In this document: positions 1 through 64,000 of the stretch, one piece after another | Numbering within the stretch: the stretch's first letter is position 1 | Layout of the letters: every line of letters begins with the position of its first letter | From: Hydrogenispora sp. | GTDB taxonomy: Bacteria; Bacillota; UBA4882; UBA10575 | Assembly: GCA_012837705.1 (NCBI GenBank) | Contig: DUQQ01000023.1 | Span: 1 to 64,000 of the forward strand | Length of the DNA stretch: 64,000 nucleotides | Direction of reading: 5' to 3' | The notes under the pieces: generated by a model | The model's input: the letters and a program-made list of their open reading frames with translations, nothing else | The model's database searches: none | What the model was told of the DNA's origin: nothing | Position numbers and translations under genes: made by a program

Positions 1-326
1 ATTATTTGGAGTTTGCATATACCCACCGCCATTTGGCGCGGATCTTTCTGAACAGCCTGCATGGTTTGGACGGGGACGGGGAGATCCATAACCAGTTTCT
101 CGAACTCCATAATCGGTTTAATAAGCTAAACAGCGAGTTAATTCAGCGGGGACGTCGAGAGGGTTATTTACGTCCTGATCTAGAGCCGGAATGGGCGGAG
201 ACGGTCCTGGCGGGGGTGCTTTCGGCCTTTCTCGGGCGGTGTATACTTATCGAGCGTGACCACCAGTTGGCGACGGAGACCGAGTTTATTTATGACTGTT
301 TCCTCAACGGGCTTGGTCGTAGGTAG
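1..326 (+). CDS. TetR-family transcriptional regulator, C-terminal part (5' end outside window)
   Basis: The open frame enters from the left edge and ends at a TAG at 324-326. The roughly 107 visible residues are helical, with a closing pattern (Ala-Gly-Val-Leu-Ser-Ala-Phe-Leu-Gly, then a short helix ending in Leu-Asn-Gly-Leu) typical of TetR ligand-binding domains. The N-terminal helix-turn-helix lies outside the window, so the family call rests on the C-terminal pattern and on context. It lies 58 bp upstream of a TolC-adaptor-RND operon on the same strand, the usual arrangement for a TetR repressor of an efflux pump. Control of that operon is inferred. Confidence 0.65.
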   Translation, partial: YLEFAYTHRHLARIFLNSLHGLDGDGEIHNQFLELHNRFNKLNSELIQRGRREGYLRPDLEPEWAETVLAGVLSAFLGRCILIERDHQLATETEFIYDCFLNGLGRR

Positions 327-384
327 AGAAGGAGTTACGCCGCTTAGGCCAGGAAGTGGATGGAAAGTAAGGGGGTTTATTGTT

Positions 385-1770
385 TTGCGGAAAACAGGAA
401 AAAAAGCTCATTTGTTGATCGTCCTTACCATGTTTTTGGTTTTGACTCTGCATGGTGGGACCGCAGCTAAGGAGAACGGCATTACGCTCCAGGAGGCGAT
501 TGAACTGGCGTTGGCCAATCCCAACAATCTAGGGGCGGCCCAACGGGCGGTCGACGAGGCAGCGGCGAAGAAGGCGCAAGCGGCGGCCAGTCGTTGGCCG
601 GCACTGTCCTTTAATAGTCAGTATACGAAGATTGGACCGCATACAACGGTTGATATGACAGATCTGACGGTTTATCCGCTTCCGGATGGGAGTATGAGAG
701 TAATTCCGGGGATTACGGATGCTGAGGCCAGCGGTAGTTATAATACCGGCTTCAGTCTGCAGTTGCCCTTGTATATGGGGGGCAAGCTCAACTCTGCGGT
801 TAAATTGGCTGGTTACGGGGAAGAGAGTGCGGAGCTTTCCTACGCCTTGGAAACTGAAAACCTGATCCAACAAGTGATCCAGGCCTACATCGGTTATTTG
901 AAGGTCGACCGGATGTGGGCGTTGAGCCAGGAGCAGATCAAGATCCTCAATGAGCACTTGCGTTTGGTGGAGACCAATCTCCGGTTGGGTTATGCCGCCA
1001 AAACCGATCTACTGGCGACGGAGATCCAGTTGACCCAGGCGGAGCTCGCTGCGGTTAAAGCGGAACACGGACGGAAGCTCGCCGCTGAGCACCTGAGCAA
1101 TCTTTTGGGGATTGATCCGACCGCACTGGTCTTGAGGTCTGAGCCCCGGATCAAAGCCGATTTTGCCCTTCCGACAGTAGAAAGCGCTTTGCAGCAAGCG
1201 GAGAAGGAACGGCCGGAGCTGAAAAATTTGGCGGTAGCGATCCGGATGGCGGAAGAAAACTTGAAGATGAGTCAGGGTTACTGGAAGCCCAATCTGGCCC
1301 TGGTCGGAACCTACGGAACGCAAAATCAATCCAGTCCGACGCTGGATGATGCGATCTGGACTTACACGCTGAATCTGGACTGGAAATTGTGGTCCGGTGG
1401 GGCGGGCCGGGCGGAAGCCAAAGCTGCCGCGGCAAATCTAGATAAACTGCAACATCAGTGGGCACAAAGCAAGGAACTGATTGCGCTGGAGGTAAGGCAG
1501 AACTTCCTCGCTGTGGCGGAGGCCGGCCGTGTGCGCGAGCTGACCGCGCTCATCCGGCGGCAGGCGGAAGAGAATTATGAGCTGGTCAAGGCCAAGTATG
1601 AGCTGGGCGCGGCGACTAATCTGGAGTTGTTGACGGCTCAGACGACGTTGAATAGTGCGTTGAATGACCAAGTGACGGCGGAATACGATTATTATTTAGC
1701 GGTTTCTGCCTTCTATAAAACGTTGGGGCAGACCGCCCAATTCTTACAGGAGGTAAGTGAAGATGCGTAA
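385..1770 (+). CDS. TolC-family outer-membrane efflux protein
   Basis: Predicted outer-membrane channel of a tripartite pump. The product (about 461 residues) has an N-terminal signal peptide (basic start, then LLIVLTMFLVLTL, Ala-rich cleavage region). It then shows the two-repeat TolC architecture: ITLQEAIELALANP, long Ala/Glu/Gln-rich helices, a second helical repeat, and NLELLTAQTTLNSA near the end. TTG at 385 is chosen because GGGGG at 371-375 lies about 9 nt upstream and the signal peptide begins there; the longer open frame has no signal peptide. The last 8 bp overlap the adaptor gene, so the two are probably translationally coupled. TolC proteins work in an outer membrane, which makes this gene evidence for a diderm envelope. 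Confidence 0.9.
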   Translation: MRKTGKKAHLLIVLTMFLVLTLHGGTAAKENGITLQEAIELALANPNNLGAAQRAVDEAAAKKAQAAASRWPALSFNSQYTKIGPHTTVDMTDLTVYPLPDGSMRVIPGITDAEASGSYNTGFSLQLPLYMGGKLNSAVKLAGYGEESAELSYALETENLIQQVIQAYIGYLKVDRMWALSQEQIKILNEHLRLVETNLRLGYAAKTDLLATEIQLTQAELAAVKAEHGRKLAAEHLSNLLGIDPTALVLRSEPRIKADFALPTVESALQQAEKERPELKNLAVAIRMAEENLKMSQGYWKPNLALVGTYGTQNQSSPTLDDAIWTYTLNLDWKLWSGGAGRAEAKAAAANLDKLQHQWAQSKELIALEVRQNFLAVAEAGRVRELTALIRRQAEENYELVKAKYELGAATNLELLTAQTTLNSALNDQVTAEYDYYLAVSAFYKTLGQTAQFLQEVSEDA

Positions 1771-3013
1771 ATTATTTGTGGTCTTAATGCTCATTATTGC
1801 CGTCACCGCCATTGGCTTTCTGCTGACCCGTGGTCCGGCGCGCGAAGCGGTAACGATGGGTGACACAGAAACGCTTGCGCCAAGTTTGGCGGTGGAAGTG
1901 GTGGAAGTGGCGCGGGGTGATCTTAAGGAAACGGTGGCCATAAACGTGACCTTTGCTCCGGAGAGTACGGTACCGGTTATCCCCAAGACCAGTGGAACCG
2001 TTACTAAGGTGCTGGTTACCACCGGGAACCGGGTACAGAAGGGGCAGACGTTGTTTTACATAGACGATACCCATCTGCAGTTACAAGTCAAACAGGCGGA
2101 GGCGGCCTACGAGATGGCTTGTGCCAATTTGGCCCAGGGGCAGAAGGGGGCGACGGAAGAGGATTTAAAACAGATTGAATCGACGGTTGCCCAAGCGCGG
2201 GCTTCGTATGATAACGTAGCGGCGGAGTATGAACGGATGGCAAAACTCTTTGCCAAGGAGATGATCTCTCGACAGCAATTGGACGCCGTGGCCCTCCAAA
2301 AGGAGATTGCCGCGTCCAACCTGACGGCGGCGGAAGCCCGGTTGACGGCGGTGCAAAAAGGTGCCACCCAAGAACAATTGGATATTTTGCAGGCCCAGGT
2401 CAAGCAGGCGAAAAGCGCATTGGAGCTGGCTCGATTACAGTTGAGTTATACGCAGGTGACCGCGCCGATCGCGGGCGTGCTGGCCCAGTTTTCGGTGGAA
2501 GAGGGGAGTATGGCGTCACCTACAGCTCCGGCTGGAGTGATTATTGATGATCGGAACATGAAGGCCCATGCCCTGGTGCCCGAGAGCTATGTGAATGCTT
2601 TAAAGCCGGGAGACCAAATCCTCCTGGAAGCCAAAGCGGTACCGGGCACCAGCTTTACCGGGACGATCACCGCGGTAACACCGCTGGCCGACCAGACGAC
2701 CCGTCAGTTTCCGGTGGAGATCTCGGTGGTAAACGCGTCCAGTTTGCTCAAAGCCGGGATGATGGGGACGGCCCATCTCACTATTAGAGAAGCCCGCAAT
2801 CAACTGACGGTTCCCGTGGAGACTGTGTTGTACGATGGAGAACAGGCCTTTGTTTATGTAGTCGAAGGCGGTCGCGCGGTGCGGCGTGACATCACCACCG
2901 GGCTTAGCTCCGGGGAAAGCGTGGTGGTGACCGCAGGACTGGACGAAGGGATGCCGGTGATCAGCAGAGGTCAGCACCAGGTGAAAAACGGGATGTTAGT
3001 TGAGGTGAGATAG
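1763..3013 (+). CDS. RND efflux periplasmic adaptor (HlyD/AcrA-like membrane fusion protein)
   Basis: Adaptor that links an inner-membrane RND pump to the TolC channel. An N-terminal signal anchor (residues about 4-20) is followed by a lipoyl/barrel-sandwich half (VPVIPKTSGTVTKVLV), and a long coiled-coil hairpin rich in Ala, Glu and Gln (about residues 90-220). The second lipoyl half (TAPIAGVLAQF), a beta-barrel and the membrane-proximal domain follow. ATG 1763 is chosen because AGGAGG at 1748-1753 sits 9 nt away; an in-frame GTG at 1757 would be only 3 nt away. The stop abuts the RND gene start at 3014, so the two are certainly one transcript. Confidence 0.93.
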   Translation: MRKLFVVLMLIIAVTAIGFLLTRGPAREAVTMGDTETLAPSLAVEVVEVARGDLKETVAINVTFAPESTVPVIPKTSGTVTKVLVTTGNRVQKGQTLFYIDDTHLQLQVKQAEAAYEMACANLAQGQKGATEEDLKQIESTVAQARASYDNVAAEYERMAKLFAKEMISRQQLDAVALQKEIAASNLTAAEARLTAVQKGATQEQLDILQAQVKQAKSALELARLQLSYTQVTAPIAGVLAQFSVEEGSMASPTAPAGVIIDDRNMKAHALVPESYVNALKPGDQILLEAKAVPGTSFTGTITAVTPLADQTTRQFPVEISVVNASSLLKAGMMGTAHLTIREARNQLTVPVETVLYDGEQAFVYVVEGGRAVRRDITTGLSSGESVVVTAGLDEGMPVISRGQHQVKNGMLVEVR

Positions 3014-6000
3014 ATGAATTTACCGAGTTTTGCGATAAAACGGCCGGTTACCACGCTCATGATGTTCCTCCTCATTCTGGTCCTGGGCGTGGTCTCAATT
3101 ACCCGTATTAACGTGGAGTTGTTACCGGAGATGACCTTTCCGGTGGCTTCGGTGATGACCACTTACGAAGGGGTTGGCCCCCAAGAAATCGAGAATATGG
3201 TGACAAGACCCCTTGAAGGGGTCTTGGCCACCGTGGCCAATATTGAAAAGATCACCACCCTTTCAGCTGCTGGTCAATCGGTGGCAATCCTCGAATTTAA
3301 CTGGGGCACGGACATGGATTTTGCCCTCTTGGATGTTAGGGAGAAGATTGATCTGATCAAGGGTTACCTCCCCGATGAGGTACAAGACCCCTTGGTTTTT
3401 AAGTTTGATTCTTCGATGATGCCCATTATCAATCTGGCGCTCAGCGGTGATACTGATCTGGTAACGCTGAAAAAGGTGGCCGACGAGGAGATTAAGCCGG
3501 CATTAGAACGGTTGAGCGGTATCGCTTCTGTAGACGTCTCCGGGGGTTTGGGTTCGCTGATCAAGGTTGAGGTCGATCCGATCAAGTTGCATGCTTACGG
3601 CTTAACATTACAGAATATTACCCAGCTGCTCCAGGCAGAAAACCTAAATCTGCCGGGGGGAACCGTCCAGTCGGGGAACCTGGAACTTATGGTCCGGACA
3701 ACCGGTGAGTTTGAGCGGTTGGAACAGATTGAGAATCTGAACATCCCTTCTTCCCGTGGTGCCGTGGTGAAACTGAAGGATGTAGCGTCCGTCAATTTTG
3801 CTTATGACGAGGTTAAAAGTTATGTGATGTTCAACGGCCAACCGGCGGTGGGGATCTCCCTGCAAAAGGAGACCGATGCCAATACGGTCAATACGGCCCG
3901 TCGGGTCGAGCGGGAGCTAACGCGGATTAAAACGGATTTACCTGCTGGTGTTAAATTGGACATCGTCATGAACCAGGCCGACTTTATCCGGTTTTCCATC
4001 GATAACCTGAAAAGCAACGTGATGGTCGGTGGTTTACTGGCTATCGCTATTCTCTTTATCTTCCTGCGGAATCTGGCCAGTACTTTGATTATTGGGGTGG
4101 CAATTCCGATCTCGATCATCACCACCTTTGTCGTGATGTACCTTAGTAAGCTGGAACTGAACATGATGACTTTAGGTGGCCTTGCCCTCGGGGTTGGGAT
4201 GCTGGTTGACAACGCCATTGTTGTTCTGGAAAACATCTTCCGTTTTCGTGATGAAGGCTATGGTCTGCGGGAAGCAGCAGTTGAAGGCAGTACCGAAGTG
4301 GGCACGGCAATTTTTGCCTCCACTTTGACCACAATCGTCGTCTTTTTACCGGTGGTCTTCATGGGCGGAATGACGGCGCAGTTCTTTAGGGAGTTGTCGC
4401 TTACGGTCACCTTCTCTTTGCTGGTCTCGCTCTTTGTGGCGCAAACTTTGATCCCGCTACTTAGCTCCAGGTTCTTACATGTAAAGAAGCGTAAACCCGA
4501 AGGAACAGCCGATCATGCGGTTTCCAAAGATCAGCTCGGTTGGTACAAAAAATGCCTGGCTTGGTCTTTGGAACACCGCAAAACGGTGGTCTGGTCCGTT
4601 GTCTTTATGATGGTGATCAGTCTCGTTATGGTCTTCCGGTTGGGGGCCGAATTTATCCCCAATATGGATCAAGGGATGATCACAATTCAAATAAGAATGC
4701 CCAAGGGAACAGTGCTCCCGGAGACCGAGCGGGTTGTTCAGCAGGTTGAAGAGGTTGTTTTTGCCATGTCCGAGGTGGAGATGGTGGCAACCACGGTCGG
4801 CGGTGGTGGGCTCAGCATGTCGGGCGGCGGGATGGGTTACTCCTCGGCCAGCAGTGACCAGGCGTCACTGACCATTCAACTGGTGGATAAGAAGGAACGG
4901 CGCCGGAGTGCAGACCAGGTCGCCGAGGCCCTTCGGACGGAAATCGGTCAGATTCCGGGTGCCGAGATTCAAGTACAATCTGCGTCCATGTCATTTTCGG
5001 GGGGGAAACCGATCAATATCAAGCTGAAAGGGCCTGATTTTGACCGGCTAGGCGCGATCGCCGACGATCTTGTCCGATTAATCCAATCGGTGGAAGGTAC
5101 CAGGGAAGTGGAGTCCAGTCTGGATGAGGGCCGTCCCGAACTGCAAGTGCGGATCGACCGGGAGCGGGCTTCGGTAGTGGGGCTGAATGCCTATACAATT
5201 GCTTCCTATCTCCGGACTGCCATTGCGGGCTCAACCGCGACCACATTTAAAGTCGATGGTGAAGAATACGATGTGGTGGTGAGCCTGCAAAAGAACGACC
5301 GGGGTATTCCGGGGCTTAAGCAGTTAATGATCCCCACGCCCCTGGGAACCCAGGTACCGCTGGGGGAGATTGCCGATCTCCACATTGTGGAAGGCCCGCT
5401 CGTCATTACCAGGGAAGATCAGGAACGGATAGTGAATATTTCGGCGGCATTATCGGGACGGGATCTAAATAGTGCCGTTATGGAGATTACGGCGAAGGTG
5501 CAGTCCTATCCCCTTCCGACCGGGTACAGTATTACTATGGGCGGGGAAGCGGAAGAGATGTTTACCGCCTTTAGAGATCTATTGCTTGCGCTGTTGTTAG
5601 CGGTGATCTTTGTATATATGATCATGGCTTCCCAGTTTGAATCTTTACTCCAACCGTTCATCATTATGTTCACAGTTCCGCTGGGCTTCATCGGTGCCGT
5701 TTGGGGCCTGGCCATCGCCGGAATTCATGTTTCGGTCCCGGCTTTTCTTGGGCTGATCATGCTCGCCGGGATCGTGGTGAACAACGGGATTGTGTTGGTG
5801 GATTATGTCAACATTTTAAGAAAGCGGGGCCATACGGCGGAAGAAGCGCTGCTTCTGGCTGGACCGGTCCGTTTCCGGCCGATTATGATGACGGCGTTGA
5901 CAACCATCTTAGGCTTAGTACCGATGGCCTTTGGAAGGGGCGACGGGGCCGAACTTCAAGCCCCGATGGCGGTTACGGTGATCGGCGGATTAACCGTGGC

Positions 6001-6118
6001 CACGTTCTTGACGCTCATTGTTGTTCCCGTCTTCTATCTGAGTTTTGAGATGATCAGCCGGAAACGAAAACTGCGGCGGGAGCAGAAAGCGGCAAGGCGG
6101 GCGGCGAGCGTCGGTTAA
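3014..6118 (+). CDS. RND-family multidrug efflux transporter (HAE1-like)
   Basis: Proton-driven inner-membrane pump of 1034 residues, the usual AcrB/MexB length. It has the N-terminal TM1 (about 12-32), a large extracytoplasmic loop, a central membrane bundle, a second loop and a C-terminal bundle ending near residue 1015. The TM4 motif GMLVDNAIVVLEN carries Asp399, matching the proton-relay aspartates of the family. A Gly/Ser-rich loop near residues 596-620 (GGGGLSMSGGG) is low in complexity. GAGGTGAG at 3002-3009 supports the ATG. It forms an operon with the adaptor and TolC genes. Substrate is unknown; drugs, lipids or bile-type amphiphiles are all possible. Confidence 0.95.
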   Translation: MNLPSFAIKRPVTTLMMFLLILVLGVVSITRINVELLPEMTFPVASVMTTYEGVGPQEIENMVTRPLEGVLATVANIEKITTLSAAGQSVAILEFNWGTDMDFALLDVREKIDLIKGYLPDEVQDPLVFKFDSSMMPIINLALSGDTDLVTLKKVADEEIKPALERLSGIASVDVSGGLGSLIKVEVDPIKLHAYGLTLQNITQLLQAENLNLPGGTVQSGNLELMVRTTGEFERLEQIENLNIPSSRGAVVKLKDVASVNFAYDEVKSYVMFNGQPAVGISLQKETDANTVNTARRVERELTRIKTDLPAGVKLDIVMNQADFIRFSIDNLKSNVMVGGLLAIAILFIFLRNLASTLIIGVAIPISIITTFVVMYLSKLELNMMTLGGLALGVGMLVDNAIVVLENIFRFRDEGYGLREAAVEGSTEVGTAIFASTLTTIVVFLPVVFMGGMTAQFFRELSLTVTFSLLVSLFVAQTLIPLLSSRFLHVKKRKPEGTADHAVSKDQLGWYKKCLAWSLEHRKTVVWSVVFMMVISLVMVFRLGAEFIPNMDQGMITIQIRMPKGTVLPETERVVQQVEEVVFAMSEVEMVATTVGGGGLSMSGGGMGYSSASSDQASLTIQLVDKKERRRSADQVAEALRTEIGQIPGAEIQVQSASMSFSGGKPINIKLKGPDFDRLGAIADDLVRLIQSVEGTREVESSLDEGRPELQVRIDRERASVVGLNAYTIASYLRTAIAGSTATTFKVDGEEYDVVVSLQKNDRGIPGLKQLMIPTPLGTQVPLGEIADLHIVEGPLVITREDQERIVNISAALSGRDLNSAVMEITAKVQSYPLPTGYSITMGGEAEEMFTAFRDLLLALLLAVIFVYMIMASQFESLLQPFIIMFTVPLGFIGAVWGLAIAGIHVSVPAFLGLIMLAGIVVNNGIVLVDYVNILRKRGHTAEEALLLAGPVRFRPIMMTALTTILGLVPMAFGRGDGAELQAPMAVTVIGGLTVATFLTLIVVPVFYLSFEMISRKRKLRREQKAARRAASVG

Positions 6119-6262
6119 GGAAGCCGGTCTTTTGGGCTTAACCAAAACATGGGGAATAAACAGGAATTTTCGGAAACAAGTCGAAATTAACCTTGAGATT
6201 AAGAAGATTTCCGTCAAGGCCGAGGGGCCTAAAGGAACGGAAGCAAGACCGGGAGGTTAATC

Positions 6263-6916
6263 ATGAAGAAACTATGGTTATTCCCCATGATCTTTTTTCT
6301 CCTTATCCTACTGGCCGGGCACCTAAGGTGGGAGAAAGGTCCTCTGCAACACACCGACGCTTACCAGGTTCAGCACACGAAGGACCAGTGGACGGGGCAA
6401 CGGTGGATCATCCTGTACGGTGGAATGGCGGAGGAGAGCGCTGAGCCAGATAACCGACCGTATCCTTTATATAGTGGCGAGTGGCTTCCCCATTTTACCC
6501 GGGAGGAGCTTGATTTGCGGTTAGAAGAGGTGTTGAGCCGCCCGGAGTACCACGGGAAGCGGCAGTTGTTACAACAAAGGATTAAGGATCTGGAAATGCA
6601 GGTCGTTCGGAGCGGCGAGGAGGCATCAGAGGCGGAGACGGATAGCGATGCTGCCCGCCAGGCGCTGTATGAGGCCACTTGGGAGCTGAACACGCTGTAT
6701 GCCGGGGCGAAACAGGTGTTGCTTGCGGAGTACCGCGCGGAGGCCAAAAAACGCGAACTTATAGCGACGATCGTCTGGGGCTTCCTCTTGGTGGTGACCT
6801 TCAGCATTGCCCTCCATTATTTCCTGGCTGAGGTTAAAAGGTGGAAGCAAGTGCATGAAACTTATGAGATTGTCGAGTACGTGACGAAGAACAATCGTTA
6901 CCCATTAGGGAAATAA
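6263..6916 (+). CDS. Hypothetical protein with terminal membrane helices and a central coiled coil
   Basis: A 217-residue protein that I do not recognise. A hydrophobic N-terminal segment (residues about 4-20) is either a signal peptide or an anchor. A charged region rich in Glu, Arg and Ala (about 85-165) looks like a coiled coil. A second hydrophobic helix (IATIVWGFLLVVTFSIAL, about 168-185) precedes a short basic tail. GGGAGG at 6250-6255 supports the ATG. It lies 144 bp after the RND gene on the same strand and is followed by a hairpin that could end the transcript. It may be an accessory envelope protein of the efflux operon, but only position suggests this. Confidence 0.6.
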   Translation: MKKLWLFPMIFFLLILLAGHLRWEKGPLQHTDAYQVQHTKDQWTGQRWIILYGGMAEESAEPDNRPYPLYSGEWLPHFTREELDLRLEEVLSRPEYHGKRQLLQQRIKDLEMQVVRSGEEASEAETDSDAARQALYEATWELNTLYAGAKQVLLAEYRAEAKKRELIATIVWGFLLVVTFSIALHYFLAEVKRWKQVHETYEIVEYVTKNNRYPLGK

Positions 6917-6931
6917 GGGGCGCGCAATTAT

Positions 6932-6979
6932 AAACCTCCTTTTTGTTGGGGACATTAAAAAGAAAAAAGGAGGTTTTTT
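6932..6979 (+). terminator. Hairpin with T-tract whose 3' arm contains the next gene's ribosome binding site
   Basis: AAACCTCCTTTTT (6932-6944) pairs with AAAAAAGGAGGTTTTTT (6963-6979) across a short loop. The 3' arm ends in six T residues, as in a factor-independent terminator. The AGGAGG at 6968-6973 is also the ribosome binding site of the oxidoreductase gene starting at 6982, so the same hairpin would mask it in any read-through transcript. Confidence 0.65.
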
Positions 6980-6981
6980 CT

Positions 6982-8031
6982 ATGGGGAGACTCAAAGTCG
7001 GGATCATCGGTTGTGGCTTGGCGTGGGAAAGATTACATTACCCGGCCTTTCAGGAGCTGGCCGACAAATATGAGCTAGTAGCGGTCTGCGATCGCCACCA
7101 GGAAGTAGCGGAGGATTGGGGACGGCGGCTTGGTTTGGATCCGGCACGGGATGTCTTCACCGATTACCGCCAGATGTTGGAACGCCCCGATTTACAGGTG
7201 GTTGATATTCTGGTGCCGATTCCGCAAAACCATGCGGTGGCCGAGGAGGTGGCCCGGGCCGGGAAACATATTATTCTGGAAAAACCGCTGGGTGCCACTT
7301 ATGAGCAGGCAGTAGCCACCACTGAACTGCCCTATTTGTACCAGATTAAAATGATGATTGCGGAAAACTACCGGTATAGTGAGGAATTTAACCTGATCCG
7401 CAAATTGTTGGCCGAAAAGAAGATCGGCGAACCGGTCTTCTTCATATACCATAGCAGTAGTTGTTTTCCCTGTGCGATGGGGAAAGATACCTTTGCCGCC
7501 ACCGAGTGGCGACAGCACCCCGCGTACCAGGGGGGTGATCTCCTGGATGCGGCCATCCATGATCTGGCCGGTCTGCGTCACCTCTTCGGTGCGATCAAAC
7601 ATCTGTCTGCCTTTGGTGTTCCACAGGAGGCCGATTTTAGTCCGTACGCTGTGGTCACTGTTAATATGGAGTTTATGAACGGCGTCGTGGGGACTTTTTC
7701 GTATTTCCCGGCTGGACGCGAAGTCCAAAAGCCGGCAGTGGGTCTCCGGATCTTCGGAACCCATGGCCAGATCTATCTGGAAGATACTGATTGTGGGGTA
7801 GTAAACCTTTTTTACCCTGATGGCGGGCATGAACCGCTTAACTACCGACCGAACCGCGGCTACTATAATGAGCTCCTCAACTTCTACAATGCGCTTCAAG
7901 GGACGGAAGAGATTGCGGTCACCCCGGATCTGGAGATCGGTGATTTTCGCACGGTCTACGCGATTCTCCAGTCGATTAAGGATCAAGATATCGTGAAGGT
8001 GGACCGGACCCCCGAATACGCCATGGGGTAA
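6982..8031 (+). CDS. Gfo/Idh/MocA-family NAD(P)-dependent oxidoreductase
   Basis: Probable sugar or cyclitol dehydrogenase of 349 residues. The N-terminal Rossmann fold begins with VGIIGCGLAWERLHYPA, and the family signature (IILEKPLG near residue 96) provides the conserved Glu-Lys-Pro of the active site. The C-terminal alpha/beta domain follows the usual layout (GGDLLDAAIHDLAGLRHLFG). The substrate cannot be read from the sequence. ATG 6982 follows AGGAGG at 6968-6973 by 8 nt. Neighbouring genes (efflux, peptidase) give no pathway hint, so it appears to be a stand-alone gene with its own control element. Confidence 0.9.
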   Translation: MGRLKVGIIGCGLAWERLHYPAFQELADKYELVAVCDRHQEVAEDWGRRLGLDPARDVFTDYRQMLERPDLQVVDILVPIPQNHAVAEEVARAGKHIILEKPLGATYEQAVATTELPYLYQIKMMIAENYRYSEEFNLIRKLLAEKKIGEPVFFIYHSSSCFPCAMGKDTFAATEWRQHPAYQGGDLLDAAIHDLAGLRHLFGAIKHLSAFGVPQEADFSPYAVVTVNMEFMNGVVGTFSYFPAGREVQKPAVGLRIFGTHGQIYLEDTDCGVVNLFYPDGGHEPLNYRPNRGYYNELLNFYNALQGTEEIAVTPDLEIGDFRTVYAILQSIKDQDIVKVDRTPEYAMG

Positions 8032-8070
8032 GCGGGGATAAAGCGCTTAGCCGTACGGGCACGGATCTTT

Positions 8071-8090
8071 ACGATCCGTATAACATATAA
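8071..8090 (+). repeat. Small inverted repeat between the oxidoreductase and pepF
   Basis: ACGGATC and GATCCGT flank a short TTTAC loop. No T-tract follows, so terminator function is doubtful. The 100-bp gap otherwise holds only the AAGGAGG upstream of pepF. Confidence 0.35.
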
Positions 8091-8131
8091 AACCTGCGGA
8101 TAATGCGCAGTTTGACAAGGAGGTTTAAAAA

Positions 8132-9931
8132 ATGGAGCAAGCCCAAGGTGCTCTTCCAAACCGAGCAGAGATTCCGGCGGAGTACCGTTGGAAACTGGAA
8201 GACCTTTATCCCACAGTTGAAGAGTGGGAGCGGGACCTAAAAACCGTGGAGACGTTGGCTACCGAGTTTGTCGGCTACCAAGGGAAGATTGGTGAGTCGG
8301 CGGCGACGTTGCGGACGGTGTTAGAACTACGGGACCGGCTCGGCCGGTTGATGGATAAAACTTACGTTTACGCCAAGATGCACCGGGATGAGGATAATAC
8401 CAACCCCCATGGTCAGGCCATGGTCGAACGGGCCCAAGCCTTACTGACGCGGGTTGGGGCGCAGACTGCCTTTTTTCTACCGGAGTTGATGGCGGTTTCC
8501 CAAACAAAGCTGGATACCTATCTCCAGATGGAACCGGAGCTTCAGCAATACCAGCACTTTCTGGCGGATCTGGTCCGGCGGAAACAGCACATTCTTTCGT
8601 CGGAGGAGGAGCGCATTTTAGCCTTGAGCAGTGAGGTTGCCGGGAGCGGTGAAAATATATTTACGATGCTTAACAACGCCGATCTGGAGTTCCCGGCGGT
8701 CCATGATGAAGAAGGACGGGAGGTACCGTTAACCCACGGGCGGTATCTGCGTTTTCTGGAAAGTCAAGAACGGGAGGTTCGAAAAGAAGCCTTTTTGGCT
8801 TTACACCGGACTTACCATCGGTACCGGAATACGCTGGCAGCCGCTTTAAACGCGGGGGTGAAGAGTAACGTCTTTTACGCCCGCGCCCGCCGTTATCCTT
8901 CGGCCCTGATTGCCTCTTTAGACGATGACAACATCCAAGAAGAAGTATATAACAACTTAATTGGCGGGGTCCATGAAGCTCTCCCCGCTTTTCAACAATA
9001 TTTCAAACAGAAGCAGACCATGCTTGGTTTAGCGGAGATGCACCCCTATGATCTCTATGTCTCGCCGGTGGCCGATTTTGAACTGAAGATCGGTTACGAA
9101 GAGGCGAAAAAAGTGGTTAAGACCGGTCTGCAGCAGCTGGGCGGGGAGTATGCGGCGCTCCTGGACAAAGCCTTTACCGAAGGCTGGATCGATGTTTATG
9201 AAAACAAGGGGAAGACTAGCGGTGCTTACGCCTGGGGGTGTTATGATAGCCATCCTTATGTGCTTTTAAATTACCAAGGGACAGGGAATGACTTGTTTAC
9301 CCTGGCCCATGAGTTGGGGCATGCGCTTCATAGTTACTTGTCCAACCGGACGCAACCATACATCAATGCCCAATACCCCATCTTTTTAGCGGAGATTGCC
9401 TCGACTGTCAATGAGGTGCTGCTGGCCCTTCATTTAATTGAAACAGCGCAAAACCAAAATGAGAAGCTCTATTATCTCCACCATTTCTTGGAGCACTTCC
9501 GGGGGACGGTTTTCCGTCAGACGATGTTTGCCGAGTTTGAAAAGCTCATCCATCATCAGGTGGAACAGGGTGAAGCCTTGACGGCGGATTGGTTAGAACG
9601 TGAATATTTAAGACTGGCCCAGCTCTACCATGGGGCGGGCGTGACTCTCGATCCGGAATTGAAGGCCGAGTGGTCGCGGATTCCCCACTTCTTTTATAAT
9701 TTCTATGTCTATAAGTACGCCACCGGCTTCTGTGCCGCGGTCGCCTTTGTCCAGCGCTTCCGGGCGGAAGGCCAAAAGGCGGTCGAAGCCTATTTGGAGC
9801 TTTTACGCAGTGGTGGTTCGGATTATCCCTTGGACCTCCTGGCCCGGGCGGGGGTGGATCTGTCAACGCCGCAACCAATCAGTGCGGCGATGGCGCTGTT
9901 TCGCCAACTGCTGCCCGAGTTTAACCTTTAG
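8132..9931 (+). CDS. pepF: Oligoendopeptidase F (M3 family metallopeptidase)
   Basis: Cytoplasmic zinc peptidase that degrades oligopeptides. The 599-residue product has the N-terminal oligoendopeptidase domain and the M3 catalytic domain with the zinc motif HELGH (His393, Glu394, His397). The third ligand region follows (IFLAEIASTVNEVLL), and the C-terminal HFFYNFYVYKYATG is a PepF hallmark. AAGGAGG lies about 7 nt before the ATG. Length and domain order match the PepF/PepB group. There are no obvious operon partners; hairpins follow the stop. Confidence 0.95.
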   Translation: MEQAQGALPNRAEIPAEYRWKLEDLYPTVEEWERDLKTVETLATEFVGYQGKIGESAATLRTVLELRDRLGRLMDKTYVYAKMHRDEDNTNPHGQAMVERAQALLTRVGAQTAFFLPELMAVSQTKLDTYLQMEPELQQYQHFLADLVRRKQHILSSEEERILALSSEVAGSGENIFTMLNNADLEFPAVHDEEGREVPLTHGRYLRFLESQEREVRKEAFLALHRTYHRYRNTLAAALNAGVKSNVFYARARRYPSALIASLDDDNIQEEVYNNLIGGVHEALPAFQQYFKQKQTMLGLAEMHPYDLYVSPVADFELKIGYEEAKKVVKTGLQQLGGEYAALLDKAFTEGWIDVYENKGKTSGAYAWGCYDSHPYVLLNYQGTGNDLFTLAHELGHALHSYLSNRTQPYINAQYPIFLAEIASTVNEVLLALHLIETAQNQNEKLYYLHHFLEHFRGTVFRQTMFAEFEKLIHHQVEQGEALTADWLEREYLRLAQLYHGAGVTLDPELKAEWSRIPHFFYNFYVYKYATGFCAAVAFVQRFRAEGQKAVEAYLELLRSGGSDYPLDLLARAGVDLSTPQPISAAMALFRQLLPEFNL

Positions 9932-9953
9932 GTACCGCCGTTCGGCGGGTACC
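9931..9953 (+). terminator. GC-rich hairpin directly after pepF
   Basis: GGTACCGCCG and CGGCGGGTACC form a stem with a one-base bulge starting at the last base of the pepF stop codon. No T-tract follows. It could stabilise the mRNA 3' end or act as a weak terminator. Confidence 0.45.
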
Positions 9954-10012
9954 GCTGGAGAACAAACCGAGGGCATGTTGGACCGCGACGGAATCAGATA
10001 AGTAGAAGAGAC

Positions 10013-10048
10013 GAAGTTCTCCGCCCGCATCCGTGGGCGGAGAACTTC
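10013..10048 (+). repeat. Perfect 14-bp inverted repeat between pepF and rnj
   Basis: GAAGTTCTCCGCCC (10013-10026) is exactly complementary to GGGCGGAGAACTTC (10035-10048), with an 8-nt loop. GGGGG rather than T residues follows, so it is not a standard intrinsic terminator. It lies about 50 bp upstream of the rnj promoter. Confidence 0.7.
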
Positions 10049-10098
10049 GGGGGACGCGTTGAAAGTGGTAAAGACTTTTAAACATGGTGAAAATGTAG

Positions 10099-10127
10099 TT
10101 GTGGGGCTATTTTAGATTTGGTATAAT
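10099..10127 (+). promoter_or_regulatory. Sigma-A-type promoter of rnj
   Basis: TTGTGG at 10099-10104 and a perfect TATAAT at 10122-10127 are separated by 17 bp. Transcription would start near 10134, giving a leader of about 120 nt before the TTG start of RNase J. Confidence 0.75.
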
Positions 10128-10166
10128 AAAGGCAAGTTTACCGGATCGATTTCCCTTTCGGACTTT

Positions 10167-10192
10167 AAGACCGTCAGGCGGAAGACGGTCTT
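10167..10192 (+). promoter_or_regulatory. Leader hairpin in the RNase J mRNA
   Basis: AAGACCGTC (10167-10175) and GACGGTCTT (10184-10192) form a perfect 9-bp stem with an 8-nt loop, inside the predicted 5' leader. It may protect the 5' end or let the RNase act on its own transcript; the latter is inference. Confidence 0.55.
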
Positions 10193-10254
10193 TGGTTATT
10201 ATAAAAGTAGGAAATAGGATGCACGTGAACGAGTTGCAGGAGGTGTTTTTTTTA

Positions 10255-11919
10255 TTGTCAAAAAAGAATAAGGTCGCTCTGATCCCCCTTGGGGGGTTAG
10301 GAGAGATCGGTAAAAACATGTGGGCCGTCGAGTACCGGAACGAGATCCTGGTGATCGATGCTGGCCTCATGTTTCCCGACGAGGATATGCTCGGGATCGA
10401 CGTGGTGATCCCGGACATCTCTTATTTAATGGAACATCGGGAAAAAATCGTGGGGATTATCTTAACCCATGGGCACGAAGATCATATTGGGGCCCTTCCC
10501 TATGTGATCAAACAGCTCAATGTACCGGTGTACGGTTCCCGGTTAACTTTAGCCCTGGCCGAGACTAAGCTGAAGGAGCACGGTCTGGAACGAAAAGTCC
10601 AATTGATTCCGGTTAACCCCCGGGATGCGCTGAAGATCGGCTCGTTTAAAGTGGAATTTATCAATGTCAACCACAGTATTGCCGGGGTTTTAGCCTTAGC
10701 CATCCATACGCCGGTGGGGATCATTGTCCATACGGCCGACTTTAAAATCGATCATACGCCTGTTGATGGTGAACCGTTGGACTTCCGAAAATTTGCGGAG
10801 CTCGGCGAGAAAGGTGTTTTAGTCCTTCTTTCCGATAGTACCAATGTGGAGCAGGAGGGCTACACGGTTTCGGAACGGGTTCTGGCCGAGAAGTTTGAGG
10901 AATTCTTCCACGGCGCGGAGGGACGTTTAATCGTTACGACATTTGCTTCCAATATCCACCGGATTCAACAGGTGGTGAACGCTGCGGTCTTGCACCGCCG
11001 GAAAGTGGCCTTTATTGGGCGGAGTATGGTGAATGTGGTTTCGATCGCCAAAGAACTGGGCTATTTAAAGATCCCCGATGGCCTTGAGATTGACTTGGAT
11101 GAAGTTCAGCGTTTGCCGGCGAATGAAGTGGTGTTGGTGACCACGGGGAGCCAGGGTGAACCTTTGGCGGCCTTGAGCCGGATGGCCATGGGTGAACACC
11201 GCCGGATCACGATTATGCCCGGGGATACGGTAATCATTTCCGCTTCCGCGATCCCGGGGAATGAGAAGCTGATTGCCCGGACGATCAATCATCTTTATAA
11301 GCAAGGAGCGCGGGTAATCTATGAAGCGCTGACGGGGGTCCATGTGTCGGGGCACGCCCGCCAGGAAGAGTTAAAGCTCATGCTGCAACTGGTGAAACCG
11401 AAGTTCTTTGTACCGGTCCACGGTGAGTACCGGCATCTGGTGCAGCATGCCCGCTTGGCTCAAGATATCGGTGTACCCAACGAAAATGTTTTTATTGCCG
11501 AGAACGGTGATGTGCTGGAGTTTACCGCTAACACGGGCCGTATTGCCGGCCGGGTGCCAGCCGGGCGGATTTTCGTTGATGGTCTGGGGGTCGGCGATGT
11601 CGGTAATGTGGTGCTCCGGGACCGCAAACAACTTTCACAGGATGGGATTCTGATTGCCATCATCACCCTGGACCGGGACAACGGACAAGTATTGGCCGGG
11701 CCGGACATTATCTCCCGCGGGTTTGTCTACGTCCGCGAATCGGAAGCACTGATGGAAGAGGTCCGGGTTAAGGTGATCGAAGCCCTAGATAAATGCCAGA
11801 CCCAAGGCAATAATGATTGGGCCTTTATGAAAGGGCAGATCCGGGAGACGCTCAGCCGCTTCCTCTATGAACGGACGAAGCGGCGGCCGATGATTCTCCC
11901 GATTATAACTGAAGTCTAA
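10255..11919 (+). CDS. rnj: Ribonuclease J
   Basis: RNase with 5'-exonuclease and endonuclease activity, used in mRNA turnover and rRNA processing in Bacillota. The metallo-beta-lactamase core carries HGHEDH (His72, His74, Asp76, His77). Also present are the beta-CASP region (STNVEQEGYT, TTGSQGEPLAALSRMA), a conserved GHARQEELKLM with PKFFVPVHGEYRHL, and a C-terminal domain, 554 residues in all, normal for the family. TTG 10255 is chosen because AGGAGGTG at 10238-10245 lies about 10 nt upstream and it gives MSKKNKVALIPLGG, the expected N-terminus; longer frames have no homology-like extension. A strong terminator follows. Confidence 0.95.
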   Translation: MSKKNKVALIPLGGLGEIGKNMWAVEYRNEILVIDAGLMFPDEDMLGIDVVIPDISYLMEHREKIVGIILTHGHEDHIGALPYVIKQLNVPVYGSRLTLALAETKLKEHGLERKVQLIPVNPRDALKIGSFKVEFINVNHSIAGVLALAIHTPVGIIVHTADFKIDHTPVDGEPLDFRKFAELGEKGVLVLLSDSTNVEQEGYTVSERVLAEKFEEFFHGAEGRLIVTTFASNIHRIQQVVNAAVLHRRKVAFIGRSMVNVVSIAKELGYLKIPDGLEIDLDEVQRLPANEVVLVTTGSQGEPLAALSRMAMGEHRRITIMPGDTVIISASAIPGNEKLIARTINHLYKQGARVIYEALTGVHVSGHARQEELKLMLQLVKPKFFVPVHGEYRHLVQHARLAQDIGVPNENVFIAENGDVLEFTANTGRIAGRVPAGRIFVDGLGVGDVGNVVLRDRKQLSQDGILIAIITLDRDNGQVLAGPDIISRGFVYVRESEALMEEVRVKVIEALDKCQTQGNNDWAFMKGQIRETLSRFLYERTKRRPMILPIITEV

Positions 11920-11930
11920 TGAACAACAAT

Positions 11931-11960
11931 TCTCCTGCCGCAAGGCAGGAGAGTTTTCTT
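11931..11960 (+). terminator. Intrinsic terminator after rnj
   Basis: TCTCCTGCC and GGCAGGAGA form a 9-bp stem with a GCAA tetraloop-like turn, followed by GTTTTCTTTCC. It separates rnj from the shikimate cluster. Confidence 0.85.
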
Positions 11961-11988
11961 TCCTGAAGTAGTGTTGGGAGGCAAGCAG

Positions 11989-12867
11989 ATGAAGACAGTG
12001 GCGCGACGTTTGTTTGGTTTGTTTGGCGATCCGGTCGGGCATTCCCTCTCCCCACACCTCCAGAACGAGGCCTTTCGTCTTCTGGGGATCAACGGGGTTT
12101 ACCTAAGTTTCGCGATTAAACCGGCGGAACTGGGGGCAGCGGTGGAAGCGGTGCGCTGTCTCAAAATGGGCGGGGTTAACATCACGATCCCCCATAAAGA
12201 AAGGATCGTGCCCTATCTGGACCGCTTGGCCGGTGACGCCCTCCTCACCGGATCGGTGAATACGGTGGTGCCGGAGGACGGCAAACTGGTCGGATATAGT
12301 ACCGATGGGGAAGGATTTCTCCTTTCCCTGCGGCACCAAGGGCAAATGGAGCCCGCGGGAAAAAAGGTGGTGCTGTTGGGGGTTGGCGGGGCGGCGCGGG
12401 CGCTGGCCTTCCGTTTTGCCCAAGAAGGGGTGGCTGCCCTCTATCTGGTCGGGCGCAATCCGGAGAAGACCGCAGGGTTACGGGCGGATTTACTTGACCG
12501 GACCGGCTTTTCGGCGCGGGGGCTTTCCTTTAGCGAGCCTGCATTGATGAAGGTGGCGGCGGAGGCCGATTTGGTGATCAATGCGACTCCACTGGGGATG
12601 TTTCCCGCTGTCAAAGAGCAGCCCGCTTTCCCGCTGGCGGTATGCCACCGCGATTGTTTGGTGGCCGATCTGGTCTACCACCCGCTGGAGACGGCCTTTT
12701 TACGCGAGGCGCGAAAGCTCGGCTTGCCCACGCTGGAGGGGTTGGGGATGCTTGTTTACCAAGGGATTTTAGCCTGCCGCTTGTGGACGGGGCTTACTCC
12801 GCCCTTTGCCCCATTGTTTCAACTATTAAACGGATTGCTTGCGAAAAAGGAAGCGTTCCACGGCTAA
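11989..12867 (+). CDS. aroE: Shikimate dehydrogenase
   Basis: Reduces 3-dehydroshikimate to shikimate with NADPH, in aromatic amino acid synthesis. The 292-residue product has the substrate-binding start FGDPVGHSLSPHLQN, the catalytic Lys70 in NITIPHKE, the GSVNTV motif, the Rossmann glycine motif GVGGAARA and a closing GLGMLVYQG. GGGAGG at 11976-11981 places the start at ATG 11989 rather than the upstream GTG. It is the first gene of a cluster that continues with aroC, aroK, aroB and aroQ after two non-shikimate genes. Confidence 0.95.
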   Translation: MKTVARRLFGLFGDPVGHSLSPHLQNEAFRLLGINGVYLSFAIKPAELGAAVEAVRCLKMGGVNITIPHKERIVPYLDRLAGDALLTGSVNTVVPEDGKLVGYSTDGEGFLLSLRHQGQMEPAGKKVVLLGVGGAARALAFRFAQEGVAALYLVGRNPEKTAGLRADLLDRTGFSARGLSFSEPALMKVAAEADLVINATPLGMFPAVKEQPAFPLAVCHRDCLVADLVYHPLETAFLREARKLGLPTLEGLGMLVYQGILACRLWTGLTPPFAPLFQLLNGLLAKKEAFHG

Positions 12868-12965
12868 TCATGGAAAGCAAAATTCTGGGTACGGCAGGAA
12901 AAACATTGCTTGTCGCGAAGTAGATCATGCAATAAATGGACGAGCTCCGGGGGACTGGATACTAA

Positions 12966-12996
12966 GCTTTTTGCGGGCCAGGTCAACGCAAAAAGC
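12966..12996 (+). repeat. Inverted repeat between aroE and the secretin gene
   Basis: GCTTTTTGCG (12966-12975) and CGCAAAAAGC (12987-12996) form a perfect 10-bp stem with an 11-nt loop. No T-tract follows. It may be a weak terminator or an mRNA processing site between aroE and the next gene, 23 bp downstream. Confidence 0.55.
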
Positions 12997-13018
12997 CCAT
13001 ACATAAGAGGGTGCAAGC

Positions 13019-14752
13019 ATGCAGTACGATAGAGTTCAGAGGCCTAGTCGCCGGTTCTTACCTCTCCTGCTTTTTTTAGTGATCCCGCTGGTGCTGTCAG
13101 GAGCGGAAGCGGGCGCTAGAACGTTACCCGAATTGCATCTGGATAATGCCGATCTTCGGGCGGTCTTTCGTAGTCTGGCTGAGCTTGGAGAGTTTTCGGT
13201 CATTTTAGCCCCTTTTGTTCAGGGGAAGGTGACCCTCCCGCTCAAACCGGGCTTGACGGCGATGGAGACTGTTGAACTCTTAGCAGAAATGCACGGTTAC
13301 CCCTGCTACTGGGTGGAGGGTACCGCGCTGATCGGTGCAGATCCAACCGCTATGGACCAGCGGACGTCCGAGCGTTTTGAATGGGCACTGGCAAACGAGG
13401 AGGCCGTGGTGGCCGCTTTAACCCGGGTTGTTCCCCGGGAACGTCTTGAGGTGGATGCGGGACAGAAAGTAGTACATGTTACGGCCAGTGCTTTGGAAGC
13501 TGAGAACATCCGCGAGGTTTTGGTGGCGGTGGACCGGAGCACCCCTCCATACCTGATGGTTGCCGAATTAGTCGAGATTGAGCTTGAACACGCACAAGAA
13601 CAAGGTTTGAACTGGGCTCTACCCGGGAAGTCTGTTCATACTCCTTTGCGGCTGGGGACTATTACGGTCACCGACAACCTGCAACGCCCAGCGGCGGGAC
13701 GGCGGCTGGCGGGCGGACGCTTTTGGGCGGAAAGCAACCGGCCTGGGGTGGTTTTTCTCGGGGATCAATATCCCGTTATTACGACTAACCCCGACGCGCA
13801 GGTGAATTTGGTTCAGTACCAAAAGGTTGGTGTGGGGATCGAAGTTGTCCCCCGCACCCGGGAAGACGGGGAGATTGGCCTTGAGCTAACCCTAACAGTG
13901 AGCGGGATCGGGGGTTGGCTTGAAACGGCCGATGGCCGTCGGGTGCCGCAGATTGAAAACAAGCAAATTATTGCTCAACAGACTTTGACGCCGGGGGAAA
14001 CCTGTGTGCTTTCGGGTTTGACTTTTACCGGGCAGGCGGCGTCCGCATTGCTGCTGACCCCGGGACAAGAAGGACCGTCGAAAGAAAAAACGGTCTGTTT
14101 GTTCCTCACCCCCCATCCGGAAGGAACCGCCCCTACGAACACCGGTGGAACCGCGGCGGCGACGGTGCCGCCCGCAGCCGGTACGGAAGTGATTCACATT
14201 GAGATCTTCAGCAGTGACCAAGCGGAGACGGTGTCGGCTACCCCGGTACCTCCCCCGACTCCACAGGTCCTGACGGAAGTCGTCGGTTTCGGGGAGACCA
14301 AACCCTCCAGTGGTGAGCCCCTGGTTTCGGGATCAGAGCTGGTGGTGGAACCGGGGCCAGAACCGCCGGGGCAAGGACCGGCGGCGGTGGAACAAAGCGG
14401 GGATGCATTGTTGCCCGTTGCTTTGCGGGCACCGTACCGGGTGGTAAGCGGTGATACTGTCTTTTCGATTGGACGAAAGTATGGGGTAGATCCGGCGGCG
14501 ATTCTCCATGAAAACGGCCTTCCGGCTTCAGGGTTGCTCCGCGTTGGCCAGACGATCCAGATCCCGATTCCGCCAAGTCATCTTTACCAACTGCAACCAA
14601 AAGAGACCCTTTGGCGGATCGCCCAGCGTTACGGTACTACTGTTGAGTTACTGATGGAGATTAACAGTATTACTGATGTAACGACGCTTCGGGCGGATCA
14701 GATCATTATTTTGCCGGTCCCCATTGACCAGGTAGTTAATGATAACTATTGA
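13019..14752 (+). CDS. Secretin-domain protein with C-terminal LysM repeats (PilQ-like)
   Basis: A 577-residue exported protein. A signal peptide (about 13-32) is followed by an STN/N0-like domain (LDNADLRAVFRSLAELG, about 40-105), a secretin N-domain (about 115-175) and a short secretin domain (about 180-345). Secretin features include VGVGIEVVPRTREDGEI and QTLTPGETCVLSGL. A Pro/Gly/Thr-rich linker (about 350-465) leads to two LysM domains (about 473-520 and 525-572). Secretins form outer-membrane gates for type IV pili or type II secretion, and LysM binds peptidoglycan. No pilM-P genes lie alongside. The secretin region is shorter than in PilQ, so channel formation is uncertain. GAGGGTG precedes the ATG. 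Confidence 0.78.
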   Translation: MQYDRVQRPSRRFLPLLLFLVIPLVLSGAEAGARTLPELHLDNADLRAVFRSLAELGEFSVILAPFVQGKVTLPLKPGLTAMETVELLAEMHGYPCYWVEGTALIGADPTAMDQRTSERFEWALANEEAVVAALTRVVPRERLEVDAGQKVVHVTASALEAENIREVLVAVDRSTPPYLMVAELVEIELEHAQEQGLNWALPGKSVHTPLRLGTITVTDNLQRPAAGRRLAGGRFWAESNRPGVVFLGDQYPVITTNPDAQVNLVQYQKVGVGIEVVPRTREDGEIGLELTLTVSGIGGWLETADGRRVPQIENKQIIAQQTLTPGETCVLSGLTFTGQAASALLLTPGQEGPSKEKTVCLFLTPHPEGTAPTNTGGTAAATVPPAAGTEVIHIEIFSSDQAETVSATPVPPPTPQVLTEVVGFGETKPSSGEPLVSGSELVVEPGPEPPGQGPAAVEQSGDALLPVALRAPYRVVSGDTVFSIGRKYGVDPAAILHENGLPASGLLRVGQTIQIPIPPSHLYQLQPKETLWRIAQRYGTTVELLMEINSITDVTTLRADQIIILPVPIDQVVNDNY

Positions 14753-14773
14753 GGAGGAATTGGGGGGAATGGG

Positions 14774-15061
14774 ATGAAGAACTTTATGGAAGATGTAGTT
14801 CTTGAGGTTTTAGAGGAAGCTCTCGAGACTAATCCTGAATTTTGCCGGTGTGAAAAGTGTAAACAAGATGTGGTCTTGCTTGCCTTAAGTAAAATTAAAG
14901 GAAGTTACGCCTCGAGCCCGGTGGGCGAGATCTTTGCCCGGGTTGGCCAGAGTGACCGTCAGGTGCGGACCGATGCTTTGCTGGCCGTAATGCAAGCTCT
15001 CGAACAGGTCGCCGCCAACCCGCGACATGATGGGCGGTCTAACTTAACGGAGAAAAGATAA
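14774..15061 (+). CDS. ComFB-like late competence development protein
   Basis: Small protein of 95 residues with the ComFB pattern: an N-terminal helix, then CRCEKCKQDVVLLALSKIKG with three spaced Cys residues (likely a metal site), then a Tyr/Ser region and a second helix. ComFB is part of the comF locus in Bacillus; ComFB-domain proteins elsewhere have been linked to cyclic dinucleotide binding and to type IV pilus functions. It starts 21 bp after the secretin-LysM gene and ends 26 bp before aroC, so it is likely co-transcribed with both. The pairing with a secretin supports a role in pili or competence, which is inferred. Confidence 0.75.
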   Translation: MKNFMEDVVLEVLEEALETNPEFCRCEKCKQDVVLLALSKIKGSYASSPVGEIFARVGQSDRQVRTDALLAVMQALEQVAANPRHDGRSNLTEKR

Positions 15062-15087
15062 GCACGGGGGAGTAACGGAGGGTGAAC

Positions 15088-16296
15088 ATGCGATTTTTGA
15101 CTGCTGGTGAATCCCACGGACCGGCCCTGGTGGCGATTATTGAAGGTTTTCCCGCGAAGGTTCCGGTGACGCAGGAGGCAATTGACCGGGATTTGGCCCG
15201 GCGCCAATTGGGTCATGGTCGGGGCGGTCGGATGAAAATTGAACGCGACCAGGTGGAGATTATGTCGGGGATCCGCGCCGGAATGACAATGGGGAGTCCG
15301 ATCTGTTTCCGCATTAACAATCGGGACTGGACCCGCTGGTCGGGGGTGATGGCACCCTTTACCCCGCCGGAAGCGGACACGGTGACCTTGGCGGCCGATC
15401 CACTCCTCGACAAGGTTTCGACTGTTGTAACAACGCCCCGTCCGGGTCATGCCGATCTGAGCGGGGCTTTCAAGTACGGCTATACTGATCTGCGTAATAT
15501 TATTGAACGGGCCAGCGCCCGCGAGACCGCGGCGCGGGTGGGTGTTGGTGCCTTTGCTAAACTCCTGTTGGCACAGTTCGGAATTTTTGTTGGAAGTTAT
15601 GTGACCCGTATCGGGGGGGTCGGGGTAGATTACAGTAAGCCTTTGACCCCTACGGAGCAAGCCCAGGTCGATCAGTCGCCGGTCCGTGCGGTCAATCCAG
15701 AGCTGGCGGCGGCGATGGTGGAAAAGATTGAAGCCGCCCGGGGGCAGAAGGAGACCCTGGGGGGGGTTTTTGTCGTCTACGCCACCGGTGTCCCACCGGG
15801 ACTGGGCTCCCATGTCCACTGGGATCGGCGGATCGATGGGCAGTTGGCCCAGGCCGTGATGGGTATTCCCGGGATTAAAGGGGTCGAGTTTGGTGCGGGA
15901 TTTAAAGGGGCCGATCTGTTAGGTTCGCAGATGCATGATGCGATCAGTTATACTCCGGAAACCGGATGGGAACGGGCGGGTAACCAGGCCGGGGGGATCG
16001 AGGGTGGGATGACCAACGGGGAACCACTGATCCTGCGGGCCGCCATGAAACCGATCCCCACTTTATACCAGGGTTTACCATCGGTTGACCTCGAGACCAG
16101 AGAGCCCCGGACCGCTGGGGCCGAACGCTCGGATCTTACTGCTGTTCCTGCCGCGGGTGTGGTAGCCGAAGCGATGGTTGCGTGGGTGTTGGCCAGTGCT
16201 ATGCAAGAGAAGTTCGGCGGCGATACCCTGCCCGAGCTTCAGCAGGCTTTCCACGCCTACCGGGAGGGATTGGATGGGGGAACGAATGGAAGTTAA
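15088..16296 (+). CDS. aroC: Chorismate synthase
   Basis: Makes chorismate from EPSP with reduced FMN, the last shikimate-pathway step. About 402 residues begin MRFLTAGESHGPALVAI, with the conserved GRGGRM, HADLSGAFKYG, ARASARETAARV-like core (SARETAARVG) and GGIEGGMTNG motifs. CGGAGG at 15076-15081 is 6 nt from ATG 15088; an in-frame GTG at 15082 directly abuts the site and is less likely. The 3' end overlaps aroK by 23 bp. Confidence 0.96.
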   Translation: MRFLTAGESHGPALVAIIEGFPAKVPVTQEAIDRDLARRQLGHGRGGRMKIERDQVEIMSGIRAGMTMGSPICFRINNRDWTRWSGVMAPFTPPEADTVTLAADPLLDKVSTVVTTPRPGHADLSGAFKYGYTDLRNIIERASARETAARVGVGAFAKLLLAQFGIFVGSYVTRIGGVGVDYSKPLTPTEQAQVDQSPVRAVNPELAAAMVEKIEAARGQKETLGGVFVVYATGVPPGLGSHVHWDRRIDGQLAQAVMGIPGIKGVEFGAGFKGADLLGSQMHDAISYTPETGWERAGNQAGGIEGGMTNGEPLILRAAMKPIPTLYQGLPSVDLETREPRTAGAERSDLTAVPAAGVVAEAMVAWVLASAMQEKFGGDTLPELQQAFHAYREGLDGGTNGS

Positions 16297-16888
16297 ACCG
16301 AACCTGGTCTTAACGGGGCTGATGGGGTGCGGCAAGACAACCGTCGGCCGGCTGATCGCAAGCGAACTAGGTTGGGAGTTTTGCGATACGGACCGGTTGA
16401 TCGAGGAGGCCACTGGTTGTTCGATCCCGGTGTTGTTTCGGGAGAAAGGAGAGCCTTTCTTTCGCCGAATCGAAAAAACGGTTATCCAAGGATTAGCCGG
16501 AAAAAATCAGATGGTGGTGGCGACCGGTGGTGGCGCGGTCCTGGATGGGGAAAACCGCAGCGTATTTAAGGCGCTAGGCCTTGTTGTTTATTTAAAAACT
16601 TCCCCGGAGGTATTGGGTGACCGCGTCCAGCGCAGCAGTGACCGTCCCTTACTAACCGGGCAAAACCCCGTGGCTGTTCTGGCGAAACTACTGCAGGACC
16701 GGGAAAAATATTACAACGAAGCGGATGAAGTGATCACCACCGACGGACGAACGCCGGCGCAGGTGGCGACGGAGATTATTTGCCTGGCGCGGCGGAGGGG
16801 AATCGGTACCGGGTCACCGGGCCGTCGGTCGCAGGAGGAGGATGAATTTGGCAATGGTAAGACGGATGGAAATAACGGCGGATGCTGA
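16274..16888 (+). CDS. aroK: Shikimate kinase
   Basis: Phosphorylates shikimate at O3 with ATP. A P-loop lies at residues 15-23 (GLMGCGKTT), followed by the shikimate-binding DTDRLIEE, ATGGGAV and a lid region with DRPLL. ATG 16274 follows GGGAGG at 16262-16267 by 6 nt; a second in-frame ATG at 16286 is possible. The last 15-20 residues are rich in Gly, Arg and Asn and lie where the frame overlaps aroB by 47 bp, so this tail is probably not conserved. It overlaps both neighbours, consistent with a tightly coupled aro operon. Confidence 0.93.
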   Translation: MGERMEVKPNLVLTGLMGCGKTTVGRLIASELGWEFCDTDRLIEEATGCSIPVLFREKGEPFFRRIEKTVIQGLAGKNQMVVATGGGAVLDGENRSVFKALGLVVYLKTSPEVLGDRVQRSSDRPLLTGQNPVAVLAKLLQDREKYYNEADEVITTDGRTPAQVATEIICLARRRGIGTGSPGRRSQEEDEFGNGKTDGNNGGC

Positions 16889-17948
16889 AGCCTACCCCTT
16901 GTATTTGGGCTCCGGGTTGCTGGCGCAGGCTGGAGCCATCCTGCGGGAGGAAGGGTTGGCCGGGAAGGTTTTGGTGGTGACGAACCCGACCGTCGGGGCC
17001 TTGTATTTGGCGGTGGTGGTGAAAGGACTGGAAGAGGCGGGTTTTGCGGTCCAGACGGTGACGATTCCTGATGGTGAAGCCTATAAGCGGCTGGATCAGT
17101 TAACGAAGGTCTATGATGCGGCTGCCGTCGGCTGCCTGGAAAGGGATTCGGTGGTTCTCGCTTTGGGTGGTGGCGTGATTGGTGATCTGGCGGGCTTTGC
17201 CGCCGCTACCTACCTGCGGGGAGTAAGACTGGTACAGGTGCCCACGAGCCTATTGGCGCAGGTAGATAGCTCGATCGGCGGCAAGGTTGCCGTTAACCAC
17301 CGGGAAGGCAAGAATTTGATCGGTTCTTTTTACCAACCATCGGTCGTCCTTAGCGACCTGGAGGTTTTGGGCACCCTGAATGAGCGGGAGTTTAAAACGG
17401 GGCTGGCGGAGATCATTAAAGCGGGACTGATTGGCGACTGTGACCTGGATGCTTTTCTCCGCACGCACAGCACAGTCGTGCGCGAGCGCCAACCCGAAGC
17501 TTTGCTGGAGATCATTGCCCGGGCTTGTGCCTTTAAGGCCCAGGTAGTTACGGAGGATGTCCGGGAAAGAGGACGCCGGGCGATTCTCAACTATGGGCAT
17601 ACCATCGGTCATGCCCTGGAAGCAGAGACCGGTTATGCGGTATACCGGCACGGGGAAGCAGTGGCGATCGGGATGGCCGCGGCCGCAGCAATCAGCGTGG
17701 AGATGGGCCTGGCGACTCCAGACTTAAATCAAGCTACAATTGAAATCTTGCAGCTTTATGATTTGCCGACGACGATCGAGGAGGGAATCTCGGCGGAACA
17801 GTTGGTGGCCAGGATGGCTTGGGACAAAAAGGTCAAGGATGGCCATCCCCGTCTGGTTTTAAGCCCCAAAATTGGTGATGTAGTGGTGAAGGACGATGTA
17901 CCGATGGAAGTGATCTTACCGGTGTTGCGCCGGATGGGGGCGGTTTAA
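16842..17948 (+). CDS. aroB: 3-dehydroquinate synthase
   Basis: Converts DAHP to 3-dehydroquinate using NAD and a metal ion. About 368 residues carry the NAD-binding GGGVIGDLAGFAAATYLRG, VPTSLLAQVDSSIGGK, the metal/active-site region LAEIIKAG, GHTIGHALE and HGEAVAIGM. The start is slightly uncertain: AGGAGGAGG (16833-16841) is close to ATG 16842, while TTG 16848 or ATG 16854 would have more usual spacing. The operon order aroC-aroK-aroB-aroQ is continuous. Confidence 0.95.
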   Translation: MNLAMVRRMEITADAEAYPLYLGSGLLAQAGAILREEGLAGKVLVVTNPTVGALYLAVVVKGLEEAGFAVQTVTIPDGEAYKRLDQLTKVYDAAAVGCLERDSVVLALGGGVIGDLAGFAAATYLRGVRLVQVPTSLLAQVDSSIGGKVAVNHREGKNLIGSFYQPSVVLSDLEVLGTLNEREFKTGLAEIIKAGLIGDCDLDAFLRTHSTVVRERQPEALLEIIARACAFKAQVVTEDVRERGRRAILNYGHTIGHALEAETGYAVYRHGEAVAIGMAAAAAISVEMGLATPDLNQATIEILQLYDLPTTIEEGISAEQLVARMAWDKKVKDGHPRLVLSPKIGDVVVKDDVPMEVILPVLRRMGAV

Positions 17949-17976
17949 TTACGCGCTTTAGTAAGGAGGGATTGCC

Positions 17977-18432
17977 ATTCAGATCTTGGTTTTACACGGT
18001 CCGAACCTGAATCTTTTGGGGGAGCGCGAGCCACAGATTTACGGCGGAGTCACCCTGGATACAATAAATCGGGAACTAAGGAATCTGGCGGACGAGCTCC
18101 AAGTGGAGCTGGCGATCTTCCAGTCTAACCACGAGGGCGCGTTAATCGACCGGATCCATCAAGCCCGCGGGGCTGAACAGGGGATCTTGATCAACCCGGC
18201 TGCTTATACCCATACCAGTGTTGCCCTGCGCGATGCGTTGGCGGCAGTGGCCCTTCCGGTGGTTGAAGTGCATCTTACCAATATCTACACCCGGGAGTCT
18301 TTTCGCCACCAGTCGCTGACGGCGCCGGTAGCAGCCGGTTTAATCTGTGGGTTTGGCGCGGACAGTTACTTGTGGGGGTTGCGGGCCTTGGTTAGACTGC
18401 TTAGGTCCGAAGAAAAAGCGGTAAAAAAATAA
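17977..18432 (+). CDS. aroQ: Type II 3-dehydroquinate dehydratase
   Basis: Dehydrates 3-dehydroquinate to 3-dehydroshikimate; dodecameric class II enzyme of about 150 residues. Motifs include [15 protein letters not shown], the catalytic Tyr in YGG, the [10 protein letters not shown] loop, [16 protein letters not shown] and [13 protein letters not shown]. The family N-terminus is a short beta strand ending in VLHGPNLN, and this is encoded from ATT 17977 (Ile-Gln-Ile-Leu-Val-Leu-His). AAGGAGG at 17963-17969 is 7 nt from that ATT, whereas TTG 17986 would be 16 nt away and would delete half the strand. I therefore propose an ATT start; TTG 17986 is the fallback. Confidence 0.93.
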
Positions 18433-18470
18433 AAGAGGCTGCGGGTTGTCACCGTAAGCCTCTTTTTTTA
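18431..18470. terminator. Bidirectional intrinsic terminator between aroQ and the GNAT gene
   Basis: AAAAGAGGCT and AGCCTCTTTTTT pair around an imperfect inner stem (GCGGG with CCGTA region), giving a T-tract on the plus strand and an A-tract (T on the minus strand) on the other side. It serves aroQ and the converging minus-strand gene ending at 18487. Confidence 0.8.
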
Positions 18471-18486
18471 CGTTGAGCGGGTGGTC

Positions 18487-19287
18487 TTAAGGGACCACAC
18501 TCGCCTTAGCATTGGAGTGCTTATAATTGGAAAGGAAAAGAAACTGCTCGGTTGGGGTTGTCTCAATCAACCCTAACCGCTGGGCGGTTTTCCAAGAACC
18601 AATATTGCCAAGCTGCGTCCGCCAGCAGGGACGGCGGCCAAACTGTTCGAACTGGCTTTGGCTTAAAGCACGGGCACACTCCAGCGCCAACCCCCGGCCC
18701 TGGTATTCGGGGCGGGTGGCGACGCCCAGTTCGCAGTAGCGATCGGTAAAGGCCAAAGTGGTCGCCACCGAGGCAAGTTCGCCGTCGACGAAGGCAGCGG
18801 TCACCTGTCCATGGGTTAACAGATGCTCTACGGAAGGGAAGAATTCCCAGAGCCAATCTTCAGAGGTGAAGACGCGCTGGAAAAGGGCGGCATCCTTCTG
18901 GTACAAAAAGCGGATTCGAAAGTCAGCCGCTGGTTGCGGCCGCCAATCAGCGGGGGCGGCCAAAAACAGAATTGGAACTGTGAAAAGAACCGGCCAGTAC
19001 CGGTTGACGATGGATAACAACGACTGGGGGACGACAAGGTCGGTCGGCTGTTTCAGCGGACGCAAAAAGCGTCTACCCGTAATCAACTGGTCAGCGGATC
19101 CGTACAAGAAATAGATGGGTGGGAAGGTATGTGGATAAGCGATGGCAAAGAACCGCGGAGTATGCTCTTGGTCGACAAAAACCTCGCTGCGGTCCGAGTT
19201 GAGCAGGAAAAGCGCAGAACAGTTTTCGGGGGTATCGTTCAGGAGCGACTGGACGGTATCCCGTTTGTGTGGAGGTAGCCTCCTCAT
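18487..19287 (-). CDS. GNAT-family acetyltransferase
   Basis: About 266 residues. The N-terminal half is not clearly conserved (Pro-rich, PTDLVVPQSL). The C-terminal half has the acetyl-CoA-binding GNAT core, with VATRPEYQGRGLALECARAL (the Q/R-x-x-G-x-G/A loop) followed by the helix and NIGSWKTAQRLGL. The arrangement resembles the long GNAT proteins of the Pfam GNAT_acetyltran group. Substrate is unknown. ATG 19285-19287 is preceded by GGGAGA on the minus strand. It converges on aroQ across a shared terminator and is a single-gene unit. Confidence 0.75.
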   Translation of the reverse strand: MRRLPPHKRDTVQSLLNDTPENCSALFLLNSDRSEVFVDQEHTPRFFAIAYPHTFPPIYFLYGSADQLITGRRFLRPLKQPTDLVVPQSLLSIVNRYWPVLFTVPILFLAAPADWRPQPAADFRIRFLYQKDAALFQRVFTSEDWLWEFFPSVEHLLTHGQVTAAFVDGELASVATTLAFTDRYCELGVATRPEYQGRGLALECARALSQSQFEQFGRRPCWRTQLGNIGSWKTAQRLGLIETTPTEQFLFLSNYKHSNAKASVVP

Positions 19288-19528
19288 CGTTTCATCTCCC
19301 TAATATATTCAGTCACGATTGACGCCAGGACGCTAGGAAGATCCGATGGCTACCGTCAACTGCCAGGTCCGAAAATAAAAACCCCCCCCTTTAATTTCGT
19401 CTCAGAATTGCCGCAGGACCAGGAGTCCGAAGTGACAATTCCGTAATCTTAAGAATAGAATACGCTTTCACCCGCGAAAAGGCAATCCGGAAAAAACCCT
19501 ATTTCTCCCTAAAAAAGCTCAGGTGGGA
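19288..19528. other. Gene-free stretch upstream of the GNAT gene
   Basis: About 240 bp without a supported gene. It should contain the GNAT promoter (minus strand), but no convincing -35/-10 pair was found. A run of eight C residues lies near 19382-19389. No inverted repeat stands out until the terminator at 19531. Confidence 0.4.
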
Positions 19529-19530
19529 TT

Positions 19531-19560
19531 AAAAACGCCCCTTCGTGAGGGGAAGGGGCG
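19531..19560 (-). terminator. Intrinsic terminator of the sodium-pump operon
   Basis: Read on the minus strand, CGCCCCTTC and GAAGGGGCG form a 9-bp stem with a 7-nt loop, followed by five T residues. It lies about 40 bp after the stop of the small gamma-like gene. Confidence 0.85.
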
Positions 19561-19598
19561 CTGAGGCGAACTATTTTCCGCACAAGCAAAGATGGGGC

Positions 19599-19733
19599 TT
19601 ATTTATCCTCTTTATCATCGGGGAAAAATTTAACGAGCAATTTGATTGCCGAGTAAATAACGATCATTCCAAAAAAGGTCACTGCTAGACTCTGCAGTAG
19701 GATGCGTAGTGTTGTTGCAATAGTGTCGGTCAT
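19599..19733 (-). CDS. Small OadG-like single-helix protein (44 residues)
   Basis: A short gene found by reading the minus strand. ATG is at 19731-19733, an AAGGAGG sits 7 nt upstream and TAA is at 19599-19601. The product has a short polar start (MTDTIATTLRILLQSL), one membrane helix (about 16-35: AVTFFGMIVIYSAIKLL) and an acidic/Lys tail. The LQSL-V-GM pattern resembles the N-terminal helix of the gamma subunit of sodium-translocating decarboxylases (OadG). The Pro-rich linker and metal-binding tail of full-length gamma subunits are missing. It lies 21 bp downstream of the beta subunit, before a terminator, so it is probably its assembly partner. Confidence 0.72.
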   Translation of the reverse strand: MTDTIATTLRILLQSLAVTFFGMIVIYSAIKLLVKFFPDDKEDK

Positions 19734-19754
19734 TTCGGAACCTCCTTTTTATGA

Positions 19755-20867
19755 TTATCCGAGGGCGCTGACGAGATAAATGAGGACACCGGCGGCTAAA
19801 ATGGAACCGACCTGCCCGGCAACGTTCGCGCCAACCGCTTGCATCAGCACAAAATTGCTGGGGTTCTCTTTTTGGGCAATCTTCTGAATAACCCGGGCCG
19901 ACATGGGGAAAGCGGAAATCCCGGCGGCACCGATCATGGGATTGACCTTCCGGGGGAGGAAAAGGTTGAGAAGTTTGGCGAATAAAACTCCACCCGCCGT
20001 ATCAAAGATAAAGGCAAAAAGCCCCATTCCCAAGATGAGCATGGTTTTCCCGGTTAAGAACTTCTCGGCGACCATCGTGGACCCGATTGTAATCCCCAGG
20101 AGTAAGGTGACCAGGTTGGAGAGTTCGTTCTGGGCGGCCTTGGAGAGCTTGTCCAAGACACCACATTCCCGGATCAGATTCCCGAACATGAGGGAGCCGA
20201 CCAGAGCCACGCTCATTGGCGCAATCAAGCCCGCGACCAGCGTGACGATGATCGGAAAGAGAATCCGTGTTGTTTTGGAGACCTTTTGGAGATTAAGGTC
20301 CATCGTAATGCTTCTCTCTTCCGGTGTGGTCAGGGCTTTAATCACCGGCGGTTGAATCAAGGGGACCAGCGACATGTAGGAATAGGCGGCGACGGTGATT
20401 GGTCCGATCAACTCGCCAGCGAAGAGATTGGCCACATAAATCGAGGTCGGGCCGTCAGCGGCACCAATGATGCCGATGGAAACCGCCTCTTTCAGCGAAA
20501 AGCCAAACGCGCGGGCAAGAAGCGTCGTGACAAAGATGCCAAACTGGGCAGCCGCGCCAAAGAAGAGCATGAAGGGTTGTTGCAGAAGAGGGCCGAAATC
20601 AATCATCGCCCCGATGGCAATAAAGATTAAAACCGGGAAGAGTTCGGTATATATCCCCGCGTTATAAAGGATGGTTAAAAAGCCGTTTTCGCCGATGGCC
20701 GAAGAGAAGGGGATGTTGGCGAGGATAGCACCGAAGCCGATCGGCAGGAGCAACATGGGTTCATAATCCTTTTTGATCGCAAGGTAGATGAGGAGTCCAC
20801 CGATGATAAACATAACCAAAGATTTCCACGTGATTGCTTGGAAAGATGCGAGTAGAACCTCCAACAC
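19755..20867 (-). CDS. oadB: Sodium ion-translocating decarboxylase beta subunit
   Basis: Integral membrane sodium channel subunit of the oxaloacetate/methylmalonyl-CoA/glutaconyl-CoA decarboxylase family. The 370 residues form many membrane helices and include the hallmark GIIGAADGPTSIYVA, with Asp138 matching the sodium-binding Asp of this family. Other conserved parts are the start (LVMFIIGGLLIYLAI) and the end (FVLMQAVGANVAGQVGS). GTG at 20865-20867 follows AAGGAGG by 6 nt. The catalytic carboxyltransferase and biotin-carrier genes are not nearby, so the decarboxylase it joins, if any, is elsewhere in the genome. Confidence 0.93.
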   Translation of the reverse strand: MLEVLLASFQAITWKSLVMFIIGGLLIYLAIKKDYEPMLLLPIGFGAILANIPFSSAIGENGFLTILYNAGIYTELFPVLIFIAIGAMIDFGPLLQQPFMLFFGAAAQFGIFVTTLLARAFGFSLKEAVSIGIIGAADGPTSIYVANLFAGELIGPITVAAYSYMSLVPLIQPPVIKALTTPEERSITMDLNLQKVSKTTRILFPIIVTLVAGLIAPMSVALVGSLMFGNLIRECGVLDKLSKAAQNELSNLVTLLLGITIGSTMVAEKFLTGKTMLILGMGLFAFIFDTAGGVLFAKLLNLFLPRKVNPMIGAAGISAFPMSARVIQKIAQKENPSNFVLMQAVGANVAGQVGSILAAGVLIYLVSALG

Positions 20868-20944
20868 AAGATACCTCCTTGATTAAATTCGAGCGTGTAA
20901 TTAATGGTAAAAATTAGGCTTGGCGTGCAAACGCACTATTAAAT

Positions 20945-20960
20945 ATTATAACAATAAACA
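20945..20960 (-). promoter_or_regulatory. Probable promoter of the oadB operon (extended -10)
   Basis: On the minus strand TGTTATAAT (TATAAT at 20950-20945) is a perfect -10 with a TG extension. The -35 is weak. The 340-bp gap 20868-21207 otherwise holds AT-rich sequence, a small GTGC/GCAC repeat in the leader (about 20923-20937) and the terminator at 21092-21136. Confidence 0.55.
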
Positions 20961-21091
20961 CGAAGGAAAAAGAGATTTAACAAATATGCAATCATTTATT
21001 TCATTCGGTAGGATAGGTGGTCGACTCACCCAGTTATGATTTAATTTACTTTTTGAAATTAAAGTAGCCAGCGTGAGCGACGACATACAAA

Positions 21092-21136
21092 AAGACCCGG
21101 GTTCGTCTAACCATTCTAGACATGGATCCCGGATCG
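21092..21136 (-). terminator. Hairpin terminator of the phasin-like gene
   Basis: On the minus strand a two-part stem (GATCCGGGA with CCCGGGTC, inner GTCTA/TAGAC) is followed by TTTTTG. It is 70-110 bp past the stop of the coiled-coil gene. Confidence 0.65.
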
Positions 21137-21207
21137 ACTGGTGGCTGCGTTTGTGCGCTCTGGCCGCAAAGTAGACATGAGTTTTAATAATAATTATTTG
21201 GTGGTTA

Positions 21208-21537
21208 TTATTCGGCGGTTTCGTCCTCCGTGGCTGTCGTTGCCCCGCTCAAGCGTGCTTCCAACTCTTTAACCCGCTCTTCTAACGCAGTGTATTCTTC
21301 CGCCCTGATGTAGCCGAGATTTTTCATGATATCACCGACGGATTGTTGGATCGTCTCTTGGAGCGCGGTTTTTTCCTGTTCCCCCTTTTCCATCAGCTCG
21401 TTGAGGATTCTTTTTCCTTCCGCCGCCGTGACCTCGCCCCGTTCTTCCAAGTCACGTAGAAATTTCTCTGCTTTTTCTCGGGTTAGCGAGAAGGTGCCCA
21501 AGCCTAAGACCAATGATTTCTCGAGCAAACTTTTCAT
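21208..21537 (-). CDS. Phasin-like coiled-coil protein
   Basis: 109 residues, nearly all helical. After LGLGTFSLTREKAEKFLRDLEERGE comes a strongly charged region, with a second coiled-coil segment (EEYTALEERVKELEARL) and an Ala/Thr/Glu tail. This is the layout of small phasin-superfamily or polyhydroxyalkanoate-regulator-like proteins common in Bacillota, often annotated only as phasin family. No polymer synthase is nearby, so a granule role is not supported here. GGAGGG precedes the ATG on the minus strand. It is a single-gene unit ended by a terminator. Confidence 0.65.
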   Translation of the reverse strand: MKSLLEKSLVLGLGTFSLTREKAEKFLRDLEERGEVTAAEGKRILNELMEKGEQEKTALQETIQQSVGDIMKNLGYIRAEEYTALEERVKELEARLSGATTATEDETAE

Positions 21538-21715
21538 CGGCTCCCTCCTTCCTCACCATAGTATGAACGTTTCAGCATTAAATTATCACCGGTTAAAGCG
21601 TCGCCCCACCGAAAATTCGATTGAACTTCGACTAACGAAAGGAACCGGCGGGTGAAAGGCGAAAATAGACAATAACGGCCACTTATTTATACACGGCGGA
21701 AAGGAATGATTACTG

Positions 21716-22219
21716 ATGCGGAAGGCAATAATCGTCATTTGCGGTCTGGTGATGCTGCTCTGCGGATTGGGTGGGCTTCTCTTCCCGGTCTTCGGTTATT
21801 TGTGGGCACGGGAATGGGCAACTTTCATTTTCACGCTAAGTTTTCCTTTTTTTCCCGTGTTTTATCTACCTTTTACCGGTTGGCTTCTGGTCACCGGAGG
21901 GGGACTGGTGGCCTGTCGGCAGTGGGCCTGGTATTCGGTGCAGACTTTTTGGGTCTTTCTCCTCTGTGTGGGGGTATTGTTACTCGTTGGCTTTAATCTC
22001 CTGTCTGACGTGATGACGTCACTGGTTGATGCGGGTGGAAATTTCCGTGGGGTTGGTAATATCATCCTTGGCGTGTTACTGGTCCTTATGCCCGTGGGGG
22101 GCCTGGTCTTCTTTAACCGCGCCCGCCGATTATTTACAGTACCGGTTGAGGAGAACCCGTGGCAAAGATGGTCAGCGGCGGTGGAAGAAGAGCAGTCCGA
22201 ATGGTTAGGGCAGGGATAA
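21716..22219 (+). CDS. Hypothetical four-helix membrane protein
   Basis: 167 residues with about four hydrophobic segments (about 5-28, 40-62, 72-95, 110-132) and a cytoplasmic tail rich in Trp and Glu. No family is recognised. A GGAAAGGA ribosome binding site precedes ATG 21716. It lies 72 bp upstream of yhbY on the same strand, but the two need not be functionally linked. Confidence 0.6.
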   Translation: MRKAIIVICGLVMLLCGLGGLLFPVFGYLWAREWATFIFTLSFPFFPVFYLPFTGWLLVTGGGLVACRQWAWYSVQTFWVFLLCVGVLLLVGFNLLSDVMTSLVDAGGNFRGVGNIILGVLLVLMPVGGLVFFNRARRLFTVPVEENPWQRWSAAVEEEQSEWLGQG

Positions 22220-22291
22220 GGGGGTTGTCTTGCGGTATCATCTAAATGAATAAGGTTACCTCCAAAAAATATATGGATAGGGAGCGCGAAC

Positions 22292-22582
22292 ATGTTAAAA
22301 GGAAAACAGAAAGCATACTTGCGGGGGCTTTTGAACAACGAACCTTCCATTTTTCAGGTGGGGAAGGAGGGGCTTTCGGAGAATCTATTGCAGCAGTTGG
22401 ATGACGCCTTGGAAGCGCGAGAGTTGATTAAGATTACCATTCTTAATAACCAAAAGGAAGCCCCGGAAGTGCTGGCCAAGACGATTGCCAGCCGCACCGG
22501 GGCAGAGGTGGTTCAGGTCATCGGGCATAAGATTGGCTTGTACCGGCGTGCCCGGAAGCCGCGGCTAAATGTACCCGATTAA
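22292..22582 (+). CDS. yhbY: YhbY family RNA-binding protein (CRM domain)
   Basis: 96-residue single-domain protein with the CRM signature: LKGKQKAYLRGLLN, then FQVGKEGLSENLLQQLDDALEAREL and the GHKIGLYRR loop that carries the conserved GxxG-like RNA contact. CRM proteins associate with pre-50S ribosomes. GGGAGCG precedes the ATG. It converges on typA across a shared hairpin. Confidence 0.92.
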   Translation: MLKGKQKAYLRGLLNNEPSIFQVGKEGLSENLLQQLDDALEARELIKITILNNQKEAPEVLAKTIASRTGAEVVQVIGHKIGLYRRARKPRLNVPD

Positions 22583-22604
22583 AGTTTATGGACATGATAG
22601 GATA

Positions 22605-22640
22605 AAGGATTAACGCAGTCAGTTTTGGCTGCGTTTCCTT
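22605..22640. terminator. Bidirectional hairpin between yhbY and typA
   Basis: AACGCAG (22612-22618) and CTGCGTT (22629-22635) pair, extended by AAGGA and TCCTT. The stem overlaps the typA stop codon at 22619-22621. Confidence 0.6.
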
Positions 22641-24445
22641 AACCGGGTGCGGGTTGTGCGGTCGAGGATTTTCTTGCGCATCCGGATCGATTGGGGTGTG
22701 ATTTCCACCAGTTCATCCTCGGCAATAAACTCCATCGCCTGTTCCAAAGTATAACGGAGGGGTGGAACCAGACGGATCGCTTCTTCGGCGCTGCTGGAAC
22801 GCATGTTGGTGAGGTGTTTCTTCTTACAGACATTGATGTCGAGATCATCCTCCTTATGGTGGATCCCGACGATCATTCCGGTGTAGACTTTTTCCCCGGG
22901 GCCGATGAAGAGTACACCGCGATCCTCCACGTTATGAAGGCCGTATGCGGTGGCTTCACCGTGTTCAAAAGCCACCAGTGACCCCTGGTGACGTTGCGTA
23001 ATCCCTTCTTTCCAGGGTCCGAAGGAGTCGAAAAGGTGGTGCATAACCCCTTCGCCCTTTGTGTCGGTTAAAAATTGGGAACGGAAACCGATCAAGCCGC
23101 GGGCAGGGATTAAATATTCTAATTTCAGACTAGAACCGGATGGTTCCATATTAATCAGTTCAGCACGGCGCTCGCCCAGCTTTTCAATGACGGGGCCGGC
23201 AGCGGCCTCCGGGACCAGAAGAAAAAGGCGTTCATAGGGTTCCAGCAGTTGGCCGTCGACCGTTTTGGTGATCGGTTTTGGTTTGGAGATCTGAAGCTCA
23301 TAGCCCTCCCGGCGCATGGTCTCAATCAAGATCGAGAGATGAAGCTCACCCCGGCCGGAGACCTGAAAGGCGTCGGGGGAATCGGTGGTCGTCACTTTCA
23401 GACTGACGTTGGTCTGGACTTCCTTCCATAACCGGTCCCGTAAGTGGCGGGAAGTTAAGTATTTGCCTTCCTGCCCGGCAAAGGGGCTGTCATTCACCAT
23501 AAAGGTCATCGTGAGGGTCGGTTCATCGATCGTTAATAGGGGCAAAGGCCGGGGCTGTTCAAAATTATTGATTGTTTCCCCGATCTGAATCTCACTTAAC
23601 CCGGCCAGGGCAACGATCTCCCCGGCGGCGGCCGTCTCGACCGGGGAGCGTTTGAGGCCTTCGTAAACCCAGAGTGAGCCGACTTTTCCGACGCGTTCCA
23701 TCCCGTTTGGTGTACAGATGGTGATGGGCGCGCCGCTTTCGATGGTGCCGTTGGTGATCCGTCCGATCGCGATTTTTCCGACGTAATCATCGTAATCTAA
23801 ACTAACAATCTGGAGCTGTAAAGGCTGCGCCGGATCGCCACTCGGTGCCGGGATCTCGTTTTTAATCATCTCCAGGAGCGGCTGCATGTCCATCCCTCGG
23901 ACCTGCGGATCGGTGGTGGCGTAGCCTTGGCGTGCCGAGGTATAGATCACCGGAAAGTCCAGTTGCCAACTGGCGGCATCTAAATCGACAAAAAGGTCAA
24001 AGATCTCATTTAACACTTCATCCGGCCGGGCTTCGGGCCGGTCCAGCTTGTTGATGACCACAATAATCCGCAAATTAGCCGCAAGGGCTTTCCTGAGGAC
24101 AAACTTGGTTTGTGCCATCGGCCCTTCAAAGGCGTCGACCAATAGTAAAGCGCCATCCACCATCTTCAGAACGCGTTCCACTTCACCGCCGAAATCAGCA
24201 TGACCAGGAGTGTCGACAATATTGATCTTCAAATCGCCGTAGCGGACGGCGGTGTTTTTTGCCAGGATCGTGATGCCCCGTTCCCGCTCGAGTTCATTAC
24301 TGTCGAGGACCCGTTCGACCACTTGTTCGTGGGCACGAAAGACCCCCGCCTGTTGCAGAAGGGCGTCCACTAGTGTGGTCTTGCCATGGTCCACATGGGC
24401 AATGATCGCGATGTTTCTTAAGTCACCTCTGTGTTTCTCGTTCAA
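22619..24445 (-). CDS. typA: Ribosome-associated translational GTPase TypA/BipA
   Basis: About 608 residues. The G domain begins [20 protein letters not shown], with [15 protein letters not shown], and NKLDRPEAR as the G4 motif. EF-G-like domains follow and a C-terminal BipA domain ends in a basic tail. TypA binds the 70S ribosome near the A site and assists subunit assembly and stress adaptation. On the minus strand TTG 24443-24445 is chosen because GGTGGGA lies about 7 nt upstream and it gives [15 protein letters not shown]; a GTG at 24457 would lack a good ribosome binding site. Confidence 0.95.
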
Positions 24446-24614
24446 GGATGGTCCCACCTTTTATGTTGAAAAAATTTAAAAATCACGTTTATCATTAAAT
24501 CACGATTTAGGCGGAAAAACAATGGGCGGGGTCGAGTTTCAATCATTTCTTAATCTGGTATCGATTTTGATTTATCGTAGGTCAGGCAAGATTGCGAAAC
24601 TTCCTAAATTCCCC

Positions 24615-24642
24615 TTGACAAATTAGTAACAAATGGTATAAT
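24615..24642 (+). promoter_or_regulatory. Consensus sigma-A promoter of the GGDEF gene
   Basis: TTGACA (24615-24620) and TATAAT (24637-24642), both perfect, with a 16-bp spacer. It is among the strongest promoters in the window and suggests steady expression. Confidence 0.85.
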
Positions 24643-24720
24643 CGATAATATGTAAACTAGAGACAGAGGCCGATATTTTTTAGTGCTATTTTATAAGCAA
24701 AGGGGACGGTACCCATTCTG

Positions 24721-25794
24721 TTGAAACCAGGGTTTTATCGTGACCCGCCAACTGGTTTTTTAAACCTTTTTGGGTTGATGAAGGCGGTAAAAGAGAACCG
24801 CTGCGGAGACCATGGCGCCATTGCCTTTTTGTGGTGCTCCCGGCACTACGGTTTGTACTGTGAAATGTACCAAAGCTTGGCGGAAGCACTTACCGACCTA
24901 ACGCAGGAATTGAAGGCGGAAGGAAAGAAGCTAAAGATCATTCCCGCCCGGTTGGCCGACGATCGGTTGTTGTTATTGTTTCCGGGGACTAGTCCAAGGC
25001 GCGCGCAGCTCCTTACCGAACGTCTGCAGGCCGCCTACAACCGGCGCATGACCACGAAAGGCGCTTCGGGTCATGATTTTTGCACCAAAGTTACCGGATA
25101 TGGTCCCAAAGAAAAAGAGCTGGCGGCTTTCTTGCGTCTGGTCATTCTTAACTTATTGCCGGATACGGAAAACACAGAAAATGGTTTGGGCGCGGAGCAA
25201 GGATTTCTGATGATGTTGGCATCGCATATTGCCGAAAGTTATTTATTACTTGAACACGCGCAAAGTCTAGCCCTGAGTGATGATATCTCTGGTTTGCCGA
25301 ACCACCGGGCCGCCCAGACTGTTCTGGCGGAAAAGATTAACAAATCCCTGAAGGAGCAGGCCCCTTTTAGTATCCTCTTTGTGGATGGTGATAACCTTCG
25401 GCAGTATAATAACATCAGCTACCAAAAGGGGAACTCCATGATCAGAAAATTAGGGGAGATTCTGGCTAGCCAATTGCGGCGGGGGGATTTTTTGGCCCGC
25501 TGGTTTTCGGGGGATGAGTTTTTAATTGTCCTCCCCGGTGCTGACCGCCAAAAAGCCTTACACGTTGGCGAACGCTTACGGCTTCTGGTGGAAAAGACCA
25601 CCAAGGACTGGCTCTTTCCAATTACGATCTCGGTGGGGGTGGCTAGCTTCCCTGAGGACGGGAAGACCCTTGAAGCACTGCTTTGCAAGGCCGAAGAAGC
25701 AAACGCGCTTGCGAAAAAATGCGGTAAAAATCAGGTCTGTGAAGCAGGGGCTTGCTACGGAAAGACTACCCCCGCGGTCTACAGGAGCTGTTAA
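24721..25794 (+). CDS. GGDEF-domain protein with a degenerate N-terminal GGDEF-like half
   Basis: About 357 residues, no membrane helices. The C-terminal half (about 190-345) is a GGDEF domain with DDISGLPNHRAAQ, LFVDGDNLRQYN and the signature RWFSGDEFLIVLPG. SGDEF is tolerated in active diguanylate cyclases. The N-terminal half starts DPPTGFLNLFGL, echoing the DxLTGLxNR motif, but lacks a GGDEF signature, so it may be a decayed GGDEF domain used for sensing. The start is uncertain: AAAGGGG at 24699-24705 is 9 nt from ATT 24715, 12 from CTG 24718 and 15 from TTG 24721. It probably makes or senses cyclic di-GMP. It stands alone, upstream of the tyrS leader. Confidence 0.8.
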   Translation: MKPGFYRDPPTGFLNLFGLMKAVKENRCGDHGAIAFLWCSRHYGLYCEMYQSLAEALTDLTQELKAEGKKLKIIPARLADDRLLLLFPGTSPRRAQLLTERLQAAYNRRMTTKGASGHDFCTKVTGYGPKEKELAAFLRLVILNLLPDTENTENGLGAEQGFLMMLASHIAESYLLLEHAQSLALSDDISGLPNHRAAQTVLAEKINKSLKEQAPFSILFVDGDNLRQYNNISYQKGNSMIRKLGEILASQLRRGDFLARWFSGDEFLIVLPGADRQKALHVGERLRLLVEKTTKDWLFPITISVGVASFPEDGKTLEALLCKAEEANALAKKCGKNQVCEAGACYGKTTPAVYRSC

Positions 25795-25841
25795 GCAGTT
25801 ATGCGGGCAGAAGATAAATTTTGGTGAATATGTATTCGCAA

Positions 25842-25870
25842 TTGACAAAGGGGCGTCCAAGTGATAAGAT
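25842..25870 (+). promoter_or_regulatory. Promoter of the tyrS T-box transcript
   Basis: TTGACA (25842-25847) and TAAGAT (25865-25870) with a 17-bp spacer, just upstream of the T-box leader. Confidence 0.75.
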
Positions 25871-25876
25871 AAGGCA

Positions 25877-26135
25877 AAATTCCATAATTACTTCGAGGAT
25901 CGGGTGAAGTAGGAACCGGTACCGACGGCAGAGAGCCGGTGGTTGGTGCAAACCGGTGCGGCCGTTTCTGAAGTTACCCCCGGGAGAACGAAAACTTGAA
26001 CCTGCCGACGGCAGCAGTAGGGTTTTCCGGCGTCAGTCGTTAACAAAAAGAGTGGCCATTGCCCTACGGGAATGGCAATTAGGGTGGTACCGCGAGTAAC
26101 CTCTCGTCCCTTCCGGGACGGGAGGTTTTATTTTT
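25877..26135 (+). promoter_or_regulatory. T-box riboswitch controlling tyrS
   Basis: Leader RNA that binds uncharged tRNA and allows read-through into tyrS. The conserved T-box AGGGTGGTACCGCG lies at 26081-26094. It is followed by a terminator (AACCTCTCGTCCC, 26098-26110, with GGGACGGGAGGTT, 26115-26127, then a T-rich run). Stem I features (AGAGAG-type bulge, apical GGTGCAAACC) occur at 25930-25955. A TAC triplet at 25975-25977 could be the Tyr specifier, but I could not verify its position by folding. Confidence 0.92.
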
Positions 26136-26153
26136 ACGGGGAGGTAGTGAGTT

Positions 26154-27383
26154 TTGACAAACGCATTGGATCTTTTAAAGGAAAGGGGTTTCTTTAAACA
26201 AGTTACCCATGAAGATGAGCTCCGCCAAACCCTGGCGACGACGGAAGTTACAGGATATGTGGGTTTTGATCCGACTGCCGATAGCCTGCATGTCGGCCAT
26301 TTGATGGGGATTATGGGTCTGGCTCACCTCCAAAGGGCCGGTCACCGACCGGTAGCGTTAGTCGGAGGCGGTACGGTTATGATCGGTGATCCGAGCGGCC
26401 GGACGGAACTGCGGCAGATGCTTTCGGTCGAAGTGATCAAGCAGAATGCGGATCGGATCAAAAATCAACTGAGCCAGTACCTTGATTTCGAAAGTGACCG
26501 GGCTTTACTGGTCAATAACGCCGACTGGATTCTTTCCTTAAATTATATTGAGTTTTTGCGGGAGATCGGGTCCCAGTTTTCGGTGAATCGGATGTTGACC
26601 GCCGAGTGCTTCCGGTCCCGGTTGGAGCGGGGGCTTTCGTTTATCGAATTTAACTACATGTTGTTGCAAGCTTACGACTTTTTAGTTTTACACCGGGAAT
26701 ATGGCTGTACTTTGCAGATGGGCGGCGATGACCAATGGTCGAATATCCTGGCGGGGACCGATCTGATTCGGCGGTTGGAAGGAAAAGAAGCTTTCGGTTT
26801 AACGTGGCCGTTGTTGACGACGGCCAGTGGTAAGAAGATGGGCAAGACCGAAGCTGGGGCGGTATGGCTTGATCCCGCAAAAACCACACCCTTCGACTTT
26901 TATCAATACTGGCGGAATACCCACGATGATGACGTAGGACGCTTTTTAGCCTGCTTTACTTTCCTGCCAATGGATGAGGTGAGAAGGCTTGGTGCCTTAC
27001 GCGACCGGGAGATCAATGAAGCCAAAAAGATCTTGGCCTTTGAAGTAACCAAGCTGGCCCATGGTGAGGAAGAAGCCCGGAAGGCGCAAGAGACGGCTGA
27101 GCGTCTGTTTGCGGACGGGGGCCAGGGCGGCGCGGCTGTGCCCGTAACTAAGCTGGAAGGGGCTGCCTATCCCGAAGGGATTTCCCTCCTCGACCTCTTG
27201 GTCCAGACGGGATTGGTCTCTTCCAAAAAGGAAGGGCGGCGTTTGATTGACCAAGGAGGACTCCAGCTTGACCAAAAACCCGTTACCGAAGTGGGCATGG
27301 TGATTCAACCCCAGGATTACCAGGAGTCCGGTTTACTTTTGCAAAAAGGGAAGAAAGTCTTCCATAAAGTGGAGTTCAATTAG
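26154..27383 (+). CDS. tyrS: Tyrosyl-tRNA synthetase
   Basis: Class I synthetase of 409 residues. HIGH-like HVGH at residues 46-49, KMSKS-like KMGKT at 228-232, the tyrosine pocket YMLLQAYDF and QMGGDDQWSN, and a C-terminal S4 RNA-binding domain (ISLLDLLVQTGLVSSKKEGRRLI). TTG 26154 follows GGGGAGG (26139-26144) by about 9 nt, and no in-frame ATG or GTG is better placed. It is controlled by the T-box leader directly upstream. Its terminator overlaps the stop codon. Confidence 0.96.
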   Translation: MTNALDLLKERGFFKQVTHEDELRQTLATTEVTGYVGFDPTADSLHVGHLMGIMGLAHLQRAGHRPVALVGGGTVMIGDPSGRTELRQMLSVEVIKQNADRIKNQLSQYLDFESDRALLVNNADWILSLNYIEFLREIGSQFSVNRMLTAECFRSRLERGLSFIEFNYMLLQAYDFLVLHREYGCTLQMGGDDQWSNILAGTDLIRRLEGKEAFGLTWPLLTTASGKKMGKTEAGAVWLDPAKTTPFDFYQYWRNTHDDDVGRFLACFTFLPMDEVRRLGALRDREINEAKKILAFEVTKLAHGEEEARKAQETAERLFADGGQGGAAVPVTKLEGAAYPEGISLLDLLVQTGLVSSKKEGRRLIDQGGLQLDQKPVTEVGMVIQPQDYQESGLLLQKGKKVFHKVEFN

Positions 27384-27409
27384 GGGCCGAATGGTCCCTA
27401 ATTTTTTCT
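27379..27409 (+). terminator. Intrinsic terminator overlapping the tyrS stop codon
   Basis: AATTAGGG (27379-27386) pairs with CCCTAATT (27396-27403), followed by TTTTC. The TAG stop of tyrS is inside the 5' arm. Confidence 0.75.
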
Positions 27410-27469
27410 ACGAACAAAAGGATGTTCCGTAAGAATGTGGAATTAAAAAAGAAAGGAGGGATTACTCTA

Positions 27470-29590
27470 ATGAGAAGAACCTGGGGTGTTTTCTTTTTTT
27501 GTTTAATGCTACTATTAACTATGCTTTCCCCCCTTGTCGCGCAAGCCAATAGCGATCTCCTGAATTATCTACCTCTCGGCGCCAATATTATCCAGTGTTT
27601 TGCCTTAGCCGAGTTTGATCCGGATGCGGATGGCGAGTATCTGGTGCTTTATACGCTCAAGGATAATTACGCCCTCACGTTGCTTGACCTGATTGATGGG
27701 CGTTACCAAGAGGTCTACTACGTGAACCTTGGGAAGGGGAATAGTAAGACCGGAGGAAAAATGAAATTCGGTGAGACCGGTTATTCCTACCGGATCCTCC
27801 ATCTTGATGACTTGGATGGCGACGGGATCCTGGAATTTTGGACCATCTTTCAACCGGAAGGTTCGTCGTATGCCGAGTTAACAATGCATAAATACAAAAA
27901 CAACTGTTATATCGCGGTGTTTACCGCCCGGGGTCAGTATGACCTCCAGTTTATGGACTATGGAGGTCAATTTGTCGTTCATGAAGTGAATTATCTGGAC
28001 GGTAAAACCAACAGCGATCTATTGACGGTGACTAGCCGCGTGTGGGATCTGCGGGATCACCGCTTGAAAGGCGGGGATGAAGCCTATCAGATGACCAGGG
28101 AGGACTACCGGCATTTTTCCTACTCCCGGCAGCGCCCGGTACTGTTTGGACCGGAAGCCAAGAAAGAGCGGACCGCCTTGTGTTGGGGTAATGCCTTAAA
28201 CAAACTGGCCGAGATCCCCTCTGGCGAAAGGGCGATCCTTCCGCTGCTGCCCGGTAACGCCAATCTGCTCGAGTGGGAATCGAATCAGGCTCTGGATGAT
28301 GATATCGATGAAGAGTATGTCTTTACATACTTGGTTCCTTCTGCGGACAGTCCCAGCAAAATTTTGATCCAAGCGGCTATGGCCGATTGGGATTTTGAAC
28401 GGTGCCGTTTCCGTTTGGTGCCGTTACCATTTCAAGCCTACGGCCGGGCCCGTGACCAGGAAGGTTACTTGTATAAATCGGTTTATATTTTACCGGGTAA
28501 CGGCCTGAACCACCTGGCGTTTTTAGGCAACGGCCTTGAACTGCCCTCCTTAAAACTGAGCATTTTGAACAATAACGGTCTCTTTTTGGAGGAAGCAGCC
28601 GTCTTTAACGCCAATTGGCATCTGCAGTTTCTGGAGAAATATGAGAAGCGGACCCTTAGCTATCAGGTGATCACCGCCGATCTGGATAAGGGGACCGGGT
28701 TGTTGAAGACAAAGGTCTATACCGCCTACCCGGAAGGGGCTTATCATGAGTTTGGGCCTTTTGTGCCGCGTGGGGAAGAAGTGCTGTCGACCAGGAGTTA
28801 TAAGGAACGTTATTACCATATTGAGGAGCCGGTCTGGTGCGATGGTGGTTATGACTACCTGCTTTTTAGGACCTTTCATGAGAAGATTAATCCTTTTGCC
28901 AACCGTTTACCTGACGCCAATTTCTCCGGATCACTGACCGATTATATTTTCAAATACTTAACTCCTTTTCGGATCCACCATTGGGTGGTGCGCGATTTGG
29001 ATAAAGACGGCAAGGAAGAGGCGTTACTGTTGATGCGGACCGATGATGACCTCTGGGGGTGGCCCGAATACCGGGTTGGCCTCTTACGCCAAGAGAACGG
29101 ATGGATACAACTGCAAGAGCTTGGTCCGGTCTTCTCCAATCTGGGGGAAGAGGAACCGGCCAGTGGGGTTTATCTTGCCGATATTCTGGAAGGCCGGGAG
29201 TCGGAGATTATCTTTCTCCACCGCGAGTATGACCTAAGAACAAGAAGCAGGAAGCTTCGGTTGGAGATCTATGCCAAACAAGGTCCTGCTTGGAAACGGG
29301 CCCATGAGATTGATTTGGTCTACGATGACCTGCGGCTTTGTATGAACAATGGGGAACTTTGGCTTTATGGATTTGCGCGGGAAGGACAGAATAACGTCGA
29401 AGGAACCGTTTATGGTTTTGAGTGGCGGAATGGTCGCTTTAACTACCAACAAAGAAATAATGTTCCCCAGTTCAGTGCCTTTTTAGACAACCTTTCCCCG
29501 CGGCGGACCGACTTTTTACGCCCGGAATACATGGTCTTTCCTCCCGTAGCTGAGCGCTTGGTAGGAACAGATCCCCTTAACCACCAGTAA
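27470..29590 (+). CDS. Secreted protein with Asp-rich FG-GAP/VCBS-like repeats
   Basis: About 706 residues, exported by a signal peptide (RRTWGVFFFCLMLLLTML, cleavage near AQANS). The mature part contains spaced Asp-rich loops such as DLDGDGILEFW, DPDADGEYLVL, DLDKDGKEEALLLM and DDDIDEEYVFTYL, each between beta strands, like calcium-binding FG-GAP or VCBS blades of a propeller. No catalytic motif is seen. ATG 27470 follows AAAGGAGG (27452-27459); the longer open frame adds a basic stretch without function. It is a single gene after tyrS, possibly a surface or spore-stage envelope protein, function unknown. Confidence 0.7.
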   Translation: MRRTWGVFFFCLMLLLTMLSPLVAQANSDLLNYLPLGANIIQCFALAEFDPDADGEYLVLYTLKDNYALTLLDLIDGRYQEVYYVNLGKGNSKTGGKMKFGETGYSYRILHLDDLDGDGILEFWTIFQPEGSSYAELTMHKYKNNCYIAVFTARGQYDLQFMDYGGQFVVHEVNYLDGKTNSDLLTVTSRVWDLRDHRLKGGDEAYQMTREDYRHFSYSRQRPVLFGPEAKKERTALCWGNALNKLAEIPSGERAILPLLPGNANLLEWESNQALDDDIDEEYVFTYLVPSADSPSKILIQAAMADWDFERCRFRLVPLPFQAYGRARDQEGYLYKSVYILPGNGLNHLAFLGNGLELPSLKLSILNNNGLFLEEAAVFNANWHLQFLEKYEKRTLSYQVITADLDKGTGLLKTKVYTAYPEGAYHEFGPFVPRGEEVLSTRSYKERYYHIEEPVWCDGGYDYLLFRTFHEKINPFANRLPDANFSGSLTDYIFKYLTPFRIHHWVVRDLDKDGKEEALLLMRTDDDLWGWPEYRVGLLRQENGWIQLQELGPVFSNLGEEEPASGVYLADILEGRESEIIFLHREYDLRTRSRKLRLEIYAKQGPAWKRAHEIDLVYDDLRLCMNNGELWLYGFAREGQNNVEGTVYGFEWRNGRFNYQQRNNVPQFSAFLDNLSPRRTDFLRPEYMVFPPVAERLVGTDPLNHQ

Positions 29591-29644
29591 GATAACGAAG
29601 GGCGTTTCCGGTGTGGAAAAACTGGACGGCGGAACGGAGGAGGG

Positions 29645-30082
29645 ATGAACCTGGCTTACCGATTGGTCGGGGTTGGTTTATGGCTTCTTTTTCTTCTGAT
29701 TGTTCCGCGGCGGCAGTGGCGTGCGCTATATCCAACCCTTCTTTTCACGGCCTTACTGGCGATCGTTGCTGATCTGCTGGGGGTGGTATATGGCCAATGG
29801 GAATACATCGGGCCGACGACTGGCGGGTTGAGTCTTTGGTCGGATTTAGGTTTTGCCCCCCCACAAGGGGGGCTTGCCGTTTATATATCGAAACGTTACC
29901 CCCGTTGGACCTGGTTGAACTGGTTCTTTTGGATTGGCGCGAACGGCTTGGGGGAATGGCTCTTTGTACAGTGGGGCTTAATCCGCTACCACCAATGGAC
30001 GACTTTCAAAGCCAGCCTTTTCTATATCCCCTTTTTTGCCCTGATCTATCTTCAGGAACGGTGGTGGCGGCTCGAAGGTTAA
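29645..30082 (+). CDS. CBO0543-like membrane protein
   Basis: 145 residues with about four membrane helices and many Trp/Tyr residues (GQWEYIGPTTGG, WTWLNWFFWIGANGLGEW). It resembles the small CBO0543-type multipass proteins of spore-forming Bacillota, whose function is unknown. GGAGGAGGG precedes ATG 29645. It lies 54 bp after the secreted repeat protein gene and may share its transcript. An alternative is a generic small membrane protein. Confidence 0.6.
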   Translation: MNLAYRLVGVGLWLLFLLIVPRRQWRALYPTLLFTALLAIVADLLGVVYGQWEYIGPTTGGLSLWSDLGFAPPQGGLAVYISKRYPRWTWLNWFFWIGANGLGEWLFVQWGLIRYHQWTTFKASLFYIPFFALIYLQERWWRLEG

Positions 30083-30231
30083 TTAAAGCCGCAGCTAGGG
30101 TCGTGTTGTGGCTTGGAGAGGTAAAAGAAGGGCTTTTCTGGCGGAGAAGCCAATGGACAACAAATAGAGATAGGGCTACCGAAACGTGACCTCAGGATGA
30201 AAGGTTGCGGATTTACGAATGGAGAATAGGG

Positions 30232-31131
30232 ATGATGAATGAGGAAATCAGGGAGATTAATAAACAACAAGGGGAGCCAGCGGCGACCGGGACTTTGTAT
30301 TTAGTGACCACACCCATCGGCAATCTGGAGGATTTAACTCCCCGGGCGGCCCGGATCTTAGAGGAAGTGGATTTAATCGCGGCCGAGGATACCCGGCACA
30401 CCAGAAAGCTCCTGGCCTACCTTGGGATCCAGCAGCGGATCATCAGCTATTACCGGGAGAAGGAACAGGAAAGAGCCGAAATGCTGCTCAAGCATCTGCA
30501 CAACGGGGAGAATATCGCGGTGGTAAGTGATGCGGGGACCCCGGGGCTTTCCGATCCCGGTACCGTTCTGGTGGCGGAAGCGGTGGCGGCTGGAATTCGG
30601 GTCGTTCCAGTTCCGGGGGTGTCGGCTTGTCTAGCTGCCCTGGTGGCTTCGGGATTACCGACCCACCGTTTTGTCTTTGAAGGTTTTTTGCCCCGGAAAC
30701 CAAAGGAAAAAAAAGCCCGCTTGAACGCGCTGGCTGACGAAGAAAGGACGATCGTTCTTTATGAAGCCCCCCACCGTTTAACCGAAACCCTCCGGCTTCT
30801 CGCCCAGGAATTGGGTCCGGAGCGGCCAGTGGTGATTGCCCGGGAATTAACGAAAAAATTCGAAGAATTCTGGCGGGGCGCGCTGGCGGAAGCGGTCCGG
30901 GTCTGGTCGGCCCGGGAGGTAAGAGGAGAATTTACACTGGTACTGGCGGGACGGTCCCCGGAAGCAAAGGAAGAGCCGGAGGCGGCTGATTATGAACGTT
31001 TTTGCCAAGAAGTACGTGCGCGCTGTGAGGCTGGGGAGAAAGCCTCCGCTGTGATTCGCGACATTGCTCAGCGCGAAAGCCTTTCACGGAGCGCCCTTTA
31101 TCAGTACTACCAAAAAAGAAAAGGGGATTAA
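30232..31131 (+). CDS. rsmI: 16S rRNA (cytidine1402-2'-O)-methyltransferase
   Basis: Methylates C1402 of 16S rRNA in the P-site region. About 300 residues with the tetrapyrrole-methylase-like fold: GTLYLVTTPIGNLEDLTPRA, the VDLIAAEDTRHTRKLL, SDAGTPGLSDPG and LYEAPHRL motifs. A C-terminal region with a helix-turn-helix-like end (SLSRSALYQYYQKRKG) matches the RsmI tail. The ATG pair at 30232/30235 follows GGAG at 30221-30224; the upstream TTG is unlikely. In Bacillus this gene (yabC) is next to abrB, as here. Confidence 0.95.
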   Translation: MMNEEIREINKQQGEPAATGTLYLVTTPIGNLEDLTPRAARILEEVDLIAAEDTRHTRKLLAYLGIQQRIISYYREKEQERAEMLLKHLHNGENIAVVSDAGTPGLSDPGTVLVAEAVAAGIRVVPVPGVSACLAALVASGLPTHRFVFEGFLPRKPKEKKARLNALADEERTIVLYEAPHRLTETLRLLAQELGPERPVVIARELTKKFEEFWRGALAEAVRVWSAREVRGEFTLVLAGRSPEAKEEPEAADYERFCQEVRARCEAGEKASAVIRDIAQRESLSRSALYQYYQKRKGD

Positions 31132-31147
31132 CTCCCCCTTCTTTCCC
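31119..31147 (+). terminator. Weak hairpin after rsmI
   Basis: AAGGGG and CCCCTT pair around ATTAACTC across the rsmI stop, followed by CTTTCCC. The T-tract is poor, so function is uncertain. Confidence 0.35.
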
Positions 31148-31198
31148 GAAACAGGTAATCGAACATCTGAATTTAAAGGATTATGGAAAAGGATGGCT

Positions 31199-31447
31199 TT
31201 AGGAGACCACTTTCATTGCATCCAAACAATCCTGGCAGATGTTTTTTTCCTTGAAATTCCGGACATTTTCGGCATTGCCGCAGAAGATACAGGCTGGTTC
31301 ATATTTCTTGAGGATGATCCTCTCCCCGTCGACGTAAATCTCTAAAGCATCCTTCTCTTCGATGCGAAGGGTGCGGCGTAATTCGATGGGAATCACAACC
31401 CGTCCTAACTCATCTACCTTACGGACGATTCCGGTGGATTTCATCAT
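31199..31447 (-). CDS. abrB: AbrB-family transition-state regulator with C-terminal cysteine motif
   Basis: 82 residues. The N-terminal SpoVT/AbrB swapped-hairpin domain (GIVRKVDELGRVVIPIELRR, about 5-50) binds DNA. The C-terminal part has four Cys as CIFCGNA and CQDCLDA, a likely zinc-binding pair of knuckles that Bacillus AbrB lacks. It probably represses post-exponential genes. A good sigma-A promoter and Spo0A-box-like sites lie upstream. GGAGG is 8 nt from the first ATG. Position between rsmI and metG matches the Bacillus order. Confidence 0.9.
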   Translation of the reverse strand: MMKSTGIVRKVDELGRVVIPIELRRTLRIEEKDALEIYVDGERIILKKYEPACIFCGNAENVRNFKEKNICQDCLDAMKVVS

Positions 31448-31463
31448 GACTTATTCCTCCTTT

Positions 31464-31480
31464 TCCGATAAGTTTCGACA
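31464..31480 (-). promoter_or_regulatory. Tandem Spo0A-box-like sites downstream of the abrB start point
   Basis: On the minus strand, TGTCGAA (31480-31474) matches the 0A-box core and TATCGGA starts exactly 10 bp further (31470-31464, 5 of 7). They lie about +9 to +26 from the predicted transcription start, like the repressing sites at Bacillus abrB. Confidence 0.65.
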
Positions 31481-31495
31481 TTCAACTACAAGGTA

Positions 31496-31524
31496 ATTGT
31501 ACCTTAATTTCCAGACTAAGTCAA
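31496..31524 (-). promoter_or_regulatory. Sigma-A promoter of abrB
   Basis: Minus-strand TTGACT (31524-31519) and TACAAT (31501-31496) are separated by 17 bp. Confidence 0.8.
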
Positions 31525-31571
31525 TGGTGGGAATAATTAATTTGGGAATTTTTATCAAAACGGCTTAAAAC

Positions 31572-31600
31572 TTGACAAACCGGTTGACAATAGGTATTAA
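31572..31600 (+). promoter_or_regulatory. Promoter of the metG T-box transcript
   Basis: TTGACA (31572-31577) with TATTAA (31595-31600), spacing 17 bp. A second TTGACA occurs at 31584-31589, which could pair with TACTAG at 31605-31610. The true start may use either. Confidence 0.6.
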
Positions 31601-31614
31601 TAGATACTAGATGA

Positions 31615-34626
<3,012 letters not shown>

Positions 34627-34679
34627 GGCTTTATCGAAAGCGTACGACGAGCAATGAGCAACAAGAGTGGAGGCAGCGA

Positions 34680-35273
34680 ATGGGGAATACATTTGTTTAT
34701 CCGATCGAAGATCGTCTTTATATCAATCTTACCAACCGGTGTCCGAACCGTTGTGTCTTTTGTATTCGCAATACCGAGCAAGGGGTCGGGTATGACTTGT
34801 GGTTAGACCGGGAACCGTCGGTGGCGGAGGTACTGACGGCGGCGGGTGATGTCTCGGCTTACCGGGAAGTTGTCTTCTGTGGATACGGCGAACCCTTACT
34901 CCGTTGGGAAGTGGTTGTTGGTGTCGCCCGCGCCCTTAAAGAACGTTATGGAGTACCGATCCGGATTAACACCAATGGTTTGGCCGAGGCGGTACTGGGA
35001 CGTCCGATCTTGCCTCAGTTGGAAGGTTTAGTGGATGTAATTTCAATTAGCTTAAATGCGGCTGATGCCGCCATGTATGAGCGTTTGTGCCATTCCGATC
35101 TGGGGTCGGAGGCCTATCCGGCTTTGCTCCGCTTTATTCGGGACAGTAAGTCGTATATACCGCGGGTGGTCGTGTCGGTGGTGGCGATCCCGAATTTCGA
35201 TCCGGAACCTGCTAGGGAAATGGCACGCGAGCTCGGCGTTGAACTGCGTATTCGCCCCTACCAAGCCGAATAG
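34680..35273 (+). CDS. TatD-associated radical SAM protein
   Basis: 197 residues with the radical SAM motif CPNRCVFC (C-x3-C-x2-C) at about residues 21-28. GYGEPLLRWE matches the SAM-binding GGEP-like motif, and TNGLAEA follows. The length and the position directly after tatD match the group of radical SAM proteins annotated as TatD-associated. Its reaction is unknown; the auxiliary cluster domain is absent. GGAGG at 34669-34673 is 6 nt from the ATG. Confidence 0.88.
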   Translation: MGNTFVYPIEDRLYINLTNRCPNRCVFCIRNTEQGVGYDLWLDREPSVAEVLTAAGDVSAYREVVFCGYGEPLLRWEVVVGVARALKERYGVPIRINTNGLAEAVLGRPILPQLEGLVDVISISLNAADAAMYERLCHSDLGSEAYPALLRFIRDSKSYIPRVVVSVVAIPNFDPEPAREMARELGVELRIRPYQAE

Positions 35274-35345
35274 TTTATGGTTATTCCTCCCGCATATTTC
35301 CAGCAGGAAACGAATGGCCGCGGACGGAATAGATTAGAAACAGAA

Positions 35346-35386
35346 CCAGCTTTAAGCAGAAGGTTCGCCTTGAGCTGGCCTTTTTA
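35346..35386 (+). terminator. Terminator after the radical SAM gene
   Basis: CCAGCT and AAG pair with CTT and AGCTGG around a hairpin loop, followed by CCTTTTT (35379-35385). Confidence 0.7.
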
Positions 35387-35419
35387 TGTACTGAACGGCC
35401 TTTGGTAGGAGGGATAATT

Positions 35420-36451
35420 TTGCAGGCGCGGAGGTTGTGGGCGAACGGGTGGCATATACCCTTCCAGGATAGTACTTATTGGGTAAACTTCCTGGCGGTA
35501 CTGGTCTTTTTGGTGTTACTTTTCTATGCGTGGCGAACGCAGACGATCACGGTGACCGTGGATGGTGCGCAGTTTAAACTGACGACGGCGGCACCTACCG
35601 TCGAAACGGCGTTGACCAAAGCCGGAATTGTCATCGACTATGGTGATGAGGTCTCCCCTGGTTTAGAGGCAAGGGTGCGGGAAGGGATGGATATTGCGAT
35701 CCAGCGCGGAGTCAAATTTGTGATTGAGGCTGATGGACAAGTAGTGGAGGCCCGGATGCCTCCGGTCACAGTGGCTGAAGCGCTCCAGCGGGCCGGGATC
35801 AGTCTCGGTACAGCCGACCGCCTTTCTTTGTCCGCTGACGCTCAGGTTTGGGAAGGATTGCGCCTGAAAGTGACACGGGTGACGACGGAGCGCTTGACCA
35901 TTGAAACGAAGATCAACCCGGCGGTGACCTATATTAACGATGCTAATTTGGACAAAGGGAAACAGCGCGTTGTTAGGCAGGGGGAAGCCGGAGTCCTAGC
36001 GCGAGATTACACGGTGGTTTATGAGAACGGACAAGAGGTGGACCGGCAGCTCACCGGGGAACGGGTGGTGAAACCGGCCGTGAAAAAAGTGATCGCCCGG
36101 GGAACCCGGCCAGTGGTTCGCACTGCGACCGTGGGCCGGGGACAGACGATCCGTTATACTGATGTGTTAACCATGGAAGCGACGGCCTACGAGCCCGGCC
36201 CCCAATCCTGCGGGATCTATGCTGATGGTTATACGTACACGGGGAAAAAAGCGACCTACGGGATTGCTGCAGTAGACCCGAAAGTAATCCCGCTCGGGAC
36301 GAAACTCTATATCGAAGGGTACGGTTTTGCCGCCGCCGAGGATATCGGCTCAGCGATTAAAGGAAACCGGATCGATGTCTGTTATGATACTGTTCGTGAG
36401 GCTTTACTGTGGGGCCGGAAGCGCGTAAAAGTTTATATTTTGGCGCCATGA
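35420..36451 (+). CDS. YabE-like cell-wall protein (DUF348-G5-3D)
   Basis: About 343 residues. One N-terminal membrane helix (about 24-40) anchors an extracellular part with two DUF348 repeats (about 45-155: TVTVDGAQFKLTT and EADGQVVEARMPPVTV), a G5 domain (about 155-235) and a C-terminal 3D domain. The 3D domain (TMEATAYEPGPQSCG, AAVDPKVIPLGTKLYIEGYG, DIGSAIKGNRIDVC) carries the three conserved Asp residues of peptidoglycan lytic transglycosylases. The protein probably acts like Bacillus YabE or resuscitation factors in remodelling peptidoglycan. TTG 35420 follows AGGAGGG by about 7 nt. Confidence 0.9.
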   Translation: MQARRLWANGWHIPFQDSTYWVNFLAVLVFLVLLFYAWRTQTITVTVDGAQFKLTTAAPTVETALTKAGIVIDYGDEVSPGLEARVREGMDIAIQRGVKFVIEADGQVVEARMPPVTVAEALQRAGISLGTADRLSLSADAQVWEGLRLKVTRVTTERLTIETKINPAVTYINDANLDKGKQRVVRQGEAGVLARDYTVVYENGQEVDRQLTGERVVKPAVKKVIARGTRPVVRTATVGRGQTIRYTDVLTMEATAYEPGPQSCGIYADGYTYTGKKATYGIAAVDPKVIPLGTKLYIEGYGFAAAEDIGSAIKGNRIDVCYDTVREALLWGRKRVKVYILAP

Positions 36452-36475
36452 GTTGGCGAGGGGATGATCCTCTAA

Positions 36476-36493
36476 GAAAAAACCGGTTTTTTC
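36476..36493. repeat. Perfect 18-bp palindrome after yabE
   Basis: GAAAAAACCGGTTTTTTC is fully self-complementary. The T-tract means it could act as a terminator in both directions, or be a binding site for the REC-GGDEF gene 80 bp downstream. A small GAGG/CCTC hairpin lies just before it. Confidence 0.6.
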
Positions 36494-36573
36494 CGGATAA
36501 GGAAGAGGAATAGGTTGCCTTTCGTCGAACCATTGAATACGGAGGGAAAGCGAGGGGAAGGAGCGAACTTTTG

Positions 36574-37512
36574 ATGAATCTGGACAGGGTGTTGATAGCC
36601 GAGAGCGATCCGCACCTGGCTGAGCTCATGGTGATCCGGCTTTCAAATGCCGGTTATCAGATGGTCACGTGTACCCAGGGGAGTGAGGTGTTGACCAAAA
36701 CCCTTAACTTTAAACCGGGTGTCGTGATCGTTGATCAATGTTTGGCTGATAAAGAAGGGTTGGAAGTCTGTTATGAATTAAGATTACACTCAGCCACCCG
36801 TAATGTGGGGATTGTTCTTTTAACGCAAGAAGAGATTAACCTGGCGGACCTTATTGGGCTGGGCGTACGGATTGATACACAGTTAATTAAGCCCTTTAAA
36901 CCAAAGGATATTCTGACCGAAGTAAATACTTTGATGGCCGAACGACGGGCCACCACGAAGGATTCGCTAACGGGCTTTCCCGCTTGGGATGTCATGCGCA
37001 GGGAGATCACGGAACGCATAACGGGGGGTGCCGATTGCGATCTGCTCTATCTTGATATCAATAATTTTCGGATCTACAATCAATGTTACGGCTTTAGCGC
37101 CGGTGATGAAGCCCTTCGTTTATTATGCCGGCTGTTGTTGGAGGTCACCGATGAACTGGAGTCACCGGATATTTTGATCGCCCACATTCACGGCGATGAT
37201 TTTGTGGTGATGCTGCCGGAGGGGACCGGCGAGCAAGTGGGACGTCGACTGATTGAGCGGTTTGACCAGGAGATCCTCGAGCTTTACCTCGAAGACGACC
37301 GGGAACGGGGTGGGATGTTTTTGCAAAGACCCGATGGTCGCCTTGAGCAATGGCCTTTGATGTCGTTGGGAGTTGCGCTGATCGGTGGTATCATCGATAA
37401 ATACCGGCATCCGCTGGAAACCAAGGCGGTTGGCGAAGAGATCCTCAAACGGTTGAAAGTAAGGCATGGTAGTAATCTGATGCGGGACCGGCAGAACAAT
37501 CCGGCGGAATAA
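36574..37512 (+). CDS. Response regulator with REC and degenerate GGDEF domains
   Basis: About 312 residues. The N-terminal receiver domain (about 5-120) has an acidic pocket (AESDPH), a phospho-acceptor Asp in VVIVDQCLA and the Lys in IKPFK. The C-terminal GGDEF domain (DSLTGFPAWD, LLYLDINNFRIYNQ) has HGDDF instead of GGDEF, so it is probably inactive as a cyclase and may bind nucleotide or act as a receptor. TTG 36571 and ATG 36574 both fit AAGGAG at 36558-36563. It occupies the place where Bacillus has rnmV (RNase M5) between yabE and ksgA. No kinase partner is adjacent. Confidence 0.82.
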   Translation: MNLDRVLIAESDPHLAELMVIRLSNAGYQMVTCTQGSEVLTKTLNFKPGVVIVDQCLADKEGLEVCYELRLHSATRNVGIVLLTQEEINLADLIGLGVRIDTQLIKPFKPKDILTEVNTLMAERRATTKDSLTGFPAWDVMRREITERITGGADCDLLYLDINNFRIYNQCYGFSAGDEALRLLCRLLLEVTDELESPDILIAHIHGDDFVVMLPEGTGEQVGRRLIERFDQEILELYLEDDRERGGMFLQRPDGRLEQWPLMSLGVALIGGIIDKYRHPLETKAVGEEILKRLKVRHGSNLMRDRQNNPAE

Positions 37513-37581
37513 TATAATCCTTTTCAAGGGGTAATAATTACGGAAGGGGTTTTCCTTCTTGACCAAGACAGGTGGTAGAAA

Positions 37582-38532
37582 ATTACGGAAGAAAAGAGAC
37601 TAAATTTAACCTCTCCCCGTCAGGTCCAGCAGTTAATGGCCAAGTATCAGGTGGTTACCAAAAAGGGCCTGGGACAAAATTTCTTGGCGGATGCCAATAT
37701 TCTCCGGAAGATTGTGGACGCGGCAGAGCTCACCGCCGCCGATGTGGTCTTGGAGATTGGTACCGGGGTTGGCGCATTGACGATCGCTCTAGCCCAGGCG
37801 GCGGGGCAGGTAATTTCGGTTGAGACCGACCGCACGCTCGCACCACTGCTGGCGGAGGTACTGGCCGGGTGGGACAATGTGCAGTTGGTCTTTGGTGATA
37901 TTTTAAAGCATGACCCGGCGGCTTTGCTGCCGTCGGCCGCAATTAACCCTAAAGTCGTGGCTAACCTGCCCTACTATATAACCACCCCGATCATCTTCCA
38001 CCTCCTCGAATCCACCGTTCAATGGCAACGCCTGGTTTTCCTGGTGCAAAAGGAAGTAGCCGACCGGATGGTTTCTCCACCTGGGAACAAGGTATACGGC
38101 GCTCTCTCGGTGATGATCCAGTCTTATTGCCGTGTTGAGCTAGTTGGGGTCGTGCCGCCGACGGTCTTTATTCCAAGGCCGAAGGTCCATTCGGCAATTG
38201 TTAAATTAACCCCGCAACCAAGGAACTTCTCCCCGGAAACCGCGCGTTGTTTCTCCCTGATCGTTCGGACTGTTTTTTCCTCGCGCCGCAAAAATCTGTA
38301 CAATTCACTCCGTCGGATCTTTCCTCAACTGGGGGGAGAAGCAAACGTGATGGAAGCTTTAGATATCCTAGGGTTTGATCCGCAACAAAGGGGAGAAACC
38401 CTTTCTCCAACGGAGTTTTATGCTTTAGCCGACTATTGTGGGAAGAAATTGAATGGTCTTTCGAAGACGGAGGCTATTTACCGAAAAGAGGATGAAGATG
38501 AACTTTATCAGCCCGAGCAAAGGACGACTTAG
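37582..38532 (+). CDS. rsmA: 16S rRNA dimethyladenosine transferase (KsgA)
   Basis: Dimethylates A1518 and A1519 of 16S rRNA. Motifs include LGQNFLADANILRKIV, the SAM motif EIGTGVGALT, NLPYYITTPI and FIPRPKVHSAIV. The first in-frame ATG (37636) would cut off LTSPRQVQQL, which aligns with the conserved N-terminal helix of the family. ATT 37582 lies 6 nt after AGGTGG (37570-37575), and an in-frame stop is at 37576. I therefore place the start at ATT 37582; no ATG, GTG or TTG exists between. The gene overlaps the next one by 35 bp. Confidence 0.93.
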   Translation: MTEEKRLNLTSPRQVQQLMAKYQVVTKKGLGQNFLADANILRKIVDAAELTAADVVLEIGTGVGALTIALAQAAGQVISVETDRTLAPLLAEVLAGWDNVQLVFGDILKHDPAALLPSAAINPKVVANLPYYITTPIIFHLLESTVQWQRLVFLVQKEVADRMVSPPGNKVYGALSVMIQSYCRVELVGVVPPTVFIPRPKVHSAIVKLTPQPRNFSPETARCFSLIVRTVFSSRRKNLYNSLRRIFPQLGGEANVMEALDILGFDPQQRGETLSPTEFYALADYCGKKLNGLSKTEAIYRKEDEDELYQPEQRTT

Positions 38533-38968
38533 TTTCAACCAAATGTTCCGGGACCTCCTTGCGTACATCAATGAACATCCCGATGATACCTATAAGATGA
38601 TTGTCGGTACCGACTCGCAGGAGCGGAGAGATGTTTATTACGTGACCGCGGTCGTGATCTTGCGGGAAGGAAAAGGTGGACGCTTTTATTACACCAAGGA
38701 ACGGCAGAAGGGTAAGATCTCCATGAAGCAACGGATCTTTTTGGAGACGGCCCGCAGTCTAGAGGTGGCTTCGCGTCTGGCTGGGAAGTTTATGGCGGTG
38801 GGCAAAACCGATTTTAATATTGAGATCCACTTGGATGTGGGGCAACAGGGAAAAACTAAGGAGATCATCAGAGAAGTAGTGGGTATGGTTACCGGTAGTG
38901 GGTTTGATGCGCGGATCAAACCCGATTCCTACGGTGCTTCGAAGGTGGCGGATAAGTTCACAAAATAA
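38498..38968 (+). CDS. DUF458 ribonuclease H-like protein (YkuK-like)
   Basis: About 156 residues in the DUF458 family with an RNase H-like fold. [19 protein letters not shown] leads into [26 protein letters not shown], whose Asp begins a likely metal site, followed by [13 protein letters not shown]. Function is not established. ATG 38498 follows AGAGG (38487-38491); an earlier ATG at 38492 has no spacing. The start lies inside the rsmA 3' end. Confidence 0.82.
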
Positions 38969-38974
38969 CTGTGA

Positions 38975-39003
38975 TTGACACATTTGTTCTCTTCTGTTAT
39001 ACT
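38975..39003 (+). promoter_or_regulatory. recA promoter
   Basis: TTGACA (38975-38980) and TATACT (38998-39003) with a 17-bp spacer, a near-perfect sigma-A promoter. LexA-like sites overlap it at both ends. Confidence 0.88.
38977..38990 (-). promoter_or_regulatory. Second LexA-like box overlapping the recA -35
   Basis: On the minus strand AGAACAAATGTGTC matches 11 of 14 positions of the Bacillus SOS consensus, in opposite orientation to the downstream box. It overlaps the -35 element. Confidence 0.5.
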
Positions 39004-39008
39004 CAAGG

Positions 39009-39022
39009 CGAACAAATGTTTG
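39009..39022 (+). promoter_or_regulatory. LexA (DinR) box of recA
   Basis: CGAACAAATGTTTG matches every position of the Bacillus SOS consensus CGAACRNRYGTTYG. It lies at about the transcription start, so bound LexA would block recA until DNA damage. Confidence 0.88.
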
Positions 39023-39036
39023 GAGGGGGCATAAGG

Positions 39037-40110
39037 ATGGCCGTTGATGAGAAACAGAAAGCATTGGAGGTGGCGATCCTCCAGATCGAAAAGCAATTTG
39101 GAAAAGGTTCGATCATGAAGATGGGGGAAGCAGACACCAAGATGAACATAGATGTGATTCCAACCGGCGCGATCACTTTAGACTTGGCGCTGGGGGTGGG
39201 GGGGATTCCCCGCGGCCGGGTGATCGAGATCTACGGACCCGAATCATCAGGAAAAACCACCGTGGCGTTGCATATGGTCGCAGAAGCGCAGAAACTGGGG
39301 GGGATTGCTGCTTTTATCGATGCCGAGCACGCCTTGGATCCACTATACGCGCGTAAGTTAGGTGTGGATATTGATAACCTTTTGATCTCCCAACCGGATA
39401 CGGGGGAGCAGGCGCTGGAGATCGCCGAAGCACTGGTCCGGAGCGGCGCGGTCGATGTGGTCGTTGTCGACTCGGTGGCGGCTTTAACGCCTCGGGCGGA
39501 GATCGAGGGGGAAATGGGCGATTCCCATGTGGGTTTACAAGCCCGTTTGATGTCCCAGGCTTTGCGGAAACTAACCGGGGCAATCAGCAAATCGCAGACG
39601 GTGGCGATTTTTATCAACCAAATCCGGGAGAAAGTCGGTATTATGTTCGGTAATCCAGAGGTCACCCCGGGGGGGAGGGCTTTAAAGTTCTACTCCACCA
39701 TCCGGTTGGATGTGCGCCGCGTTGAGACCTTGAAACAAGGGGGCGACTTCATCGGAAACCGGACCCGGGTTAAAGTGGTCAAAAACAAGGTCGCGCCACC
39801 GTTTAAAGAAGCGGAGTTTGATATTATTTACGGGGAAGGGATTTCAAAGGTCGGTTGTATCCTCGATTTGGCCGTGGACAAGGATATTGTTAGCAAGAGT
39901 GGTTCCTGGTTTTCCTATGGCGAGACCCGTTTAGGGCAAGGGCGGGATAATGCCATTGAGTTTCTGAAGCAGAATCCGGAACTCTTGGAACAGGTGGAGA
40001 ACCAGATCTATGAAAAGTGTGGCTTACTGCGCCCGGCGAGAAAAGGGGAAGAAGCCCAAAAGGAAGAAGAGGCGAAGGCGACTCGCCCCGCCAAGGCTAA
40101 GCAAAAATGA
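39037..40110 (+). CDS. recA: Recombinase A
   Basis: 357 residues. The Walker A motif GPESSGKTT, the [13 protein letters not shown] start, [29 protein letters not shown] and [18 protein letters not shown] are standard. An acidic/Lys-rich tail ends the protein. RecA catalyses homologous strand exchange and triggers LexA self-cleavage. ATG 39037 follows GGAGGGGG. The stop overlaps recX (ATGA). Confidence 0.97.
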
Positions 40111-40571
40111 GTCCGAAACGACCGGCGCTCAGTTACGCCTTAACGCTGCTTGGGCGGCGTGATTATTCCACCTGGGAAATGGAGCGCAAACTGGAAGGCA
40201 AAGGTTACCAGCGGGATGAGATTATGACGGCGGTGGCCCGCTTACGGGAATGGAATTATCTCGATGATGAGACCTATCTCCGGCGTCAGATCGACAAGTA
40301 CCTGGTGGCGAAGAAAAGCCGGTCCTATATCCGCCAGCGGTTACGCCTGGCCGGACTGGACCCGCAGTTGGTCGAGGACGGGCTTGATCTGTACTACCCG
40401 GCGGACAAAGAACGGGAGTATGTTCAGTTTTGGTGGCAAAAGTGCTTTGGGGGATCGGAATCTGCACCCGATGAAAAGCGGGCCGTCATTCGGTGGGCCC
40501 GTCGCATGTATGCTGCTGGTTTTCCCGTCGAGGAAATTCGGCCCTACTTGGACTATAATAAGGAGTCTTGA
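40107..40571 (+). CDS. recX: RecX regulatory protein
   Basis: 154 residues built of three-helix repeats. [24 protein letters not shown] and [21 protein letters not shown] are RecX hallmarks, and [14 protein letters not shown] begins the second repeat. RecX binds and modulates RecA filaments. It overlaps recA by 4 bp, indicating co-translation. Its stop lies inside the -35 of the rny promoter. Confidence 0.9.
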
Positions 40572-40596
40572 CAGCTTTTTTCAAAAAAGATACAAT
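40568..40596 (+). promoter_or_regulatory. Promoter of rny
   Basis: TTGACA (40568-40573) and TACAAT (40591-40596) with a 17-bp spacer. The -35 overlaps the recX stop. Confidence 0.85.
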
Positions 40597-40618
40597 TAAA
40601 TCTGGAGGAGAACACCAA

Positions 40619-40642
40619 GAAGCCGAGTTCTTACTCGGCTTC
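40619..40642 (+). promoter_or_regulatory. Leader hairpin of the RNase Y mRNA
   Basis: GAAGCCGAG (40619-40627) and CTCGGCTTC (40634-40642) form a perfect 9-bp stem with a TTCTTA loop. The following sequence is ATTTAGTATT, a poor T-tract. It lies within the predicted rny leader between the promoter and the ribosome binding site. Confidence 0.65.
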
Positions 40643-40674
40643 ATTTAGTATTAAGTTTGTTAATAAAGGAGGTG

Positions 40675-42210
40675 TTGGGCATCGAATTTTGGTTGATCGC
40701 ATTATTGATTCTTCTGGGTTTAGCAGGCGGTATTATTTTTGAAAAGATTAGGACCGCGATGAGCTTAAGGTCGGCCGAAGAAACCGCCAATATGATATTG
40801 CAAGAAGCCGAACGGGAAGCGGAAGCAAAGAAACGGGAATCCATCCTAGAAGCTAAGGAAGAAGCCCTTCGGATTAAAAATGATTTAGACCGGGAGATCC
40901 GGGAACGACGTAATGAGATCCAGCGGTGGGAGAAACGGATTGAACAAAAAGAAGCGAATATAGACCGCAAGACCGAAGCGCTGGAGAAGAAAGAGGATAA
41001 CCTCAACAAGAAAGAGAACGAGTTGGAGAAGCTCAAGGCAGAACTGCGGGAGTTAAAACAACAGGAGCGGGAAGAACTAGAGAAGATCTCTGGCCTTACT
41101 GTTGAGCAAGCGAAGGAGTTCCTCTTCTCTGAATTGAAAAAAGAACTGGCGCAGGAGATGGCGGTACGGGTCCGGGAACATGAGGCGAAGGTTAAGGATG
41201 AAGCCGATAAGAAAGCCCGGGATATAATTGCGACGGCAATCCAACGGTACGCCGCCGATCATGTGGCCGAAACTACAGTGTCGGTAGTGGTATTGCCGAA
41301 TGACGAGATGAAAGGCCGGATTATTGGCCGGGAAGGCCGGAATATCCGAGCGCTTGAGACATTAACCGGGATTGATCTCATTATCGACGATACCCCCGAG
41401 GCGGTGATTCTCTCTGGCTTTGACCCCGTGCGGCGGGAGATCGCACGGATTGCTTTAGAACGCTTGATTGCTGATGGCCGTATCCATCCGGCCCGCATCG
41501 AAGAGATGGTGGAAAAAGCCCGGAAAGAAGTGGAAACGGTCATCAAAGAAGAAGGGGAACAAGCCGCGATTGAGGTGGGGATCCCCAATCTACACCCAGA
41601 GTTGATTCGGTTATTGGGAAGGTTGAAATACCGGACCAGTTATGGACAGAACGTCTTGAAACATTCGATTGAGGTAGCACATCTTGCCGGTATGATTGCG
41701 GCAGAATTAGGAGCCGATGTCAATTTAGCCAAACGGGCAGGACTCCTCCATGACATTGGAAAAGCCATTGACCATGAGGTGGAAGGACCACATGTGACGA
41801 TTGGTGCTGATATTGCGAAAAAGTTCCGCGAATCGGCGGCGGTCATTCACGCGATTGCCGCCCACCACGGAGATATAGAGCCGAATACAGTCGAAGCCGT
41901 TTTAGTACAGGCGGCGGATGCGATTTCAGCGGCGCGGCCGGGGGCCAGGAGGGAGACGCTAGAGAGCTATATCAAACGGTTAGAGCGTTTGGAGAAGATT
42001 GCTGATTCGTTTGATGGTGTCGAAAAAGCCTTTGCGATCCAAGCTGGACGTGAAATCAGGATTATGGTAAAGCCGGAAAAAGTGGATGATTCAGCGGCGG
42101 CTTTTATTTCGCGGGAGATTGCGAAGAAAATTGAAGATGAATTGGAATATCCCGGTCAGATTAAAGTCGTAGTGATTCGTGAGATCAGAGCGGTCGATTA
42201 TGCAAAATAA
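40675..42210 (+). CDS. rny: Ribonuclease Y
   Basis: Membrane-anchored endoribonuclease that starts decay of many Bacillota mRNAs. A short hydrophobic anchor ([19 protein letters not shown]) is followed by a long coiled coil (about 35-190), a KH domain ([17 protein letters not shown]) and an HD domain ([21 protein letters not shown]). Start choice is difficult: AAAGGAGG (40665-40672) is only 2 nt from TTG 40675 but 8 nt from ATC 40681. An ATC start would give [13 protein letters not shown], a common RNase Y-like beginning. I list TTG 40675. It lies in the conserved recA-rny-ymdB-spoVS order. Confidence 0.94.
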
Positions 42211-42246
42211 AGGCAGTAAGCCACACTGTGGCTTACTTGCCTTTTC
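42211..42246 (+). terminator. Intrinsic terminator after rny
   Basis: GTAAGCCACA and TGTGGCTTAC form a long stem around a single C, extended by GGCA/TTGCC and followed by TTTT. Confidence 0.85.
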
Positions 42247-42272
42247 ATTACCATGAGAGGAATAGTGGGAAA

Positions 42273-42806
42273 ATGAAGGGTGTATTTAGTCGGGACGGCG
42301 AAACCTTCACGAGCTCCATGAGTTTAATCGTTTCTTTATTGATCCGTTACCCGGAGATTGCCACCTTAAGGTTAAACCCCGCTGACTCTAGTTTGATCTT
42401 TAGTTTTATTTTTCGGCATAAGTTTTCCGCCGAAGAAAAACAGGCGTTTCGGGAAGAATTAAGGATGAGCCTGGAAGCACTGGCCCTTTTGGACCAAGTT
42501 AAACCGGAGATTATTGAGTTGTCATTCAAAAGGCAGGGTGCGCTAAGTTTTCTGGAGATTAAACGAGACATTGCTTCCTTTTCCCCCGATGAACTTTCTT
42601 TAACCATTAAAATTATTAATAGCCGTTACGAAGATAAAGTGGTTAAAGAAGAGGATGGCGAGGCCGGGGAAGAAGATCTGCTTTTTCAAGAAGAAATGAT
42701 CGCGCACATGTTGGAAGAGTTGAAGGAAGTGCCGCAGAAAAAGGAGTTAACTGGAATTCGAGAAGAAGGCCGCGTCTTGATTTTTAACCACTCGGACCCC
42801 CCCTAA
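42273..42806 (+). CDS. Hypothetical protein between rny and ymdB
   Basis: About 177 residues, soluble. It starts MKGVFSRDGETFTSSMSL and has a middle with LRLNPADSSLIFSFIFRHKFSAEEKQ, and an acidic C-terminal half (KEEDGEAGEEDLLFQEEMI). No family is recognised. ATG 42273 is chosen because the longer open frame runs through the rny terminator. GTGGGA is close and GAGAGG lies 12 nt upstream. Since rny and ymdB are normally adjacent in Bacillus, this is an insertion in the conserved order. Confidence 0.55.
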   Translation: MKGVFSRDGETFTSSMSLIVSLLIRYPEIATLRLNPADSSLIFSFIFRHKFSAEEKQAFREELRMSLEALALLDQVKPEIIELSFKRQGALSFLEIKRDIASFSPDELSLTIKIINSRYEDKVVKEEDGEAGEEDLLFQEEMIAHMLEELKEVPQKKELTGIREEGRVLIFNHSDPP

Positions 42807-42841
42807 ACGCGGGGATGGGTTTAGTCAAGGGGGATCTAAAT

Positions 42842-43624
42842 TTGAAAATTATTTTTTTAGGCGACATCGTGGGTCGGCCTGGGCGGAAGTTAGTAAAGGC
42901 GCTACTTCCGGAGTTGGTTCAGCAGTATGCACCAGATTTAACCGTCGTGAACGGAGAGAATGCTGCGGGTGGTTTTGGGCTGACCATGGATGTGGCCAAT
43001 GAGCTTTTACATAGTGGGGTGGACGTGATCACTCTGGGCAACCACACCTGGAAGCACCGGGAGATCAACCAAGTTTTTGACCGTTACAAACAAGTGTTAC
43101 GTCCGGCCAATTACCCGCCGGGGACCCCAGGGGAGAGTGCCGGTGTCTTTGTGGCGAAAAACGGGTACCCGGTTGGGGTCCTTAGTCTGATGGGTCAGGT
43201 TTATTTAGAGCCGGCCTTGGATTGTCCCTTCCGCGTCGCGAAGGAGCAAGTCAGTCGCTTGAAAGAAAAAACCCCTTATGTTCTGGTTGATTTCCATGCC
43301 GAAGCTACGTCGGAAAAGATCGCCCTTGGGAACTACCTTGATGGTATGGTGTCGGCGGTCTTGGGAACCCATACCCATGTTACCACCGCTGACCAGCGCA
43401 TTCTCCCCGGTGGGACCGGATATATTACCGATGTGGGGATGTGTGGACCGACCGATTCGGTTTTAGGCGTTAAAAAGGAGTTGGCCATTGAGAAGTTTAT
43501 CACAAAACGACCGGTGAAATTTGAAATTGCCAGTGGGCCCGTGGAATTAAACGGGGTCTATCTCGAACTTGATGAACAAGGACGGACAAGGCGAATTGAC
43601 AGAATTAATTACCGTAAAAATTAA
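42842..43624 (+). CDS. ymdB: YmdB metallophosphoesterase (2',3'-cyclic nucleotide phosphodiesterase family)
   Basis: About 260 residues with the calcineurin-like core: KIIFLGDIVGRPGRK, VVNGENAAGGFGLT, LGNHTWKHREIN, DFHAEATSEK and LGTHTHVTTAD supply the metal-binding Asp, Asn and His residues. In Bacillus, YmdB hydrolyses cyclic nucleotides and influences biofilm versus motility through RNase Y. TTG 42842 follows AAGGGGG by about 8 nt. It precedes spoVS as in Bacillus. Confidence 0.94.
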   Translation: MKIIFLGDIVGRPGRKLVKALLPELVQQYAPDLTVVNGENAAGGFGLTMDVANELLHSGVDVITLGNHTWKHREINQVFDRYKQVLRPANYPPGTPGESAGVFVAKNGYPVGVLSLMGQVYLEPALDCPFRVAKEQVSRLKEKTPYVLVDFHAEATSEKIALGNYLDGMVSAVLGTHTHVTTADQRILPGGTGYITDVGMCGPTDSVLGVKKELAIEKFITKRPVKFEIASGPVELNGVYLELDEQGRTRRIDRINYRKN

Positions 43625-43642
43625 AAATAAGTGATAAAATTA

Positions 43643-43674
43643 AAAGGAATTTTATGGTCGGCATAAAATATAAT
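43643..43674 (+). promoter_or_regulatory. Sigma-H-like promoter of spoVS
   Basis: AAAGGAATT (43643-43651) fits the sigma-H -35 (RnAGGAWWW), and ATAAAAT (43663-43669) fits 6 of 7 positions of RnnGAAT after 11 bp. A TATAAT at 43669-43674 is an alternative sigma-A -10. The Bacillus spoVS gene is sigma-H dependent. Confidence 0.5.
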
Positions 43675-43719
43675 AGATGTAGTTAAGAAGTCGACATGGT
43701 TTAGGAGGGGGATAAAGCA

Positions 43720-43980
43720 ATGGAAGTATTAAAGGTTTCGGCAAAATCAAACCCAAATTCGGTGGCCGGGGCATTGGCTGGAGTATTACGGGAGAAGGGA
43801 GCAGCGGAAATCCAGGCGATTGGCGCTGGTGCACTTAATCAGGCCGTGAAAGCGGTCGCCATTGCCCGCGGTTTTGTTGCGCCCAGTGGAATTGATTTGA
43901 TTTGTATTCCCGCGTTTACTGACATAATGATTGAAGGACAAGAACGAACAGCTATTAAACTAATCATTGAACCTCGGTAG
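43720..43980 (+). CDS. spoVS: Stage V sporulation protein S
   Basis: 86 residues, near-identical in layout to SpoVS: EVLKVSAKSNPNSVAGALAGVLREKG, IQAIGAGALNQAVKAVAIARGFVAPSG, then FTDIMIEGQERTAIKLIIEPR. SpoVS is an Alba-like fold that probably binds nucleic acid and affects late sporulation and coat assembly in Bacillus. TTTAGGAGGGGG precedes ATG 43720. It follows ymdB in the conserved order and is ended by a terminator. Confidence 0.97.
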   Translation: MEVLKVSAKSNPNSVAGALAGVLREKGAAEIQAIGAGALNQAVKAVAIARGFVAPSGIDLICIPAFTDIMIEGQERTAIKLIIEPR

Positions 43981-44004
43981 TTCTTATCCAGAGCACCGAT
44001 CGGG

Positions 44005-44033
44005 ACCTATAAACCTTTATAGGTTCTTTTTTT
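44005..44033 (+). terminator. Terminator after spoVS
   Basis: ACCTATAAA and TTTATAGGT form a 9-bp stem with a two-base loop, followed by TCTTTTTTTG. Confidence 0.85.
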
Positions 44034-44068
44034 GTTTAAAACGGAAAGGAACAGAGAGGAAAAGGAAG

Positions 44069-45019
44069 ATGAAAAGGGATTTTGGACCGGTTCTTGATGG
44101 GCATGCCGATACCTTAGTCCGGATCGAAGAGGAGGGTGGGAGCCTGGGTGATGCCCCCCATCTTCACCTTGATCTACCCCGTTTAAAAAAAGCCGGGGTT
44201 TCCCTGCAGGTCCTGGCGATCTGTGCTGCCGAGCGACCGCAGGCTTATGCTTGGGCTAAACGGGTCATCACCCGGTGGCGACAGGAGTATCGCCGCTGGC
44301 GGGAGCAGTTAATCTGGATCCAGTCGCCGTCTGATTTTGAAGCTTGGTGCGACGGAAGGAAAATCGGGGTAATTCTGGCTCTGGAAGGGTTGGAGCCGTT
44401 GGAAGGGAAGCTTTCCCGGCTGGACGAGTTTTATGAACAGGGGGTGCGGATGCTCTCACTGACCTGGAACGGGATTAACGCCTTTGCGTGCGGGGTGGGA
44501 GTGCCAAACGATAGTGGCTTGACCGGATTAGGTAGGACCGTGGTACAAATGGCGGAGGAACGGGGGATAATTTTGGATCTTTCGCACCTAGGCCGGAAAA
44601 GTTTCTTTGATTTAATTGATCTGGTCCGGCAGCCGGTCTGTGTTTCCCACGCCAATGTGAATCCGGTTTATGCGCACCAGCGTAACTTGACCGCGGATCA
44701 GATTCGCTTGGTGGCGGAAACCGGGGGTACGGTGGGGTTGACTTATTACCCCCCTTTTATCGGCCCGGGGCCGGTCCGTAGTGCCGACCTCATTCCCCAT
44801 CTGGAGGCTTTGATCCGGATCGGAGGTGTGGATTGCCCGGCGTTGGGTAGTGATTTTGACGGGGTTGATTGCACCCCAAGGGATCTGCCTGATGTGACTG
44901 GCGTCCCTCATTTTTTGAATGAAATGGCTGCTTTTGGGTTCAGCCCGGAAATTATCGGTAAAGTGGCCGGGGGTAATTTCTACCGTTTTCTCAAGGAAAA
45001 ATTTACGGCAACACGCTGA
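44069..45019 (+). CDS. Membrane dipeptidase (peptidase M19 family)
   Basis: About 316 residues, no signal peptide. The start DGHADTLVRIEEEGGSL supplies the metal-binding His-x-Asp, and ILALEGLEPLEG, MLSLTWNGINAFACG, ILDLSHLGRKSFFDL, VSHANV and GSDFDGVDC place the remaining ligands. M19 enzymes hydrolyse dipeptides and related N-acyl compounds. ATG 44069 gives the expected N-terminus; the longer frame adds a terminator region. It follows spoVS, an order seen in other spore formers. Confidence 0.9.
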   Translation: MKRDFGPVLDGHADTLVRIEEEGGSLGDAPHLHLDLPRLKKAGVSLQVLAICAAERPQAYAWAKRVITRWRQEYRRWREQLIWIQSPSDFEAWCDGRKIGVILALEGLEPLEGKLSRLDEFYEQGVRMLSLTWNGINAFACGVGVPNDSGLTGLGRTVVQMAEERGIILDLSHLGRKSFFDLIDLVRQPVCVSHANVNPVYAHQRNLTADQIRLVAETGGTVGLTYYPPFIGPGPVRSADLIPHLEALIRIGGVDCPALGSDFDGVDCTPRDLPDVTGVPHFLNEMAAFGFSPEIIGKVAGGNFYRFLKEKFTATR

Positions 45020-45079
45020 AAAAGGTGTTAAAAAGCCCAGAACACCTATCTCCTACCGGTTTTTACTTAGAGGAGTAAC

Positions 45080-45300
45080 GGGCCAACAACAGAAGATGTA
45101 GATAGTCATCCACGCTGGCATCAACCAGTGCACGTGAAGTGATCAACATTCAAAGCCAGGTGGGCGACAAAGCCAAAGGCGGACTTAAGTTGGTCATTCG
45201 TAGCGGAGCCTCTGGCACCGCGAGAATGACAGACTGGTATTTTCTTAAGGAGTCGCCCACGGCAGCGAGAACGGTTTCACCAAGTGAATTAATTATTTAA
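45080..45300. ncRNA. Candidate structured RNA or dispersed element in the dipeptidase-GNAT gap
   Basis: No gene is supported in 45020-45404. Nested inverted repeats are centred near 45212. They are GTGGGCGAC (45160-45168) with GTCGCCCAC (45252-45260), CTTAAG (45184-45189) with CTTAAG (45244-45249), GTCATTC (45193-45199) with GAATGAC (45224-45230), and GCGG (45203-45206) with CCGC (45218-45221). A further hairpin, CACGCTGG with CCAG and CGTG, lies at 45111-45136. The order of arms is fully nested. One reading frame stays open from 45106 to a TAA at 45298 but lacks a start codon, so a decayed gene is an alternative. Strand and ends are not known. Confidence 0.5.
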
Positions 45301-45326
45301 ATCAAAATACCGCAAAACCAGCAAAG

Positions 45327-45366
45327 CATCGAAGTAAGGGCCAAAACATTGCAGTAAGCACCAAAG
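45327..45366. repeat. Two imperfect 20-bp tandem repeats
   Basis: CATCGAAGTAAGGGCCAAAA (45327-45346) is followed immediately by CATTGCAGTAAGCACCAAAG (45347-45366), identical at 15 of 20 positions. The role is unknown. Confidence 0.5.
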
Positions 45367-45382
45367 CACGAGTTGTAGTTTA

Positions 45383-45391
45383 TTTGTCGAA
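45383..45391 (+). promoter_or_regulatory. Spo0A box upstream of the GNAT-spo0A pair
   Basis: TTTGTCGAA matches the 0A-box consensus TTTGTCRAA exactly. It overlaps the ribosome binding region of the GNAT gene directly upstream of spo0A. A chance match somewhere in the window is possible, so position carries the argument. Confidence 0.5.
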
Positions 45392-45404
45392 GGAGTGGCT
45401 GTAC

Positions 45405-45974
45405 ATGTCAAAGCAAGCAGATGCCGTTCATATCCGTCCGTTGGAGAAGGATGACCTTGCCCGGTTGGTCCGGTGGAACAGTGATCCGGAAGTGGAACGC
45501 TTTGTCGGTCTGGGTTTACCGTGTGATCTCGAGGCTTGTCTTGCCTGGTGGGAAGAGAGCAGAAGTAGCAAAAACAACCAGCTTTTTGCGCTTGAGGATG
45601 AAAGGGGCCAGTTGATCGGGGATCTGGAACTCGCCCATATTTGCTGGCGCGGGCGTGAGGCGGAACTCCGGATTCGGATCGGGGAGAAAGAATATTGGAA
45701 TAAGGGTTATGGAACCTTGGCGCTCGAGCAGATCAAGTGCTATGCCTTTGATGCGCTGGGCCTCGACCGGCTCTACCTCAGGGTTTATACCTTCAACACC
45801 CGCGCGATCCATTGCTATCAAAAGCTTGGTTTTAAGAAGAAGGCCATTCTTAAGCGGGCGCAAGACCGGGATTGGAAAGATATTTACTTGATGACGATGG
45901 AAAACCCGGCATTAAGAAAGAAAGGTAGACATAAAGTTTTACCTTTTACAGCAGGAAATGGTAAAAGTGTGTAG
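45405..45974 (+). CDS. GNAT-family N-acetyltransferase (RimJ/RimL type)
   Basis: About 189 residues. VHIRPLEKDDLARLVRWNSDPEV starts an acetyltransferase of the RimJ/RimL-like group. IRIGEKEYWNKGYGTLALEQIKCYAFDAL carries the acetyl-CoA loop, and LRVYTFNTRAIHCYQKLGFKKKAI the end of the core. It may acetylate a ribosomal protein or a small molecule; the substrate is not known. GAAGGAG is about 9 nt from ATG 45405. The spo0A TTG start lies 28 bp after its stop, so both may share a transcript. Confidence 0.85.
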   Translation: MSKQADAVHIRPLEKDDLARLVRWNSDPEVERFVGLGLPCDLEACLAWWEESRSSKNNQLFALEDERGQLIGDLELAHICWRGREAELRIRIGEKEYWNKGYGTLALEQIKCYAFDALGLDRLYLRVYTFNTRAIHCYQKLGFKKKAILKRAQDRDWKDIYLMTMENPALRKKGRHKVLPFTAGNGKSV

Positions 45975-46002
45975 AAAACAACTGGTGAAGGGAGGGGTGT
46001 TT

Positions 46003-46815
46003 TTGGCGGAGGATCGCATTCGGGTCGTGTTGGCTGATAATAACCGAGAGCTCTGCAAAGTGTTGGCCGAGCATATTGGGATCCAAGACGATATGGAGCT
46101 GGTGGGGATCGCCTATGATGGTTTACAGGCGATTGAACTGATTCAAGCCCACAAACCCGATCTTTTGATTCTGGACATTACAATGCCCTATTTGGACGGG
46201 ATTGGCGTTATGGAACGTTTGGCGGAGATGAACGATGCGCCGCAAGTAATTGTACTGACTGCTTTTGAGCAGGAGTCAATGGTGCAGCGGTTAATCGCGA
46301 TGGGTGCGGTTTATTATATGGTTAAACCCTTTGATACTTTAACGCTCTTGGAACGGATCCGCCAATTCGGCCGCCACCAGGAGGACTACGCAAAGGAAAG
46401 CCGGAATTTTTATAACAACCCGTTACCGACACCGGCGAAGAATTTTTCCCGCCAGCAACTGGAGTTGGAAGTGACCAAGGTCTTTCATGAAATGGGGGTT
46501 CCGGCCCATTTCCGGGGTTATGCTTATCTGCGGGATGCCATCATCATGGCCATCCAGGAGGAGGATATTCTCGGTAATATCACCAAAAACCTTTACCCGC
46601 GGATTGCGGAGAAATACAACTCCACGGCCAGTGGGGTGGAATCCGCAATTCGGCATACAATTGAGATCGGTTGGGAACGGGGGAATTGCGAGTCGTTTAA
46701 GAAGATGTTTGGGACTGATCAGTACCAAACGGAAAAAGCGCGCTTCCCAACAGCCGCCTCTTTCATCGCGAAAGTGGCCGACCGCATTCGACTCCAATTA
46801 CAGATCTCCAGCTAA
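46003..46815 (+). CDS. spo0A: Sporulation master regulator Spo0A
   Basis: Response regulator that starts sporulation. About 270 residues. The N-terminal receiver has an acidic pocket (VVLADNN), phospho-acceptor Asp58 in LILDITMPYLDG, a Thr in VIVLTAF and Lys in MVKPFD. The C-terminal Spo0A domain has LEVTKVFHEMGVPAHFRGYAYLRDAI, NITKNLYPRIAEKYN and the recognition region SGVESAIRHTIEIGWERG. TTG 46003 follows GGGAGGGG by about 7 nt. No kinase or spoIVB gene is alongside. A terminator follows. Confidence 0.97.
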   Translation: MAEDRIRVVLADNNRELCKVLAEHIGIQDDMELVGIAYDGLQAIELIQAHKPDLLILDITMPYLDGIGVMERLAEMNDAPQVIVLTAFEQESMVQRLIAMGAVYYMVKPFDTLTLLERIRQFGRHQEDYAKESRNFYNNPLPTPAKNFSRQQLELEVTKVFHEMGVPAHFRGYAYLRDAIIMAIQEEDILGNITKNLYPRIAEKYNSTASGVESAIRHTIEIGWERGNCESFKKMFGTDQYQTEKARFPTAASFIAKVADRIRLQLQISS

Positions 46816-46859
46816 GACCATTGATTGCTTTTATACATAGATTATTATTTAAATAAAAC

Positions 46860-46897
46860 GCCCGTAGGAGGTTGTTCACCCCAGTACGGGCTTTTTA
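46860..46897 (+). terminator. Terminator after spo0A
   Basis: GCCCGTA (46860-46866) and TACGGGC (46885-46891) pair, followed by TTTTT. Confidence 0.85.
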
Positions 46898-47003
46898 AAT
46901 TAATTCATTACCCGACGGGTATAATTTAGGAGGAAAAGATTACCGTGAAGCGGAAATAGTCAGCGTCACGATCTTTGGTGAATTGGAATGGGGGGACCAC
47001 TAT

Positions 47004-48026
47004 TTGCAGATTGTCGGCTTAAACCTGGAAGAATTGGAAGAGTTAGTGCTAAAGCTTGGTGAACCCCGTTACCGGGCACGGCAGTTGTTGGATTGGGTCT
47101 ATAAAAAGGGGATTGATGATTTTGGGCAAATGAGTAATTTGCCCGCTCTTTTTCGGGAGCGCCTTCAGGAACAGGGTTTGGCCGGAAGTGCCCTGACCCA
47201 AGCGGGTGCGGAGGAAGCGACCGATGGAACTAAAAAGTATTTATTTCGTTTACCAGATGACTTCTGCGTGGAAGCGGTATATATTCCGGAGAAAAAAAGA
47301 AAGACGGTCTGCTTTTCAACGCAGGTCGGTTGCGCGGTAGGTTGTACCTTTTGTGCCACCGGACAACAGGGTTTTAAGCGTAACTTGACGGCGGGTGAGA
47401 TCGTCGACCAGGTCAGGAAGATCGGGGTAGACAGAAGAACCCGGATCTCCCATGCCGTAGCCATGGGCCAGGGGGAGCCCTTGGCCAACTACGCGGCGAC
47501 TTTAAAGGCGCTGCGTCTTTTAAATGCGGATTACGGGCTCCAGATGGCGGCCAGACATCTGACCGTCTCCACTAGTGGGGTCGTACCGGCGATTTATCGC
47601 CTGGCCGACGAGAAGCTCCAGATTAATCTGGCACTATCGCTCCATGCGACCAATGATGAGTTGCGTTCGCAACTGATCCCATTGAACCGGACCTATCCAC
47701 TGGCCCAAGTTATCCAGGCTTGTCGGGATTATGCTGCCAAGACCAAACGCCGGGTCACCCTGGAGTACATTATGCTGGAAGGGGTGAACGACGGGGAAGC
47801 CGATCTGGCGCGTTTAGTCGAATTGACGGTTGGGTGGCTTTGCCATGTGAACCTTATTCCGTATAACCCGGTACCAGCGGTCGCTTACCGCCCGTCAGCC
47901 CCGCGGACCCGCCAGCGGTTTCTCGGTTATTTACAAGAAAAGGGGGTGGCGGCGAGCATCCGGCAAGAACGCGGGGCGGAGGTTAATGCCGCCTGTGGCC
48001 AATTACGACAACACTTAAAACTGTAA
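47004..48026 (+). CDS. rlmN: Dual-specificity RNA methyltransferase RlmN
   Basis: Radical SAM enzyme that makes m2A2503 in 23S rRNA and m2A37 in some tRNAs. About 340 residues with CAVGCTFC (C-x3-C-x2-C), GQGEPLANY, the N-terminal helical domain (RYRARQLLDWVYKKG) and a C-terminal Cys in AACGQLRQH for the resolving pair. TTG 47004 follows GGGGGG (46990-46995) by about 9 nt; TTG 46983 is possible but lacks a site. It opens the rlmN-FHA-stp-prkC-rsgA-rpe order. Confidence 0.95.
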   Translation: MQIVGLNLEELEELVLKLGEPRYRARQLLDWVYKKGIDDFGQMSNLPALFRERLQEQGLAGSALTQAGAEEATDGTKKYLFRLPDDFCVEAVYIPEKKRKTVCFSTQVGCAVGCTFCATGQQGFKRNLTAGEIVDQVRKIGVDRRTRISHAVAMGQGEPLANYAATLKALRLLNADYGLQMAARHLTVSTSGVVPAIYRLADEKLQINLALSLHATNDELRSQLIPLNRTYPLAQVIQACRDYAAKTKRRVTLEYIMLEGVNDGEADLARLVELTVGWLCHVNLIPYNPVPAVAYRPSAPRTRQRFLGYLQEKGVAASIRQERGAEVNAACGQLRQHLKL

Positions 48027-48053
48027 CTCATTTTTAATAGGAGATGTGTTATA

Positions 48054-48515
48054 ATGAAGTTTAACAATTGGGTTCTACCTTGGGCAAAATCAAAAGAAAA
48101 AACAAAGCCCAATTTTGAAACCAAGGAAGAAGACACGAAAGTCTTTGCCCGGACGAAGCGTTTTCGTGCTACCCGGCCATCTCTGGCTCTGGTGGTGGTG
48201 GCTGGCCCCGACTGTGGACGGGAGTTTCTGCTTGCACCGATGAACGTGCGGATTGGACGCCAAGCCCAAAGTCACATCCGCTTAAAAGACGTGAAAGTCT
48301 CGCGGGAACATGCTGTTTTACAATATCAAACCCAAAAAGACGCTTTTCTGCTTAAGGATTTGGGAAGTACCAACGGTACTTTTTATAATAACTGCCGTAT
48401 TAGCAGTACCGTTATCTCTCCCGGAGGGGAGATCCGGCTGGGAGAGACCGTCCTGAAAGTGATCGCGCTTGGACAAAAGAAAGTTCCGGAGCCAGCAGGA
48501 GTAGAATCCCGCTAA
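48054..48515 (+). CDS. FHA-domain protein
   Basis: 153 residues. A basic N-terminal half (about 1-40) is followed by a forkhead-associated domain: NVRIGRQAQSHIRL, VSREHAVLQYQ and DLGSTNGTFYNNCRI, the phosphothreonine-binding core. It most likely reads phosphorylation by PrkC, whose gene follows one gene later. GGAGATG precedes the ATG. Bacillus has no FHA gene at this position, so it is an addition to the conserved order. Confidence 0.9.
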   Translation: MKFNNWVLPWAKSKEKTKPNFETKEEDTKVFARTKRFRATRPSLALVVVAGPDCGREFLLAPMNVRIGRQAQSHIRLKDVKVSREHAVLQYQTQKDAFLLKDLGSTNGTFYNNCRISSTVISPGGEIRLGETVLKVIALGQKKVPEPAGVESR

Positions 48516-48545
48516 GTGCTGAAGGGAAGTAGCGAGGTGGGTAAA

Positions 48546-49241
48546 TTGAAGGTAGGAATGGCTTCCCATATTGGTCAGGTTAGAGCAGTAAATGAGGATA
48601 GTATTGGCTGGAAGGGCACGCTTCTGGTCCTCGCCGACGGTATGGGCGGTCATCAGGCGGGCGAAGTAGCAAGCGCTTTAGTGGTGGAAAAAATGTTGGC
48701 GTTGGACACGACTGTACCGGACTTTAAAACGGCGCTCACTTCCACCCTGAACCTGGCGAATCAGGCTTTATTAAATTATGCCAATGAGCACCGGGAATGT
48801 AAAGGCATGGGGACGACCGTGGTTGTGGTTCAGGTGGAAGCGGACCAGATTAAAGTGGCCCATATTGGGGATAGTCGGGCTTACCTTTGGCGTGCTGGTC
48901 AGTGCATCCAACTGACTTGCGATCATTCTTTAGTGGCGGAACTCGTCCGTAGTGGTGGGATTACGGAGGAAGAAGCCAAAAACCATCCGCAACGGAATGT
49001 ACTGACCCGGGCCCTGGGGACCGCGGGACCGGTTGAACCAGAATACCGGGAATTCCCGGTGAAGGCCGGTGACCGGCTGCTTTTGTGTTCCGACGGACTA
49101 ACGGTGATGCTTTCCAATACGGAAATCGGTGAAATCTTGGGTGCGGGCGCTACTCCCCAGGAGGTGGCCGACCGCCTGGTGGCCGTGGCCAATGACCGGG
49201 GCGGGATCGATAATATCTCGGCCATCGTTGCTTTTCTTTAA
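48546..49241 (+). CDS. stp: PP2C-family Ser/Thr phosphatase (Stp/PrpC)
   Basis: About 231 residues. MASHIGQVRAVNEDSI, LVLADGMGGHQAGEVAS, VAHIGDSRAYLWRAGQ and GGIDNISAIVAF carry the metal-binding Asp residues of PP2C phosphatases. It reverses phosphorylation by PrkC. TTG 48546 follows GAGGTGGG closely; the start gives MKVGMASHIGQVRAVNEDS, the usual Stp N-terminus. Confidence 0.95.
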   Translation: MKVGMASHIGQVRAVNEDSIGWKGTLLVLADGMGGHQAGEVASALVVEKMLALDTTVPDFKTALTSTLNLANQALLNYANEHRECKGMGTTVVVVQVEADQIKVAHIGDSRAYLWRAGQCIQLTCDHSLVAELVRSGGITEEEAKNHPQRNVLTRALGTAGPVEPEYREFPVKAGDRLLLCSDGLTVMLSNTEIGEILGAGATPQEVADRLVAVANDRGGIDNISAIVAFL

Positions 49242-49432
49242 AGGTCGTTGTTTTGGGCAGGAATTTGGCCCGATTGTGGAGAAAAAACTACCTGAAGAAA
49301 AAACGAGTTGTCACTCAATTCACCCCGTATTACTTTCACTTCACTTCGTAACATTAATGGAGCTGGTTTGGGCGACTACTTTAGATTTTGCTGATTATTA
49401 CAGGGGTTTTTCGGCCCATCGAGGTGAATTTA

Positions 49433-51118
49433 TTGATCGGACGTCTACTGGGCAATCGATATAAAATTCTTGAATTGATTGGTGAAGGGGGAATGGCCTT
49501 AGTTTATAAGGCCGAATGCACTCTGCTTCAACGGGTGGTTGCCATCAAAATTTTGCGGGAACAATTCTCCGCGGACCGGGAGTTTGTGGACCGATTTCGC
49601 CGGGAGGCGCAGGCGGCGGCCAGTCTTTCCCATTCCAATGTGGTTAATATTTTTGATGTGGGTCAGGATGGCGACACCCATTATATCGTCATGGAATATA
49701 TTGCGGGTCGCAATTTGAAAGAAATAATCCAAGAGGAAGCACCTTTTTCTTTAAACCGCGCTTTAAGAATAACTTTACAGATTAGCGAAGCGTTGCGGCA
49801 CGCCCATGAACACAATATTGTCCACCGGGACATTAAACCCCATAATATTTTGATGACCGCCGAAGGGGTGGTTAAGGTCACCGACTTCGGAATTGCGCGG
49901 GCCGTGACGGCCAGTGGGTTTACCCAGACCGGAGTCGTCATGGGGTCGGTGCAATATTTCTCACCCGAACAGGCAAAAGGGATCCCGGTTGGTCCCCAGT
50001 CGGATCTGTATTCTTTGGGTTGTGTTCTTTATGAGATGCTCACCGGAGAAGTACCGTTTACGGGGGAAAGCCCGATTGCGATTGCCCTTAAACACTTGCA
50101 GGAAGAACCGCCTCTCCTCGACTGGATTGCGGCAAAGCACCCGAAAAGCGTGGTTGATTTACTAAAGCGTGCCCTGGCGAAAGATTTGGAGCAGCGCTAC
50201 CCTTCGGCTTTGGTCTTTAGTAAGGATCTACAGGAGATGTTAGGCTTGAAGCCGGACGAAACGAATCTGGAGGATTATCCAACCCAGATTCTGGATTTCA
50301 CTTTGGAGCACGAAGTAGTGGCGAAGGACGAACCAGCGCCGCAGGGGAAAAAAAGTTTTAAACAGACTATGCAGAGTATCGGGATCGTTTTTATCTCACT
50401 GATGGTTGCTTTGGGCCTGGCCGGTATCGGTTATTTATACCTGATTCCACCCCGCGCGGAAGTAACGGTTCCGAATTTTGTCGGTTTTGATTTCAGTGCC
50501 GCCGAGCGTATTGCGGATGAGAATGGTTTAAAGTTAAATGTGGTGAAAAGAGAGCCGGATGATGCGGTACAACCGGACGGCGTCCTTTCTCAGGTGCCCA
50601 AGGCTGGGATGATTGTCCGGCGCGGCCGTGTGATTGATGTGGTTTTGAGTTCGGGGATCGAGACGGTATTAGTTCCGGATTTAACCGGTAAAACTTTAAC
50701 CGAAGCCGAAATTTTGCTGGATCAAGCGGGCCTTAAACGGGGCGACGTTTACGCCGAGAGTAATAAGAATGTTCCTAAGGACCGTGTTGTGCGGCAGAAA
50801 CCCGCGCCCAACACTAAAATCCAGAAAGGCGCGGCCGTTGATATTTACCGGAGTCTGGGGCCGGAATACGTGGAGGTGCCGAATTTTATCGGGTCTTCGC
50901 TGGTTAAGGTCCAATCGGAGTTGGCTAGTTTAGGGTTGGTCTTTAATAATTCGGTGGTCTATAAGACGAGTCCCTACCCGAAAGGGAATATCTTGGACCA
51001 AAGTCCCTTGCCGGGCGAGGTCGTTCCGTTGAATACAGAGATGAGTTTTACCGTCAGTTCTGGTCCGGCCGGTTTGAATTCGGATCCGGCTGGGGAGGAG
51101 CGGATTAATAGTGAGTAG
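49433..51118 (+). CDS. prkC: PASTA-domain Ser/Thr kinase PrkC
   Basis: About 561 residues. The kinase domain (about 1-265) starts NRYKILELIGEGGMALVYKA, has the Lys in VAIKIL, HRD with Asp133 and DFG with Asp151. A juxtamembrane stretch and one membrane helix (about 312-334) lead to three PASTA domains (VPNFVGFDFSAAERIADENGL, VPDLTGKTLTEAEILL, VPNFIGSSLVKVQSEL). PASTA repeats bind muropeptides. The kinase senses cell-wall state and also spore germination signals. TTG 49433 follows GAGGTGA by about 6 nt. It forms a pair with stp; 191 bp separates them. Confidence 0.96.
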   Translation: MIGRLLGNRYKILELIGEGGMALVYKAECTLLQRVVAIKILREQFSADREFVDRFRREAQAAASLSHSNVVNIFDVGQDGDTHYIVMEYIAGRNLKEIIQEEAPFSLNRALRITLQISEALRHAHEHNIVHRDIKPHNILMTAEGVVKVTDFGIARAVTASGFTQTGVVMGSVQYFSPEQAKGIPVGPQSDLYSLGCVLYEMLTGEVPFTGESPIAIALKHLQEEPPLLDWIAAKHPKSVVDLLKRALAKDLEQRYPSALVFSKDLQEMLGLKPDETNLEDYPTQILDFTLEHEVVAKDEPAPQGKKSFKQTMQSIGIVFISLMVALGLAGIGYLYLIPPRAEVTVPNFVGFDFSAAERIADENGLKLNVVKREPDDAVQPDGVLSQVPKAGMIVRRGRVIDVVLSSGIETVLVPDLTGKTLTEAEILLDQAGLKRGDVYAESNKNVPKDRVVRQKPAPNTKIQKGAAVDIYRSLGPEYVEVPNFIGSSLVKVQSELASLGLVFNNSVVYKTSPYPKGNILDQSPLPGEVVPLNTEMSFTVSSGPAGLNSDPAGEERINSE

Positions 51119-51153
51119 CTATTTGTACTAAGCTAGATACAGGAGGAGTTTGT

Positions 51154-52059
51154 TTGCCGGTTGGGCGGATCAACAGAATAATCGGTGGCTTTTACTATAT
51201 AAGCACAGAGGAAGGACGAACAATCACGGCGGTACCCCGGGGCAAATTGCGGCGGGCCGACGGGCTCGTTGTTGGCGATGTGGTTGATTTTGAATTAACC
51301 GCTCCCGACCAAGGGGTGATCGAAGGGGTACACCCCCGCCGTAACCTCTTAAAACGCCCTGCGGTTTCCAACATTACTCAGGTAGCGGTGGTTTTTGCGC
51401 ATAAAAACCCCGATTTCAACTATCTATTGATCGACCGGCTTTTGGTGATGTTAGCGGCATCGAACCTTCCGGCGATCATCCTTTTTAACAAGGCCGACTT
51501 GGTTGACGAGAAGACTGCTACAGAAAATGCCGAGCCTTACCGAAGAATAGGATATACCACTCTCTGTACAAGTACCAAAAGTGGGCAGGGCAAAGAGCAA
51601 TTACTAGCCGCCTTGCAGAGCGAGATTACCACATTGGCTGGTCCATCCGGGGTTGGCAAGTCGGCGCTGATTAATATGGTGGTTCCGGGAGTCAAGCAAC
51701 AGACCGGAGCCGTCAGCGCGAAAATTGGGCGGGGGCGGCATACCACCCGCGAAGTCCGGCTGCTTGCTCTACCGCAAGGGGATGGTTTTCTTGTCGATAC
51801 GCCCGGTTTTACCCAGTTGGATCTGGATTTTATTTCCCCTGCGGAGCTGGCCGCTTGTTTTCCCGAGTTTGGTGCAGTAGAACAGGATTGTCGGTTTCAG
51901 GGTTGCTGCCATGACCAAGAACCGGATTGTGGAGTGAAAGCAGCAGTCGCGGCGGGCGCGATTTATCCTTGGCGTTATGAAAATTACCTCGCCTTTCTTG
52001 CCGAAGTAAGAAACTGGGAAGAACAGAAACGCCAACGCTCCCGACGGACGCGAAGATAA
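51154..52059 (+). CDS. rsgA: Ribosome small subunit-dependent GTPase RsgA
   Basis: 301 residues, circularly permuted GTPase. An OB domain (about 1-70) precedes G-motifs in the permuted order: FNKADL (G4), then LAGPSGVGKSALIN (G1) and VDTPGFTQ (G3). A C-terminal zinc region (CRFQGCCHDQEPDC) is typical. RsgA helps 30S maturation and is a PrkC target in some Bacillota. TTG 51154 follows AGGAGG (51141-51146) by about 7 nt. Confidence 0.95.
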   Translation: MPVGRINRIIGGFYYISTEEGRTITAVPRGKLRRADGLVVGDVVDFELTAPDQGVIEGVHPRRNLLKRPAVSNITQVAVVFAHKNPDFNYLLIDRLLVMLAASNLPAIILFNKADLVDEKTATENAEPYRRIGYTTLCTSTKSGQGKEQLLAALQSEITTLAGPSGVGKSALINMVVPGVKQQTGAVSAKIGRGRHTTREVRLLALPQGDGFLVDTPGFTQLDLDFISPAELAACFPEFGAVEQDCRFQGCCHDQEPDCGVKAAVAAGAIYPWRYENYLAFLAEVRNWEEQKRQRSRRTRR

Positions 52060-52071
52060 AAGGAGTTGATT

Positions 52072-52746
52072 ATGATCGCCGGTATTGAAGTTGCGCCCTC
52101 GATTTTGAATGCCGATTTCGCAGATCTCCGCTCCGAAGTGGCAAAAGTGGCGACGGCGGATTGGCTTCATCTTGATATTATGGATGGGCACTTTGTTCCT
52201 AATCTGTCTTTTGGACCGGCGGTGGCTGAAGCCCTTCGTGCTCACACGGCCCTCCCCTTTGAAGCCCATCTCATGGTGGAAAATCCGGAGGTTTATATTT
52301 CTCCTTTCAAAGAGGCGGGAGTCGCCCGGATACTTGTCCATCCGGAAGGGACGATCCATCTCCACCGTTTGGTGCAGCAGATCAAGGCGTCCGGTTTGGA
52401 AGCCGGGGTGGCTTTGAATCCGGCGACACCGCTTGGTACGATCGATCTGGTCTTACCCGATCTGACCATTGTCCTTTTGATGACGGTAAACCCTGGGTTT
52501 GGCGGGCAAAAGTTGATCCCGGGTGTTCTGCCGAAAATCCAACAACTCCGGCAAAGGATAACCAAGGCCGGTTTGGACTGCCGGATCGGCGTGGATGGGG
52601 GGATCAACCAGACAACAGCCGCGGAAGTCATCGCGGCGGGCGCTGACTTTATCGTGGCGGGAACCCACATTTTTCGAAACCAAGAAGAACCCGCCCAGGT
52701 GATCGCTGCTTTGAAACAATTGGGTACCGCGAAGATTGCGGACTAA
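52072..52746 (+). CDS. rpe: Ribulose-phosphate 3-epimerase
   Basis: Interconverts ribulose 5-phosphate and xylulose 5-phosphate. About 224 residues, TIM barrel: VAPSILNADFADL, HLDIMDGHFVPNLSFGP, EAHLMVENPE, MTVNPGFGGQKLI and GVDGGINQTTAAE. ATG 52072 follows AAAAGGAG by 6 nt. It sits after rsgA, as in Bacillus. Confidence 0.96.
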   Translation: MIAGIEVAPSILNADFADLRSEVAKVATADWLHLDIMDGHFVPNLSFGPAVAEALRAHTALPFEAHLMVENPEVYISPFKEAGVARILVHPEGTIHLHRLVQQIKASGLEAGVALNPATPLGTIDLVLPDLTIVLLMTVNPGFGGQKLIPGVLPKIQQLRQRITKAGLDCRIGVDGGINQTTAAEVIAAGADFIVAGTHIFRNQEEPAQVIAALKQLGTAKIAD

Positions 52747-52764
52747 GACGAAGGGGGTAAACAC

Positions 52765-53241
52765 ATGACTTTCCAACATATTGAATCTTTTGTCCGTGCT
52801 GTACATACCGTAATTGCAATGATGCTGGATCCCGACGTTAAAACCGGTAAACCTTTTTTTAATGCGGATCCCCTGACCAAGTATGAACTGGCCGTATTAG
52901 TGGGTGTCCTTGGCGATCTGCAAGGTCAAGTTATCTGTGGGATGGATCAAGAGACCGGTAAAAATATTATCGGTCGGATGTTGGGCGTGGAGAATCCGAC
53001 CATTGATGCCATGGGTAAAAGCGCCCTTTGTGAACTGAAGAACATTATTGTCGGGACCGCCAGTACCAATCTGTCTGAAGTTGGTTACCGCTGTAACATT
53101 ACTCCCCCTCTGCTTCTAAGTGACGGAAAGGTTCCTGATTTTCTTAAACATATCGATACCGCATTAACGGTTCCGATTGAGATTGGATCCGGCAAGATCG
53201 AACTAAACCTCTTTCTAAAGAAAGATGAACTAGCTTCGTAA
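52765..53241 (+). CDS. CheX-like phosphatase
   Basis: 158 residues of the CheC/CheX/FliY fold. The pattern AMGKSALCELKNIIVGTASTNLSEVGYRCNITPP fits the CheX motif, with an acidic Glu-x-x-Asn of the phosphatase site in the ELKN helix. CheX dephosphorylates CheY. No other chemotaxis gene lies in the window, so its target may be a lone receiver-domain protein such as the REC-GGDEF protein or Spo0A. That is inference. A GGGGGTAAA ribosome binding site precedes the ATG. Confidence 0.75.
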   Translation: MTFQHIESFVRAVHTVIAMMLDPDVKTGKPFFNADPLTKYELAVLVGVLGDLQGQVICGMDQETGKNIIGRMLGVENPTIDAMGKSALCELKNIIVGTASTNLSEVGYRCNITPPLLLSDGKVPDFLKHIDTALTVPIEIGSGKIELNLFLKKDELAS

Positions 53242-53346
53242 GGTGTTTTTTTTCGAATAAAACAAATAATAGTTGCGAACCGCAAAAATTCCCACTGAGA
53301 TATGGGGGGAGCTTTTTTGTATCTCGGTGTTAAGGAGGTAAAGCCT

Positions 53347-53601
53347 GTGCATGACCAAACCATCCGCTTTGCGCCGAAAGATGAAGAGCGGTTAGAGGTC
53401 AGAAAGGTTCTTAAAGAAGTATGTGCTGCTTTAACAGAAAAGGGTTATGACCCGCTTGATCAGATTGTTGGTTATTTGCTTTCCGGAGACCCGGCCTACA
53501 TCACCAGCCATAAAAACGCCCGCATCCTAATTCGAAAACTGGACCGCGATCAAATCCTTGAAGAACTGGTCCGGTATTATCTGGAAAGCGAGGGGGTTTA
53601 A
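53347..53601 (+). CDS. ireB: IreB/ReoM family regulatory protein
   Basis: About 84 residues (DUF965/UPF0297): [75 protein letters not shown]. In Listeria, ReoM is phosphorylated by the PASTA kinase and controls ClpCP-dependent breakdown of MurA; in Enterococcus, IreB is a kinase target. The Thr near residue 5 is the phosphorylated position in ReoM. GTG 53347 follows AAGGAGG by about 8 nt; the upstream in-frame ATG is not needed. Its stop directly abuts murA. Confidence 0.95.
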
Positions 53602-54882
53602 ATGTCTTTTTTTCGGATTGAAGGCGGTCGACGTTTAAACGGTAAGATTCGGATCAGTGGTTCCAAAAACAGTAGTCTCGCCTTAATGGTAGGCGCGGCA
53701 TTAGGTGATGAAGATGTACTTCTCACTAATTTCCCCCAGGATTTAGATGCGGTTGTCCTCGCGGACATCCTTCGGGAAGTAGGAGTGAAAGTGGTGGAAC
53801 AAGCCCCCGGTAAGGTGTTGATTAACGGTTCTGGGCTCCGGCGGAAACCGATCCCCTACGAACTAGCGCGGAAGATAAGGGGGTCTTTTTATGTGGCCGG
53901 GCTGATGTTGGCCCGTTTGAAGGAAGCCGAGATCCCATTACCGGGAGGATGTTTTCTTGGACCGCGTCCGGTTGATTTTCATATCAAAGGTTTTCAGGCG
54001 TTGGGCGCTGAGGTCAGTATTGAACACGGACTGATGAAAGCCAAAATGGGTAAGCCGGTCGAGAACGGTTTCTTTATCAACCGGAGTAGTGTGGGGACAA
54101 CGGTCAACCTGATGTATTTAGCTAGTCTAACCCCGGGGACTTTTGTCCTGGAGAATGCGGCCAAAGAACCGGAGATTGTGGATCTGGCGGTTCTCCTTAA
54201 TGCGATGGGGGCGCGGATCCGGGGGGCCGGGACCGAGGTAATCCGGATCCAAGGCGTCGAGCGGCTGAAAGGGGCGGAACACCCGATTATTCCCGACCGT
54301 ATCGAGGCCGGTACCTATATGATGGCGGTGGCGGCGACCCAGGGTGAAGCTATTTTGGAGAATGTGATGCCCGAACACCTGCGGACGCCGATTATGAAGT
54401 TACGGGAGACTGGAGTTCAGGTGGAAGAGGGAGAGACCACCATTCGGGTGGCGGCACCGGAACCTATAGTCAGCACTGATCTGGAGACCGCTCCCTATCC
54501 GGGTTTTCCCACCGATCTGCAGCAGCCCTTTGGTGTTTTGATGTCTATTGCCCGAGGCACCAGTATTATCCGGGAGACGATCTTTGATAACCGTTTTCGC
54601 TATTTGGACGAAATTACACGGATGGGAGCCGATGTCCGCGTTGACCGGGACCGGGCGATCATTAAAGGGGTGCCGGTTTTAAGTGGTGCGCCAGTCGAAA
54701 CCACCGATCTACGGGCCGGAGCGGCCTTGGTGATAGCCGGTTTGGTTGCGGAGGGAGTGACCATGGTTTCGGGTGCCGAAAACATTGACCGGGGTTACGA
54801 AAAAATGGTGGAAAAGTTGCGGGGGGTAGGTGCGAAAATTGAACGCCTCCGTAGCGTTGAGGAATGTAAAGAGGTAATTTAG
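53602..54882 (+). CDS. murA: UDP-N-acetylglucosamine 1-carboxyvinyltransferase
   Basis: First committed enzyme of peptidoglycan synthesis and the target of fosfomycin. 426 residues. GRRLNGKIRISGSKNSSLALM starts the protein; the catalytic Cys117 is in LPGGCFLGPRPVD, so the enzyme should be fosfomycin-sensitive. The core also has RIEAGTYMMAVAAT and GFPTDLQQPFGVLM. The ATG starts right after the ireB stop and GAGGGGG is the ribosome binding site, indicating tight coupling. A terminator follows. Confidence 0.96.
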   Translation: MSFFRIEGGRRLNGKIRISGSKNSSLALMVGAALGDEDVLLTNFPQDLDAVVLADILREVGVKVVEQAPGKVLINGSGLRRKPIPYELARKIRGSFYVAGLMLARLKEAEIPLPGGCFLGPRPVDFHIKGFQALGAEVSIEHGLMKAKMGKPVENGFFINRSSVGTTVNLMYLASLTPGTFVLENAAKEPEIVDLAVLLNAMGARIRGAGTEVIRIQGVERLKGAEHPIIPDRIEAGTYMMAVAATQGEAILENVMPEHLRTPIMKLRETGVQVEEGETTIRVAAPEPIVSTDLETAPYPGFPTDLQQPFGVLMSIARGTSIIRETIFDNRFRYLDEITRMGADVRVDRDRAIIKGVPVLSGAPVETTDLRAGAALVIAGLVAEGVTMVSGAENIDRGYEKMVEKLRGVGAKIERLRSVEECKEVI

Positions 54883-54896
54883 AAAAAATTAAAAAT

Positions 54897-54927
54897 CAAC
54901 CGTCGACCGCGACGGTTGAATTTTTTT
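54897..54927 (+). terminator. Terminator after murA
   Basis: CAACCGTCG and CGACGGTTG form a 9-bp stem with an ACCG loop, followed by AATTTTTTT. Confidence 0.9.
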
Positions 54928-55001
54928 GGCCAAGCCATGGGGACGAGGATAGTCATAATTGGCCGAAACCAAACATAAAAATGGGGGGCGGGGTGAAAAA
55001 G

Positions 55002-55460
55002 ATGCTCAAGGCGAACCTGGTCCTTTTTTTATTTTTATTCATCGGTCTCTTTTTCGGTAATAGTCTGGTTGCGGCCAGCGCTGGTACCTTGTTGGTTCTG
55101 AAGCTCCTAAATAGCCCAATGATGCTCACCGTTTTGGAGCGACATAGCCTCCAATGGGGGTTGCTTTTTCTGTTAATCGCGGTCATGGTTCCCTTGAGTA
55201 AAGAGCAAAGCAGCGGAAAAATGCTGTTCCAAGTGCTATTAACCCCCGCCGGTTTGGCCGCGGTGGTCGGTGGGATCGCTGCCGCCTATCTTTCCGGTCA
55301 AGGGCTGGGTTTACTTCACTTTAAACCGGAGATCCTGCTTGGACTGGTGCTTGGGACCGTCTTGGGGGTCTCCTTTTTTAAGGGAATGCCGGTGGGCCCT
55401 TTGGCAGCGGCGGGGCTGGCGGCTGTGCTTCTTAAATTGATGGGTTTAGCCCAGAAATGA
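55002..55460 (+). CDS. DUF441/UPF0756 membrane protein
   Basis: About 152 residues with four to five membrane segments: LVLFLFLFIGLFFGNSL, SLQWGLLFLLIAVMVPLS, PAGLAAVVGGIAAAYLSG, and EILLGLVLGTVLGVSFFKGMPVGPLAAAGLAAVLL. The GMPVGPLAAAG end and the LERHSLQWGL region are typical of UPF0756 (YtwI-type). Function is unknown. ATG 55002 follows GGGGTG by 6 nt; GTG 54993 and ATG 54981 are alternatives. Confidence 0.85.
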   Translation: MLKANLVLFLFLFIGLFFGNSLVAASAGTLLVLKLLNSPMMLTVLERHSLQWGLLFLLIAVMVPLSKEQSSGKMLFQVLLTPAGLAAVVGGIAAAYLSGQGLGLLHFKPEILLGLVLGTVLGVSFFKGMPVGPLAAAGLAAVLLKLMGLAQK

Positions 55461-55471
55461 GGTGTCCGGGG

Positions 55472-55735
55472 ATGGAAAGCCGTAATCTAGTCGGGATGTC
55501 TGTCCTTAGGATCATCTCCGGTTTTTTGGAGATCGGTACCGCCTTGCTTTTCTTGTATTTTAAAAGGGTCGAAATCGCGCTTCGACTCAATGCGGTCCTT
55601 GGTTTGGTGGGGCCGATCATCTTTTTACTCGTCAGTGGCTTGGGTTTGATTACGGTTGCGACGAAAGTCTCCCCGTTCAAAGTGGCGCTTGTGGCCTTAG
55701 GGGTGATCTTGATCGTACTGGGAAGTAAAAATTAA
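55472..55735 (+). CDS. YqhV-like membrane protein (DUF2619)
   Basis: 87 residues, three membrane helices. SVLRIISGFLEIGTALLFLYFKRVEIALRLNAVLGLVGPIIFLLVSGLGL matches YqhV of spore formers, whose gene lies with the spoIII operon in Bacillus. ATG 55472 follows GAGGTG (55460-55465) by 6 nt; ATG 55457 overlaps the previous stop. It sits directly before the ylbJ-like gene, another sporulation membrane protein. Confidence 0.8.
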   Translation: MESRNLVGMSVLRIISGFLEIGTALLFLYFKRVEIALRLNAVLGLVGPIIFLLVSGLGLITVATKVSPFKVALVALGVILIVLGSKN

Positions 55736-55779
55736 CTTTCTGGTATCGAGGGATGTTGATCAAAGGAGGAGTAGCATTG

Positions 55780-57060
55780 ATGACCGGGATGGGAAGTTCA
55801 GGACGAAAAGGCCTTTTCTATTTCACGGCATTTTGCTTCGCGCTCATCACTTTGTCGCTGGCGATTTATCCCAAAGCAGGGTTGGCCGCGGCCCAGGATG
55901 GTCTAGCGATCTTTGCGGAGGTTGTTCTCCCGTCCCTTTTGCCCTTTTTCATTCTCTCCGAAATCTTACTTGGCCTGGGGGTTGTCCATTTTATTGGAGT
56001 CTTCTTGGAACCACTGATGCGACCAGTCTTTAATGTTCCCGGAATCGGTGCCTTTGCCCTGTCCATGGGCTTAGCGGCGGGTTACCCGATGGATGCGGTG
56101 ATCACGGCTAAATTCCGTAGATTAAACTTGTGTACGCAAATCGAAGGCGAGCGGTTACTGGCCTTCACCAATACGGCAGATCCGCTTTTTATGTTCGGTG
56201 CCGTTGCGGTTGGGATGTTTGGCTATCCAGAGCTTGGGGTCATCATTGCCATCACCCATTATCTGGCTGCTTTTACAGTCGGCTTTCTCTTTCGTTTTTA
56301 CGGTAGAAATGAGGACCAGCCAGTGGGGGTAGAAGAACGGACCAAAGGTAATCTATTGGCGCGGGCGTTAGGTGAAATGCGCAAAGCCCATCAAGAGGAT
56401 GCACGGCCCTTAGGGCAACTTTTGGCTGATGCGGTAAAAGACTCCGTTACGACCTTGCTAATGATTGGCGGCTTTATCGTTCTTTTTGCCGTTTTATACC
56501 AGGTGATGGCGGAAATGGGGGTGCTCCGGTATATTCTTCCGGTGGTGGAAGGCGGATTGAAAATCGTGGGTTTAAATCCAGATTTAGGCTCAGCGCTGGT
56601 TAAAGGCTTCTTTGAGATCGATATCGGGACGATGGCGGCGGCCAAGACGTCCGGAGCCTTAGCGGACCGGCTGATTGTCTCCGCGGCGGTCATCGCCTGG
56701 AGCGGGCTGTCGGTTTTGGGGCAAGTGATCAGCGTGATCCACGGGACGGACCTGCGGATTAAACCGTTTATCGTTGCCCGGGTGGTCCATGCTTTGGTCG
56801 CCGGTTTCTACACCTATCTGTTGCTTGGTATGGTTAACATACCGGAAAGGCTTGTGCCCGCGGCCCAGACGTTTACTGGCGGGCTGGTAAACCGTTGGAC
56901 GCTTTCGGGCAAGCAACTGTTGATCATTATCGGACTGCTGATCGTCGCGGGACTCTTCATGCGGTTTTTATCCGGGTATCGTTTGGTCTACCGTGACGAT
57001 CAGCAGGAACCGCAAAAAGGAGAAGCCGGTGAAAGTGTGTCCAAAAAGGTTCGGAAGTAG
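55780..57060 (+). CDS. ylbJ: Sporulation integral membrane protein YlbJ
   Basis: About 426 residues with at least eight membrane helices and two gate-type nucleoside recognition domains. ILPSLLPFFILSEILLGLG-like sequences (VLPSLLPFFILSEILLG), GLAAGYPMDAVITAKF and ADPLFMFGAVAVGMFG are family features. YlbJ is needed for heat-resistant spores in Bacillus under sigma-E control. The TTG/ATG pair at 55777/55780 follows AAAGGAGG (55762-55769). The C-terminus is charged and cytoplasmic. Confidence 0.92.
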   Translation: MTGMGSSGRKGLFYFTAFCFALITLSLAIYPKAGLAAAQDGLAIFAEVVLPSLLPFFILSEILLGLGVVHFIGVFLEPLMRPVFNVPGIGAFALSMGLAAGYPMDAVITAKFRRLNLCTQIEGERLLAFTNTADPLFMFGAVAVGMFGYPELGVIIAITHYLAAFTVGFLFRFYGRNEDQPVGVEERTKGNLLARALGEMRKAHQEDARPLGQLLADAVKDSVTTLLMIGGFIVLFAVLYQVMAEMGVLRYILPVVEGGLKIVGLNPDLGSALVKGFFEIDIGTMAAAKTSGALADRLIVSAAVIAWSGLSVLGQVISVIHGTDLRIKPFIVARVVHALVAGFYTYLLLGMVNIPERLVPAAQTFTGGLVNRWTLSGKQLLIIIGLLIVAGLFMRFLSGYRLVYRDDQQEPQKGEAGESVSKKVRK

Positions 57061-57191
57061 TTGATCATAGAGCGTGATCGGTCTTTACCGGATTGTTGGT
57101 TTCCATGTTTATTATCACCAAAACCTCCAAAGGAAGACTAGTTTTACGGCTCTGAGCTTGGGAAAGCTAAGGGCGAAGGGAGGTGCTACAT

Positions 57192-57548
57192 ATGGGTTCC
57201 GGACAAAGAAGTAATACTTTAATGGTGAAAGAGGCTGCCCAGGCGATGGAGCAATTTAAGTACGAAGTAGCCAACGAACTAAACATCAATATGCAGCCGA
57301 TTCAGGGGGACTACTGGGGATATATGACCGCACGTGATTGTGGAGCCGTGGGTGGTCATATGGTAAAAAGAATGATCGAAGCTGCCCAGCGGTCTTTGGC
57401 GGATCAAGCGGCTTATCAGGCCACGTCCGCTTTCCGACAAACGATGAACACGCAGCAAGCAGGGCAGAATCTCAGCGCCGGACCAGGTGGTCCATCGGTT
57501 TTAAGTTCGATTCCTGGTTTTACACAGCCACAACAACCCCAACAGTAA
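57192..57548 (+). CDS. Alpha/beta-type small acid-soluble spore protein with a Gln-rich tail
   Basis: About 118 residues. The core has FKYEVANELNI, which includes the GPR protease-site region, and GYMTARDCGAVGGHMVKRMIEAAQ, the DNA-binding helix-turn-helix part. SASPs saturate spore DNA and protect it from UV and heat. An extension of about 40 residues (QAGQNLSAGPGGPSVLSS, ending in Pro/Gln) follows, longer than in typical 60-80 residue SASPs. AGGGAGGTG precedes ATG 57192. The 130-bp upstream region holds no clear sigma-G promoter. Confidence 0.93.
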   Translation: MGSGQRSNTLMVKEAAQAMEQFKYEVANELNINMQPIQGDYWGYMTARDCGAVGGHMVKRMIEAAQRSLADQAAYQATSAFRQTMNTQQAGQNLSAGPGGPSVLSSIPGFTQPQQPQQ

Positions 57549-57552
57549 CGAG

Positions 57553-57582
57553 AACGGAGGCTTTGGCCTCCGTTTAATTTTT
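57553..57582 (+). terminator. Terminator after the SASP gene
   Basis: AACGGAGGC and GCCTCCGTT form a 9-bp stem with a short TTTG loop, followed by TAATTTTT. Confidence 0.85.
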
Positions 57583-57590
57583 ACCGCTTC

Positions 57591-59816
57591 TCATCGTTTG
57601 TTCAGCATGATGAGCAGCCCGGTGGTGGCTAGTGGATAAAAGAACAAGGCGGCAAAGACCAGGCCCGAATCATTGCTGAGCAGACCGACGCCACCGCCAA
57701 GAAGAGCAATGAAAAAAGGGGCACGGGGAGAGGACTTTTTGGTTCCCCAATAGGTTCCGGTAAAGGTCAGGACAGTGGAAAGAAAAAGAAAAGTCCAGCG
57801 GGAACCGAGGAGCCGCAGGTTGACCCGGAGTTTACGCCGGACGACCTCGCTAAAGGCGGTAAGACCCCGTCTTTTAAAACTATTAAGCAAGAGGCCGAAA
57901 TGGGAGTGCTGTTCAGGCTCGGCAAAGAGATAGTCAAAGGCCAGAAGGACGAGGGCAAAAAGGAAAAGGCTGAAAAGGTAGATCAGAATTTGTTGAGCGG
58001 GAAAAGTCTTCGTTTGGTGGTGATAAAAGGCGAAGGCCATGGTGATCGCCATCGCGGTAAGACCAGCGCCAAAATTAGCACCGAGTTGTGGGGGGGCGAG
58101 GATGAAAACCGCGGTCAGAAACAGCCCTAAGGCCCAACGGGGCTGTTTGGGGTAGTTTTTAGTTTGTTGCCAAAGAGACGCCCCCAAAAGACATCCTAAG
58201 AACAGACCGGACAGTTCGTTGCCAATTCCGTAGAAACGGGCTCCTAGCATGGGATCATGCCCGAGGACTGATGTTGGGAGCAGGGCGGGATTACCGATCG
58301 AACCAAGGGGGACAAGGACAGCTAGGAACAATAAAGGGAACAGCGGTGCCACCGTGATTACCGCCGGGAGTTGGGCTGTGCGGATTCGACCCTGCTGGAG
58401 ATGGTGGATTAGCCTGCTGAGGAGCGTAAGGAAAAAAGCGATGGCAAACGTCGCCCCAACAAAAGAAGGAATGCCCGTCAGGGGTAGTTGGGAGGCCAAG
58501 TGTAAGGCGACGGGTAGGGCCGATAAAAAGACGATGAAAAGCCACAGGTAAGGGCGGATCGATCTTACCGGACGAAAAGCCGGTATTTTCAGTAAAATGA
58601 TGAGAAGAAAGGTTAAAGGTAAGCAGAAGGCGACTCCGTTGAGCAAGACTGGTAATACCTTGCGCCGGAAAAGACTGATCGTATTGAGCTTGGTTTCGAA
58701 CTGCAGTAAGGTAGGGAGCTCCCCTTTGTGGCCGGCAGTCATGGCCCGGCCTGCAATGTGAGTCGGTAATCCCAGGTTGAAAAGGCGAAACACAGTTGGT
58801 ACCAGATCGACATTGGCGACCAGACCGACGCGGCGGGTTGTTGGCGAACTGAGAAAACCGGCGGGAAAATCTTTCCCCCAGATGAGGCAGGGCGTTAAGT
58901 AGGCGCCTTGCTTAAGGTTGACCAAGGACGGGGTCGGTGTCAGAAGGATGACGGTGTCATGTTCGCCGTCGAAAAGCGGCCAGATGGTTTGGGTGAATCG
59001 GTCCAACCGGGAGAATAAACGCTTTTTCTCGACGGTAATTTGGCGGTCAAAAAGGTAGGGCGATAAGGCCTCGAGACGGGCAAAATCACCCAATTCCAGG
59101 ACTAAGAGATCGGCTTTTGCTCTAAATTCCTGATATTTCGCCACTAAGTATTCATAGTTGGTTTCCCAGGGGAGAAGACCGGCCCCCGGTTGTAAAGTGG
59201 GGTGACCGATATCGCCATAGTCGACCAGTCCCCGGTGGTCAGCGGCTAACCACGGGGCAAAACGATTATGGGTGTAAAGGAGGCTTTCCGCAGTGGGCGG
59301 AGCCGGATCCGCGTTGCCGAAAACAGCGGTACGGAGGTTATTTTCGTGGAGGACTTGCCCGAGGAGGCAGGGGACGGCGGTCCGGACTGGCGAGAAGTTT
59401 ACACGGAACGCCTCAGGCAAGCGGGGCAGGATCACCTGGCCCGTGGGGAAGGTTGGATCACCGGTGAGTTGCTGGTAAAGAAGGCCCGCCTTGATGCCCA
59501 TCCATGTTTCGTCATAATTCAAGGCCAGACCCCCTTGGTGATCGCTGCGGGCGGGCGTACCAGCTCCTAAAGTAGCATGGGTGTTTCCGGGGGTTCTGGT
59601 CCCGGCGGTGTTGGTTGTCATCAGAGCGCAGGCGCTCTCGTTGATTTTGCTCCGCAGAAAAGGACCGGCTTCAGTCAATAATTCGTGAAGAGAGACCCGG
59701 TCCAACAGGAGGATGGTTGCTTTTACAGGGGCAGTGCTCCACGCGGGTTGGGCCTGGGCGCACAGAAGGCCAAAAACCAAAAGGAGGACGGCGCAATAAG
59801 TACCGAATAAGCGCAA
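57591..59816 (-). CDS. Exported alkaline-phosphatase-like protein fused to a multi-helix membrane domain
   Basis: About 741 residues. A signal peptide (about 1-25) leads to a roughly 340-residue extracytoplasmic domain of the alkaline phosphatase/sulfatase fold type (TILLLDRVSLHELL, TNTAGTRTPGNTHATLGAGTP, LLVLELGDFARLEAL, LVANVDLVPTVFRLF). About ten membrane helices follow (from 390 on), containing MLGARFYGIGNELSGLF and GANFGAGLTAM. The active-site Ser/Thr is not certain, so catalysis is open. TTG at 59814-59816 follows AAGGAG by about 9 nt on the minus strand. Possibly an envelope polymer or lipid phosphotransferase; function unknown. Confidence 0.65.
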   Translation of the reverse strand: MRLFGTYCAVLLLVFGLLCAQAQPAWSTAPVKATILLLDRVSLHELLTEAGPFLRSKINESACALMTTNTAGTRTPGNTHATLGAGTPARSDHQGGLALNYDETWMGIKAGLLYQQLTGDPTFPTGQVILPRLPEAFRVNFSPVRTAVPCLLGQVLHENNLRTAVFGNADPAPPTAESLLYTHNRFAPWLAADHRGLVDYGDIGHPTLQPGAGLLPWETNYEYLVAKYQEFRAKADLLVLELGDFARLEALSPYLFDRQITVEKKRLFSRLDRFTQTIWPLFDGEHDTVILLTPTPSLVNLKQGAYLTPCLIWGKDFPAGFLSSPTTRRVGLVANVDLVPTVFRLFNLGLPTHIAGRAMTAGHKGELPTLLQFETKLNTISLFRRKVLPVLLNGVAFCLPLTFLLIILLKIPAFRPVRSIRPYLWLFIVFLSALPVALHLASQLPLTGIPSFVGATFAIAFFLTLLSRLIHHLQQGRIRTAQLPAVITVAPLFPLLFLAVLVPLGSIGNPALLPTSVLGHDPMLGARFYGIGNELSGLFLGCLLGASLWQQTKNYPKQPRWALGLFLTAVFILAPPQLGANFGAGLTAMAITMAFAFYHHQTKTFPAQQILIYLFSLFLFALVLLAFDYLFAEPEQHSHFGLLLNSFKRRGLTAFSEVVRRKLRVNLRLLGSRWTFLFLSTVLTFTGTYWGTKKSSPRAPFFIALLGGGVGLLSNDSGLVFAALFFYPLATTGLLIMLNKR

Positions 59817-59843
59817 AAAACTTAGCTCCTTACACAGTAAATC

Positions 59844-60728
59844 TTATGGGATCATCTTACCCGCTTCCGGCTTGAAAGATTCTCCGACGGTACTTAAGAG
59901 GGCCCCTCCGATAAGCAGGAGCCCGCCGATTACCAATTTTATGGTGAAAGCTTCATAGCCGAGCAGCAGGGAAAAAAGGGTGGCAAAAGCAGGCTCAGTA
60001 GCGAGGATGATCGCCGTTGCGACCGCGGAAAGCCGTTGTTGCGCCAGGGATTGAGAGCAAAAGGCGATTCCCGTAGCCGGAATGGCTAAATACAATATGG
60101 CACCCCATGTTTTGGCGTTCATCTGTAGAGCAGCCGGGATGCCGCCGGGGGTAAAGACCCAGGCGCCCATCGCGACCACCGCAAACTGAATAACGGTTAG
60201 AGTCGTCGGATCGGATTTGGCGACGGCGCGTCCGAGGACGACGATATGCCAAGCATAAAGGATAGCACAGACCAAAGTCAACAGGATACCCCGGTCGATC
60301 GAGAACTGTTCAGTGGGCCAGGTGATTAAGGCCAAGCCGAAACTGGCGGCCAACAAGCCGAGGAGGGCGGGTCGGGTCGGTCTTTTCTGGTAAAAAACGG
60401 TCTCAATCAGCGCGACAAAGGCGCCGTTCATTCCCGTCAGTAAAGCGGAGACCGCAGGCGTTGTATATTTCAGCCCGATGGTCTGGGCGGTGAAGGCGAG
60501 GGTGAGAATCAAGCCTAAACCAATTCCGGGAAGGAGGGCCGCCCGCCAGTTCTTGAGGACGGAGCGGCGGTAAAATAAAAATAGAAAAAGAAAAGCGATT
60601 GTAAAGCGGTAAGCAATTACGGCCATGGGCAATAGAACAGTTAGCGATTCCTTGACAATGATAAAAGTCCCACCCCATATGGCGGCAGTTAGAAACAAAA
60701 GAACAGCTGAGCGATGACTATTGAGCAT
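59844..60728 (-). CDS. DMT-family transporter (EamA domain)
   Basis: 294 residues with about ten membrane helices in two EamA halves (AVLLFLTAAIWGGTFIIVKESL at the start; VIQFAVVAMGAWVF and ATAIILATEPAFATLFSLLLGYE in the second). These exporters move metabolites such as amino acids. The substrate is unknown. AGAGGG precedes the ATG on the minus strand. It is in the same direction as the phosphatase-like gene 27 bp downstream, and the two may be co-transcribed. Confidence 0.9.
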   Translation of the reverse strand: MLNSHRSAVLLFLTAAIWGGTFIIVKESLTVLLPMAVIAYRFTIAFLFLFLFYRRSVLKNWRAALLPGIGLGLILTLAFTAQTIGLKYTTPAVSALLTGMNGAFVALIETVFYQKRPTRPALLGLLAASFGLALITWPTEQFSIDRGILLTLVCAILYAWHIVVLGRAVAKSDPTTLTVIQFAVVAMGAWVFTPGGIPAALQMNAKTWGAILYLAIPATGIAFCSQSLAQQRLSAVATAIILATEPAFATLFSLLLGYEAFTIKLVIGGLLLIGGALLSTVGESFKPEAGKMIP

Positions 60729-60970
60729 TTTAATCCCTCTTTTAATTGTTTAATAGCGATCTGCCTTAAAGGCCATATAAAATCTATTTTAGCACAGAAA
60801 CTCCACATAAGTAATAGATCATCGGCGGCGTGGACTACCGTCCGCACAAGGAAGAGATTAAAATTGAATAGAAAATCATACTTTCTTAACAGTTCACCCG
60901 GGGACGCTTGATCATAAGATGGCGTTAGAAGGAAGAGATTTTGTGCTCTTCTGTCAAGGGGGGTGAATCA

Positions 60971-61528
60971 ATGATCGTACGCAAACATGATCTGGTTTTC
61001 TCAACGGAACGGCTAAAAGTCTTAAGGGTAATAGGGGAAAAAGTCGCTCAAGTCGTGAGTGAGAGCGAAACTCCGATCAACGCGATCAAAATTGACAAGA
61101 TCGATGCCCGTCTCGGACCCTTTGAAGATCACGTTTTCCATAACAAAGTGGTCAAACAAGGGATCATCCATAAACAGGTCTTTTATGTCGACCCGGAGAA
61201 TTTTGTCCGTCATATCCATGAAGATATCCCCTATATGTTAACAGTGGAAATTCCGGGAGTAAAGCCTTCCGATTTTGTCGAAGTACAAAACCACTTAATT
61301 GATATTGACACCGACTTCCAACTGGTCCCGGCACGGTCGAAACGGCACGGCCACGATGGTGATCAAGCGATCGATGCGGGGGTACGTGCGATCCTTCGGC
61401 AGAAAGTCGTCGCCCATATCCTGGTGAAAGTCTCGGAATGGGCCCAAGTCGACGTGGTTACCGGTGTTGACATCTTTCCCAAGGTGAACTCGATGCAACG
61501 CGCCTTCTGCGCGAAAACCATCTCGTAA
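60971..61528 (+). CDS. SPOCS-domain protein (DUF3794, SipL-like)
   Basis: 185 residues. The single domain contains KVVKQGIIHKQVFYVDPENFVRHIHEDIPYMLTVEIPGVKPSD, the SPOCS (DUF3794) hallmark, and ends VDVVTGVDIFPKV. SPOCS proteins occur in spore formers; in Clostridium SipL a SPOCS domain helps assemble the spore coat with SpoIVA. Here there is no LysM domain, unlike SipL. GGGGGTGA lies close before ATG 60971. The 242-bp upstream gap separates it from the divergent exporter gene and shows no clear promoter. Confidence 0.85.
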   Translation: MIVRKHDLVFSTERLKVLRVIGEKVAQVVSESETPINAIKIDKIDARLGPFEDHVFHNKVVKQGIIHKQVFYVDPENFVRHIHEDIPYMLTVEIPGVKPSDFVEVQNHLIDIDTDFQLVPARSKRHGHDGDQAIDAGVRAILRQKVVAHILVKVSEWAQVDVVTGVDIFPKVNSMQRAFCAKTIS

Positions 61529-61556
61529 ATACTCTGACCTAACGGAGCAACGAAAA

Positions 61557-61588
61557 ACAAGGCAAGGAGCAATCCTTGCCTTGTTTTT
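61557..61588 (+). terminator. Terminator after the SPOCS gene
   Basis: ACAAGGCAAGGA and TCCTTGCCTTGT form a perfect 12-bp stem with a GCAA loop, followed by TTTT. Confidence 0.92.
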
Positions 61589-61591
61589 AAC

Positions 61592-61620
61592 TTTACCTAG
61601 GCACAAAAAAGCGGTATAAT
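61592..61620 (+). promoter_or_regulatory. Promoter of the hydrogenase operon
   Basis: TTTACC (61592-61597) and a perfect TATAAT (61615-61620) with a 17-bp spacer. The predicted start near 61627 lies just before the first Rex-like site. Confidence 0.7.
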
Positions 61621-61630
61621 GGTCTTGAGA

Positions 61631-61648
61631 TTGTTAGATATTTAACAA
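61631..61648 (+). promoter_or_regulatory. Rex-like operator 1
   Basis: TTGTTAGATATTTAACAA differs at only one defined position from the Rex consensus TTGTTAANNNNTTAACAA. It lies directly after the predicted transcription start, where bound Rex would block the operon when NADH is low. Confidence 0.78.
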
Positions 61649-61651
61649 AGT

Positions 61652-61669
61652 ATGTTAGAAATTGAACAA
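61652..61669 (+). promoter_or_regulatory. Rex-like operator 2
   Basis: ATGTTAGAAATTGAACAA matches 11 of the 14 defined positions of the Rex consensus. Its start is 21 bp from that of the first site, two helical turns, so two dimers would lie on the same DNA face. Confidence 0.5.
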
Positions 61670-61709
61670 TATTCGTAAAATGGTGACGGTAAGGCGAAGG
61701 AGGCTGACC

Positions 61710-61952
61710 ATGAAAGTAACGGTCTGTATCGGCAGTGGTTGTCACGTTAAGGGCGCACGGAAAATAATTGCCCTTTTGCAACGGTTAATCGCGGAGGGTA
61801 GTTTACCTTGCGAATTGGAGCTGGAGGCTTGTTTTTGCCAAGGGCGCTGTACCGAAGGGGTTGTGATCCGGCTTAATGATGAGATCATCACCGGCGTCAG
61901 TACCGAAAATGTGGAAGCACTGGTGCGGGAACGATTAGCGGACGACAGATAA
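61710..61952 (+). CDS. Thioredoxin-like [2Fe-2S] ferredoxin (NuoE/HymA-like)
   Basis: 80 residues, the C-terminal half of a NuoE-type subunit. Cys6 and Cys11 (CIGSGC) and Cys43 and Cys47 (CQGRC) fit the C-x4-C and C-x3-C ligand pattern of a [2Fe-2S] cluster; Cys41 is also close. Such small ferredoxins carry electrons for [FeFe]-hydrogenases. AAGGAGG is 6 nt from ATG 61710. It is the first gene of the hydrogenase operon. Confidence 0.9.
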   Translation: MKVTVCIGSGCHVKGARKIIALLQRLIAEGSLPCELELEACFCQGRCTEGVVIRLNDEIITGVSTENVEALVRERLADDR

Positions 61953-61976
61953 CGGACAAGAGAAGGTGGTTTAGTT

Positions 61977-63689
61977 ATGGGTACGATTTTAACCAGTGAA
62001 GCGCAGTGCCGCGATTGTTATAAATGTATACGTTATTGTCCGGTGAAAGCCATTGGGTTAAAGGAAGGCCAAGCCTGGGTGGTGGAGGAGAAATGCATCT
62101 GGTGTGGGCAGTGTATCGTGGTCTGCCCGCAACGGGCGAAAAGCACGATCTCGGAAGGGCCTTTGGTGGAAAAATTCTTGGCCGAGGGGGCGCGGGTTGT
62201 TGTCTCTCTAGCCCCCTCTTATCTGGCGACCGCTTTTACTTCAACCCCATGGAAACTGGTGGCCGCTTTAAAAACAATGGGTGTGTTCCGGGTGGAGGAG
62301 ACCATCCTGGGGGCAAAACTGGTGGCGGCGGAGTATGGTCGACTATTACGGGAGCAAAAGCAGCCAACAGTCATTACCAGTTGTTGTCCGGTGGTGGTTA
62401 ATATCATCGAAAAGTATTATCCAGCGTTGCTGTCCGCGTTGCCGGGGATTGTTTCACCTATGGAAGCCCACGCGCGCCTGATCAAAGCGCAGTGGGGCCC
62501 GGAAACGAAAGTGGTCTTTGTCGGACCTTGTATTGCCAAGAAAGATGAACGGACAGTGGACTCGGCCGTTGATGCGGTTTTGACCTTTGATGAATTGGTT
62601 GGTTTACTGGTAACGCAGAAGATTGATTTAGAGCATTTGGCGGACCAAAAGCCGGACGCAACGGTGGCGGAGATCCGGACTTTTCCGCTGAAACAAGGGA
62701 CGCTTAAGGCTGCCGGCATAGAAGATACGCTGGCGGCAGATGTGATTTCCGTTTGTGGGGTTGAGGAGTGCATGGAAACTTTTACCGCCCTGAGTGAAGG
62801 GCAGATTCAACCGCGGTTTATCGAAGCTTTAGCCTGCCGAGGTGGGTGTATCAATGGTCCGGCGATGGACTCCAATCTGACGTTACCAGTCCGGAAAGCA
62901 CGGCTTTTAAAGTTGGCGCCGACCGCTACCGCTGAGGAGGGCGATATGGCTGTGGCTCCGTCGGTGAAGCTGCAGCGGCAACATGGAGCTTCTGGCTATG
63001 TGGAGCTAGAACCGAGTGCCGAGGAGATCCAAAAAGTTCTGGCGCTGACCGGGAAATTCACCCCGGCTGATGAGACTAATTGCGGCGGTTGTGGTTACGG
63101 GAGTTGTCGCGAGAAGGCCAAAGCGGTCTGCCTTGGTCTAGCCGAGCCGGAAATGTGCATTCCTTACATGAAAAATAAAGCCCAATCCCTGTCCAATGCC
63201 GTGGTAGAGATTACGGATAATGGGATCATCATCGTCGACCAGGATCTCATTATTCAGGAGTATAATCCGGCGGCGGACCAGATGTTTAATCTGGAAAAAA
63301 GAAACGCGAAGGGACGCCGTTTGGACGAACTGATGAGTGCGGCTAATTTCCGACGGGCGTGGAAAACGCAGAAGCCACGGACATACCGGAAAAAGTATAA
63401 AGATTTAAACTTGATTACCGACCAGACCCTTTATCCCATCGCCAAATACGGGGTGGTGATCGGGATTTTTACCGATGTTACTGCGGAAGAGAAACGGCGG
63501 GCGGAGATTTATAATATGCGGCAAGAGGCATTAAGCCGGGCTTCGCGGGTGATCAAGGAGCAGATGCGCATTGCCCAGGAGATCGCTGGCCTCTTGGGTG
63601 AAAGTACCTCGGAAACGAAGGCGACGTTGTTAGAGTTGATCCAAATTATGCAGGAACAGGAAGGGAATGAGCATGACCCTCAAAATTGA
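61977..63689 (+). CDS. Sensory-type [FeFe]-hydrogenase with a PAS domain
   Basis: 570 residues. Two [4Fe-4S] clusters lie at Cys11/14/17/21 and Cys40/43/46/50. The H-cluster ligands are Cys137 (TSCCP), Cys185 (GPCIAKKDE), Cys287 and Cys291 (ACRGGC). A further cluster motif CGGCGYGSC (369-377, with Cys385) and a PAS domain (about 405-510) follow, then a helical tail. This order matches group C sensory hydrogenases, which are thought to detect H2 rather than make it. The L3 motif is CINGP rather than the CxxGGGQP of catalytic enzymes. It lies between a [2Fe-2S] protein and a PP2C phosphatase. Confidence 0.92.
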   Translation: MGTILTSEAQCRDCYKCIRYCPVKAIGLKEGQAWVVEEKCIWCGQCIVVCPQRAKSTISEGPLVEKFLAEGARVVVSLAPSYLATAFTSTPWKLVAALKTMGVFRVEETILGAKLVAAEYGRLLREQKQPTVITSCCPVVVNIIEKYYPALLSALPGIVSPMEAHARLIKAQWGPETKVVFVGPCIAKKDERTVDSAVDAVLTFDELVGLLVTQKIDLEHLADQKPDATVAEIRTFPLKQGTLKAAGIEDTLAADVISVCGVEECMETFTALSEGQIQPRFIEALACRGGCINGPAMDSNLTLPVRKARLLKLAPTATAEEGDMAVAPSVKLQRQHGASGYVELEPSAEEIQKVLALTGKFTPADETNCGGCGYGSCREKAKAVCLGLAEPEMCIPYMKNKAQSLSNAVVEITDNGIIIVDQDLIIQEYNPAADQMFNLEKRNAKGRRLDELMSAANFRRAWKTQKPRTYRKKYKDLNLITDQTLYPIAKYGVVIGIFTDVTAEEKRRAEIYNMRQEALSRASRVIKEQMRIAQEIAGLLGESTSETKATLLELIQIMQEQEGNEHDPQN

Positions 63690-64000
63690 TGTTGGCGTGG
63701 CCAGCCTCGCCAAAGATCAGGAGGAAGTATGTGGGGATACGGTGGAGATCGTTAAAAATGACCGGTCGACCACCATCGTCCTTTCCGATGGGTTGGGGAG
63801 TGGGATCAAAGCCAGTATCCTTTCGATCTTATCCACCAAGATTGCCTCCGGTTTACTAAGGCGGAATGTTAGTTTAGAGCAAGTGTTTGCGACGATTGCG
63901 GACACTTTACCCACTTGTAAAGTGCGGAACCTGGCTTATTCGACCCTCTCCATCTTACGGATTAAAACGAACGGTGATTGTCATCTGATTGAGTATGATA
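63673..64000 (+). CDS. SpoIIE/PP2C-type protein phosphatase, N-terminal part (runs off window)
   Basis: The frame stays open to the window end (about 109 residues). KIDVGVASLAKDQEEVCGD is followed by the metal-binding Asp pair region TTIVLSDGLGSGIKASILS and NLAYSTLSILRI, typical of SpoIIE/RsbU-like PP2C phosphatases. It overlaps the hydrogenase stop by 17 bp, so it is translationally coupled. It is likely the output of the H2 sensor: the PAS signal would change phosphatase activity. The target is not in the window. ATG 63673 follows AGGAAGGG by about 7 nt; ATG 63667 is closer. Confidence 0.85.
   Translation, partial: MTLKIDVGVASLAKDQEEVCGDTVEIVKNDRSTTIVLSDGLGSGIKASILSILSTKIASGLLRRNVSLEQVFATIADTLPTCKVRNLAYSTLSILRIKTNGDCHLIEYD

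Follow-up and report, generated by a model that had tools for sequence, protein, structure and literature searches.

The BOX elements of Streptococcus pneumoniae are modular repeats, located between genes, whose inner modules vary in number or type between constant ends; they are thought to be parasitic (Croucher et al. 2011, PMC3049150). The GTAG REPs and REPINs are dispersed, mostly intergenic, imperfect hairpins with GTAG at the foot, arranged in tandem or in clusters (Di Nocera et al. 2013, PMC3733652, a paper that does not mention "Firmicutes"). In the Bacillus cereus group, bcr1 (Okstad et al. 2004, cited in PMC2267715) is described as a repeat of 147-167 bp with the characteristics of a mobile element (PMC2267715). 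Herein, we analyzed a repeat found in a 64,000-nucleotide stretch of Hydrogenispora DNA (the window). Like the broad class of BOX, REP and bcr repeats, it has many dispersed copies, forms intergenic stem-loops and shows empty-site polymorphism, and is best treated as a new family of such dispersed, structured repeats between genes. Among the known systems, it works most like the pneumococcal BOX elements: both are short and modular, with constant ends and stem-loops, and vary in length between sites. This likeness is one of architecture, and no relation in sequence would be expected. BOX elements have terminal inverted repeats similar to ISSpn2, whereas the repeat has none, and no related insertion sequence was found here. 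The features given above for the GTAG REPs and REPINs are shared by the repeat, but it differs from them in being without a RAYT, in its greater length, and in its head-to-tail chains, specific 3' tail and YTAR|GNAG target. The bcr1 repeat is likewise a dispersed structured Firmicutes repeat of about 150 bp, in a different organism. Integron attC sites, with the consensus RYYYAAC/GTTRRRY, are imperfect hairpins with variable inner loops. The hairpins of the repeat are of the same kind, but by inspection the attC consensus does not fit its ends, and the genome to which the window belongs has two tyrosine recombinases, presumably XerC and XerD.

The locus is very probably an old copy, together with a truncated tandem copy, of a non-autonomous, family-specific repeat, one that is probably mobilized in trans. 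The preliminary description had reported four nested pairs of complementary arms, and all four are present: a 9-bp outer pair (GTGGGCGAC at 45160-45168 and GTCGCCCAC at 45252-45260), a CTTAAG pair (45184-45189 and 45244-45249), a 7-bp pair (GTCATTC at 45193-45199 and GAATGAC at 45224-45230) and a core pair (GCGG at 45203-45206 and CCGC at 45218-45221). As a single nested structure they held up in part: the two inner pairs together make up one hairpin of the repeat (hairpin C), but the outer two lie outside the repeat's own design.

The full copy occupies 45102-45247 on the forward strand, as delimited by BLASTN copies and by a match of our covariance model R1 (45101-45247, 141.7 bits). It runs from a 5' tag, ATAG (GTAG in the consensus), through hairpin A, mini-hairpin B and hairpin C to the tail TATTTTCTTA. 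Hairpin A had been overlooked; its 5' arm GTCATCCACGCTGGC (45105-45119) pairs with its 3' arm GCCAGGTGGGCGAC (45155-45168, which includes the left arm of the 9-bp pair) in the family alignment and in the fold of the element alone. The same two sources support mini-hairpin B, GCC-AAA-GGC (45172-45180), whose family form is GCCCCGAAGGC. Hairpin C (45193-45230) has the outer stem GTCATTC/GAATGAC and the inner stem GCGGAGCC/GGCACCGC, and in the structure-annotated alignment the inner stem shows G-C/A-U double changes between copies. The tail (45238-45247; TATTTTCTAR in the family) is the kept copy end in genomes G000, G001, G011 and G012. Immediately after it, on the same strand, lies the truncated copy (AGGAGTCGCCCACGG...AAATCAAA, 45248-45305), recognized by direct reading and by CTAR|GTAGTC tandem junctions elsewhere. 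Its start at about 45248 is the source of the right arm GTCGCCCAC, so that the 9-bp pair is not a stem of its own: it arises from pairing between the 3' arm of hairpin A and the 5' arm of the truncated copy. The CTTAAG pair is incidental and peculiar to the window copy, other copies commonly having ACAGCAGC and TTTTCTAG at these places. One further copy in the window, weak and decayed, was matched on the reverse strand at 20977-21085 (28 bits, E 2e-5).

Compared with dinucleotide shuffles, the region of the arms folded better on both strands, with z values of -2.9 and -2.8. When the element was folded alone, hairpins A, B and C formed, with an MFE of -51 against -39.8 in shuffles (z -3.0). In a wider fold of 45050-45310, the 9-bp pair beats hairpin A, because hairpin A of the window copy has mismatches and thus loses in the tandem context. 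The view that no known RNA family is involved was confirmed at gathering and relaxed thresholds: Rfam 15 gave no covariance-model match at the locus, even at E<=10.

The suggestion that the element might recur across the genome was borne out. BLASTN of 45020-45400 against the own genome of the window returned about 25 copies, mostly 70-84% identical. Model R1 was then based on an alignment of 15 short copies and a structure drawn by hand, since the structure that RNAalifold derived from the raw MAFFT alignment was poor owing to variable loops and decayed copies. With R1 at E<0.01, the own genome contains 42-43 copies of a repeat of about 147 bp. Genomes G001, G005, G006, G007, G011 and G012 contain 36-48 copies each, G002-G004, G008, G013 and G014 contain 1-7, and the family members G009, G010 and G015 gave no R1 match. 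Among 60 relatives searched, the matches were confined to the same bacterial family except for one weak match. In a pattern scan of 84,980 species, all matches came from metagenome genomes of uncultured Bacillota or Clostridia, and R1 confirmed nearly all of them. The plasmid and phage collections contained no match to the repeat; the pattern scan of viral contigs gave a single match (L158), which R1 did not confirm and which is probably due to chance. From these searches, the repeat appears to be essentially specific to one uncharacterized bacterial family.

The spacer between the dipeptidase and GNAT genes, in which the window copy lies, has no element in G001-G003, G007 and others, where it reads natively ...TCTAGG...; in G000, G004, G005 and G006 an element sits at exactly the CTAGG point, that of G006 having a different type of interior. 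We examined 12 further copies of the own genome by searching both flanks in G002-G005 and judging by spacing. Of the 11 sites that could be scored, 10 had no insert in at least two of the copy-poor genomes G002-G004, the spacer being shorter by about the length of the element. At base level, an empty site reads GAGGTAGT|TTCC, and the occupied one reads GAGGTAGT, then the element (CACCC...TTTTCATAGGTAGT), then TTTG. This presence/absence polymorphism with empty sites indicates that the repeat has moved. Some sites are common to G005, G002, G004 or G006, and some are partly deleted in G005, which points to loss as well as gain and leaves the polarity of single sites unproven. Of the alternatives raised in the preliminary description, a mobile or dispersed repeat is thus the one that fits, given the 43 genome copies, the precise empty sites in relatives and the decayed stems here.

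The flanks of the insertions fit YTAR|GNAG, which is also the junction at the element's own ends. At most young sites the R of YTAR is the same on either side, with longer matches at two, but the element ends resemble the target; no clean target-site duplication was established and no autonomous version was found. In many of these targets, a GGAG-like ribosome-binding site comes after a stop codon. Between co-directional gene pairs of the own genome, 18 copies are in the sense and 2 in the antisense orientation, and over all loci tested the ratio is 29:4. Such co-orientation with downstream genes would be expected if the copies served the host as structured RNAs, either small or acting in cis, within 5' leaders and operon spacers. 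However, the motif TARGNAG alone, counted in ordinary co-directional spacers of the window, is itself oriented 10 sense to 1 antisense. Copies therefore follow the direction of the genes because the target is typically the junction of a stop codon and a ribosome-binding site, and a regulatory role is not needed to account for their orientation. Gene co-orientation is often taken as a sign of regulatory RNA, and it can come from target choice alone.

The position of the window copy also speaks for a structured RNA: just 5' of it is a conserved block that contains a sigma-H-like promoter (in relatives, AGGAGTAA...GAATAT), and the copy, judging from the sequence, would form the start of the leader of the GNAT-spo0A operon. 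Against this, the operon is also present in relatives without the element, the orthologous site being empty in most of them; the genes downstream of the copies are unrelated to one another; carriers within the family have anything from 1 to 48 copies; and the stems are weakest in the very genome of the window. We consequently regard a host RNA function as very improbable.

Covariation in hairpin A is the remaining point in favor of such an RNA. Among the copies of the own genome, 11 of 31 pairs had a change on both sides, compared with 5.7 in shuffles (0 of 500 as high), and 17% of the alignment cells were broken. We next located the arms of hairpin A by their outer flanking sequences and compared the pairing of arms within and between copies. 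Arms paired better within than between copies, with a z of -9.2 over 67 arm pairs. By genome, z was -6.2 in G001, -3.2 in G011, -3.4 in G012 and -2.0 in the own genome; compensatory change, proposed earlier as a check on the structure, is thus clear for hairpin A overall but weak in the own genome. This pattern indicates that hairpin A was maintained in those lineages whose copies are younger and that it is eroding in the genome of the window. Such constraint is expected for a DNA hairpin recognized by a recombinase as well as for a functional RNA, and we favor the DNA hairpin because of the empty sites and the unrelated neighbors.

Throughout the family, the elements are 110-400 bp long and keep one order: the GTAG tag, hairpin A (TCGCCCACGCTGGC ... 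GCCAGGTGGGCGA), the mini-hairpin, hairpin C and the tail. In younger copies (G001, G011 and G012), the fixed 5' head comprises about 49 nt (GTAG plus TCGCYCACGCTGGC...) and the fixed 3' tail the last 10 nt or so. The interior between them varies, consisting of one or several homologous hairpins or, in the same three genomes, of unrelated long hairpins, as if the inner modules were exchangeable between a fixed head and tail. L194, L202, L195 and L208 have the same head and tail with a different interior (ACAAAGGC-GTCATTCAACACGAGCGACGAG...TCGAG). Copies joined head to tail at CTAR|GTAGTC are frequent. The two fixed ends (GTAGTCGC... and ...TATTTTCTAR) do not form an inverted repeat with one another, and assignment to the MITEs was rejected on this ground. 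The open frame of about 64 codons noted earlier in the window copy had raised the alternative of a decayed protein gene. No frame is consistently open across copies, since the open frame differs from copy to copy and none spans the whole element in the window copy; moreover, conservation sits in the hairpin arms and ends. A protein-coding origin is therefore barely conceivable.

An imperfect hairpin tagged with GTAG at its foot, an intergenic location and a high copy number all recall the elements of PMC3733652, so that mobilization as a REP/REPIN by a RAYT (Y1, IS200/IS605) transposase had to be considered. Of the 16 family genomes, 14 gave no Y1 (IS200/RAYT) transposase, and among these are six of the seven that are rich in copies. 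The only Y1 matches in the family were in G009 and G012. The IS200-type Y1 gene of G012 (L117, 1501-1821) carries two stop codons, and the ends of the repeat are absent from those of its flanks that were read. In addition, the repeat is 110-400 bp long and ends in a fixed tail that is not palindromic, unlike REPs of 20-40 bp. The GTAG hairpin is thus present without the RAYT, membership of the GTAG REP/RAYT group was rejected, and we consider mobilization by such a transposase very improbable.

The copy-rich genomes lacked genes of the Y2/IS91, IS110 and reverse transcriptase types, the exceptions being isolated or broken ones in G011 and G012. As no such enzyme is shared by the copy-rich genomes, a non-autonomous element of any of these was likewise rejected. 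The sequence between fixed ends in G011 and G012 was searched for a long, autonomous form of the element and proved to hold nothing but ordinary host genes, assembly gaps or unrelated interiors. Xer-like tyrosine recombinases were the sole candidate class common to all genomes, with no clear link to copy number. These searches gave no mobilizing enzyme. The dispersal, the empty sites, the fixed ends, the target motif, the structural constraint in lineages with young copies and the decay here were observed directly; mobilization in trans by a hairpin-recognizing recombinase, the recognition of single-stranded hairpins and the lack of a host role are inferred.

The repeat is probably a new BOX/REP-like structured element that is mobilized in trans and has decayed in the genome of the window. 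A recombinase acting in trans may recognize the folded single-stranded hairpins and the ends, and would join the ends to YTAR|GNAG sites; the element would thus insert in one orientation at sites like its own end junction. The window copy may be transcribed as the 5' leader of the GNAT-spo0A operon, any effect on expression being presumably incidental. More speculatively, and in our view doubtfully, a so far unrecognized single-strand or hairpin recombinase could target stop-codon/ribosome-binding-site junctions (YTAR|GNAG), with the element carrying interchangeable inner modules. With this repeat, whose ends and target are defined, a previously undescribed family is added to an uncultured Bacillota lineage, and the testable question arises of which enzyme moves it when the usual ones are missing.

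A few other features were observed. The block at 45020-45100, 5' of GNAT-spo0A (AAAAGGTGTTAAAAAGCCCAGAACACC...CCGGTTTTTACTTAGAGGAGTAACGGG...GAA), is highly conserved in several genera of the family, more so than the surrounding spacer. It resembles a sigma-H promoter preceded by a palindrome, which is possibly a regulator site. Directly 5' of the GNAT start, TTTGTCGAA (45380-45400) resembles a 0A box, which, if true, would be consistent with autoregulation by Spo0A; not all relatives keep this sequence (for instance, TTTGCAGAA in G003). L105, L117 and L191 (G011/G012) carry another repeat, which is AT-rich, has inverted ends of the GAATTGCATAAT type and sometimes lies beside or around the dispersed hairpin elements; it resembles a MITE family in its own right. 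Rfam matched nothing in the window except two T-box leaders, at 25887-26114 and 31619-31863.
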